DNA from: a virus
Length of the DNA stretch: 35,472 nt
Direction: 5' to 3' (one strand)
Virus record (IMG/VR): IMGVR_UViG_3300043772_001073
Location: 1-35,472 of that record
Of the stretch, positions 1 to 35,472 are shown piece by piece (position 1 is the first letter of the stretch; each line of letters starts with the position of its first letter). The translations under genes and the position numbers were made by a program. Below the pieces are notes generated by a model. The model was given only the letters and a program-made list of their open reading frames with translations. It was not told where the DNA came from and made no database searches.

Positions 1-108
1 TGGCGAAACGAATCAATCAAAGCCGGAGGAAATGCCATAGTTCCGCAAGTAGTTTACCAAATTTTCAAAGCTATTGAGCAGTATGAAACTCAGGCCATAC
101 CAAGATAA
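1..108 (+). CDS. 3' end of the cytosine-C5 methyltransferase gene (redundant copy)
   Basis: Position 1 is a codon start in the same frame as the methyltransferase gene at 34404-35453. The 35 codons here repeat its C-terminus, including the motif X segment GGNAIVPQVVYQIFKAIE, and end with TAA at 106-108. This is not a separate gene. On the circular molecule it is the end of the gene described at 34404, and it overlaps the helicase start by 26 bases. Confidence 0.93.
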   Translation, partial: WRNESIKAGGNAIVPQVVYQIFKAIEQYETQAIPR

Positions 109-127
109 TTTCATTAACAACATTGCT
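1..127. repeat. Terminal direct repeat, left copy (circular assembly overlap)
   Basis: These 127 bases are identical to 35346-35472. A gene (the cytosine methyltransferase) reads without interruption through the repeat, and the helicase begins inside it, so the repeat marks the closure of a circular contig. A length of exactly 127 equals a common assembler k-mer size, so it is more likely an assembly overlap than a biological terminal repeat. The unit genome is then 35,345 bp. Confidence 0.95.
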
Positions 128-1651
128 GCGAGTCTGCGCACTCATCGCAAGGTGGTTGCGCAGCTCGCAACTGGTGGAGGCAAGACGGTGTGCTTTTCTG
201 CGATTTGCGACCGCTTCACAGCACGCAACTCAAGCGATATCCTAATCCTTGTGCATCGTGAGGAGTTACTTCACCAAGCAAGCAGGGCCATCAGTCTACC
301 TACTCAGCCAGTAGTTGCAGGCATGCGAAGCATCCCACATGCAAGAGTTTACGTGGCAATGGTTGAGACGGCATACAAGCGGCTGCATCAGTTCAGCAAC
401 ATCGGGCTGGTGATTGTCGATGAGTGCCACATCGGCAACTTCACCAAGGTGATTGAGCACTTCAGCTCTCAGTACATCATCGGCTTCACTGCCACGCCGC
501 TTGCAGCACGCAAGACTAATCCGCTGCGCAACTACTTCGATGACATCATTTGCGGCATCGACATTCCCGAACTCATCGAGCAGGGCTTCCTGTGCCCTGA
601 GCTCACCTACTCAGCTGCGCAGATTGTGGACCGCGCAAAGCTCAAGATGAAAGCAGGCGAGTTCGATGCACAACAGATGGCAGCAGCCTACAAAGCACCC
701 AAGTACATTGACAGCACTGTCAACGCCTACAAGGCACACTCGCTTGGGCGCAAGACCATAATCTTCAACTGCAATGTCGAGCACTCGCAAGCCGTGAATG
801 CAGCCTTCTGCGCTGCCGGATTCAACTCGCGCCATCTCGATGCGGACTCACCCGATCGCGCTGCCACATTGGAGTGGTTCGCCAACACGCCAGATGCCAT
901 TCTCAACAACATCGGCATCGCCACCACTGGCTTCGACCAGCCAGACATCGAGACCGTCATCGTCAACAAGGCCACAGCATCAATGCCCTTATGGCTTCAG
1001 ATGTGCGGAAGAGGGGCAAGGCCGCACGATGTCAAGCTCGCATTCACCATCATCGACCTCGGTGGCAACTGCATGACACATGGCCTCTGGTCATCGCCTC
1101 GCAATTGGAGCGATATCTTCCACAACCCAAAGAAGCCAGGCAACGGAGTCGCGCCAGTTAGGCAGTGCCCAAAGTGCGGAGCCCTGCATCACACCGCAAA
1201 GAAGGTATGCGATGCGCAACACCTCGGAATGTATTTTCCTTGCGGCCATGTCTTTCCTGTCATCAAGCCAAAGGACGAAGCCATTGAGAAGTTCATCCAG
1301 GTCAGCAAGGCCATCGACATCAAAAAGCTAATCGAAGCCAACGCACATCACAAAGAGTACCGATCTCTCTTTGTGCTTGTTGAGCAAGTTTTCAACAAGG
1401 CAGTGCGCATATTTAACAACATCACACCTCAGCGACACATAGAAATCCAAAAAGAAATTCACGAACTTGCAAGGCTCTGGTGCCGCGAAAAGAACCGAAA
1501 GTTCAACGCCTTCCACAGAGACCTCGTGAATAATAAACTACACACATTATGCTCATCTCACACTACTCAAGCATCTACACCAAGCACGCCGACTCTGTCG
1601 AGCTTTCCGCATTCCTGGAAGGAGTCAGAACCGGCAAATGGCAGGACATAG
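83..1651 (+). CDS. Superfamily II DNA/RNA helicase (DEAD/DEAH-like)
   Basis: A 522-residue helicase that probably unwinds or remodels DNA during phage replication. Visible motifs are motif I ATGGGKT (residues 29-35, lysine 34), motif II DECH (113-116), motif III-like FTATP (135-139) and motif VI QMCGRGARP (306-314), in the order expected for the two RecA-like lobes of SF2. A four-cysteine cluster follows (C362, C365, C376, C387) and looks like a zinc ribbon. I chose ATG 83; an in-frame TTG at 74 is possible. The start overlaps the end of the methyltransferase across the circle join, and the 3' end overlaps the primase by 103 bases, so the gene belongs to the replication operon. The family is clear; the exact substrate is not. 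Confidence 0.9.
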   Translation: MKLRPYQDNFINNIAASLRTHRKVVAQLATGGGKTVCFSAICDRFTARNSSDILILVHREELLHQASRAISLPTQPVVAGMRSIPHARVYVAMVETAYKRLHQFSNIGLVIVDECHIGNFTKVIEHFSSQYIIGFTATPLAARKTNPLRNYFDDIICGIDIPELIEQGFLCPELTYSAAQIVDRAKLKMKAGEFDAQQMAAAYKAPKYIDSTVNAYKAHSLGRKTIIFNCNVEHSQAVNAAFCAAGFNSRHLDADSPDRAATLEWFANTPDAILNNIGIATTGFDQPDIETVIVNKATASMPLWLQMCGRGARPHDVKLAFTIIDLGGNCMTHGLWSSPRNWSDIFHNPKKPGNGVAPVRQCPKCGALHHTAKKVCDAQHLGMYFPCGHVFPVIKPKDEAIEKFIQVSKAIDIKKLIEANAHHKEYRSLFVLVEQVFNKAVRIFNNITPQRHIEIQKEIHELARLWCREKNRKFNAFHRDLVNNKLHTLCSSHTTQASTPSTPTLSSFPHSWKESEPANGRT

Positions 1652-3672
1652 TTCTGCAAGTTAGGTCAACATCTGACAAGTCAGAACGTGACAAGCTCAA
1701 GAAATCAGCCCCACTTGTAACCGTCTCAGGCTCATTCAGCGACCGCAAGGACGATGCGCTCAAAGAGCACTCAGGCTTCATCGCAATCGACATCGACAAC
1801 ATCGAAAACCCAGAAGAGGCGAAGAAGTTGGTGCAAGCAGATAGCTACATCTACGCAGCGTTTACTTCCATCAGTGGACATGGACTATGCCTTGTGATGC
1901 GAATCGATGGCACACGCCACGCTGATGCGTTTAATGGCATCGCATCATATCTCTACCACACATACCAGCTCATCGTTGACCAGTCCGGCAAGAACGTCTC
2001 GCGTGCTCGCTTCATCTCATACGACCCTTGGATTCACATTAACACCAAGGCAATACTTTTCAAGAAGTACCTCGCAAAGCCAAAGGAGCGCAAGCTTGCA
2101 AAGGTCGCAGTCATCAAAACTGATTTCGATGCCATGATCGCTGAGATGGACCGCAAGGGGCTCAACCTCTGCGAAGACTACTCCGAGTGGATTCAAATCG
2201 CCTACGCACTGGTGAGTGAATTCGGCGAAGGTGGTCGCGATTACTTTCACACGCTGTCATCACACTCCAGCAAGTACAACTCCGATGACTGCAACGCGCA
2301 GTACACAGCCTGCCTGAAGAACCACAGCGAGTCCAAGGGCAAGCGGTCCACCATTGCCACGATATACTACCACGCCAAGCAGAACGGCATACAAGCCTAC
2401 TCCGAGCAGACCAAAGAGATCCTCCGCGCAGCAAGCTCGCAACGTGCTGCCGGATTAGGTCCTGATGCCATCGTCAAGTCGCTGGAAGCTTCCGGCATTT
2501 CACCGGAGCAAAGTCAGAAAGTTGTCAATGAGATAGTAGCAAAGGATATTAAATTCAAATCGGAGAACGTAAGCGCTGACATTGCGGCATTTATAAAGAC
2601 TTTCGACCTTAAAAAAAATGTAGTAACGCGCAAGATTGAACTCAACGGAAGGGCCATCGATGACAGTGATATTAACTCGATTTTCTTAGACTGCAAGGCC
2701 GTGTTCAAAGAGGCCACAAAAGACCTGGTGACGGCCATCATTTTCTCCAATCGCATCGATACATACAACCCATTGCATGAGTTCTTCGAGCAAGACCTGC
2801 ACACTTCCGACCTTTGCCCGAACCTCACCCATCTGCTTAACTCAGTAATAACCGACACACCTGATGCAGACAAGTGGATCTGCAAGTGGCTCGTCTCAGC
2901 CGTTGCCTCCGCTTACGGTCATCACTCGCCACTTGTGCTCATCTTCTCCGGTGAGAAGCAAGGCACAGGCAAGACTCACTGGTTCCGCTACCTTCTACCC
3001 AAGCAGCTGCGCTACCTATTCGCTGAGTCAAAGATGGATGCTGGCAAGGATGACGAGATTCTAATGTGCCTGAAGTGGATGATTCTCGATGACGAGTATG
3101 GCGGTAAGTCCAAAAAGGAAGAGAAGCGACTCAAGGAGCTAACCTCAAAAGAGTTCATAAACGTGCGCGAGCCTTATGGCCGCGTGTCTGTCGACCTTCG
3201 CCGCTTGGCTGTCTTCTGCGGTACATCCAACGAAACGCAGATACTCAACGATCCAACCGGAAACCGCAGGCAGCTGCCGATTCACATCCTTGATATCGAT
3301 CAGGAGCAGTACAACAAGTGCGACAAGGTTGGCCTATGGCGTGAGCTGTATGCCATGTATTGTGCCGGATGGGATTACACCATACTGCGCGAAGATATCA
3401 TTGCGCTCAACGAGTCAACCATGACCTTCAAGCACTCGACTCCAGAAGAGGACCTCATCCACAAGAAGCTGATGCCTGGAAGCGCGACCTCATACGGCGA
3501 GTGGATGTCGCTCACCGAGATACAGCAGTGCTTACTGGTGGAGACTAAACTCAACTTCTTGAATCTTCAACGTATCGGATCGATTCTCACTGCGTTAGGT
3601 TATCAGAAGGATCGCAAGCGCAAGGGCTCATCAATCGTCACAATGTACTATGTCAGCCGGAATCCGATGTAA
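1549..3672 (+). CDS. Primase-helicase: BT4734-like N-terminus, PriCT-2 and VirE-type ATPase
   Basis: A 707-residue replication protein. Residues about 10-175 resemble the BT4734/VirE N-terminal domain. They carry a D81-I-D83 pair and an S-G-H111-G segment that recall the DxD and sxH metal/nucleotide motifs of archaeo-eukaryotic primases. Residues about 190-265 resemble the PriCT-2 domain. The C-terminal half is a VirE (virulence-associated E) P-loop ATPase with Walker A GEKQGTGKT (468-476) and Walker B ILDDE (D514-D515-E516), and conserved segments such as CGTSNE. The likely job is priming and unwinding at the phage origin, which I place immediately downstream. The start lies inside the helicase gene, so translational coupling is likely. 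Polymerase activity of the N-terminus is inferred from motifs only. Confidence 0.88.
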   Translation: MLISHYSSIYTKHADSVELSAFLEGVRTGKWQDIVLQVRSTSDKSERDKLKKSAPLVTVSGSFSDRKDDALKEHSGFIAIDIDNIENPEEAKKLVQADSYIYAAFTSISGHGLCLVMRIDGTRHADAFNGIASYLYHTYQLIVDQSGKNVSRARFISYDPWIHINTKAILFKKYLAKPKERKLAKVAVIKTDFDAMIAEMDRKGLNLCEDYSEWIQIAYALVSEFGEGGRDYFHTLSSHSSKYNSDDCNAQYTACLKNHSESKGKRSTIATIYYHAKQNGIQAYSEQTKEILRAASSQRAAGLGPDAIVKSLEASGISPEQSQKVVNEIVAKDIKFKSENVSADIAAFIKTFDLKKNVVTRKIELNGRAIDDSDINSIFLDCKAVFKEATKDLVTAIIFSNRIDTYNPLHEFFEQDLHTSDLCPNLTHLLNSVITDTPDADKWICKWLVSAVASAYGHHSPLVLIFSGEKQGTGKTHWFRYLLPKQLRYLFAESKMDAGKDDEILMCLKWMILDDEYGGKSKKEEKRLKELTSKEFINVREPYGRVSVDLRRLAVFCGTSNETQILNDPTGNRRQLPIHILDIDQEQYNKCDKVGLWRELYAMYCAGWDYTILREDIIALNESTMTFKHSTPEEDLIHKKLMPGSATSYGEWMSLTEIQQCLLVETKLNFLNLQRIGSILTALGYQKDRKRKGSSIVTMYYVSRNPM

Positions 3673-3955
<283 letters not shown>

Positions 3956-4279
3956 ATGAGCGAAATTAAAGCCCAAGCCAAGGCATTCACAAACCTATGG
4001 AATGCACGCCCCGACTTGCGTGGAAGAGTTTTCGCCATCAACAATAACAGCGTGAACGGCATCAAGGGAGCCATGAACAAAGCCATGGGAGTTGTGCCTG
4101 GTGTTGCAGACATGTGCTTTCTGAAGCCGGAAGGTCGGACATGCTGGATTGAATGGAAGACTGACACCGGCAAGCAGTCACCGCACCAGGTGAACTTCCA
4201 ACGGCTCTGCTTATCTTTGGGCCATGAGTACCACATCGTGCGAAGTGAAGAAGAATTTTTGAAAGTTATAAACTCATGA
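3956..4279 (+). CDS. VRR-NUC domain nuclease
   Basis: A 107-residue protein matching the small stand-alone VRR-NUC nucleases, a PD-(D/E)XK-type fold used in DNA repair and recombination and often found in phage replication modules. The core reads GVVPGVADMCFL, then WIEWKTDTGKQSPHQ. D52, E66 and K68 fit the metal-binding D...ExK set, and Q78 fits the conserved glutamine. The length is typical of phage versions. It starts three bases after the last iteron of the upstream region and overlaps the next gene by an ATGA junction. It may process replication or packaging intermediates (inference). Confidence 0.85.
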   Translation: MSEIKAQAKAFTNLWNARPDLRGRVFAINNNSVNGIKGAMNKAMGVVPGVADMCFLKPEGRTCWIEWKTDTGKQSPHQVNFQRLCLSLGHEYHIVRSEEEFLKVINS

Positions 4280-4512
4280 CCACCGAGCAGAAGATCATCC
4301 ACTACATGACCACGATGGCACCAGCCGACTGCACGCTTGTGGATGGGCCGACAACTTACACATCAACACAGCACACGCATCAGTCATTCGCCAGGTACCT
4401 GATGGCAACAGAGAGGACCAGCCAAGTATACCGAACGTACTTGCTGAGATGCTACAACTGGCTGAAGCTTCTGCACAAGAATAAAATTAATTTGCAAAAC
4501 ATAAACAACTAA
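4276..4512 (+). CDS. Hypothetical protein, 78 residues
   Basis: I do not recognise this protein. It starts at an ATGA junction with the nuclease stop, which supports translation. The sequence is rich in Thr and Tyr, with a basic, asparagine-rich C-terminus. No membrane segment or metal motif is visible. The last bases carry the -35-like TTTG of the strong promoter for the next gene. Confidence 0.6.
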   Translation: MTTEQKIIHYMTTMAPADCTLVDGPTTYTSTQHTHQSFARYLMATERTSQVYRTYLLRCYNWLKLLHKNKINLQNINN

Positions 4513-4521
4513 CTATATTTG
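4491..4521 (+). promoter_or_regulatory. Bacteroidota-type promoter (TTTG-N19-TATATTTG)
   Basis: TTTG at 4491-4494 and TATATTTG at 4514-4521 are separated by 19 bases. This matches the Bacteroidota primary sigma factor consensus (TTTG near -33, TAnnTTTG near -7). The next ATG is at 4526, only four bases past the -7 element, so the transcript would start at or next to the start codon. Confidence 0.75.
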
Positions 4522-4525
4522 CACA

Positions 4526-4714
4526 ATGATTACAGAAAAACGAGGCGGTAGGCGATCAGGTGCTGGGCGTAAGTCGATGTACGGCGAAGCCATGGCAACG
4601 ATATCCTTCCGCGTTCCGGCATCAGCCAAAGAGACCGTGCGCATGATGGTCCGCAATTATCTTCTGACATTGACCATAGAGCGCAAGCGACATGAGCCGG
4701 AAGCAGGTTGCTAA
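4526..4714 (+). CDS. Small basic protein, possible DNA-binding (GGRRSGAGRK motif)
   Basis: A 62-residue basic protein. The N-terminus has the KRGGRRSGAGRKS-type segment seen in many small phage proteins. It is followed by ISFRVPASAKETVRMMV, a beta strand plus amphipathic helix that resembles a ribbon-helix-helix half. This suggests nucleic-acid binding, possibly a regulator. It is the first gene behind the best promoter of the genome and lacks room for a Shine-Dalgarno site if the transcript is leaderless. Function is inferred from composition and fold hints only. Confidence 0.65.
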   Translation: MITEKRGGRRSGAGRKSMYGEAMATISFRVPASAKETVRMMVRNYLLTLTIERKRHEPEAGC

Positions 4715-4731
4715 ACTTAAAATCACACACT

Positions 4732-4944
4732 ATGACAGCTTACCAAGAATTTAAGACGGACCTTTGCCAAAAGCACTTTGGCATTGACAGCATCAACATC
4801 GGGCATGAGAATTACTTCATCTTCCTTCGCGACATGGATGCAGCACCAGCGAACTACGAACCAGTTCATGACGATGACGAAGAGCGCGAACTCGATGCCA
4901 TCGACAGAGATTGCGAACGATACCATGCACGCAAAGATGACTAA
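4732..4944 (+). CDS. Hypothetical acidic protein, 70 residues
   Basis: I do not recognise this protein. It begins MTAYQEF and has a strongly acidic C-terminal half (EPVHDDDEERELDAIDRD) likely to be helical. I chose ATG 4732 because the extension upstream would overlap the previous stop without an ATG. It overlaps the next gene by eight bases at an ATGACTAA junction. DNA mimicry is conceivable for such an acidic small protein, but there is no direct evidence. Confidence 0.6.
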   Translation: MTAYQEFKTDLCQKHFGIDSINIGHENYFIFLRDMDAAPANYEPVHDDDEERELDAIDRDCERYHARKDD

Positions 4945-5320
4945 CCAAACCACAAGACTCAGGGCCGGCGTATTCGTCGACTCTGAGTACATGCGCGACC
5001 ATTGCTACTTTGGCTACTTAACACATCCGGCACTTGAGTATGACATTGCTGTGGCCATCACGATTGATGATGTGCGCAAGTTCGGCAAGATCAACAAGCT
5101 TGTGCTAAGCAAGGAGAACGATGTGCAGTATCGCTTTGGCATACTCACACCAACATCCGATAAAAGCGGCATTGCTGGCTATACTTGCAAGGCTTTCATC
5201 GATGGTAAGCTGCATGATTTATTCATCTATCAATCGCAGTATGAGGAGATAGTTGATCGAGGCTTTAGCATCAACATAACCGAAGAGGGGAAGATGTACG
5301 AAAATTTAGTAAATTTGTAG
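4937..5320 (+). CDS. Hypothetical protein, 127 residues
   Basis: I do not recognise this protein. It is a mixed alpha/beta sequence of normal composition (for example GVFVDSEYMRDHCYFGYL and YKSQ-like helices near the end), with no membrane segment. The frame is open upstream to 4778, but that part overlaps the acidic gene and has a shadow-like composition. I therefore start at ATG 4937, which overlaps the preceding stop; ATG 4925 is an alternative. The 3' end overlaps a promoter-like TAAATTTG at 5310-5317. Confidence 0.6.
   Translation: MTNQTTRLRAGVFVDSEYMRDHCYFGYLTHPALEYDIAVAITIDDVRKFGKINKLVLSKENDVQYRFGILTPTSDKSGIAGYTCKAFIDGKLHDLFIYQSQYEEIVDRGFSINITEEGKMYENLVNL
5310..5317 (+). promoter_or_regulatory. 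Promoter -7 element TAAATTTG
   Basis: TAAATTTG matches TAnnTTTG, and the ATG of the next small gene follows exactly four bases later, the same spacing as at 4514 and 29650. No clear TTTG lies 19-21 bases upstream, so strength is uncertain. Confidence 0.4.
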
Positions 5321-5321
5321 C

Positions 5322-5462
5322 ATGCCACTATTCCAAGGAGACAGTCAGGAGATCATCAGCATGAACATCCGCAAGCTTATTGGCGAAGGATATTCACCTG
5401 AACAAGCCACCGCGATTGCACTTGCAGAGGCTGAGAAGTACCGCGCAAGACGCAGACGCTAA
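5322..5462 (+). CDS. Small basic phage protein, 46 residues
   Basis: A short gene reading MPLFQGDSQEIISMNIRKLI, then a helix-turn segment (GEGYSPEQATAIALAEAEKY) and a polybasic tail RARRRR. Such proteins recur next to terminase genes in phages, and the basic tail suggests nucleic-acid contact. It starts four bases after a TAAATTTG promoter element and ends 22 bases before the terminase small-subunit candidate. No function can be assigned. Confidence 0.65.
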   Translation: MPLFQGDSQEIISMNIRKLIGEGYSPEQATAIALAEAEKYRARRRR

Positions 5463-5484
5463 CATCGTGTAAACATCGTAAACC

Positions 5485-5787
5485 ATGAGAGAAGGCAGAA
5501 ACGGAGGCAAGCTTAGAACTGGAGGCACAGGCGCAGGGGGCCGACCTCCCAAGCTGCCCGACTTGCACATCTTGCTGGCCAACGTGCTGGGCAAGGAGAA
5601 CAAGGACGGCATAAGCGCAGCCGAGGAGATACTGATGGCACTGCATGCCAAGGCGAAGAAGGGCGACACCAGAGCAGCGGAGTTGCTGCTTGACCGAGGA
5701 TATGGCAAGCCGAAGCAGACAAGCGAGACCACGCTCAAGACCACCGAGCCGCTTGTCATCATCAAGACCAAGGAGGACAATGTTTAA
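5485..5787 (+). CDS. Terminase small subunit candidate
   Basis: A 100-residue protein starting with a Gly/Arg-rich, disordered N-terminus (GGKLRTGGTGAGGRPPKLP). A helical region follows with the pattern AAEEILMALHAKAKKGDTRAAELLLDRGYGKPKQ, known from small proteins encoded just upstream of large terminases. The position two genes before the large terminase, and the small helical, basic character, support a packaging recognition role. I cannot point to a proven DNA-binding motif, so the call rests on context and family resemblance. It overlaps the next gene by eight bases. Confidence 0.6.
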   Translation: MREGRNGGKLRTGGTGAGGRPPKLPDLHILLANVLGKENKDGISAAEEILMALHAKAKKGDTRAAELLLDRGYGKPKQTSETTLKTTEPLVIIKTKEDNV

Positions 5788-5905
5788 GGCAATCGGCACC
5801 GGATTGCTGCTCACGCTGTTCATCATTGCCTTTGCGTGTGGCTTGGTGCTTGTGGTTCGCAACATCATCGACTGCATGCCGGATCCGAATGACGAGGAGG
5901 ATTGA
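5780..5905 (+). CDS. Single-helix membrane protein, 41 residues
   Basis: The sequence MFKAIGTGLLLTLFIIAFAC and following residues form one long hydrophobic helix (about residues 6-30), then a short polar acidic tail ending PDPNDEED. I chose ATG 5780 because AAGGAGG lies just upstream at 5770-5776; this is the clearest Shine-Dalgarno site I noticed. The stop overlaps the terminase start at TGATG. A one-helix protein between terminase genes is unusual; it might act at the membrane in lysis or superinfection exclusion, but nothing in the sequence decides. Confidence 0.65.
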   Translation: MFKAIGTGLLLTLFIIAFACGLVLVVRNIIDCMPDPNDEED

Positions 5906-7182
5906 TGAACTTCGAACTCACTGGAAGGCAGACCACGGCATTCGAGGCAATTGAGTCTGGAGAGTACCGTGTCATCGTGTTCGGCGGCGCGATAAGGGGA
6001 GGCAAGACTTACTGGCTGCTTCTGACTCTCAGCTACCTTGCGCTGCAATATCCGCGCAGCCGCTGGGTGATTATTCGCCGGAGCCTGCCGGACCTCAAGC
6101 GCACAACCTTTCCATCGTTCAACTCGATACTCGCTGACGGCATCGACCAGTACGTTGAAAGCTGGAACCGCGACACGCAAGTAGTGACATTCATCAATGG
6201 CAGCGAGTTGCTGTTCATGGCCGAGAGCTTTGACGATGACAAAGACCTCAACCGCTTCAAGGGCCTCGAGGTGAATGGCGCGGGCTTGGATGAGGTGAAC
6301 GAGCTGCAAGAGCAAACATTCTACAAGGTGCAGGAACGTATCGGCAGTTGGAACAAGGCCATAGGCCAGCCCCCGATTGTGTGCCTGGCAACTTGCAACC
6401 CGGCCAACAACTGGGTGAAGTCAATCATCTATGAACGCTACAAGGAGGGCACGTTGCCCGAGCGGTGGACATTCATCCCGAGCAAGATTACCGATAACCC
6501 GCACATCCCGGCTGAGTACCTCGAGAGCCTGAAGGAGCTCCCGCCTGTGCAGTACGCCCGCTTCGTGGAGGGGGATTGGGATGTCATGGACGATGTGGCG
6601 AATCCATTCCTTTACGAGTGGAGCGATGATAAGCACATCGATGACAGCGTGCAGCTGAACCGAAACATGCCAGTACACATCAGCGTTGACTTCAACATTA
6701 ACCCGCTGTGCGCCTTGGTGCTTCAGCACGTTGGCAGAGGCGCGGTGGTGGTGGATGAGATAAAGATTGAGAAGGGCAGCGTGGATGCGTTCTGCGATGC
6801 TGTGCTTGCGCTCGGCATCCCGATGGGGCTGATACGCATCACAGGCGATGCGATGGGTAAGGGTGGCACGGTTCAACAGCGCGACAACTCCAGCGCGTAC
6901 ACGATGATAAAGCGGCGGCTCGGCATGAGCGATAGTCAGTTCCTGATACCGGCTAACCCAACGCACTACAACAGCCGCATCGATTGCAACGCTGCACTAC
7001 GCAAGCTCGACATCCGCGTGAACTCAAAGCGGTGCAAGGGATTCGTATTCGATGCGAAGCAAGTGCAATGCGATGCGAATGGCAGCATCATAAAGACCAA
7101 TCGAAAAAACATTGCCGAGCGTGCTGACTTCTTGGATTGTTTTCGTTACTTTGTGAACGCAATTCTAAAGCGATACTTATGA
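5905..7182 (+). CDS. terL: Terminase large subunit
   Basis: The 425-residue DNA-packaging motor: ATPase and nuclease that cut and pump phage DNA into the prohead. The ATPase half has Walker A GGAIRGGKT (27-35), a Walker B-type GLDEVNEL (D129-E130) and a coupling motif ATCNP (162-166). The RNase H-like nuclease half has acidic residues in SVDFN (D262), TGDAMG (D315) and ADFLDCF (D408/D411). ATG 5905 overlaps the preceding stop; a TTG at 5902 is in frame but less likely. The 3' end overlaps the next gene by four bases. Length is normal for the family. Confidence 0.93.
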   Translation: MNFELTGRQTTAFEAIESGEYRVIVFGGAIRGGKTYWLLLTLSYLALQYPRSRWVIIRRSLPDLKRTTFPSFNSILADGIDQYVESWNRDTQVVTFINGSELLFMAESFDDDKDLNRFKGLEVNGAGLDEVNELQEQTFYKVQERIGSWNKAIGQPPIVCLATCNPANNWVKSIIYERYKEGTLPERWTFIPSKITDNPHIPAEYLESLKELPPVQYARFVEGDWDVMDDVANPFLYEWSDDKHIDDSVQLNRNMPVHISVDFNINPLCALVLQHVGRGAVVVDEIKIEKGSVDAFCDAVLALGIPMGLIRITGDAMGKGGTVQQRDNSSAYTMIKRRLGMSDSQFLIPANPTHYNSRIDCNAALRKLDIRVNSKRCKGFVFDAKQVQCDANGSIIKTNRKNIAERADFLDCFRYFVNAILKRYL

Positions 7183-7520
7183 GCGTATGTTCACCTTGTT
7201 TCGATTCAGGCATCAGCGTAGCGGCTTGCAATGCTGGCATTGCCTTTGGTGTTGTCACACCTGAGACTGAGTACGCGGTACTGATAACGCATAACGCGAC
7301 TAAGCGTGTGCAGAGCTTTACCGCGACATCGGATGAACAGGGTATAATCACAATCATTGGCGCGAAGGTCGATGCGCTGCAAGGCTACACGATAAGCCTG
7401 AAGAACTGCGATAAGTTCACCATCTGCGAAGTTGAGTATGACTGCATCGCATTCAGCGTGGTGAACATGGACACGGATGTTGCCGAAACGATAAACCTAC
7501 TCGAATGCGTAAGCTGCTAA
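7179..7520 (+). CDS. Cys-rich beta-type protein, 113 residues, possible virion component
   Basis: I do not recognise a named family. The protein begins MSVCSPCF, ends LLECVSC and has further cysteines in between. Alternating hydrophobic and polar residues with Gly turns suggest beta sandwiches (an Ig-like or adaptor fold). It overlaps the terminase stop at ATGA and the next gene by 16 bases, so it sits in the late operon. A structural role such as adaptor or decoration protein is inferred from context. Confidence 0.6.
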   Translation: MSVCSPCFDSGISVAACNAGIAFGVVTPETEYAVLITHNATKRVQSFTATSDEQGIITIIGAKVDALQGYTISLKNCDKFTICEVEYDCIAFSVVNMDTDVAETINLLECVSC

Positions 7521-7723
7521 AGAAACTTAAGAGCATCGCGCACGGCTGGGCGCTGTGGGCGTTTGATACAAAGGAGAGCCGCGAGGTATCGAAGCCACGC
7601 ATGGAGATTTGTAAGACATGCCCATACCGTATCAAGCTAACTGACACTTGCCGCGAATGCGGATGCTTCCTACCCGCTAAGACCAGAGTGCCTGATGAAA
7701 CCTGCCCGCTGCTCCGTTGGTGA
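7505..7723 (+). CDS. Zinc-ribbon-like small protein (C-x2-C ... C-x2-C-x-C)
   Basis: A 72-residue protein with a basic N-terminal helix, then CKTCPYR, TCRECGCFLPAKTR and CPLLRW. This pattern (two or three knuckle pairs followed by a terminal CP-x-x-x-W) recurs in small phage proteins and probably binds zinc. The exact function is unknown. It overlaps the preceding gene by 16 bases, and the following gene starts two bases after its stop. Confidence 0.7.
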   Translation: MRKLLKKLKSIAHGWALWAFDTKESREVSKPRMEICKTCPYRIKLTDTCRECGCFLPAKTRVPDETCPLLRW

Positions 7724-7724
7724 C

Positions 7725-7979
7725 ATGATGACCGGCTTCATCTTAGTAAGTGCCTTGCAGCACAAGGATGAAGTGGACGAGCTGCTCGACAAGGATGAGC
7801 GATGGCTTGACCTGATTATTAACACCAGCGACATCAGCGTGGTGTATGAGGATGAAAGCGCAGAGCGGACATACATCAGTTTAATCAGCAACGATAAAGA
7901 GATTACAACAAAGAACACACTGGATGAAATTATTCAAAAGATTAGGCGAGCGACTTCGATCAACATTTACTCGCAGTAA
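7725..7979 (+). CDS. Hypothetical protein, 84 residues
   Basis: I do not recognise this protein. It is acidic and helical at the N-terminus (HKDEVDELLDKDERWLDLI), then beta-like. ATG 7725 follows the previous stop by one base; an in-frame ATG at 7695 would overlap the zinc-ribbon gene. The 3' end overlaps the next gene by 56 bases. Its place before the tail chaperone candidate suggests a tail or connector role, without direct support. Confidence 0.6.
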   Translation: MMTGFILVSALQHKDEVDELLDKDERWLDLIINTSDISVVYEDESAERTYISLISNDKEITTKNTLDEIIQKIRRATSINIYSQ

Positions 7980-8565
7980 GCCCACCACGTACAACCTCGT
8001 TGAAGTATTCAAGCATGGCGGGCATAGGTACTACCGATTCCCGAAAGAAGTGAACATGCCGCTCGAGAGGTTCAGCATGAGCATGAGCCTGCTTGAGCGA
8101 TTAAGCAGCGGGCTATCCGGCAGCGAGATGGAGAAGATACTCACTGAGATGGAGAAGGCACTTAGCGCTGGATTGAGCAATCCTAAGACAGCGGCATTGA
8201 TGGGCGCATACATTCACGTAATCCGCGAGAGGCAGAATACGGTTATCCATCGCGACATACTGCTTAACATCGCAGCGACTTGGATAATACGCGAGGACGA
8301 GAACCCGGCTGAGATTAACCCTGATATCCATCAGCAGAAGTTGCAAACATTTGAGGCGTTGAGCAAGGGGGGTGCTCATGATTTTTTTTACAGCTTGGGT
8401 ATCGAGCCGCTGATGCCCTTATTCAATATTTCAGCGGAAGAGTTTCAAACGCTCTGGGAGTACAACACAGCGGAAGTACGAAAGCTTCACGAGGCGTTAC
8501 GCCAGCTGAGCTCTCACCGCAAAGCAGGGCTAAGAGAACAGCAGACACCTTCCGCGAGCAAGTGA
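7924..8565 (+). CDS. Tail assembly chaperone candidate
   Basis: A 213-residue, mostly helical soluble protein lying directly before the tape-measure gene, the usual place of the tail assembly chaperone (lambda G equivalent) that coats the tape measure. A basic N-terminus is followed by a long helical region (LERLSSGLSGSEMEKILTEM). At 8382-8389 there is a run of eight T, read GAT TTT TTT TAC, which is a perfect T-TTT-TTT slippery site. The -1 frame opens right there and stays open to 8681. That arrangement resembles chaperone genes with a programmed -1 frameshift. The call rests on position and architecture, not on a recognised family. Confidence 0.55.
   Translation: MKLFKRLGERLRSTFTRSKPTTYNLVEVFKHGGHRYYRFPKEVNMPLERFSMSMSLLERLSSGLSGSEMEKILTEMEKALSAGLSNPKTAALMGAYIHVIRERQNTVIHRDILLNIAATWIIREDENPAEINPDIHQQKLQTFEALSKGGAHDFFYSLGIEPLMPLFNISAEEFQTLWEYNTAEVRKLHEALRQLSSHRKAGLREQQTPSASK
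8382..8388 (+). promoter_or_regulatory. Candidate -1 ribosomal frameshift site (T TTT TTT)
   Basis: The heptamer is in the correct phase (zero-frame codons GAT TTT TTT TAC). The last -1-frame stop is the TGA at 8379-8381, immediately upstream, and the -1 frame is then open for 99 codons to 8681. A small hairpin (CAGC..GG / CC..GCTG, 8391-8412) follows. The frameshift is a prediction. Confidence 0.4.
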
Positions 8566-8681
8566 TGAACCTTGCCGGAGGTAGCATATCCGAGTTCAAT
8601 GAGTTAATGGCTTCCGATGTTTCAACTTATTTGCTTAAATTTGAGGCAGCAATAAAGGCTCAAAATGGCAACAAAGGTTGA
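8565..8681 (+). CDS. Small ORF or -1 frameshift extension upstream of the tape measure
   Basis: The reading frame MNLAGGSISEFNELMASDVS continues to a 38-residue end at TGA 8679-8681. Its ATG overlaps the chaperone stop at TGATG, so it could be a coupled gene. The same frame is open upstream to 8382 and reads protein-like just before the ATG (ADTFREQV), so it may instead be the C-terminal part of a frameshifted G-T type chaperone. It overlaps the tape-measure start by 17 bases, as lambda T-type extensions tend to abut that gene. Confidence 0.5.
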   Translation: MNLAGGSISEFNELMASDVSTYLLKFEAAIKAQNGNKG

Positions 8682-11169
8682 GATTATCTACGAAGCCGAG
8701 GCAACGAGCCTGAAGGCAACGGTCAACGAAGTTAACAAAGCGAACGATGCGGTAGTCGCATCGGCACAGGAAAGCTCGAAGAAGGTAGCCGATACCTATA
8801 AGACAGCAGGCAAAAGCATCGCGGCTGCTTTTTCGGGTAATGAAGTAAAGAAAGCCCTGGCCGATCAGAACAAGTCCTTTGAAGACTTGAATAAGAAGAC
8901 CGTGCCGCTAACAAGGGTGTTGCGTGGCTTAAAGAATGAACTAAACGCACTCGAGGAAGCGGGCAAAGGTGGCACGGCTCAGTTCAGGCAATTAGAGATT
9001 GAGGCCGCACGGCTCGAAGACCAGATTGGAGATACGCGAGCAAGGGTTAGTATACTTGCATCCGATACGTTTAAGTTCGATGCAGCTGTGCAAGCCACGC
9101 AAGGGCTCGCGGCTGGCTTCGAGATTGCGCAAGGAGCAGCGGCATTGTTCGGCTCAGAGAGCGAAGATTTGCAAAAGGCATTGCTCAAGGTGCAAGCTGC
9201 GACTGCCATCGCTAACGGCGTGCAGCAAGTGGCTAACCTATTGCTCGAAGAGAGTGCAATTAAGACTCTTGTTTTGGCAAGAGCTGAGTCAGTGCTTGCA
9301 GTTGTTACTGGAACATCTACTGGAGCATTGAAAGCGCTTAGGATTGCACTTGCCGCTACTGGGATTGGATTGCTTGTGATTGGCTTGATTGCCTTAGTCG
9401 AGAACTTCGATAAAGTGAAGCGCGCTCTGGAGAACTCGATACCGGGATTCAAAGAGGTAAGCAATGCAATCGGCGGTGTGGTTGATACAATCAAAGAATG
9501 GGTAGGCGCATCAGGCGAAGCCGATCGTGCTGCGACTGCTTTTGAGTCTGCCAGTAAGAAGCAGCTGGCCGCTTCCGATGCAGCGATTTCAAGGATTGAG
9601 CGGCAAATCGATATTGAGAAATCGGCAGGGCGTTCAACGGTTGCGCTCGAGATACAACGCGAGCAAGCGGTCATAAATGCTAACCGTGCCATCATAGCTG
9701 ACTATACGAAGAAAGCCGGAACATTAAGCCAGTTAAGCGATGAAGAAAAGGCAAAGGCGAAGGAAGTGCAGCAATCAGCGGTTAATGCCGTTTTGGATGC
9801 AAGCGCAAAGATTACCGTAATTCGTAATGAGGCAGAACGTGAAGCAAGCGAGAAGGCACAAGAGGAAGCAAAGAAACGAGCTGAGGCTGCAAAGAAAGCC
9901 GCTGAGGATGTAGCCAAGGCACGCGAAAACTTAGCTAAGTTAGAGACCGATGCTTTGCAGGCACAATTGGATGAACGCGAAAAGATACTAAGCGAGAGCA
10001 ACGCTAAGATTCAAGAACTTGAAAAGGCGTTTTTAGAATCAAGGTTTGCAGCCGGAAGTGCTGAAGAAAAGAAACTTCAAGATGCCATATTAGCAATCAA
10101 AGAGCAAGCGACAAAGAGTATTGCTGAGATTGACCAAAAGGCAATTGATGACAAAGCAGCAAAGGAAAAGGAAGCAGCGGAGAAAGCACAGCAAGAAGCA
10201 GAGAAGGCAGCTGAGGAAAGAAGCAAGCTAACAATCGCTGGCATCGATGCTCAGATAAATGCGCTTAAGACATTAGAGATTGCAGAGGGCACATCGCTCG
10301 AAAGAAGGATTGAGATTATACAACTCGAATCTAAAAAGCGAATTGAAGATGCTAAAGAAAATGCTAGCGAGATAAAACTCATCAACGCCGAGACCGAGCA
10401 AGCCATCCGCGATGAGCGTAAGAAGTCACGCGATGAAGCAATCGACCAAGCGCTTGAGATTGCGCAGGCGGTTGCTGATACACTTGGAAGCATCATTGAG
10501 CTGCAAGGCATTCAATCGCAAAAGCGAATCGAGGAAATCAATGCGGCAAATGAAGCCGAGAAGGCGGCTATCGAGGGCAGCACAATAAGCGAAGCTCAAA
10601 AGCAACGCAAGCTCGAGGCCTTACGCATAAGAACAGAGCAAAAGGTTGCAGCCGAAAAGACACGGCAAGCGAAAGCCGAAAAGGCTGCGGCTATATTTAA
10701 TGCAACGATTGGCACGGCTGCCGCTGTTGCCAAGGCTGTCACGGTAGTTGAGAAAGCCATCGCCCTTGCTTCAGGCTTGGCTCAGATTGCCATCATTGCA
10801 GCAACGCCCATCCCTAAGTTCAAGAAGGGTGGTATGGTAGGCGGGCGCAGCCATGAGGCAGGCGGAACGTTGATTGAAGCCGAGCGCGGCGAGTACGTGG
10901 TGAATAAGAACTCAGTGATGCGCAACCGCCGCGAACTGGATGCGATTAACACATCGAGCGCAGCATTCAAGCGATTAATCGATGAGCGTTACGTGCGCCC
11001 TGCCATACTCAGCTATGCGATGAATAACAAGCGCGATGGCATAACGGTTAACGCTTCGCTGAATAGCAAGTCGATGGAGCGCAAGCTCGACAGGCTGAAC
11101 AAGACAATGGCAGGGAAGCAAATGATTGTAAACATTAACGGCGGGGATTCTCGATATTCATGGCAGTAG
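8665..11169 (+). CDS. Tail tape measure protein
   Basis: An 834-residue protein that sets tail length and is thought to help DNA pass the cell envelope. The first 200 residues and residues about 300-670 are Ala/Glu/Lys-rich heptad-type coiled coil. A hydrophobic segment lies near residues 225-250 (LAATGIGLLVIGLIALV), typical of tape measures. A second, weaker one is near 685-715. The C-terminus has the familiar FKKGGMVGGRSHEAGG...GEYVVNK pattern (about 718-750). It is the longest gene in the genome, and its presence identifies a siphovirus-type tail. It overlaps the next gene by ten bases. Confidence 0.88.
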   Translation: MATKVEIIYEAEATSLKATVNEVNKANDAVVASAQESSKKVADTYKTAGKSIAAAFSGNEVKKALADQNKSFEDLNKKTVPLTRVLRGLKNELNALEEAGKGGTAQFRQLEIEAARLEDQIGDTRARVSILASDTFKFDAAVQATQGLAAGFEIAQGAAALFGSESEDLQKALLKVQAATAIANGVQQVANLLLEESAIKTLVLARAESVLAVVTGTSTGALKALRIALAATGIGLLVIGLIALVENFDKVKRALENSIPGFKEVSNAIGGVVDTIKEWVGASGEADRAATAFESASKKQLAASDAAISRIERQIDIEKSAGRSTVALEIQREQAVINANRAIIADYTKKAGTLSQLSDEEKAKAKEVQQSAVNAVLDASAKITVIRNEAEREASEKAQEEAKKRAEAAKKAAEDVAKARENLAKLETDALQAQLDEREKILSESNAKIQELEKAFLESRFAAGSAEEKKLQDAILAIKEQATKSIAEIDQKAIDDKAAKEKEAAEKAQQEAEKAAEERSKLTIAGIDAQINALKTLEIAEGTSLERRIEIIQLESKKRIEDAKENASEIKLINAETEQAIRDERKKSRDEAIDQALEIAQAVADTLGSIIELQGIQSQKRIEEINAANEAEKAAIEGSTISEAQKQRKLEALRIRTEQKVAAEKTRQAKAEKAAAIFNATIGTAAAVAKAVTVVEKAIALASGLAQIAIIAATPIPKFKKGGMVGGRSHEAGGTLIEAERGEYVVNKNSVMRNRRELDAINTSSAAFKRLIDERYVRPAILSYAMNNKRDGITVNASLNSKSMERKLDRLNKTMAGKQMIVNINGGDSRYSWQ

Positions 11170-13232
11170 AAATAAAATTCCTTATCGACAATCTCGACCG
11201 AGGCCAGCCGCTTAACCCTGAGGACTTCGGCATCAACATTAGCGAGGACAGCAACATCGGAGCCCGCATTGTATCGTTCGACAATGAGTTAATCTTTGGC
11301 GGCGATGTGTTCGGGTATCTTTACAATAAACTTGCAACATCTGGTTACTGCGAGCTTGTGCGCGTGACCGTGCAATACCTTTGCAGCTCGGGTACCTGGG
11401 AGAAGTTGGTCGATGGCTACATCATTGTAACCGAATCGAACTTTCTGCTCGATAGGTGCCAAGTAAAGACTAAGCTCTATGATGAAACATTCAGCACCAA
11501 GATAAACAACAACAAGGCTATACCATTCTCGCTGCGCCTTACAACATCAAAGAACGGCGTACCGATAGTGCCGCCAACAGCTGTGCCGCTTTATGTTTAT
11601 AATCCCGGCGTTTCATTCTATACTGACCCAGCATACGGATATACGATTTATGATACTTTTGCTCATTTGGTAAACTGCATGAGCGATGGTTTAATCGACT
11701 TTGATTCTAATTACTTTGCCGCTACATATCCGCAGAACGATGTGCCATTCTATACCAATGGGCAATCGATTCGAATCAAATCAAATGTTGAAATACTTGC
11801 AGACTTTGAAAGCCTATACGCAGCAATGCGGTCAAAGCTAAACCTCGGCATGGGATTCGAGAAGCAAGATAATGGAAGGCCATTGCTACGCATCGAGCCT
11901 ATTGCATACTTCCAGCAATCGGGCGCATCGGCTAACCTTTACGATCAGCCAGAGATTGAGATGAAGTTCGATACAAGCAGGCTATACCAAGCGGCTGACT
12001 TCGGCAATGAATTGTTCTTAGAAGTAGGTCAATGCGATAACGGTGACACGCTTTGCGAATTTACGCAGACACCATTCAGAGGATTCAGAACTGAAACATT
12101 TGGATTTTTAGGTGAGTGCAATACATCGAATGTGCTTGACTTGAAAACAAGCGAAATAATATTTGACACTAACCTTATTCAGGACATTGTTGTTTTTAAC
12201 AATACCGGATATGAAACAAACGGCGTTGTTATTATGAGCAACTGGGATGGGTTCTATGGAGTCAATACAGCAAGAGCTCGAGGATACGACCCTTACGGCG
12301 TTGGCAATAGCATTTATAATGGACCATTTAGAAACGAGGTTGTATCTGCTAATTGGCTGAGCGGATATCCGAATTCCCTTCAATCATTTTTTGAGGGCTT
12401 CAATCCGTCAACTGCAACCGGAACATTAAGGTTTGATAATACGCTTGCAAACCAAATTGTAAATCAATTCTCTGTTGTTAATGCTCCGACTCAGAATACT
12501 CTTTCAGGGCTGTTGGCTCATTACTTCATTTGGCTTGACCCGGTTATAAATCCAAGTAATTTCACGCAGCCTGTGCCGGGCACGTATGAGTATTACAGCG
12601 TTGCAAATCCGGGCATATACACGGTTAATGCCGGGCTTGTATTAGATGAATACTTAGACCCTGTAACATTTTTGCCGATTGCATTTGCAGCTGGCAGGCA
12701 AGTTAAGCTAATGATTAAGCGATTTGATGCCGGTCTGAATTTATTAGAAACAAGATTTATCACTGGCAGTGATTTAGCTGTGCCCGGTCAACCAGCTTGG
12801 TATACAATAACGAACGAGGTATTCATTTGCGAGCCGGGTGATTTAATCGCAGTTGACATAGGCATATCAGCAACCGCCACAGCCCCATTGCCTAATGTTA
12901 TTCAACGCTTCTTACGATTTGGAAGTGGATTCCAAAATACTACGCTACCATCAGCATTCTCATTCTTTTCAGTTATTGGTGAACCATTCACACCGCAAAC
13001 CCTTGACCCAGTCAATATCGATGATGTGCAGGCCTACCTCTACAAGTTCAACAGGCCGCTAACGATGGCAGAGATTAACGCCATCACATCGGAGACATCC
13101 AAGCCGATACTGCTGGGCAGGCGTGACGATGCGCTTGCTGTGGTGCCGACATACATCAAGACTATCAACATTGAATCCGTAATGCGCAAGGGCGCACAAT
13201 TCGAACTACGATCCAACAAGTTACTGCCATGA
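11160..13232 (+). CDS. Tail-tip structural protein, 690 residues (distal tail-like)
   Basis: The protein follows the tape measure, where distal-tail and baseplate proteins lie. It is rich in beta-type sequence, aromatic residues and Asn/Asp, with few Lys-rich helices. The N-terminal 120 residues (for example GINISEDSNIGARIVSFDNE and a C-rich strand region) look like a tail-adaptor domain. The large middle part (about 250-600) looks like inserted beta modules and is more AT-rich than the flanks, suggesting module exchange. I do not recognise a named family. The start overlaps the tape measure and the end overlaps the next gene by four bases. Confidence 0.65.
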   Translation: MAVEIKFLIDNLDRGQPLNPEDFGINISEDSNIGARIVSFDNELIFGGDVFGYLYNKLATSGYCELVRVTVQYLCSSGTWEKLVDGYIIVTESNFLLDRCQVKTKLYDETFSTKINNNKAIPFSLRLTTSKNGVPIVPPTAVPLYVYNPGVSFYTDPAYGYTIYDTFAHLVNCMSDGLIDFDSNYFAATYPQNDVPFYTNGQSIRIKSNVEILADFESLYAAMRSKLNLGMGFEKQDNGRPLLRIEPIAYFQQSGASANLYDQPEIEMKFDTSRLYQAADFGNELFLEVGQCDNGDTLCEFTQTPFRGFRTETFGFLGECNTSNVLDLKTSEIIFDTNLIQDIVVFNNTGYETNGVVIMSNWDGFYGVNTARARGYDPYGVGNSIYNGPFRNEVVSANWLSGYPNSLQSFFEGFNPSTATGTLRFDNTLANQIVNQFSVVNAPTQNTLSGLLAHYFIWLDPVINPSNFTQPVPGTYEYYSVANPGIYTVNAGLVLDEYLDPVTFLPIAFAAGRQVKLMIKRFDAGLNLLETRFITGSDLAVPGQPAWYTITNEVFICEPGDLIAVDIGISATATAPLPNVIQRFLRFGSGFQNTTLPSAFSFFSVIGEPFTPQTLDPVNIDDVQAYLYKFNRPLTMAEINAITSETSKPILLGRRDDALAVVPTYIKTINIESVMRKGAQFELRSNKLLP

Positions 13233-14896
13233 GCTACACCTCGATTCCAAACCAACCGATAATCTTCAACAGCGTTCTGCCTGAAGCCTGCGAGGGATGC
13301 GGCTCTGAGTTCGCGCAGCTTGCCGACTTCAACGATCAATTGTTCTGGCAGCTCGAAGCAGGGGAGTGCGGTTACTTGCGATTCAATGAGATTGTGGTTG
13401 TCAATGATGCGACTGTTGATGGCTTTAACATAACCTTTCCCGGCAGCAATGACGATACCGCGCTTGTTGCATATACCTTCTACAAGTTCATCAACTGCCT
13501 GGAGTATAAGCTGACCATCACAATTAATCCCGGCTCGGTCGGTACGCTTATCGTTGGCTTTACCAATGGTGATTCGGTGAACATCAGCGCGGCGGGTACC
13601 CATGTAATTTATCTAAAGGCTACCGACATCCCTGCGAATACTAACAGCAATATTCAGGATTTACTTATTGGCACTAACACAACCGTGCAAGAGTTCATCG
13701 GGAGCGTTACCATTGATGACTTCCAGCCGAATTGCAACGGCGCGTTATTCGCGGGCATCGTTGATGCTAAAACGCTGGCAGTGGTGCAAGTGCTCGACCC
13801 AGTGCTAACAACGAAAGACCAATACCTCACGGCGGGCATTGCCTTGGCTGATTACGAACTTGAGCCTGGCTGCTATCGGTTAGCGATTGCGGACTTCTGC
13901 ACCAACACATGCGGGCAGTATTACATTTACAATCCGTACTTCAACGATTGGGGTGGATGCATCGATTGCCCGACAATTGGATGGGATAATGTGACGGTAG
14001 TTGGGGCTGATACGTGGACTGTTGGCAATGGCGAGGCAACGATAACATTCACCAACCCTGGCGATATTACCATACTTGAATCCATTACCGAGGTGTGCGA
14101 AGATGTTGAGTACAGCATCACAATTGTAGTGGATAGCATCGTTGATTGCGCACTTAGGCTGTGGATTGATAACACGCAATACCTAACAACCATCACATCA
14201 GCTGGCACGGTTACAGCAAACATAACGCCAACCAGCTCGGGAAATATCTCACTACGCGCAACAGCGTTGCAGGGTGGCGGCAATGTAACGGTGAGCAAGA
14301 TAACGCTGAGAGCATTTAAGGAGCATGCAATCTATGACAAGTACAGCGACCTGATTCAGATTGGTGACTTCAGCGATGAATGCCGATTCTTTAAGATTGA
14401 AGGGTGCAATGGCGAGAACCAATTTGGTCTCGGCTTCAGCGGCACATCATTCTTGCCGGGCATCCGATTGGAGGGGCGCAGATTCCAGCCGCAATACGAT
14501 ACCGATACCGACCTCTTCAGATACGCATCGGGCAGATGGCAGGCGAGCTTCGTGGACCGCAAAAAGAAATTGAGCTACCACTTCGGGCGCTTGCCTGAGT
14601 ACGTGCTGGACTTCCTATCGATTGTTTTCTACTTCGATAACTGCTATGTGAATGGTGAGCTATCCTTCCCAGCCGACAATGAATTCCCGACCATCGAGTA
14701 TGATAATGCCGATGACCTTGGCAGCTTGACAATCGAGCTGTATAAGAAGAAGGAGAAAGTCCGCAAGACCGTATGTGTTGGCGTGGATGCTGACTGCTTG
14801 CCGTCAATTGTCGACAACGCAGACGAGCCGTTTATACTAACGCAGGATAACGAGCGCATCACAACGGAGAACTTCATTAACTTGTATCAACAATAA
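13229..14896 (+). CDS. Tail-tip/baseplate protein with carbohydrate-binding-like modules, 555 residues
   Basis: The N-terminus has CEGCGSE and then two consecutive beta-sandwich-like modules (about residues 30-165 and 235-355). Their composition (Gly, Thr, Asn, Val; FNITFPGSNDDTA and WTVGNGEATITFTN) resembles carbohydrate-binding or lectin-like domains of virion proteins. The C-terminal part (RFFKIEGCNGENQFGLGF onward) is conserved-looking and more charged. The likely role is in the tail tip, possibly contacting surface glycans. The gene overlaps the previous one at ATGA and ends just before a promoter at 14902. The binding role is inferred. Confidence 0.6.
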   Translation: MSYTSIPNQPIIFNSVLPEACEGCGSEFAQLADFNDQLFWQLEAGECGYLRFNEIVVVNDATVDGFNITFPGSNDDTALVAYTFYKFINCLEYKLTITINPGSVGTLIVGFTNGDSVNISAAGTHVIYLKATDIPANTNSNIQDLLIGTNTTVQEFIGSVTIDDFQPNCNGALFAGIVDAKTLAVVQVLDPVLTTKDQYLTAGIALADYELEPGCYRLAIADFCTNTCGQYYIYNPYFNDWGGCIDCPTIGWDNVTVVGADTWTVGNGEATITFTNPGDITILESITEVCEDVEYSITIVVDSIVDCALRLWIDNTQYLTTITSAGTVTANITPTSSGNISLRATALQGGGNVTVSKITLRAFKEHAIYDKYSDLIQIGDFSDECRFFKIEGCNGENQFGLGFSGTSFLPGIRLEGRRFQPQYDTDTDLFRYASGRWQASFVDRKKKLSYHFGRLPEYVLDFLSIVFYFDNCYVNGELSFPADNEFPTIEYDNADDLGSLTIELYKKKEKVRKTVCVGVDADCLPSIVDNADEPFILTQDNERITTENFINLYQQ

Positions 14897-14909
14897 ATTC
14901 GTATATTTG
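14881..14909 (+). promoter_or_regulatory. Promoter for the tail tube candidate (TATATTTG)
   Basis: TATATTTG at 14902-14909 fits TAnnTTTG. CTTG at 14881-14884 could serve as the upstream element with a short 17-base spacer. The region is the only gap between two tail genes, and the downstream gene has signs of high expression. Confidence 0.55.
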
Positions 14910-14918
14910 CACTACATC

Positions 14919-14947
14919 ATAGGAACGTAGGGGTTATGCCGTCCTAT
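14919..14947 (+). promoter_or_regulatory. Stem-loop in the leader of the tail tube candidate
   Basis: ATAGGAACG (14919-14927) pairs with CGTCCTAT (14940-14947) with one bulged A. It lies a few bases after the predicted transcription start and about 35 bases before the ATG. It could stabilise the mRNA 5' end. Pairing is seen by eye only. Confidence 0.35.
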
Positions 14948-14981
14948 TCAACAGGCTGACAATAATTAAATCTCTACTACT

Positions 14982-15521
14982 ATGGCTTGTGTAAGCTACT
15001 GCGACTCTTCGCTACTTGACCACAACTTAGTAAACTGCAATGAATACAAGCTCGGTGGCGTGTCTGCTATCCTTGTGGGTGCTTGCGGTACCGAATTGGT
15101 TGACCCTTCAGATGCGGTCGAAGTTCAAGCATTAATCACTGCTGGAACTGCGAAGCTAATTGAGGACATCCGTTTCGCGTTGCCTGCTGGCTCACCAGTG
15201 ACAGTTGACAGCCCGATCGGCTGCGGTACTCCTATTCGTATCAACGAAGACCGTACTGCTACCTTGTACGATGCAAACGTAACCGATGAAAATAATACCT
15301 TCTGGAATGATGTTAACAACCGCCGTATCGCATGGGTGCTTGCATTCATGTGCGATAGCGGTAAAGTGATTTACATCAATCCTCCGGTTGGTATTACCAC
15401 ATCGGCGAACTTCATCCTACCTGAGCAGAACAATGAATTGCAGCGTTACGAAGTTACCTTCTCATGGCGCGATAAGAATATCCCAGCACAATACGATGCC
15501 CCTGCTGGCATCTTTGGATAA
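14982..15521 (+). CDS. Probable major tail tube protein, 179 residues
   Basis: A 179-residue beta-rich protein starting MACVSYCDSS, with NNTFWNDVNNRRIAWVLAF and a C-terminal segment YEVTFSWRDKNIPAQYDAP. Its size, its own promoter, a folded leader and codon choice that looks distinct from its neighbours (more T-ending Ala, Thr and Arg codons) point to a very abundant protein. In a siphovirus with the capsid protein elsewhere, that is most likely the tail tube. The position after the tail-tip genes is not canonical. An abundant decoration protein is the alternative. It abuts the glycosyltransferase with a one-base overlap. Confidence 0.5.
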   Translation: MACVSYCDSSLLDHNLVNCNEYKLGGVSAILVGACGTELVDPSDAVEVQALITAGTAKLIEDIRFALPAGSPVTVDSPIGCGTPIRINEDRTATLYDANVTDENNTFWNDVNNRRIAWVLAFMCDSGKVIYINPPVGITTSANFILPEQNNELQRYEVTFSWRDKNIPAQYDAPAGIFG

Positions 15522-16441
15522 TGGATATTCAACCAACAAATCAAAGCGGCAAGCCTACCTCAAGCGGGGTGGTGCTTGTTGCTTTTGGTAAGCCTCAATA
15601 CTATTGGGCTGCTTATAACTTAGCGTATTCGATTAAGCGATTCAATAAGGATTTGCAGATTGCGCTAATCAGCGATAGCAAGGACAGGGCATTGTACTAT
15701 TGCCATGACTTGACAAACCAAATCGATGTGTATGTAGACTTGCCCGAACAGCACATCTACACGAACAAGAAACTTGACCCCGGCAAGGGGAAGGTATTGC
15801 TCTTTGATTACTTGCCGTTCCATTACAATCTTTACCTCGATGTCGATGCTGTATGCCTGAAGGACTTGCAGCCTCTCATCGACCAGCTAATTGCGAACGA
15901 TGCAAAGTATGCCACGCGAGTTGTGGGGGAGCATACCATCGACAAAGGCCGCGATTTCAAGCAGATGCAATGGGCGTGGGCTGACCAACTATGGCAGCAC
16001 TTCGGCCTCGCTAAGAGCGATAAGATTTATGCGATTAATAGCAGCATCCAGTTCATTGAGAAGTGCGATGAAGCCGAAGCAATCTTCCGCACAGCTGCTG
16101 ACCTTTACCTCAACAATCCGATGCCGATTAACAAGCTACGGATGAAGTGGGGCGGCGGGCAACCCGATGAGCTTTACTTCAACGTATCATTCGGTAAGAA
16201 TAATTTCAAGCCGTATGAGATTGATGCTATCTGCTTTCAGATGAATCGTGAGTTCAGCTATGCGCAAATCGAAGAGCGATTCTACCTGATGAGCTACTAT
16301 GGCGGCAAAGGATTCACGCCGACCTTCTACATTGACTGGCTCGACCGAAAGCTCAAAGCATGGATGTCAGAAGACGGCATTCAACATAAATACTTCATTC
16401 ACAGAATAACCGACCATAAGCATGCAGACCCTAAGCGATAA
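15521..16441 (+). CDS. GT-A type glycosyltransferase
   Basis: A 306-residue protein resembling GT-A (family 8-like) glycosyltransferases. The strand VVLVAFGKPQYYWAAYNLA is at residues 17-35, and the metal/nucleotide-sugar motif is in LYLDVDAVCL (D107-V-D109). A KWGGGQPDELYFN segment (about 209-221) resembles the acceptor and catalytic region. It probably transfers a sugar from a nucleotide donor. Placement between the tail tube candidate and the portal, and overlap with a methyltransferase gene by 20 bases, suggests decoration of a virion protein or a host glycan. The substrate cannot be read from the sequence. Confidence 0.78.
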   Translation: MDIQPTNQSGKPTSSGVVLVAFGKPQYYWAAYNLAYSIKRFNKDLQIALISDSKDRALYYCHDLTNQIDVYVDLPEQHIYTNKKLDPGKGKVLLFDYLPFHYNLYLDVDAVCLKDLQPLIDQLIANDAKYATRVVGEHTIDKGRDFKQMQWAWADQLWQHFGLAKSDKIYAINSSIQFIEKCDEAEAIFRTAADLYLNNPMPINKLRMKWGGGQPDELYFNVSFGKNNFKPYEIDAICFQMNREFSYAQIEERFYLMSYYGGKGFTPTFYIDWLDRKLKAWMSEDGIQHKYFIHRITDHKHADPKR

Positions 16442-16985
16442 GCCAAAGAGAGGCAGACCTAAAAAGATTGTAACAACTGCGACATTCAACGAGGTGGCTC
16501 GCCACGAATGGAACAGCGAGCCCGATGTATGTCAGTTCATTGGCTCACTTATAAAGATGAACAAATCAGCGAACGTGCTCGAGATTGGCGTGTTCGAAGG
16601 CGAGACAGCCGTTAAGATGATTGAAGCCTTGCCGTATGGTGGCAAGTACACAGGCATCGACATCAACAATTATTTGAAGTATAACCTCAAATCCTTCGGC
16701 ACTGATGTCGAGTTTGTGCTCGGCGAATCGATAACATTGCTTAAAGGCTATCCGGCAAATCACTTCGACTTTATCTTTGTCGATGGAGACCACAGCTGGG
16801 CGAATATATTGCCCGAGTTCAAAGAGGTTGAGCGCGTGCTTGCGAAGGGTGGCATCGTTGCCTACCATGACACGATTCATATTCCTGATGTGAAGAAGCT
16901 GATGGAGTACGCATCGCATTATAAGTATAACGTAGTTACGCTCAACACTTCTGAGGGGCGTGGCTTATCAATTCTACAACGATGA
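16422..16985 (+). CDS. Class I SAM-dependent methyltransferase with AT-hook-like N-terminus
   Basis: A 187-residue Rossmann methyltransferase of the Methyltransf_24 type. The SAM-binding motif I is VLEIGVFEG (52-60), the acidic ribose contact is in TGIDIN (77-82), and DFIFVDGDHSW (116-126) and GGIVAYHD (143-150) match this family. The D/H residues could bind a metal. The N-terminus KRGRPKK (9-15) looks like an AT-hook or a basic anchor. Related enzymes often act on sugars, which fits the adjacent glycosyltransferase (20-base overlap). Its stop overlaps a 26-residue ORF at ATGA. Confidence 0.78.
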   Translation: MQTLSDKPKRGRPKKIVTTATFNEVARHEWNSEPDVCQFIGSLIKMNKSANVLEIGVFEGETAVKMIEALPYGGKYTGIDINNYLKYNLKSFGTDVEFVLGESITLLKGYPANHFDFIFVDGDHSWANILPEFKEVERVLAKGGIVAYHDTIHIPDVKKLMEYASHYKYNVVTLNTSEGRGLSILQR

Positions 16986-17062
16986 AAGCACTTACATTTT
17001 GCCGCTCTAAGTCATGCGGCTCGCACATCATAAACCAACCAACCACTAAAGCAACTGCGTAA
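16982..17062 (+). CDS. Very short ORF (26 residues) coupled to the portal gene
   Basis: The frame encodes MKALTFCRSKSCGSHI followed by about ten residues. Its ATG overlaps the methyltransferase stop (ATGA), and its stop overlaps the portal start (TAATG), so it tiles the gap exactly. It has a C-x4-C pair. It may be a genuine microprotein or a translational relay for the portal gene. No function is known to me. Confidence 0.45.
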   Translation: MKALTFCRSKSCGSHIINQPTTKATA

Positions 17063-18969
17063 TGGCACTAAGCATAGAGGACATTGACAAGATTGTTCAA
17101 AGGTTTGCAATGCTGCATAAGGGCTGGGAAGCCGCAGCAATGAAGACACCTATCAATCCAATCACTAAGCAGCGCACAGGCGTGAGTCAATATCCTGAGT
17201 ATTGGCCGGGGTATAACTATGCCGCTAAGATGTATGACAGCATCTTGCCGCACACCCGGCCTGACATTTACCCGGCACACCTACTCAGCGTGCGTGCACC
17301 TAACCAAACCGATGCACAGGCTGAGTACATCCGAGCGAACTACAAGCCTACAACGCTGAGCGTGTTCGAGGACTTCAAAGCCACAATTAGCCGTGCGTTC
17401 GCCGACCAGAACTGGAGCATCCGATACAGCCCCGAGCTTGAGCCAATCTTTGGCGAAGATACATTCCAGCGCTACGTGAACCAAGAGATTGAGCGCTTCG
17501 GCTCGCTTGAGGCATTTGTTAAGACCATGCTCCCAACGCTGAAGCTAATCGACCCGAATGGCATTATCGCAATCGAGCCCAATGATGTTGACACCTACGA
17601 GAACGAGGACGGCGAAGAGATAATAAGCAACGAGCTAATTAATCCGATGCCTGAATACTACTCATGCAAGAGCATCGTAGGGCAAAAGTACGGCGAGTAT
17701 TACATGGTCATTACCGATGACTATTCAAAGGTGCGCAACGGAAGCAAGGAGGAAAAGAGCGGCATCGTGTTAGAGATTTATGACACGATGAATATCTGGA
17801 AGGTGTATCAAATCGGTAAGAAGTCGGATTATACATTCAGCGAACCTGAGCTTTACTATTCACACAACCTTGGATATGTGCCAGCACAAAAGCTACAAGG
17901 GATGCCTCAGCTTATCGCTGGTGAGATTAACTTCCAGTCTCCATTCATCACAGCGGTGCCATTGCTCGACCAGGTTATTCTCGATGAGTCATACTTGCAA
18001 ATCAGCAAAGCCACAAGCGCATTCCCGTTCATGGTTGCGCTGGGTGAGATTTGTGAGTTCACCGATCGCGAAGGTAACAAGTGTCAGGATGGGCAAATCT
18101 TTGACCCCATCAATGGCGGGTACCGTACTTGCTCAAGCTGTAATGGCTCGGGTGTTAAGAGCCGATTCAGCCCAACAGGGATGCTACTCATTAAGCCTAA
18201 GACAGCATTGAGCGAAGGAGACAGCGCACTTAGTGGAGAGTACCTGAAGTTCGTCAGCCCACCGATGGACACGCTAAACTTCCTACGCACCGAGATTGAG
18301 CAGCAAATGGCAAAGGCTCGCAGGATATTGCACTTGCCATCGTCTGACGAAAGCGGAACCATCGGCGAAGCATCGACAGCCACAGGCTCATTGAATAAGC
18401 TACGTGCGCTCTATGCGTTTATTAAGCCTATCTCTGACCAGCTATTCAACCTTTATGAGTTCTGCTTGGTGACGATGGGGCGCATGCGCTACGGCGAAAA
18501 CTTTGGCGGGGTAAATCTTGTGTACCCGACATCATTCGACATTAGCACCCCGAGCGATTACTTAGCTGTAATCAGCGAAGGTGTGAAGGCAGGCGTACCG
18601 CCATCGATTACGTTCAGCAATGTCTATAACTACATAAAGGCAATTCACTATACCGATGAAGAGACAAGTGCTGTTTATGACTTAATCCTCAACGCTGATG
18701 AATTGCTACTGATGAGCTCGGCAGATATCGCCCTGCGCGTTGCTAATGGCACAATCGAGAAGTACCAAGATGTAATTCATCACAGCGCACCACAGCTAAT
18801 CATGGAGCTTATTCGCAATCACATCCCGACCGAAGGTGCTCAGCGCTTCATCGACTTACCGATGGCCGAACAGATTGCAGCACTTAATCGCTTGGCATCG
18901 GATAGGATTGCCGTGCAGCTCGACCCAATCCAACAGGCGCAACAGGAACTATTGAATGGCATCATTTGA
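17062..18969 (+). CDS. Portal protein
   Basis: A 635-residue protein with portal character: it is encoded next to a minor head protein and scaffold candidate, with long helical sections around residues 390-470 (RTEIEQQMAKARRILHLPSS) and a C-terminal helical crown region. The dodecameric portal is the DNA gateway of the capsid and binds the terminase. Residues C331, C341, C357 and C360 (the latter in CSSCNGSG) form a zinc-ribbon-like insertion that I associate with portals of phages infecting Bacteroidota. TAATG couples it to the preceding micro-ORF, and it overlaps the next gene by 14 bases. Confidence 0.75.
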   Translation: MALSIEDIDKIVQRFAMLHKGWEAAAMKTPINPITKQRTGVSQYPEYWPGYNYAAKMYDSILPHTRPDIYPAHLLSVRAPNQTDAQAEYIRANYKPTTLSVFEDFKATISRAFADQNWSIRYSPELEPIFGEDTFQRYVNQEIERFGSLEAFVKTMLPTLKLIDPNGIIAIEPNDVDTYENEDGEEIISNELINPMPEYYSCKSIVGQKYGEYYMVITDDYSKVRNGSKEEKSGIVLEIYDTMNIWKVYQIGKKSDYTFSEPELYYSHNLGYVPAQKLQGMPQLIAGEINFQSPFITAVPLLDQVILDESYLQISKATSAFPFMVALGEICEFTDREGNKCQDGQIFDPINGGYRTCSSCNGSGVKSRFSPTGMLLIKPKTALSEGDSALSGEYLKFVSPPMDTLNFLRTEIEQQMAKARRILHLPSSDESGTIGEASTATGSLNKLRALYAFIKPISDQLFNLYEFCLVTMGRMRYGENFGGVNLVYPTSFDISTPSDYLAVISEGVKAGVPPSITFSNVYNYIKAIHYTDEETSAVYDLILNADELLLMSSADIALRVANGTIEKYQDVIHHSAPQLIMELIRNHIPTEGAQRFIDLPMAEQIAALNRLASDRIAVQLDPIQQAQQELLNGII

Positions 18970-19867
18970 TTCGTTAGTAAACCAAAAGATTAAGCTCTTC
19001 GAGTCGGTGCCGGATAAACTGGCAACGGCTGCGATTAAGACACAAGCTGAGATATGGCGCAAGATTCGCCCGATTCTCGATGACATGGATGTTAGCGCAG
19101 CGGGTAACATCGAGCAAACTGAGGGCAACATCAGGCGCATCGGCCTCATTGCTGATGAACTGAAGAAGGTGCTCGCCGGTAGTGAATACAAGGAAGCCGT
19201 TCGTGCCTTTCTCGGCTCAATCGATGAAGGGGTGCAGCTGACTAACGAGATTGCACGTACATTTGAAAGCGCATTCGAACCTACCGAAGTGCAAAAGCAA
19301 TTGCTGCAAATATCCAAGCAGAATGCGATTAACACATTCTTCGGCGCTGGCTTGGATGCTCGATTCACGCAGCCCTTCCTCGAGCAACTAACCACCAACA
19401 TCGCAGCACGCGCACCGCTAAGAGAGGCCGTTGTTGCATTGGAAGGGATTGTAACCGGAACTGAGGCGAATGATGGGCGGCTGCTTGCCAACATAAAGAC
19501 AACAGCCACCACCGCGCAAGCCGTTGCAGACCGAAGCTATTCAGCAGCTGTCAATGATGAGCTCGGCATCGAGTGGTTTGAATACCTGGGCGGTGAGATT
19601 TCCACTACCCGACCATTCTGCGAGAATCGTGAGGGTGGCATCTACCATCGCAAGGAGATTGAAGCATGGGGCGCTGGTAAGAATAGTGCTGGCATCAGAG
19701 ACATACAAGACGGCACATGGGCTGGACGCATAGACGGCACAGATAGTAAGTCGATATTTACACTTGTAGGGGGGTGGAACTGTCGGCACTATCTTGTGCC
19801 AGTGCCCGAACGCAAGGTGCCGGATACGGTCAAAGCTCGAGCGAGAGCTGAGGGGTTTATTGATTAA
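18956..19867 (+). CDS. Minor head protein (phage head morphogenesis, Mu gpF-like)
   Basis: A 303-residue protein with a helical N-terminal two-thirds and a C-terminal domain of the Mu F/SPP1 gp7 type. That domain shows TTRPFCENREGGIYHRKEI and later VGGWNCRHYLVPVPERK, where the RPFC ... W-x-CRH-x-L pattern is characteristic. These proteins sit inside the prohead with the portal and assist assembly or DNA ejection. The order portal, minor head protein, scaffold, capsid is usual. The gene overlaps the portal end by 14 bases. Confidence 0.82.
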   Translation: MASFDSLVNQKIKLFESVPDKLATAAIKTQAEIWRKIRPILDDMDVSAAGNIEQTEGNIRRIGLIADELKKVLAGSEYKEAVRAFLGSIDEGVQLTNEIARTFESAFEPTEVQKQLLQISKQNAINTFFGAGLDARFTQPFLEQLTTNIAARAPLREAVVALEGIVTGTEANDGRLLANIKTTATTAQAVADRSYSAAVNDELGIEWFEYLGGEISTTRPFCENREGGIYHRKEIEAWGAGKNSAGIRDIQDGTWAGRIDGTDSKSIFTLVGGWNCRHYLVPVPERKVPDTVKARARAEGFID

Positions 19868-19877
19868 TTAAATTTTA

Positions 19878-19885
19878 TACCTTTG
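19878..19885 (+). promoter_or_regulatory. Promoter -7 element TACCTTTG
   Basis: TACCTTTG fits TAnnTTTG, and the next ATG (19891) follows after five bases, again predicting an almost leaderless mRNA. TTTA at 19856-19859 is a weak upstream element at 18-base spacing. Confidence 0.5.
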
Positions 19886-19890
19886 CTATC

Positions 19891-20157
19891 ATGAGACATT
19901 TAATACTCTCAGATGGCCGTATCATTCAAGCATCAGATATGGTGGCCGAGCACCTACTTACTAAGAAGGGCGCAAAGGAATTAATACTGCAACCAATTAA
20001 AACCCCTGACATATATGCCGATCAAACCGGAGGAAGCACTGGAGATAGTGAACTTCCTAAACCTAAACGAAGCCGAGAACCTCGAGGAAGCAAAGGAGAA
20101 GTTCCAGGAGAACTGGGTAAACAGCAAGGAGCTAAGCGAAAAGCTCGGAAAGATTAA
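19891..20157 (+). CDS. Hypothetical protein, 88 residues, overlapping the scaffold gene
   Basis: The N-terminal 40 residues (MRHLILSDGRIIQASDMVAE) look like a folded small domain. The C-terminal half is a low-complexity basic stretch rich in Lys, Gly, Arg and Pro that overlaps the next gene by 143 bases in another frame. The start sits directly behind a promoter element. I do not recognise a family. The disordered tail may simply reflect the overlapping frame. Confidence 0.55.
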   Translation: MRHLILSDGRIIQASDMVAEHLLTKKGAKELILQPIKTPDIYADQTGGSTGDSELPKPKRSREPRGSKGEVPGELGKQQGAKRKARKD

Positions 20158-20839
20158 TGGCACAATTGCCCACGTTGCTAAACGAGCATTTGAGCCCTTC
20201 GGAGTTACGCTCACTGAAGAAGATTTCAAAGACAAGAAGGCGCAAGATGTATTGCGCATGGCATCCGAGCGAGCTCGAGAGGCTTATGAGAAGCAGCAAG
20301 AAGAGTGGCAACAGCGAGCCGATAAGTCAGGCAGCGAAGAGCTGGTAAAGGAGTGGGAGAAGAAGCACAAATCACTCGAGCGCAAACTTACTGAAGTTGA
20401 CACTGCAAGGCAAGAAGCCATTAACCAGTTCGAGCAATTCAAGATTAAGATTGCAGACGAACAAAAGCAAAGCAAGATAAACCACACCTTCGAGAAGGAG
20501 CTCTCAGCAATCAAGCTTGACCCATCGGTTAATGAGTTTACGATTAAAGGCTTCAAGGCTACCATCGGCGAGAAGTATGCAATCGACTTGGAGGACGATG
20601 GAAACATCTTTGTTAAGGATAAGAACAGCGGCGAGCGGTTGAAATCCAAAGAGAAAGCGGGCTCATTCCTTAACCTTTCCGATGTGCTGCTTGCCGAAGC
20701 TACGGCGGCGGGCATCATTATGAAGAACCCATCGGCTGGGCAGCGTGTGCCGAGACCGGGGCAGGCTATCATACCGCCAATTGAGTCACAAGCCGATAAG
20801 CGTATCAAAGGTGTCAACCCTCGATTCTTCACGAAATGA
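20015..20839 (+). CDS. Capsid scaffold protein candidate
   Basis: A 274-residue, highly charged helical protein. Residues about 20-165 are a long coiled coil (EELVKEWEKKHKSLERKL), and the C-terminus is Pro-rich with a basic end (GVNPRFFTK). Phage scaffolds have this architecture and are encoded between portal/minor head and capsid genes, as here. Scaffolds line the prohead interior and leave before packaging. No protease is visible nearby. ATG 20015 gives a 143-base overlap with the preceding gene, and the composition is protein-like from the first residues, so I keep it. Its stop overlaps the next ATG. Confidence 0.65.
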   Translation: MPIKPEEALEIVNFLNLNEAENLEEAKEKFQENWVNSKELSEKLGKINGTIAHVAKRAFEPFGVTLTEEDFKDKKAQDVLRMASERAREAYEKQQEEWQQRADKSGSEELVKEWEKKHKSLERKLTEVDTARQEAINQFEQFKIKIADEQKQSKINHTFEKELSAIKLDPSVNEFTIKGFKATIGEKYAIDLEDDGNIFVKDKNSGERLKSKEKAGSFLNLSDVLLAEATAAGIIMKNPSAGQRVPRPGQAIIPPIESQADKRIKGVNPRFFTK

Positions 20840-20991
20840 CAATCAAGCAAGCGTATAAGATATTGATGCACCACGCAGATTGGCGGCAAGGCAAACACAG
20901 CGAAATGGTAAGCCCTGCCGACCTCACAAAAGCACTTGAGATTGTGCTTACATATCTCGAAAATAAACTAATGCAGACAGCCCATGCCTGA
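20836..20991 (+). CDS. Small helical phage protein, 51 residues
   Basis: The frame reads MTIKQAYKILMHHADWRQGK, then a second helical segment including SPADLTKALEIVLTYL. This helix-loop-helix pattern with a W-R-x-G-K turn recurs in small proteins of many phages. It starts at ATGA with the scaffold stop and overlaps the following gene by eight bases. Function is unknown. Confidence 0.65.
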   Translation: MTIKQAYKILMHHADWRQGKHSEMVSPADLTKALEIVLTYLENKLMQTAHA

Positions 20992-21256
20992 ATATGAAGG
21001 GTACAATGTCACGGCATCCGATCGCGCTGGCAAAAAATATAAAGCGGTAGACGATGACGGCAATGAGATTCACTTTGGCGCTGAAGGGTATCGGATTAAC
21101 CCCGGCACGGATGCAGGCAACTCTTACTGTGCTCGTAGTAATGGCATCCCTTCTCCGAAAGGCTCGGCGAATTGGTGGGCTCGTCAGCTTTGGAGCTGCG
21201 AGGGGCGAAGGTCGGTAAGCGATAAACCTTTTTTTGGTAGAATCGAATTGCCTTAG
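20984..21256 (+). CDS. Small phage protein, DUF5754-like
   Basis: A 90-residue protein with the pattern GKKYKAVDDDGNEIHFGAEG, then YCARSNGI and SANWWARQLWSC. This arrangement (KKY...HFG...R-x-x-I...W-W/S-x-x-LW) is familiar from small proteins of unknown function in tailed phages, which I associate with DUF5754. It is the last gene before a terminator at 21310, so it closes the portal-scaffold transcription unit. The molecular role is unknown. Confidence 0.65.
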   Translation: MPEYEGYNVTASDRAGKKYKAVDDDGNEIHFGAEGYRINPGTDAGNSYCARSNGIPSPKGSANWWARQLWSCEGRRSVSDKPFFGRIELP

Positions 21257-21309
21257 TATATTGCGGTTCGTTCTTTATTCGTTCATACCAATAGTTTAGG
21301 CACTATTTG

Positions 21310-21339
21310 AAAAGGCTTGCAGAAATGCAGGCTTTTTTT
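21310..21339 (+). terminator. Rho-independent terminator before the capsid gene
   Basis: AAAAGGCTTGCA (21310-21321), a GAAA loop, then TGCAGGCTTTTT (21326-21337) form a 12-pair stem with two G-U pairs, followed by a U run that continues to 21339. The U run itself is the upstream part of the promoter at 21343. Confidence 0.75.
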
Positions 21340-21342
21340 ATT

Positions 21343-21350
21343 TATCTTTG
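21343..21350 (+). promoter_or_regulatory. Promoter -7 element TATCTTTG for the major capsid gene
   Basis: TATCTTTG fits TAnnTTTG. It lies three bases after a terminator U run, within 21 bases that are repeated exactly at 22593-22613 before the next gene. The predicted leader to the ATG at 21446 is about 90 bases and contains GCCGC/GCGGC (21371-21388) and CAAAG/CTTTG pairings. Confidence 0.6.
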
Positions 21351-21445
21351 TAGCATCTATGATGTAGTGAGCCGCAACTTATCGCGGCAAAGTAGGCGCA
21401 CCTGTCGGCCTTTGCAACTGGCAGAAACTCCAAACTACATTAATC

Positions 21446-22492
21446 ATGTCTATATCTCGCATTCTATCGGAGTGTCCTAATGTGCAAATGTCACTTAGCG
21501 AACTCTTCATCGAAGTTGGACAGCGTGAGCAATTGCCTTTCTTAGAGTTCTTGCTTTCGCCTGAAAACGCAAAACTAATCCGCACTGAGGTTGCACCCGG
21601 TGGCGGTAAATTAAAAACAGTACAAGCTCGTTGGATTCAGCGTTTACCTGAGACCGAAGTTGAGACAGATGGTGACATCTTAGCTTGTACCTCAACGAAC
21701 ACTTACGGAGACAGCACAACCACGTATACGTTGGATGTGACTGACACGTACCAAGCATCTCAGCTGATCAATGCTGCTGACATCGCTCGCCATTGCCAAG
21801 AGAATTCTCGCTATGTGCTTGAGTCGGTAATGCGTTTGATGGATGTACTTGACCGCAAAGTAGCTTCTGCTGCCGCTGTTCAGGCTGTTGCCGACATCGG
21901 AACGTGGGGCACTGAGGTGTCAGGTTACTACACTGTAAGCGGTGACTGCTTGCGCGTTGCTACTCGCCAGACTGGCGGGCAAGCATTGAACGAGTTCGCA
22001 CTTGCTGATATCCTTCAAGCAACTCGCATGGCTAACTATCCGGGTGCGCCTGTGGTATTTGGTGGTGCTGAGATGCAGCGTTATGCTAACGCGGTGCAAG
22101 CTGGTTGCTGCACTCAGTTCGGCATCGACTTGTTGGCTATCAGCCAGCAGAACGGATTCGGATTCGCTTACGATTCTCGCGTTGCAGCGGCTCAAGGTTC
22201 GCAGCTTAAGAACTTGGTAACTACTGCCGGAGCAATTCAGTGGTTATCATTCAACTTAGCTGATTGGAATCAGGGCATCACGCCTGTGGCTGGTTCAAAC
22301 TACTCTAAGACCTTGGTGTTCACACCAGCTGGCGTACCAGTAGATTTGACCATGAAGGATGATTGCGGTAATTTGTCGATTGTGTTGACTACAACTGGAA
22401 AGATTGTAACGCTTCCAACTGACATTTACGAATCAGCCGACAAGTATGCTGGCGTTAACTACGTGAACTGTGTTGAGATTGTAAACCCGTAA
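21446..22492 (+). CDS. Major capsid protein candidate
   Basis: A 348-residue protein placed after the scaffold candidate and before connector genes, with its own terminator-insulated promoter and a long leader. The N-terminal region includes PFLEFLLSPENAKLIRTEV, and the middle is Ala/Val-rich (VASAAAVQAVADIG). The sequence is compatible with an HK97-type fold but has no decisive motif. Codon choice looks different from neighbouring genes (more GCT, CGT and ACT codons), as expected for the most abundant protein. I infer the role from size, position and expression signs. Confidence 0.72.
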   Translation: MSISRILSECPNVQMSLSELFIEVGQREQLPFLEFLLSPENAKLIRTEVAPGGGKLKTVQARWIQRLPETEVETDGDILACTSTNTYGDSTTTYTLDVTDTYQASQLINAADIARHCQENSRYVLESVMRLMDVLDRKVASAAAVQAVADIGTWGTEVSGYYTVSGDCLRVATRQTGGQALNEFALADILQATRMANYPGAPVVFGGAEMQRYANAVQAGCCTQFGIDLLAISQQNGFGFAYDSRVAAAQGSQLKNLVTTAGAIQWLSFNLADWNQGITPVAGSNYSKTLVFTPAGVPVDLTMKDDCGNLSIVLTTTGKIVTLPTDIYESADKYAGVNYVNCVEIVNP

Positions 22493-22573
22493 TCGGGTCG
22501 GTAAGTTTACTCTCGCAAGCCGATGAGGACTTATTGACCCAAGACGGATTAGATAATCTAACCACGCAATAAA

Positions 22574-22600
22574 GGGAGGGCTTCGTGCCCTCCTTTTTTT
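22574..22600 (+). terminator. Rho-independent terminator after the capsid gene
   Basis: GGAGGGC (22576-22582), a short loop beginning TTCG, then GCCCTCC (22587-22593), followed by seven T. This is a strong GC stem with a U run. The T run overlaps the upstream part of the next promoter. Confidence 0.85.
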
Positions 22601-22603
22601 ATT

Positions 22604-22611
22604 TATCTTTG
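22604..22611 (+). promoter_or_regulatory. Promoter -7 element TATCTTTG after the capsid terminator
   Basis: The element and its flanks (22593-22613) are identical to 21332-21352 upstream of the capsid gene. The ATG at 22626 follows 15 bases later. It would restart transcription for the connector genes after termination. Confidence 0.6.
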
Positions 22612-22625
22612 TAAAAACTAAAGAG

Positions 22626-23672
22626 ATGTGCATTGAATCACTACTCGGATTAAGAGGCTGCGAATCACCTGAGCCATCGACAGGGCTCTACATCGATGAC
22701 CTCGGAATCAACCAGACATTCTTAGGGCAACTTATCACGGACCAATATCGCAACGGTGTTGAACTCTTCGAAGATAAACGTGCGTTTGCATGGCGCAAGC
22801 TTTCATCCGATGTGCTGACTAAGCTCAGCCCGATGATGAAGAGCGACACGATCATCGAGAGCAAGCGCGTTGGACAAGTGGTGTCCAATTATGCCAATGT
22901 GCAGACCGCACTTGGTGCTGGCAACTATGGTGGCATCAGGCTCAAGATTGACCCGAACACGGTTAGTTATCTGAACTTCTACCTTGCAGATATTAACCTG
23001 GCAATTGCTTCATCGAATACCAACGTGCCGGTGCTTATCTTCGACATGACCACCGGCAAGCTGCTTGAGACCATCACCTACGCAGAGGGTGCGCTTGACC
23101 AGTTCATCGGCAAGACCTTCACCTCGGCCAAGCGCAAGCTTGACATCGCAATCGTGTACGAGTCAACGATGAACACGGTGAAGTTCACGCCAAAGAAGGG
23201 CGTATGTACAAGCTGTGGAGGAGGTCCAAAGGAAGCCCATATGTGTCCATTCGTTGATGCGATTGGAATCGAATTAACAACAGACGGAACCAATGTGCTG
23301 ACAAGTACCTCAAGCAAGTACACCACCGGGATGAGTATCACGTACAATGTGAACTGCGACCGCCAAGGTTGGCTCTGCTCGATTGGTGGCACGATGGCAT
23401 TATCGTTAGCCTATGCCACGGCGGTTGAGATTTACAACTATGCTCTGACCGTAAGCCCGAATCAAAGGGTGAATACAACGGTTATCGTTAATCGGGGCTC
23501 GAAGCCCTTTGCCACTGCCGATGCTTTTGAGGGTATTGTTGCAGCTCGCGACATCGCAGCAACGCGATACAGCGAAGACCTCGGCGCTACCTTGCAGAAC
23601 ATGCGCCTGCCTGACGATACGCATTGCTGGGATTGCAGAAAGAACATGAAGTACGTTACAGCCCTGCCATAA
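22626..23672 (+). CDS. Conserved structural protein, Cys-rich, 348 residues (neck/connector region)
   Basis: The protein begins MCIESLLGLRGCESPEPSTG and has paired cysteines at CTSCGGG and at the end CWDCRK, which suggests metal binding or disulfides. The rest is of mixed alpha/beta type. It lies directly after the capsid gene behind its own promoter, where head-completion or virion-associated proteins are encoded. I have the impression of a recurrent protein in phages of Bacteroidota, but no named family. It lies one base before the next ATG. Confidence 0.6.
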   Translation: MCIESLLGLRGCESPEPSTGLYIDDLGINQTFLGQLITDQYRNGVELFEDKRAFAWRKLSSDVLTKLSPMMKSDTIIESKRVGQVVSNYANVQTALGAGNYGGIRLKIDPNTVSYLNFYLADINLAIASSNTNVPVLIFDMTTGKLLETITYAEGALDQFIGKTFTSAKRKLDIAIVYESTMNTVKFTPKKGVCTSCGGGPKEAHMCPFVDAIGIELTTDGTNVLTSTSSKYTTGMSITYNVNCDRQGWLCSIGGTMALSLAYATAVEIYNYALTVSPNQRVNTTVIVNRGSKPFATADAFEGIVAARDIAATRYSEDLGATLQNMRLPDDTHCWDCRKNMKYVTALP

Positions 23673-23673
23673 C

Positions 23674-24249
23674 ATGCCGACACCCGCCGAAATTCAAAAG
23701 AACCTCGATGAATTGTACAACGATTGGACTAACAAGTTCACTGCTTTGTATGGCCCTGTTCGTGAATTGAAGCGCATCATGTTTAAGCGCATTTTCGGCA
23801 CTGGCTCAACTGGTGGCACGAATACGGCGGGCAATAAATTGCCAACCGTACTATACAAAACAACTCCGATATATGTCAGCCCTCGAACTTTGGCGAATGC
23901 GCCGAGTAGTTTCAAAGTAGGTAAGCGTGGCGAGCCGATTAAGTCGCTTTACTTTCCTGATGGCTACGCTCAACTTAAAAAAGAAACATCGCGAAAGTTA
24001 CCGCTCGAATTAACTGGCAGGCTGAAGGGTGGATTCTTATCACAAGAAGTAATCACGGAAGGGCTAACAGCTGGCATCGGATTGCCTGATTCTGAAAAGG
24101 AGAAAGCGCAAGGCCTTCAGTTTGGCAATGGTAAGAGATTCAAAGGCTACGGCCCTATTTTCCAACCGACACCTGAAGAGCAAGCCGAGATGCTCGAAGA
24201 CCATGCAGCCGAGCTTGTGCAACAAATCATTAACGCAATGAATAAATGA
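23674..24249 (+). CDS. Head-tail connector / tail completion candidate (HK97 gp10-like)
   Basis: A 191-residue protein. An N-terminal amphipathic helix is followed by a beta region with ELTGRLKGGF, then GLTAGIGLPDSEKEKAQGLQ and RFKGYGPIFQPTPEEQ, and a C-terminal helix. The order 'helix, GF/G-rich strands, A-x-x-x-x-G, R-P-x-F/I' recalls HK97 gp10/gpG-type tail completion proteins. The next gene starts with a tail-terminator-like domain, the usual neighbour. It overlaps that gene at ATGA. Confidence 0.55.
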   Translation: MPTPAEIQKNLDELYNDWTNKFTALYGPVRELKRIMFKRIFGTGSTGGTNTAGNKLPTVLYKTTPIYVSPRTLANAPSSFKVGKRGEPIKSLYFPDGYAQLKKETSRKLPLELTGRLKGGFLSQEVITEGLTAGIGLPDSEKEKAQGLQFGNGKRFKGYGPIFQPTPEEQAEMLEDHAAELVQQIINAMNK

Positions 24250-26300
24250 ATATACTATCCACCATTCTCGACAGGCTTAACCAACGTATTGAGGTCGGCA
24301 ATATCTTCGATAAGATTTACGGCCTTAGCGAGCTTGTAGGCGAGGGCAATGATAAGGCGTGGGCGTTCTACATCGGCAACGGCCAAGCGATTCCTGTAAC
24401 CGATTACGATGCCAAACAGGGCACGCTCTTTTGGGCCAAGCGTGGCAAGATTAACGTCACCAAAAACGATTCGCTCAAGCTGGCAGGCTGCCGCTCAATC
24501 TATGAGACACGCTTCTCGATGACGGCATACGCAATGGTGCGTAAAAGCCATTTACCTTGCGACTCAGCCGATGCACAGGATTGGGTAGCATCGAGGGTGC
24601 TTCGTTTAATCAGCGGCACTGACCCGCAATTCAAAACTGCAATCGGGGCAATTGCCTATGAGGTAGTGCCGAGCGGGTACGCTAATGAGATTAAGTATTT
24701 ACCAGTTAACTATGAGTGGGCAGCGGTTGCTATTGATGTGGATGTTAATGTCAGCACCTCATCTGAGGACGGCTGCTATGACACTTGCCAAACTGGAGAT
24801 ATTCCTCTGCCAGACTTCGAGCCATGCGAGCCTTGCCTTACCGAGGTGGCTGTCGATGGGGTGACAATCACAGGCAACGGCACACCAGCCGACCCGCTTG
24901 TGGCAATTGGTGGAGGTGGTGGAACACCATTGCGCACTCAGGATGAAGGCACCAACGTAAGCACCAACACAACAACGCTGAACTTCACCGGCGCTGGCGT
25001 GACGGCTTCGCTAACTTCGCCTGGAGTGGTTGAAGTGAATGTGCCAGGTGGTGGCGGTGGCGGCGGCGTAACCTCGGTAACGGGTAGCGCTCCGATATCC
25101 TCAAGCGGCGGGGCAACTCCCGATATCAGCATAAGCCAAGCCGATACCACAACAGATGGCTACCTTAGCTCGGCTGATTGGAATACCTTCGATGGCAAGT
25201 TCGATGTGCCAACAGGGACAAGCGCAGACTATCTCGATGGCACTGGAACGCCAACGCTATTTCCAACCCTCACAAATGGCACGGTTACATCGGTTGCGGC
25301 AACAGTACCAAGCCCGACAAACCCAGCATTCAGTGTTGCCGTACCTAACCCAACCACAACGCCAAGCATTGACATAACTGCTAACGGAGTTGTGAGCCAG
25401 TACGTCCGTGGCGATGGTTCTTTAGCTAACTTCCCATTGGGTGGTGGCGGTGGCGCATCGGTGAATTATTACCTCAACGGCTCAATAAGTCAAGGCACGA
25501 TTGGAGGTGATGCCTACTTTCAAATGAGCCGTGTACCAGTTCTCGGAGGTGGTACGAACTTCACGCGAACAAACGCACAAGGCAATGGCTATATCGCGCA
25601 ATTCATAACCGATGCAGGTGACCCGAATCTATTGGCAATCCCTTCAGGCAATTGGAACTTTGAAACCTACTTTAACGCATCGAGTGGCGGTGGCAACCCG
25701 AGCTTTTACATGGAGCTGTACAAGTACGATGGCACAACCTTTACGCTCATATCTTCAGGGGCAACAAATCCCGAAGCGATTACAGGCGGCATAGTGGTCG
25801 ATTTGTACGTTAGTGCGCTTGCAGTACCTTCGACAGTATTGGCTGCAACTGATAGGCTCGCAGTACGCATTTTCGTAACTACATCGGGGCGTAACATTAC
25901 GCTTCATACTGAAGACAATAACCTTTGTCAAGTAATTACAACCTTCACGACAGGGCTAAACGCATTGAACGGCTTGACTGCTCAAGTGCAAAATTTCGCA
26001 ACTGGCACGAGTGGCACCGACTTCGGCATCAGCTCGGCAAGCAGCACGCATACTTTCAACCTACCAACTGCCAGCGCAAGCAACAGAGGCGCATTGAGCT
26101 CGACCGATTGGAGCACGTTCAATGGGAAGCAAAATGCTTTAGGATTCACACCTGAAGACGTAGCCAACAAAAGCACTGCAACAACATTAGGCACAAGCAA
26201 CACATTATATCCAACACAGGCAGCCGTTAAGGCTTATGTGGATAATGCAATCAATGATCCAGCAGTGGGTAGCGATTTATATCTTTTTTACAACTACTAA
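24246..26300 (+). CDS. Fusion of a tail-terminator-like domain and a tail fibre, 684 residues
   Basis: Residues 1 to about 170 form a compact alpha/beta domain (MNILSTILDRLNQRIEVGNI, then strands) at the locus where the tail terminator is expected. A Cys-rich linker (CYDTC, CEPC) and two poly-Gly hinges (GGGGG about 225, GGGGGGG about 270) follow. The rest is fibre-like repeat sequence: YLSSADWNTFDGK (about 306) and ALSSTDWSTFNGK (about 616) share the repeat seen in phage tail fibres. The C-terminus is YPTQAAVKAYVDNAIND. A fused terminator and fibre is unusual; the alternative is that the N-domain is only a virion anchor. Confidence 0.6.
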   Translation: MNILSTILDRLNQRIEVGNIFDKIYGLSELVGEGNDKAWAFYIGNGQAIPVTDYDAKQGTLFWAKRGKINVTKNDSLKLAGCRSIYETRFSMTAYAMVRKSHLPCDSADAQDWVASRVLRLISGTDPQFKTAIGAIAYEVVPSGYANEIKYLPVNYEWAAVAIDVDVNVSTSSEDGCYDTCQTGDIPLPDFEPCEPCLTEVAVDGVTITGNGTPADPLVAIGGGGGTPLRTQDEGTNVSTNTTTLNFTGAGVTASLTSPGVVEVNVPGGGGGGGVTSVTGSAPISSSGGATPDISISQADTTTDGYLSSADWNTFDGKFDVPTGTSADYLDGTGTPTLFPTLTNGTVTSVAATVPSPTNPAFSVAVPNPTTTPSIDITANGVVSQYVRGDGSLANFPLGGGGGASVNYYLNGSISQGTIGGDAYFQMSRVPVLGGGTNFTRTNAQGNGYIAQFITDAGDPNLLAIPSGNWNFETYFNASSGGGNPSFYMELYKYDGTTFTLISSGATNPEAITGGIVVDLYVSALAVPSTVLAATDRLAVRIFVTTSGRNITLHTEDNNLCQVITTFTTGLNALNGLTAQVQNFATGTSGTDFGISSASSTHTFNLPTASASNRGALSSTDWSTFNGKQNALGFTPEDVANKSTATTLGTSNTLYPTQAAVKAYVDNAINDPAVGSDLYLFYNY

Positions 26301-26311
26301 AACATCATAAA

Positions 26312-26746
26312 ATGCCAGCAAATCAAAGACCAGTTTTCGCATTATTGCCGAAGACCCCTGTTGTTAACCTCGACACAGCCAATACAGCCACAGCAGTTGT
26401 GGCATCGCCATCTGATAGCGGAAGTTTCCGGCAATTATACGCTTGCGCAATTCCTGAAGGGGCTAAGTGCACATTAATATCCTATCAATTCATAGGAACA
26501 GGAACACCAAGCGCTGGAATATTCTACATTTGGTTGACTGATAATACAGGCGCAAATGCCAGGGTAGTAAGAGGACTTGCTTTTGCAGCCGGTTCATTGA
26601 TGAGTGCAACGGTTGCAGGGCCATATCTTGAAATAGCAATCAATGATTTGCAAATTCAGAATGGGCAAAAGATATTCGTTTCGGTTACTACTGTTGCAGC
26701 CAATACAACACTTAATGTTAGAGCTTCAGTTGGAGAATTTGCATAA
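26312..26746 (+). CDS. Virion-type beta protein, 144 residues
   Basis: A beta-rich sequence without long helices (SGSFRQLYACAIPEGAKCTL, then GIFYIWLTDNTG), typical of small fibre-associated or decoration proteins. It lies between the fibre fusion and an AT-rich lectin-like gene and overlaps the latter by one base. Base composition begins to fall here relative to the upstream genes. I do not recognise a family. Confidence 0.55.
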   Translation: MPANQRPVFALLPKTPVVNLDTANTATAVVASPSDSGSFRQLYACAIPEGAKCTLISYQFIGTGTPSAGIFYIWLTDNTGANARVVRGLAFAAGSLMSATVAGPYLEIAINDLQIQNGQKIFVSVTTVAANTTLNVRASVGEFA

Positions 26747-27831
26747 TGACTGGGTTTTTAGGATTTAATAAGCGGCAGGCTTTTGGCAATAGTTCATTGC
26801 CTCAATCTTCTTCGGATGGATTGTTTAAGAACTATTCTGACAATAATAATTTTGGCAATCAATTAAATCCTAATTGGAATTTAGGAAACACAATGCGATG
26901 GAATGAATTATTTGCAGATAAATATCAGCCAATAATAGGATTGCCATTTAGCATGTGGTCATGTGCAAGAAGATTATGGTCAGGATATACAGGTCCACTT
27001 ATTCAAATAAGAAGGACTAATGACAATGCTGTTTTAGATATAGGCTTTAACAAATTCAATCAATTGGATATTTTAGCTATATCAGAATTTTGCAAAGTAG
27101 ATTCAGGTCGAGTAAGTATCTTGTATGACCAATCAGGTAGAGGCAATCACTTTATTCAGAACAGTCCACAATTTCAACCATTTATTTACACTCAAGGGTT
27201 AATTGAGTTAAGAAATGGATTGCCGTCAATGTTTTGGAATTCCAGTAATCAAGTCATGTTTGTTAATGGTTCGACAGCGACTTATAAATTTTTGCACGAT
27301 TCAACAGATGGGAGCTTTGAGCAATATTTATTTATGGTAACACAGACAGGAATTGTTGATAATCCAAATACTAATTATTGGTTATTAGATAACACAAATG
27401 GAGGAGATGCAAGTACGTCAAGTGGAATAACTTGGGCTTATCAAGATAGTGTTTCAAATAATCTTTTTAGGTGGTCAACTGTTCGCAGCGTTTCGGGCAG
27501 TAGGTCATCGGCTACATCCGCGGTAGACTTAATACCGGCAAATAGATTGAATGTTTTAGGAGTTTATAAATCCTATAATTCTGTAATCCCAAATATTCAA
27601 AGGTCGCAAGTTTATTGCAATAACAATAATGTTATAAACAATATAAACTCTGATGCGCCAAGCAATGTTAACGCAGCAGCTAATTTGCAACTGGGTAACG
27701 TAAACATTCAAAACATTGGTTTAATAGGTTATATTTCGGAGCTTATAATTTTTAGGCAATCAGTGTTTACAAACATCAGATTGAATGGGATTATTTCGGA
27801 CATTGGCTCATATTATAACATAAGAATGTGA
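26746..27831 (+). CDS. Lectin-like (concanavalin A/LamG-type) receptor-binding protein candidate
   Basis: A 361-residue protein. Residues about 70-150 contain AxxLW-x-G-Y-x-G-x-L-I-Q-I-R-R, DIGFN, and VSILYDQSGRGNHFIQN. This pattern is known to me from jelly-roll lectin/arabinofuranosidase-like domains in secreted and phage adhesin proteins; the YDQSGxGNH segment is its hallmark. The gene is markedly AT-rich (27% GC in 27001-27060) compared with the genome, suggesting transfer. A role in host receptor binding is inferred from the domain and its place between fibre genes. Confidence 0.62.
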   Translation: MTGFLGFNKRQAFGNSSLPQSSSDGLFKNYSDNNNFGNQLNPNWNLGNTMRWNELFADKYQPIIGLPFSMWSCARRLWSGYTGPLIQIRRTNDNAVLDIGFNKFNQLDILAISEFCKVDSGRVSILYDQSGRGNHFIQNSPQFQPFIYTQGLIELRNGLPSMFWNSSNQVMFVNGSTATYKFLHDSTDGSFEQYLFMVTQTGIVDNPNTNYWLLDNTNGGDASTSSGITWAYQDSVSNNLFRWSTVRSVSGSRSSATSAVDLIPANRLNVLGVYKSYNSVIPNIQRSQVYCNNNNVINNINSDAPSNVNAAANLQLGNVNIQNIGLIGYISELIIFRQSVFTNIRLNGIISDIGSYYNIRM

Positions 27832-27832
27832 T

Positions 27833-28048
27833 ATGTTAGTACGCGGTTATTTATACGAATCTGAAGAACAATGTCAAAATGATATTGATTTAATCAATAT
27901 TGAACTTGGATTTCCAGACGCAAATTTTGAATCTTATTCAAGGCCATTAAGAAATGATAATCGATGGTTTTTACTCGAAGATGATGTAACGATTGAAGTA
28001 TTAGGTCAAGGCATTGAATTTGAATTAATACAATCACTACCTTTGTAA
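27833..28048 (+). CDS. Hypothetical AT-rich protein, 71 residues
   Basis: An acidic small protein (MLVRGYLYESEEQCQNDIDL) that starts one base after the lectin-like gene. It shares that gene's low GC, so the two probably arrived together. It could be a dedicated chaperone or partner of the adhesin, as often encoded after fibre genes; this is only inference. The promoter for the next gene lies in its last codons. Confidence 0.55.
   Translation: MLVRGYLYESEEQCQNDIDLINIELGFPDANFESYSRPLRNDNRWFLLEDDVTIEVLGQGIEFELIQSLPL
28013..28045 (+). promoter_or_regulatory. Promoter (ATTG-N21-TACCTTTG)
   Basis: TACCTTTG at 28038-28045 fits TAnnTTTG, and ATTG at 28013-28016 is a one-mismatch upstream element at 21-base spacing. 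The next ATG is at 28067, leaving a leader of about 15 bases. Confidence 0.55.
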
Positions 28049-28066
28049 AAACCTAAATCACATACT

Positions 28067-28561
28067 ATGGCAGGCGTAAAAGTAACCGATTTAACAACAT
28101 TAGCAACGGCAGCGAGCGATGACATCTTCTACATCGTTGATACAAGCAGCAACACCAGCAAGCAGATTGAGGTGCAGAATATCTATGATGGGATGCCTCA
28201 ATTGAATAGCGGTGTATTTGCTCCAACAATTAGCAATGAAACACCAAGTTCGACTACAATTGGCGGTGTAAGCGATATGCATTGGTCGCAAGTTGGTAAT
28301 ACTGTAACTTGTTCTTTTAGATTTTCTGTTGCTTATGATGTTGCTGATACAAGTGTTGTTTTTACTTTTGATTTGCCAGTGCCATCAAGTTTTAACTCAA
28401 ATCAAAATTTAATTGGTACATTATCAGTAGATGATTCATCTAATTACACTGGTTCAGTAATTGGTGCAAATGACTCTTTGGATTTAGGGCAGATTCAAAT
28501 TGACGGTGTTGCTGGTAGCGTCTTAAACGCATCTATAACATTTCAATACCTTATCATCTAA
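28067..28561 (+). CDS. Tail spike/fibre protein, 164 residues
   Basis: The N-terminal 45 residues (VKVTDLTTLATAASDDIFYI, then VDTSSNTSKQIEV) match the short virion-anchor segment common at the start of fibre and spike proteins in phages of Bacteroidota. The rest is a beta-rich tip domain. GC content drops sharply after about 28240, so the anchor looks phage-native and the tip looks exchanged. It is short for a fibre and may be the tip of a trimer. It overlaps the lysozyme ATG by one base. Confidence 0.6.
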   Translation: MAGVKVTDLTTLATAASDDIFYIVDTSSNTSKQIEVQNIYDGMPQLNSGVFAPTISNETPSSTTIGGVSDMHWSQVGNTVTCSFRFSVAYDVADTSVVFTFDLPVPSSFNSNQNLIGTLSVDDSSNYTGSVIGANDSLDLGQIQIDGVAGSVLNASITFQYLII

Positions 28562-29019
28562 TGCGCAGCACCTCAATTCTCGGTCTTAATCTGATTAAGA
28601 AGTATGAGGGCTTGCGGCTTAGTTCATACCTTTGCCCAGCAGGCGTGCCGACCATAGGCTACGGTTCGACACGATACCCGAACGGCAAAAAAGTTTTACT
28701 CGGCGAAAAGCTAACAGGCGAAAAGGAAGCAACGCAGTTGCTGCTCGCCACGCTTTCGCCCTATGAGGATGCGGTGAATAAGCACTTGCCCTCATTAAAC
28801 CAATGCCAGTTCGATGCGCTTGTGTGCTTTGCCTACAACGTAGGGACTGGTGCGTTGGTGAAGTCCACGCTGATGCGCAAGGCAAAAGCCAACGCAGCTG
28901 ACCCGAGCATCTTGGATGAGTTCCTTCGCTGGAACAAGGCAGGGGGAAAAGTCCTCACAGGGCTAACCAATCGCAGGCGCGAAGAGGCGAATCTCTATTT
29001 CTCATTGTGTAATTTCTAA
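28561..29019 (+). CDS. Endolysin: T4-type lysozyme (glycoside hydrolase family 24)
   Basis: A 152-residue muramidase that cleaves peptidoglycan to release progeny. The catalytic arrangement E-8-(D/C)-5-T is present: E16 in KKYEGLRL, C25 in YLCPAG and T31 in VPTIGYGST. The cysteine variant is known in this family. Later conserved parts are FDALVCFAYNVG (about 84-95) and GLTNRRREE (about 138-146). No signal peptide is visible, so release probably depends on a holin, and a candidate follows. Length is normal. Confidence 0.93.
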   Translation: MRSTSILGLNLIKKYEGLRLSSYLCPAGVPTIGYGSTRYPNGKKVLLGEKLTGEKEATQLLLATLSPYEDAVNKHLPSLNQCQFDALVCFAYNVGTGALVKSTLMRKAKANAADPSILDEFLRWNKAGGKVLTGLTNRRREEANLYFSLCNF

Positions 29020-29065
29020 GCCCCAATTGCCCCAACACAGGCCGCCTCTTTGCGTAAACTTACCC

Positions 29066-29269
29066 ATGAGGAAACGCGCTACCAAACCGAGGCGAATTGT
29101 GGATGTCATTGTCAAGCACTGGCGTGGCACCATCGGCTCGCTTATGATTCTGGTATCAATCTTTTTACTCATCTTCAAAGTGATAACAGCAGAGACATTA
29201 ACCGCCATTATTGCAGCACTATTAGCAGCAGGGTATATTCCAAAAGCCAAAAGCGATGCAACAGATTAG
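29066..29269 (+). CDS. Holin candidate, 67 residues, two membrane segments
   Basis: The N-terminus is short and basic (MRKRATKPRR). Two hydrophobic helices follow, around SLMILVSIFLLIFKV and TAIIAALLAAGYI, and a short charged tail. Two helices, small size and position right after the lysozyme fit a class II-type holin that would permeabilise the inner membrane. I chose ATG 29066 because the upstream extension lacks an initiation signal and would be Pro/Arg-rich. It overlaps the following gene by 14 bases. Confidence 0.65.
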   Translation: MRKRATKPRRIVDVIVKHWRGTIGSLMILVSIFLLIFKVITAETLTAIIAALLAAGYIPKAKSDATD

Positions 29270-29648
29270 AAGAGATACAATAAAGGTAGTGCGCCACAGC
29301 AAGCTCAACATCGACACCATGAGCTGGGAGGCTGCCAATGCAGACACAAGCTTCGCACAGGCCAACCGCGAGAGCTTTCAGGCTGTCATGGCGCAACCGC
29401 CAAAGCCGAAAGTGCTCACGGCATTCGACACAATTCAGCCGTGCGATGTATCTTTGTACCCAGCTGCCACGTATTACATACCCAAAACTCACAGCGTAAG
29501 AAATGAGCCGAATCCTGAAACGCCTATGAATTACGATATACTTGCAAATGGCATAGTGCTTACCTTCACCATGCTGCTGACCATCAAGTACGCGCTCGGA
29601 TGCGTGCCTGCTTGGCGTGCTTTGTTTTCGGATTTGCGTTCGGTTTAA
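29256..29648 (+). CDS. Membrane-anchored hypothetical protein, 130 residues
   Basis: The first 95 residues are soluble and polar. A hydrophobic segment near the end (ILANGIVLTFTMLLTIKYAL) probably spans the membrane, leaving a short tail. It is in the lysis cassette and could be a tail-anchored lysis accessory or an antiholin, but no family is recognised. Its last codons contain the promoter of the next gene. It overlaps the holin candidate by 14 bases. Confidence 0.55.
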   Translation: MQQIRRDTIKVVRHSKLNIDTMSWEAANADTSFAQANRESFQAVMAQPPKPKVLTAFDTIQPCDVSLYPAATYYIPKTHSVRNEPNPETPMNYDILANGIVLTFTMLLTIKYALGCVPAWRALFSDLRSV

Positions 29649-29649
29649 C

Positions 29650-29657
29650 TATCTTTG
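29650..29657 (+). promoter_or_regulatory. Promoter -7 element TATCTTTG for the PAS-HisKA gene
   Basis: TATCTTTG is followed after four bases by the ATG at 29662, the same spacing as at 4514 and 5310. TTTT at 29625-29628 could be an imperfect upstream element at 21-base spacing. Confidence 0.5.
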
Positions 29658-29661
29658 CAGC

Positions 29662-30228
29662 ATGGCATCGCTGCACATCCTTGAGTCCTCAATCGACCTC
29701 TTCTATGTGATCACCGACAGGGATGGCAACATCGTCACCTCTAACGACTTATTTCGCGAGTACAGCAGCCACATCAAGCCTGCGAATATCCTCGACATTG
29801 CAGCGCAAGACAGCGACCGCGATGAGCTGCTTAATGCCATCAGGAAGGCGCAGACTAAGTCACCCGATGCGATTCGAGCCTATGCCAAGACACGGCAGAA
29901 GATGGCCTCTGAAAGGTTCAATATGTGGAACGTGTACGCCATTGTTGACATGCTGCACTTCATCGGGATTCAACTGGTCGATGTGACATCCATCAGCTCG
30001 CACGAACATGAACGGCAGAAGATACTGCTCGAAGAGTTTCGCTTCACCTTATCGCACGAGCTGCGCCAGCCATTGACTTCAATCGGTGGCTTGGTCAAGA
30101 TGCTAAATGAGCACAGCTGGGCAACGGATCAGGAACGCGATGGCGTGATGAACATGCTTTCAGATAGTGTTGACAAGCTCGACAATGTGATCCGACTCTT
30201 AGTGAAGAAAGCAACCAGGCAAATATGA
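29662..30228 (+). CDS. PAS domain plus histidine-kinase dimerisation (HisKA) domain, no ATPase
   Basis: A 188-residue protein. Residues 1 to about 115 look like a PAS sensor domain (LFYVITDRDGNIVTSN near the start, then IGIQLVDVT at the end). Residues 120-185 form a complete HisKA two-helix unit with the H-box LSHELRQPLTSIGGL and phosphoacceptor H132. The protein ends where the N, G1 and G2 boxes of the ATPase domain should begin, so it cannot autophosphorylate. It may dimerise with, inhibit or receive phosphate from host two-component proteins. I start at ATG 29662 behind a promoter element. Its stop overlaps the next gene at ATGA. Confidence 0.8.
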   Translation: MASLHILESSIDLFYVITDRDGNIVTSNDLFREYSSHIKPANILDIAAQDSDRDELLNAIRKAQTKSPDAIRAYAKTRQKMASERFNMWNVYAIVDMLHFIGIQLVDVTSISSHEHERQKILLEEFRFTLSHELRQPLTSIGGLVKMLNEHSWATDQERDGVMNMLSDSVDKLDNVIRLLVKKATRQI

Positions 30229-30419
30229 ACAACCTACCAGCCACCGATTGCGAATGCGATGAGCGACTTGTGAAGGTGCTGGCTGTGTACATCAAGGAGA
30301 AGGCAATGCCGATCAAGGTGGCAGGGGATATACTGCTCAACGAGCTCAGAGATAAGAGCACATACATAAAGCGACTTAATGAACTAATCCTATGCAGCAA
30401 AGCAACATCAGCACATTAA
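30225..30419 (+). CDS. Hypothetical protein, 64 residues
   Basis: A small helical, soluble protein starting MNNLPATDCECDERLVKVLA, coupled to the PAS-HisKA gene by ATGA. The central helix region is amphipathic and charged. It overlaps the following membrane-protein gene by 28 bases. I do not recognise it. Co-transcription with the PAS-HisKA gene makes a shared role possible. Confidence 0.6.
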   Translation: MNNLPATDCECDERLVKVLAVYIKEKAMPIKVAGDILLNELRDKSTYIKRLNELILCSKATSAH

Positions 30420-31036
30420 GCCTTTTAGCAATCTGCCTATTCTTATTGCTGCTATTGGTCCGCACATGTGGAGCACTCAATGAATCCGAAAGCAATGCCA
30501 TGTATCTTGATTCGCTAAATTCGGAGTATACCGTGCGCATTGCCAAAGATAGCAGCACCATCCACAGCCAGGGCGTGCAGCTCGCAGCGGCAGGCACCAA
30601 GCTGCGAGCCTTGGAGCTGCGCGAGCCGGAGGTGGTGGTAAGGTACCAGACACGCACCAAGGTAGTCACGCAAGTCGAACTTGGCGAGACCGTGTACATC
30701 GACAGCTTTCCGCACCTTCGACTGCCTCGCACCTTCCATCGGCCGGGTAAGTGGCTTGAGATAGGTGGGCAGATAAGCCGCGCAGGGAGGCTCCAGATTG
30801 ATTCAATTATCATTCCGGTATCTTATACCGTTGCAATTGGAGATACGCTGCGCAGAGGCTTCCTATGGCGTAAGCGTGACAAGGTGGTTCGGCTTGGTAT
30901 CGACAATCCATACGTGCATGTTACAGGCATGAACAATGTGATCGTGGCAGACCGCCCCAAAAAGTGGTATGAGACCAGGGCCGCGGCCTTAGCTCTCGGG
31001 GGGCTTGTTGGTTTCGCGATTGGGGCGCAAAATTAG
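30392..31036 (+). CDS. Membrane-anchored protein, possible inner-membrane spanin-like protein
   Basis: A 214-residue protein. The N-terminal anchor (TLSLLAICLFLLLLLVR, about residues 8-24) is followed by a polar, partly coiled-coil region (to about residue 75), a beta-type domain, and a weaker C-terminal hydrophobic stretch (AAALALGGLVGFAIGA). The topology would place the body in the periplasm. Location in the lysis region suggests an envelope role such as spanin or lysis accessory; family assignment is not possible by eye. No lipobox gene for an outer-membrane partner was found. Confidence 0.6.
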   Translation: MQQSNISTLSLLAICLFLLLLLVRTCGALNESESNAMYLDSLNSEYTVRIAKDSSTIHSQGVQLAAAGTKLRALELREPEVVVRYQTRTKVVTQVELGETVYIDSFPHLRLPRTFHRPGKWLEIGGQISRAGRLQIDSIIIPVSYTVAIGDTLRRGFLWRKRDKVVRLGIDNPYVHVTGMNNVIVADRPKKWYETRAAALALGGLVGFAIGAQN

Positions 31037-31090
31037 GCGCGTTGATTTTCAGCGATTTGTAAATTTATTTGCTGGTGGTTTGCTTTTTGT

Positions 31091-31121
31091 CTTGCAGATT
31101 CAAAACATAGCTGTATATTTG
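31091..31121 (+). promoter_or_regulatory. Bacteroidota-type promoter (CTTG-N19-TATATTTG)
   Basis: TATATTTG at 31114-31121 with CTTG at 31091-31094, spacing 19. It lies in the 116-base gap before the 70-residue gene at 31153 and probably opens the early/replication transcription unit. Other TTTG words upstream (31060-31090) could be accessory. Confidence 0.65.
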
Positions 31122-31152
31122 TCAAACAAAACAACGATAAAAACACACAGCC

Positions 31153-31365
31153 ATGAACACAGTAACACTCCAAATGATTGACGAACTAACAGGAAGCGCA
31201 GTTAGCAGAACAATCGATGCAACCAACGCAATGTCTAACGGACAATATTGCTGGGAGCTTAAGGGCGAAAACGAACAACGCAAAAACCTTAACAATTGGA
31301 TTTTACAGCGCGGCAACGAACAGCACGCAACTATTTTAAGCCTTGTTTCTTGGGCATTTAACTAA
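31153..31365 (+). CDS. Hypothetical protein, 70 residues, in its own promoter-terminator unit
   Basis: The protein starts MNTVTLQMIDELTGSAVSRT and is mixed alpha/beta without membrane segments or metal motifs. It is flanked by a good promoter (31114) and a hairpin terminator (31375). It therefore seems to be expressed as a short monocistronic mRNA at the head of the replication region. Such first-expressed small genes are often host-takeover proteins; that role is inferred. Confidence 0.6.
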   Translation: MNTVTLQMIDELTGSAVSRTIDATNAMSNGQYCWELKGENEQRKNLNNWILQRGNEQHATILSLVSWAFN

Positions 31366-31374
31366 CCCCCCACC

Positions 31375-31401
31375 GGGCGGCTAACCACCGCCCACTTTTT
31401 T
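31375..31401 (+). terminator. Rho-independent terminator
   Basis: GGGCGG (31375-31380), a seven-base loop, CCGCCC (31388-31393), then AC and six T. It follows the stop of the 70-residue gene by nine bases. Read-through would feed the downstream replication genes. Confidence 0.75.
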
Positions 31402-31425
31402 CGAAATCTCTAAACCTCAATACAC

Positions 31426-31734
31426 ATGAACACACCCCTATCAACCTCAACAACCTTCAAGAATTGGAAGGGCACTGAATTCTTTCACTACAACCACCTC
31501 ACCGGCACGATGGTGATGGTTGTAAATGATGGCTGCATTAAGGGCCTCTACACCCGATGCGACAGCCAAGCCGCAAACCTCGCACGCCAGTATCATCGCA
31601 GCATGGAGTACGGCACACCACCGGAGAAGCGCATCTATGATCCTTGCGACATGGAGCAGTTCCACAACCAATTCGCGCTCGTTACCGAGCACCTACACAA
31701 TCAATCAACTCAAGCACTTTTAACCACTATTTAA
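31426..31734 (+). CDS. Hypothetical protein, 102 residues
   Basis: I do not recognise this protein. The first half is beta-like with KGTEFFHYNHLTGTMVMVV, and the second half is helical with several His and Gln residues. No membrane segment or signal peptide is visible. It precedes the SSB-like gene by one base, so it belongs to the replication operon. Confidence 0.6.
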   Translation: MNTPLSTSTTFKNWKGTEFFHYNHLTGTMVMVVNDGCIKGLYTRCDSQAANLARQYHRSMEYGTPPEKRIYDPCDMEQFHNQFALVTEHLHNQSTQALLTTI

Positions 31735-31735
31735 T

Positions 31736-32395
31736 ATGAAAGCACCAGTAAACTCAGGCGGAAGCCAAACCCGCCAAATCGCACCCGAAGGAGCATACCC
31801 AGCGAGATGCTACCAAATCATTGACAAAGGCACTACCTTCGATGAGAAGTGGGGCAACAAGAAGCGCAAGGTTCAATTCCTATTTGAACTGCCAACAGAG
31901 ACCGCTGTCTTCAGCGAGGACAAAGGCGAGCAGCCCTTCTACGTGAAGGGAGTGTTCAACCTGACAATGGGCGAGAAGGCATCCCTTCGCAAGTTCATAG
32001 AGTCATGGATTGGCAAGAAGCTCACCGATGCGCAAGCCGGAGACTTCGACATCACCAAGCTGCTCGGCCATCCCGGCATGATTAACATCGGGCATACCGG
32101 CAAAGAGGACCGCGTGTATGCCAACATCATGAGCATCTCGCCTCTACCCAAAGGTCTTGCCTGCCCTCCGGCAATCAACGAGCTGCTGGCTTATGACACC
32201 ACGGAGCATGATGAAGCAGTATTCAACAAGCTGCCGGACTTCCTGAAGGATGACATACGCAAGAGCGATGAGTGGATTGCTCGCACATCGAGAGCAGCCG
32301 CTGTGCCTGCGCCAACTTGGGAGGCTACCACTACGGCCAAAGATGAGCCTGACTTCGACAGCTTGTTTGCATCAGACGATAAAACGCCATTCTAA
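31736..32395 (+). CDS. Single-strand DNA-binding-like protein, 219 residues
   Basis: The first 130 residues read as an OB-type beta domain (PARCYQIIDKGTTFDEKWGN, later FYVKGVFNLTMGEKASLRKF). A flexible Ala/Thr-rich linker and an acidic tail follow, ending in DSLFASDDKTPF. The final D-D-x-T-P-F closely resembles the C-terminal tip (DDDIPF) by which bacterial SSBs recruit partners. The pattern is shared by phage proteins replacing SSB. It is upstream of the exonuclease and helicase genes. A hairpin follows its stop. Confidence 0.68.
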   Translation: MKAPVNSGGSQTRQIAPEGAYPARCYQIIDKGTTFDEKWGNKKRKVQFLFELPTETAVFSEDKGEQPFYVKGVFNLTMGEKASLRKFIESWIGKKLTDAQAGDFDITKLLGHPGMINIGHTGKEDRVYANIMSISPLPKGLACPPAINELLAYDTTEHDEAVFNKLPDFLKDDIRKSDEWIARTSRAAAVPAPTWEATTTAKDEPDFDSLFASDDKTPF

Positions 32396-32402
32396 AACAA
32401 TA

Positions 32403-32434
32403 AAGCCCGAGGACACACATGAAACCTCGGGCTT
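32403..32434. terminator. Perfect 10-bp hairpin between the SSB-like and the next gene
   Basis: AAGCCCGAGG (32403-32412) and CCTCGGGCTT (32425-32434) form a perfect stem with a 12-base loop. There is no U run downstream on the + strand, while the - strand has a T-rich flank. It may attenuate transcription or protect the upstream mRNA rather than terminate fully. Confidence 0.5.
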
Positions 32435-32452
32435 AACTATACTATCACACAC

Positions 32453-33052
32453 ATGAACAGTATCGCAAAGATAACAATTCCGATCGAGAAATTGTATCAG
32501 ACAATAAATTCTGCTGAGGTCCTGTCAGCCCAGCAAACCATCCACAACGCAAGCGCAATCACCAACTCTGCCGAGTACGCCTCAGCAGCAAGCGCAATAT
32601 CTCAAGTCAACCAAGCCGTGAAGGCCATCGAGAATGCTCGCAAGACCGTTACCACTCCGCTCGATAGCTACAAGAAGGAGCTCATGCGCATCGAGAGTGA
32701 TGCCACGGCTCCGCTGATGGCGTTCATCACAGCCACCAAAGAAGCGATGCTTAGGTACAGCGCAGAGTCAGAGCGCAAGCTCGCAGCAGAGCAAGCCAAA
32801 GCAACCACCTTCGAGGACCTTGTTGATGTCACCATCAAGCAAGACCACATCAAAGGCATCCGCACGATTCGCAAGGTGCGCATAAGCGGAGAAGTAGATT
32901 GGCTGAAGGTGCTCAGTGTCCTGTTCGGATCGGGCATGTATAAGCCCGAGGACCTTACGCGGAATCTGCTTAAGGCAATGGAGATATGCAACATCGAGGC
33001 TATCGTCGGCATCGAGATTTACGAAGAAAAAATTCAAACTAGAACACGATGA
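32453..33052 (+). CDS. Coiled-coil protein of unknown function, 199 residues
   Basis: Residues about 25-120 form a long Ala-rich coiled coil (including AVKAIENARKTVTTPLDSYK), followed by an alpha/beta domain (about 120-190). Proteins of this layout occur in phage recombination operons next to exonucleases, but I cannot name the family. It lies between the SSB-like protein and the PD-(D/E)XK exonuclease, so it could be a partner of these, for example an annealing or loading factor (inference). It overlaps the next gene at ATGA. Confidence 0.6.
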   Translation: MNSIAKITIPIEKLYQTINSAEVLSAQQTIHNASAITNSAEYASAASAISQVNQAVKAIENARKTVTTPLDSYKKELMRIESDATAPLMAFITATKEAMLRYSAESERKLAAEQAKATTFEDLVDVTIKQDHIKGIRTIRKVRISGEVDWLKVLSVLFGSGMYKPEDLTRNLLKAMEICNIEAIVGIEIYEEKIQTRTR

Positions 33053-33264
33053 GCACTAAACTAACAGCAGTGCAATGGCTTGAGATAGCCGTGCAAAACA
33101 AGCTCGGCTCCGAGATGGGGCCATACTTTGCCGAGGCATTCGAGCAAGCCAAAGAGCTCGAGCGACAATACCTGATGCAGAGCTTCACCTCCGGCAAGAT
33201 TGAAGGGCTCAACGAAGGGCCGATGACAAGTGAACAATTTTACAATGAGACTTATGGCAAGTAA
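33049..33264 (+). CDS. Hypothetical small protein, 71 residues
   Basis: The pattern LTAVQWLEIAVQNKLGSEMG, then FEQAKELERQYLMQSF, resembles small helical proteins often seen in phages of Bacteroidota (an 'AVEWL...AKEMEK' type), of unknown role. The ATG overlaps the preceding stop. Its end overlaps the start of an AT-rich gene by 11 bases. Confidence 0.65.
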   Translation: MSTKLTAVQWLEIAVQNKLGSEMGPYFAEAFEQAKELERQYLMQSFTSGKIEGLNEGPMTSEQFYNETYGK

Positions 33265-33586
33265 ACAGACAGCGGTTAAATTAACAACTCATTATGCTGA
33301 TGATGAAGTTTGGTATTATGAATTAAAGCATGAGTTCAAAGATTTTATTTTTGAGATCTGCATGTATGATGATAAAGATCAAGACGATGAAAGAGTAATG
33401 GATTTTAGTATTACTAATAAAAATCCACATCATCATCCAATAAGATTCTTTTTTAAGAATAAAAATGGTAAAGTAAAATTTGCAGTAGATTCAAGTGGTG
33501 ATAATGGATCTTCTTATCGAACTGGAGAAGATTGGGAACAAATAAGCGATTTTGCAGACTCATTTAAGCGATTAATCAACTCATGA
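33254..33586 (+). CDS. AT-rich accessory protein, 110 residues
   Basis: The gene has about 25% GC in 33361-33480, while the next gene has 55% GC in 33601-33660, so it is probably a recent acquisition. The protein starts MASKQTAVKLTTHYADDEVW and is acidic and aromatic, with mixed alpha/beta character and no recognisable motif. I chose ATG 33254; ATG 33245 and GTG 33230 are in frame upstream. It overlaps both neighbours slightly (ATGA at the 3' end), so it is neatly fitted into the operon. Function is unknown. Confidence 0.6.
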   Translation: MASKQTAVKLTTHYADDEVWYYELKHEFKDFIFEICMYDDKDQDDERVMDFSITNKNPHHHPIRFFFKNKNGKVKFAVDSSGDNGSSYRTGEDWEQISDFADSFKRLINS

Positions 33587-34173
33587 CACGCGAAGAATAC
33601 ATCACCTACCCAGCGGTATCAGCAAGCCGCATCAAACGGCACTACACTGGAGACATCAGCTACGCTAAGGCATCGCTGAACTACGGCAAGGACTTTCACT
33701 ATGCGCTGCTCGAGTGCGAGTATGACACGATGGGCGATGCAGTGCGAAACACCTACGATGCAATCCACCAGGTGCAACTCCTTGGCGAGATGTTCGACAA
33801 GAGCGAGAAGGAGAGCATCGTTGTGAGCGAAATCACAGTGCATGGCAAGACCGTGCTCGGCAAGGGCGCAATGGACCTATGCTGGGATGAGATGAAGATC
33901 ATCGCTGATGTGAAGACCACAACCGCCAAAAGCTTGCAGGCCTTCGCTGATGACATGATAAAACACTGCAACCATGTGCAGGCCGTTTGGTATTCAATGC
34001 TGATGGGCTGGAATCCGAAGGACTTCTACTACATCGGCGTGCCGCCCAAGGTCAAGAAGTCAGGGCAGTTCAAAGACCTCTACCTCTACCGGCACAACCA
34101 GCAAGAGCTCGACCAGGCATACGAGCTTATCGCAGGCTTCTTGAATCAATTTGATGGGAACTATGGGAAGTAG
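33583..34173 (+). CDS. PD-(D/E)XK exonuclease (RecE/Cas4-like)
   Basis: A 196-residue nuclease probably used for phage recombination or DNA end processing. The motifs follow the RecB/Cas4-type order: GKDFHYALLE with H39, GAMDL with D98, ADVKTT with D109 and K111, and QAVWY with Q133 and Y137. This fits the family of exodeoxyribonuclease VIII-like phage enzymes. The length is short but contains the full core. Upstream genes encode an SSB-like and a coiled-coil protein. It overlaps the next gene by 11 bases. Confidence 0.82.
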   Translation: MTREEYITYPAVSASRIKRHYTGDISYAKASLNYGKDFHYALLECEYDTMGDAVRNTYDAIHQVQLLGEMFDKSEKESIVVSEITVHGKTVLGKGAMDLCWDEMKIIADVKTTTAKSLQAFADDMIKHCNHVQAVWYSMLMGWNPKDFYYIGVPPKVKKSGQFKDLYLYRHNQQELDQAYELIAGFLNQFDGNYGK

Positions 34174-34426
34174 AAGGCACAGCCAGCTGGTCATCGATTA
34201 CGTTGTTGAGTATTACTCGCACACCAAGACGGCAGAGATTGCCAAAGTGCTTGGCATATCTGAGTCAAGCGTTTATAACATCGCATTCAGGCTCGGGCTA
34301 AAGAAAGCGCCTGAGTATATCCGAGAGGTGCATGGCAAAGTTGTGGCAATTGCCGGTGTGAAGAATAGATTCACCAAAGGACATAAACCTTGGAATAAAA
34401 AAGATGACACACGGATCACTATTTAG
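34163..34426 (+). CDS. Helix-turn-helix protein, 87 residues (GHKPWNK tail)
   Basis: Residues about 8-50 form an HTH: DYVVEYYSHTKTAEIAKVLG, then ISESSVYNIAFRLGLKK. The C-terminus RFTKGHKPWNKK matches the (F/Y)xxGHxPWNKG-type element seen in proteins related to homing endonucleases and HTH regulators of phages. No HNH catalytic residues are present, so it is either a DNA-binding regulator or the remnant of a homing endonuclease. ATG 34163 was chosen; ATG 34154 and TTG 34151 are in frame upstream. It overlaps the methyltransferase start by 23 bases. Confidence 0.68.
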   Translation: MGSRRHSQLVIDYVVEYYSHTKTAEIAKVLGISESSVYNIAFRLGLKKAPEYIREVHGKVVAIAGVKNRFTKGHKPWNKKDDTRITI

Positions 34427-35453
34427 CGGAATTGGCGGCTTTGATTTAGCCGCTGAGTGGATGGGTTGGGAGAACATATTCCACTGCGAATGGAATCCAT
34501 TCGGGCAAAAAGTATTAAAATATCACTTTCCAAATTCAATAAGTTATGAAGACATCACAAAGACAGATTTCACTATTCACCGAGGACGAATTGACATCCT
34601 CACAGGGGGATTCCCCTGCCAGCCATACTCAATGGCCGGAAAGCGACTTGGAAAAGAAGATGAGCGACACCTCTGGCCGGAGATGCTTAGAGCGATTCGA
34701 GAAATTCGGCCGCGTTGGGTTGTGGGCGAAAATGTTTTCGGCCTTGTTAATTGGTCAGGAGGGTTGGTATTCCACGAGGTGCAGGCTGACCTGGAAGCTC
34801 AAGGGTACGAGGTTCAATCGTATGTACTTCCAGCTGTATCCGTCAACGCACCGCACCGAAGAGACAGAGTTTGGTTTGTTGCCTACGCCTCAGGCAATGG
34901 ACATGATGCAGAACCCTCCTCGGCAAATAACGCAATCGGGAAGAATAATAAGCAACCAAGGACACAACGGAAGCGCACCGCTAAAAGATTTAGCGATGAA
35001 TGGCCTACTTCCGACGCCAATAGCAAGCGATATTCATCATGCAGAGAGGGTCAAGACATTGAAAGAGACAAGAGCGCAAACAATGGCGAGTCGAAAAAAC
35101 GGAGCGAAAAGACCGAATGGTCTAATGGATTACTTGGACTTCAATCAAATGCTTCCGACACCAACAGCTCAAGTAGCCAAACATGGACACAGCGACAAAT
35201 ATTGGGACAATCGAATAGGAAAAAGGCAAATGGACATAGCAATGTGGAATGCACAAACCAATGGAAAAACTTCCCAACTGTCTCCCCAGTTTGTACTCGA
35301 GATGATGGGCTTTCCGACAGACTGGACGGAATTACCTTTTCTAAGTGGCGAAACGAATCAATCAAAGCCGGAGGAAATGCCATAGTTCCGCAAGTAGTTT
35401 ACCAAATTTTCAAAGCTATTGAGCAGTATGAAACTCAGGCCATACCAAGATAA
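34404..35453 (+). CDS. DNA cytosine-C5 methyltransferase
   Basis: A 349-residue enzyme that methylates cytosine in DNA, probably to protect phage DNA. Motif I is GSLFSGIGGFDLA, motif IV is GGFPCQPYS with the catalytic cysteine (Cys 71), motif VI includes ENV, motif VIII is APHRRDRVWF, and motif X is GGNAIVPQV near the end. The region between VIII and X, which should recognise the target, is low-complexity (Ser/Asn/Lys-rich). It is overlapped in another frame by a second family-like ORF (34546-35385). The gene crosses the circle join and overlaps the helicase. Confidence 0.9.
   Translation: MTHGSLFSGIGGFDLAAEWMGWENIFHCEWNPFGQKVLKYHFPNSISYEDITKTDFTIHRGRIDILTGGFPCQPYSMAGKRLGKEDERHLWPEMLRAIREIRPRWVVGENVFGLVNWSGGLVFHEVQADLEAQGYEVQSYVLPAVSVNAPHRRDRVWFVAYASGNGHDAEPSSANNAIGKNNKQPRTQRKRTAKRFSDEWPTSDANSKRYSSCREGQDIERDKSANNGESKKRSEKTEWSNGLLGLQSNASDTNSSSSQTWTQRQILGQSNRKKANGHSNVECTNQWKNFPTVSPVCTRDDGLSDRLDGITFSKWRNESIKAGGNAIVPQVVYQIFKAIEQYETQAIPR
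34546..35385 (+). CDS. Overlapping-frame protein with LLPTP repeats and MMGFPTDWTELPF end
   Basis: A 279-residue ORF lying wholly inside the methyltransferase gene in the +1 frame. It is not low-complexity: SQGDSPASHTQW, a Trp/Cys-rich region (WYSTRCRLTWKLK, about 74-86), three LLPTP-type repeats (111-115, 154-158, 202-206) and LSPQFVLEMMGFPTDWTELPF (245-265). I recognise this combination as a recurrent phage protein type, sometimes annotated as methyltransferase-related, which elsewhere is a stand-alone gene. Its role is unknown; functional coupling to the enzyme is plausible. Its ATG is internal and has no clear Shine-Dalgarno site. Confidence 0.65.
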   Translation: MKTSQRQISLFTEDELTSSQGDSPASHTQWPESDLEKKMSDTSGRRCLERFEKFGRVGLWAKMFSALLIGQEGWYSTRCRLTWKLKGTRFNRMYFQLYPSTHRTEETEFGLLPTPQAMDMMQNPPRQITQSGRIISNQGHNGSAPLKDLAMNGLLPTPIASDIHHAERVKTLKETRAQTMASRKNGAKRPNGLMDYLDFNQMLPTPTAQVAKHGHSDKYWDNRIGKRQMDIAMWNAQTNGKTSQLSPQFVLEMMGFPTDWTELPFLSGETNQSKPEEMP

Positions 35454-35472
35454 TTTCATTAACAACATTGCT
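35346..35472. repeat. Terminal direct repeat, right copy
   Basis: Identical to bases 1-127; see the left copy. The methyltransferase stop (35451-35453) and the first 45 bases of the helicase gene lie here. Confidence 0.95.
35428..35472 (+). CDS. 5' end of the helicase gene (redundant copy, truncated by the window)
   Basis: These 15 codons repeat the helicase start at 83-127 (MKLRPYQDNFINNIA) because of the circular overlap. Not a separate gene. Confidence 0.9.
   Translation, partial: MKLRPYQDNFINNIA

Follow-up and report, generated by a model that had tools for sequence, protein, structure and literature searches.

In the C5-methyltransferase M.EcoHK31I, according to the 1995 work of Lee et al., the small open reading frame is nested within the large one and read in a different frame. 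This enzyme naturally consists of two polypeptides, of which the large one carries motifs I-VIII and X together with the predicted target-recognition domain (TRD), and the small one carries motif IX (PMC3404938). In M.AquI, another split C5-methyltransferase, the small subunit carries both motifs IX and X (PMC3404938). The locus described in this study lies in a window of 35,472 nucleotides, which is the whole stretch of viral DNA that was analyzed (IMG/VR record IMGVR_UViG_3300043772_001073, positions 1 to 35,472), and it contains two overlapping reading frames, here named alpha and beta. Likened by description, the alpha/beta type of M.EcoHK31I (YGGCCR) and M.EaeI shares with this locus the split of the motifs, with motif IX on the smaller polypeptide. 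However, the modules preceding motif IX are multiple here, are located in the small subunit and are exchanged between phages, whereas the predicted TRD of M.EcoHK31I is placed in the large subunit. The division of motifs between two polypeptides is also found in M.AquI, but motif X stays on alpha in the present locus. The nested two-subunit layout is already known in kind.

A 'DNA-cytosine methyltransferase' pair of the Paenibacillus larvae Fernvirus phages (SHELLY_55/56 in Shelly, gp61/gp62 in Leyra) has the same nested +1 layout with homologous alpha and beta; in contrast to the window, the pair possesses different cassettes, is ~31-35% identical and is annotated as two genes. The inner reading frame of Shelly is recorded as 'g55 internal gene' with no function given. 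For two prophage copies in E. coli, the RefSeq annotation gives alpha only, though beta is present in the +1 frame.

The target-recognition domains of the multispecific methyltransferases of Bacillus phages are about 40 aa each. Titles cited in PMC8936443 describe the enzymes of SPR, phi3T and H2 as C5-methyltransferases with successive target-recognition domains in one enzyme. The modules of beta, which lie in tandem, have a median size of 44 aa and are shared at differing positions, may be compared with these domains. Those enzymes are single-chain, whereas the array here resides in a separate out-of-frame subunit and is of its own, LPTP-headed type. In the limited selection of literature searched, no description was found of the family-wide universality, the breadth or the cassette array reported below.

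The outer frame encodes a probable catalytic subunit

Alpha (34404..35453, plus strand, starting with ATG, 349 aa) matches PF00145 in Pfam (1e-46), phrog_363 (1.1e-74) and TIGR00675. It carries the motifs that define a C5-cytosine DNA methyltransferase, all on the plus strand: motif I (34416-34439), motif IV GGFPCQP with its PCQ (34605-34625), motif VI GENV with its ENV (34725-34736), motif VIII APHRRDR with its RxR (34848-34868) and motif X GNAIVPQ (35373-35393). The motif residues are invariant among the relatives. No motif IX is recognisable in alpha, and thus the chain lacks what a single-chain C5-methyltransferase has in the same polypeptide; the motif is present in beta instead.

AlphaFold2 predicts a confident catalytic core in residues 1-165, the catalytic loop excepted, and confident motif X helices. 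Residues 170-307 have a pLDDT of ~30 and are predicted to be disordered, and the composition between motifs VIII and X is rich in S, N, K and R. Based on pLDDT and the substitution pattern, the variable region (34896..35273, plus strand) is regarded as a disordered linker whose DNA codes for the beta modules in the +1 frame. Upstream, a small HTH protein (34151-34426), weakly similar to a family of phage HNH endonucleases, overlaps the alpha start by 23 bases, and the open reading frame preceding it (33583-34173) resembles exonuclease VIII / DUF3799.

A second reading frame is nested in the first

The preliminary description had placed an open reading frame at 34546-35385 in the +1 frame inside the methyltransferase gene at 34404-35453, and these positions are exact. 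The beta gene (34546..35385, plus strand, ATG start, 279 aa) is wholly within the alpha gene. Beta matches the phage family phrog_1008, 'DNA methyltransferase' (1.2e-27), and has no match in Pfam or NCBIfam. No solved structure was found with a profile of beta. The AlphaFold2 model of beta alone is poor (mean pLDDT 55.6), and a Foldseek search with this model, which is too poor for a meaningful search, returned nothing.

The Trp/Cys-rich N-terminal block of beta (residues 1-110; 34546..34875, plus strand) lies opposite motifs IV-VIII of alpha. Its invariant residues among the relatives include C47, F64, L68, G70, W74 and W83, and residues 61-100 are predicted to form a helix plus a beta-hairpin with pLDDT of ~75-84. 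From these invariant residues and the predicted fold, the block is a candidate alpha-binding part.

Both frames are kept open among relatives

A total of 353 relatives were retrieved by searching viral contigs with beta. In the first 87 loci examined, beta was found in the +1 frame of alpha in all 87 and strictly inside alpha in 83; the remaining four comprise one locus at a contig end and three with alphas broken by a stop. Since most of these loci had been chosen for having beta, the search was repeated using alpha only, with three distant queries from this window, Salmonella phage SEN5 and Paenibacillus phage Leyra. Of the loci fetched by alpha alone, 239/239 had a match to beta in the +1 frame, and in most of them it was nested completely within alpha. 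As a negative control, ordinary single-chain C5-methyltransferases from Bacteroidota genomes were inspected, and the +1 beta was absent from 28/28 of them; the control set also held three nested-type loci, two of them in genomes picked for carrying beta. The claim of the preliminary description that a second conserved protein is encoded in another frame within the methyltransferase gene was borne out: instead of stops or a lack of conservation in the +1 frame of relatives, the opposite was found, with both frames open and conserved.

Selection acts on both the alpha and beta frames. Synonymous-codon shuffling of alpha in the window gave 6.6 expected stops in the +1 span, and none of the 500 shuffles remained open; in a further shuffle of alpha, the beta span contained a mean of 7.1 stops and stayed open in 0.02% of cases. 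The converse shuffling of beta codons in the window gave 7.0 expected stops in the alpha frame from motif VIII to the beta end (0/300 open), and a further beta shuffle gave 6.9 stops in the alpha linker (0.5% open). Among 154 close pairs, the ratio of third- to first-position differences in alpha reaches 2.45 and 2.22 in the flanks where alpha alone codes. Across the overlap it drops progressively, down to 0.81-0.84 in the variable region and the motif X overlap. The ratio is low where beta codes for the modules and motif IX, and the alpha first position is the beta third position there. Substitutions in the variable region of alpha are accordingly concentrated at beta third positions. The low-complexity region between motifs VIII and X had been suspected of being constrained by the other frame; here the ratio falls, the composition is rich in S, N, K and R, and the pLDDT is low. 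Within alpha-conserved codons 121-162 and 291-326, relatives share +1-frame identities of 0.66 and 0.73, against 0.33 and 0.32 for the null expected from alpha alone. The codon shuffles, the codon-position ratios and the +1 identity above the null together indicate that neither frame is a mere side effect of the other.

An untranslated +1 frame that merely follows from the composition of alpha would agree with the absence of a clear Shine-Dalgarno sequence upstream of beta and with the omission of beta from most annotation. This explanation is extremely improbable given that no shuffled alpha stays open, that the +1 identity is far over the null, that the silent-position signal shifts to the beta third position, and that beta occurs in hundreds of diverse loci and is absent from ordinary methyltransferases. 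Judged from its conservation, beta is a real gene.

Cassettes and motif IX in beta

The stretch of beta that separates the conserved N-terminal block from motif IX is made up of LPTP-headed modules with a median size of 44 aa. Where the header pattern was found, one to six modules occur per beta, mostly one to four; 66 of the 332 unique betas have no module under the LPTP header pattern used. The window beta has three modules on the plus strand: module 1 (LLPTPQAMD..., 43 aa, 34876..35004), module 2 (LLPTPIASD..., 48 aa, 35005..35148) and module 3 (MLPTPTAQV..., 51 aa, 35149..35301), the last running into motif IX. Cassettes 95-100% identical to module 1 are found in other phages, for example in loci L007 and L014, and the one in L007 is identical to it but occupies another slot, the second of six. 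Module 2 has an 89% identical cassette in L029, where the N-terminal block is 65% identical. Module 3 is 94% identical to a cassette in L021, though the N-terminal block there is just 62% identical, and shows 54% identity to its counterpart in L001 despite an 88% identical N-terminal block. The same module type appears at differing ordinal positions in different phages. This pattern, as read from the sequence comparisons, denotes cassette exchange. By analogy, and from the mosaicism, the modules are candidate target-recognition cassettes, and each would recognize one target.

Motif IX of the methyltransferase (LSPQFVLEMMGFPTDW, 35278..35325, plus strand) was assigned to beta by hhalign and by its distance to motif X. 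In the hhalign comparison of beta with single-chain C5-methyltransferases, the sole match places LSPQFVLEMMGFPTDWT on motif IX, and this match is short and weak (E 0.0067, a single comparison). The distance from motif IX to motif X along the DNA has a median of 18.67 codons over 298 loci, the fraction reflecting the frame offset, and is similar to that in single-chain enzymes. The order of motif VIII, modules, motif IX and motif X along the DNA also resembles a single-chain enzyme.

The same parts are found differently joined in other phages. Two actinophages supply the link. In Gordonia phage Gudmit, a single chain (gp58, L525) unites motifs I-VIII with LPTP modules, a motif IX-like segment and motif X; the direct match to gp58 is weak (E 0.018). 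In Mycobacterium phage Jarcob, Gudmit-type parts are split, with motifs IX and X on the second protein. Indel variants among the relatives (L353, L410/L411 and L349) re-join parts in one frame: beta runs through motifs IX and X in L353, and alpha runs into the beta modules and motif IX in L410 and L349. L353 and Jarcob look AquI-like. From the motif IX in beta, the order and spacing along the DNA, Gudmit and Jarcob, and the indel variants, the best reading of beta is as the out-of-frame portion of the enzyme that holds target recognition and motif IX.

The location of this part between motifs VIII and X, as in a single-chain gene, and the fusion of the pieces in the indel variants could also be explained if beta were reached by ribosomal frameshifting, yielding a frameshifted single-chain enzyme with motifs I-VIII followed by the TRD and motif IX. 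The ~110 codons of beta that overlap alpha motifs IV-VIII are nevertheless conserved and have a start of their own. The beta ATG is 142 nt downstream of the alpha start in the window, its position is conserved near +142/145/175 among relatives, and an in-frame stop is found just upstream of it in many family members. The own ATG at a conserved distance and the upstream in-frame stops make frameshifting from alpha very unlikely. Moreover, casual, non-systematic inspection around motif VIII revealed no conserved shift site, and rejoining motif X would need two shifts.

Out-of-frame HNH endonucleases inside phage methylases have been described (PMC11855218), and HNH-like insertions are present in some relatives. 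These precedents raise the alternative that beta is an independent protein, such as a homing or regulatory DNA-binding protein, parasitising the methyltransferase gene without being a subunit. In contrast to the patchy ShiLan-type element, beta is universal in the family and matches neither HNH nor any other nuclease family in the Pfam, PHROG and NCBIfam searches. With motif IX absent from alpha and present in beta, and with Gudmit joining LPTP modules and catalytic motifs in a single polypeptide, an independent protein is highly improbable. Beta as a subunit remains the preferred reading.

Variants among relatives

Seven Bacteroidales alphas (L138, L150, L151, L152, L156, L157 and L175) have an in-frame TGA in the variable region between motifs VIII and X while beta is open; in these, either the portion with motif X would be cut off from the rest of alpha, or the enzyme is in decay. 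In the SEN5-type alphas (L169, L260, L272, L298, L526 and L527), a motif II-like 'YYNEIDPxAAQWL' and a motif III-like segment precede 'FFAGIGVWSYAL' (motif I) and PCQ (motif IV), and the motif order appears permuted. A Sphingobacterium locus (L142:3813-4879) has two extra beta-like open reading frames downstream of the nested pair and outside any alpha, which are possibly stand-alone spare specificity subunits.

About 50 viral contigs encode alpha-type methyltransferases with a stop-containing six-base insert exactly between the Pro and the catalytic Cys of GGFPCQP (L420-L491 among the viral contigs, as well as L012, L013, L385 and L350); the window DNA has no such hexamer. The insert is composed of TAA or TGA plus mostly CCN, CTN or TCN, for instance TAACTA, TGACCA and TAACCA. 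For the TAACTA group, purifying selection on alpha is seen both before and after the stop, and it extends to the tail where only alpha codes. The hexamer scans required a stop, and non-stop inserts were invisible to them; loci fetched without this condition gave 312 matches with no insert, four with a stop hexamer and none with a non-stop hexamer. Three pattern matches were obtained from 395 scanned Bacteroidota genomes. Translational recoding at the hexamer is possible, and readthrough, bypass, a split enzyme or decay may each account for it.

A variant genetic code was rejected for the clade with the stop hexamer, as TAA ends 51/99 long open reading frames there. A third, +2-frame reading at the hexamer was rejected, being 4-37 codons long, and the hexamer-free window DNA gives a similar short reading by eye. 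A 12-nt insert apparently at the catalytic Cys in some loci turned out to belong to a different gene. HNH-endonuclease-like inserts were recognized by eye, with no family search, upstream of motif IV and ahead of the stop hexamer in the alpha frame of L442, L457, L458, L461, L464, L471 and L479. L473 has an HNH-like insert, likewise recognized by eye, in the +1 (beta) frame, like the ShiLan element (PMC11855218).

A probable two-subunit enzyme from one stretch of DNA

The motifs of the two proteins are complementary, with motif IX in beta and the rest in alpha, in the order and spacing along the DNA of single-chain enzymes. The locus very probably encodes a two-subunit C5-cytosine methyltransferase, with a catalytic alpha and a specificity subunit beta bearing a cassette array, from one DNA stretch. 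Alpha in frame 0 would provide the SAM-binding catalytic domain with motif X, its central part being a disordered linker. Beta in the +1 frame would supply the missing motif IX together with three consecutive target-recognition cassettes, each headed by LPTP. The N-terminal block of beta probably docks on alpha. We infer that beta is translated in the cell, that the two form a heterodimer, and that activity depends on both subunits. The assembled enzyme would shield the phage genome from host restriction, in an anti-restriction role, and a cassette swap would change its specificity with both frames staying open. The proposal that the +1 protein is tied both to target recognition and to a protein partner held up in computational comparisons. 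The rarity ascribed to dual coding on this scale did not: it is the rule within this methyltransferase family, the nested kind is known from M.EcoHK31I, and the inner reading frame already appears in some records of Paenibacillus phages.

More broadly, we consider it fairly likely that C5-methyltransferases of a broad phage and prophage family, spread over Bacteroidota, Bacillota and Pseudomonadota, always have the specificity subunit encoded within the gene of the catalytic subunit in another frame, as an obligatory arrangement, and that new specificities evolve by exchanging modular multi-target cassettes that have to stay open in both frames. If this is true, specificity evolves under a two-frame constraint. 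Standard annotation passes over the inner gene even in E. coli reference genomes, so that most databases do not show beta, although it looks essential to a common phage enzyme, and specificity predicted from alpha only would leave out the part that determines it. Across most of the module region, one of the two frames encodes a conserved protein while the other encodes a disordered linker; the family therefore offers a large natural set for the study of two-frame co-evolution, and its cassettes make specificity directly testable.
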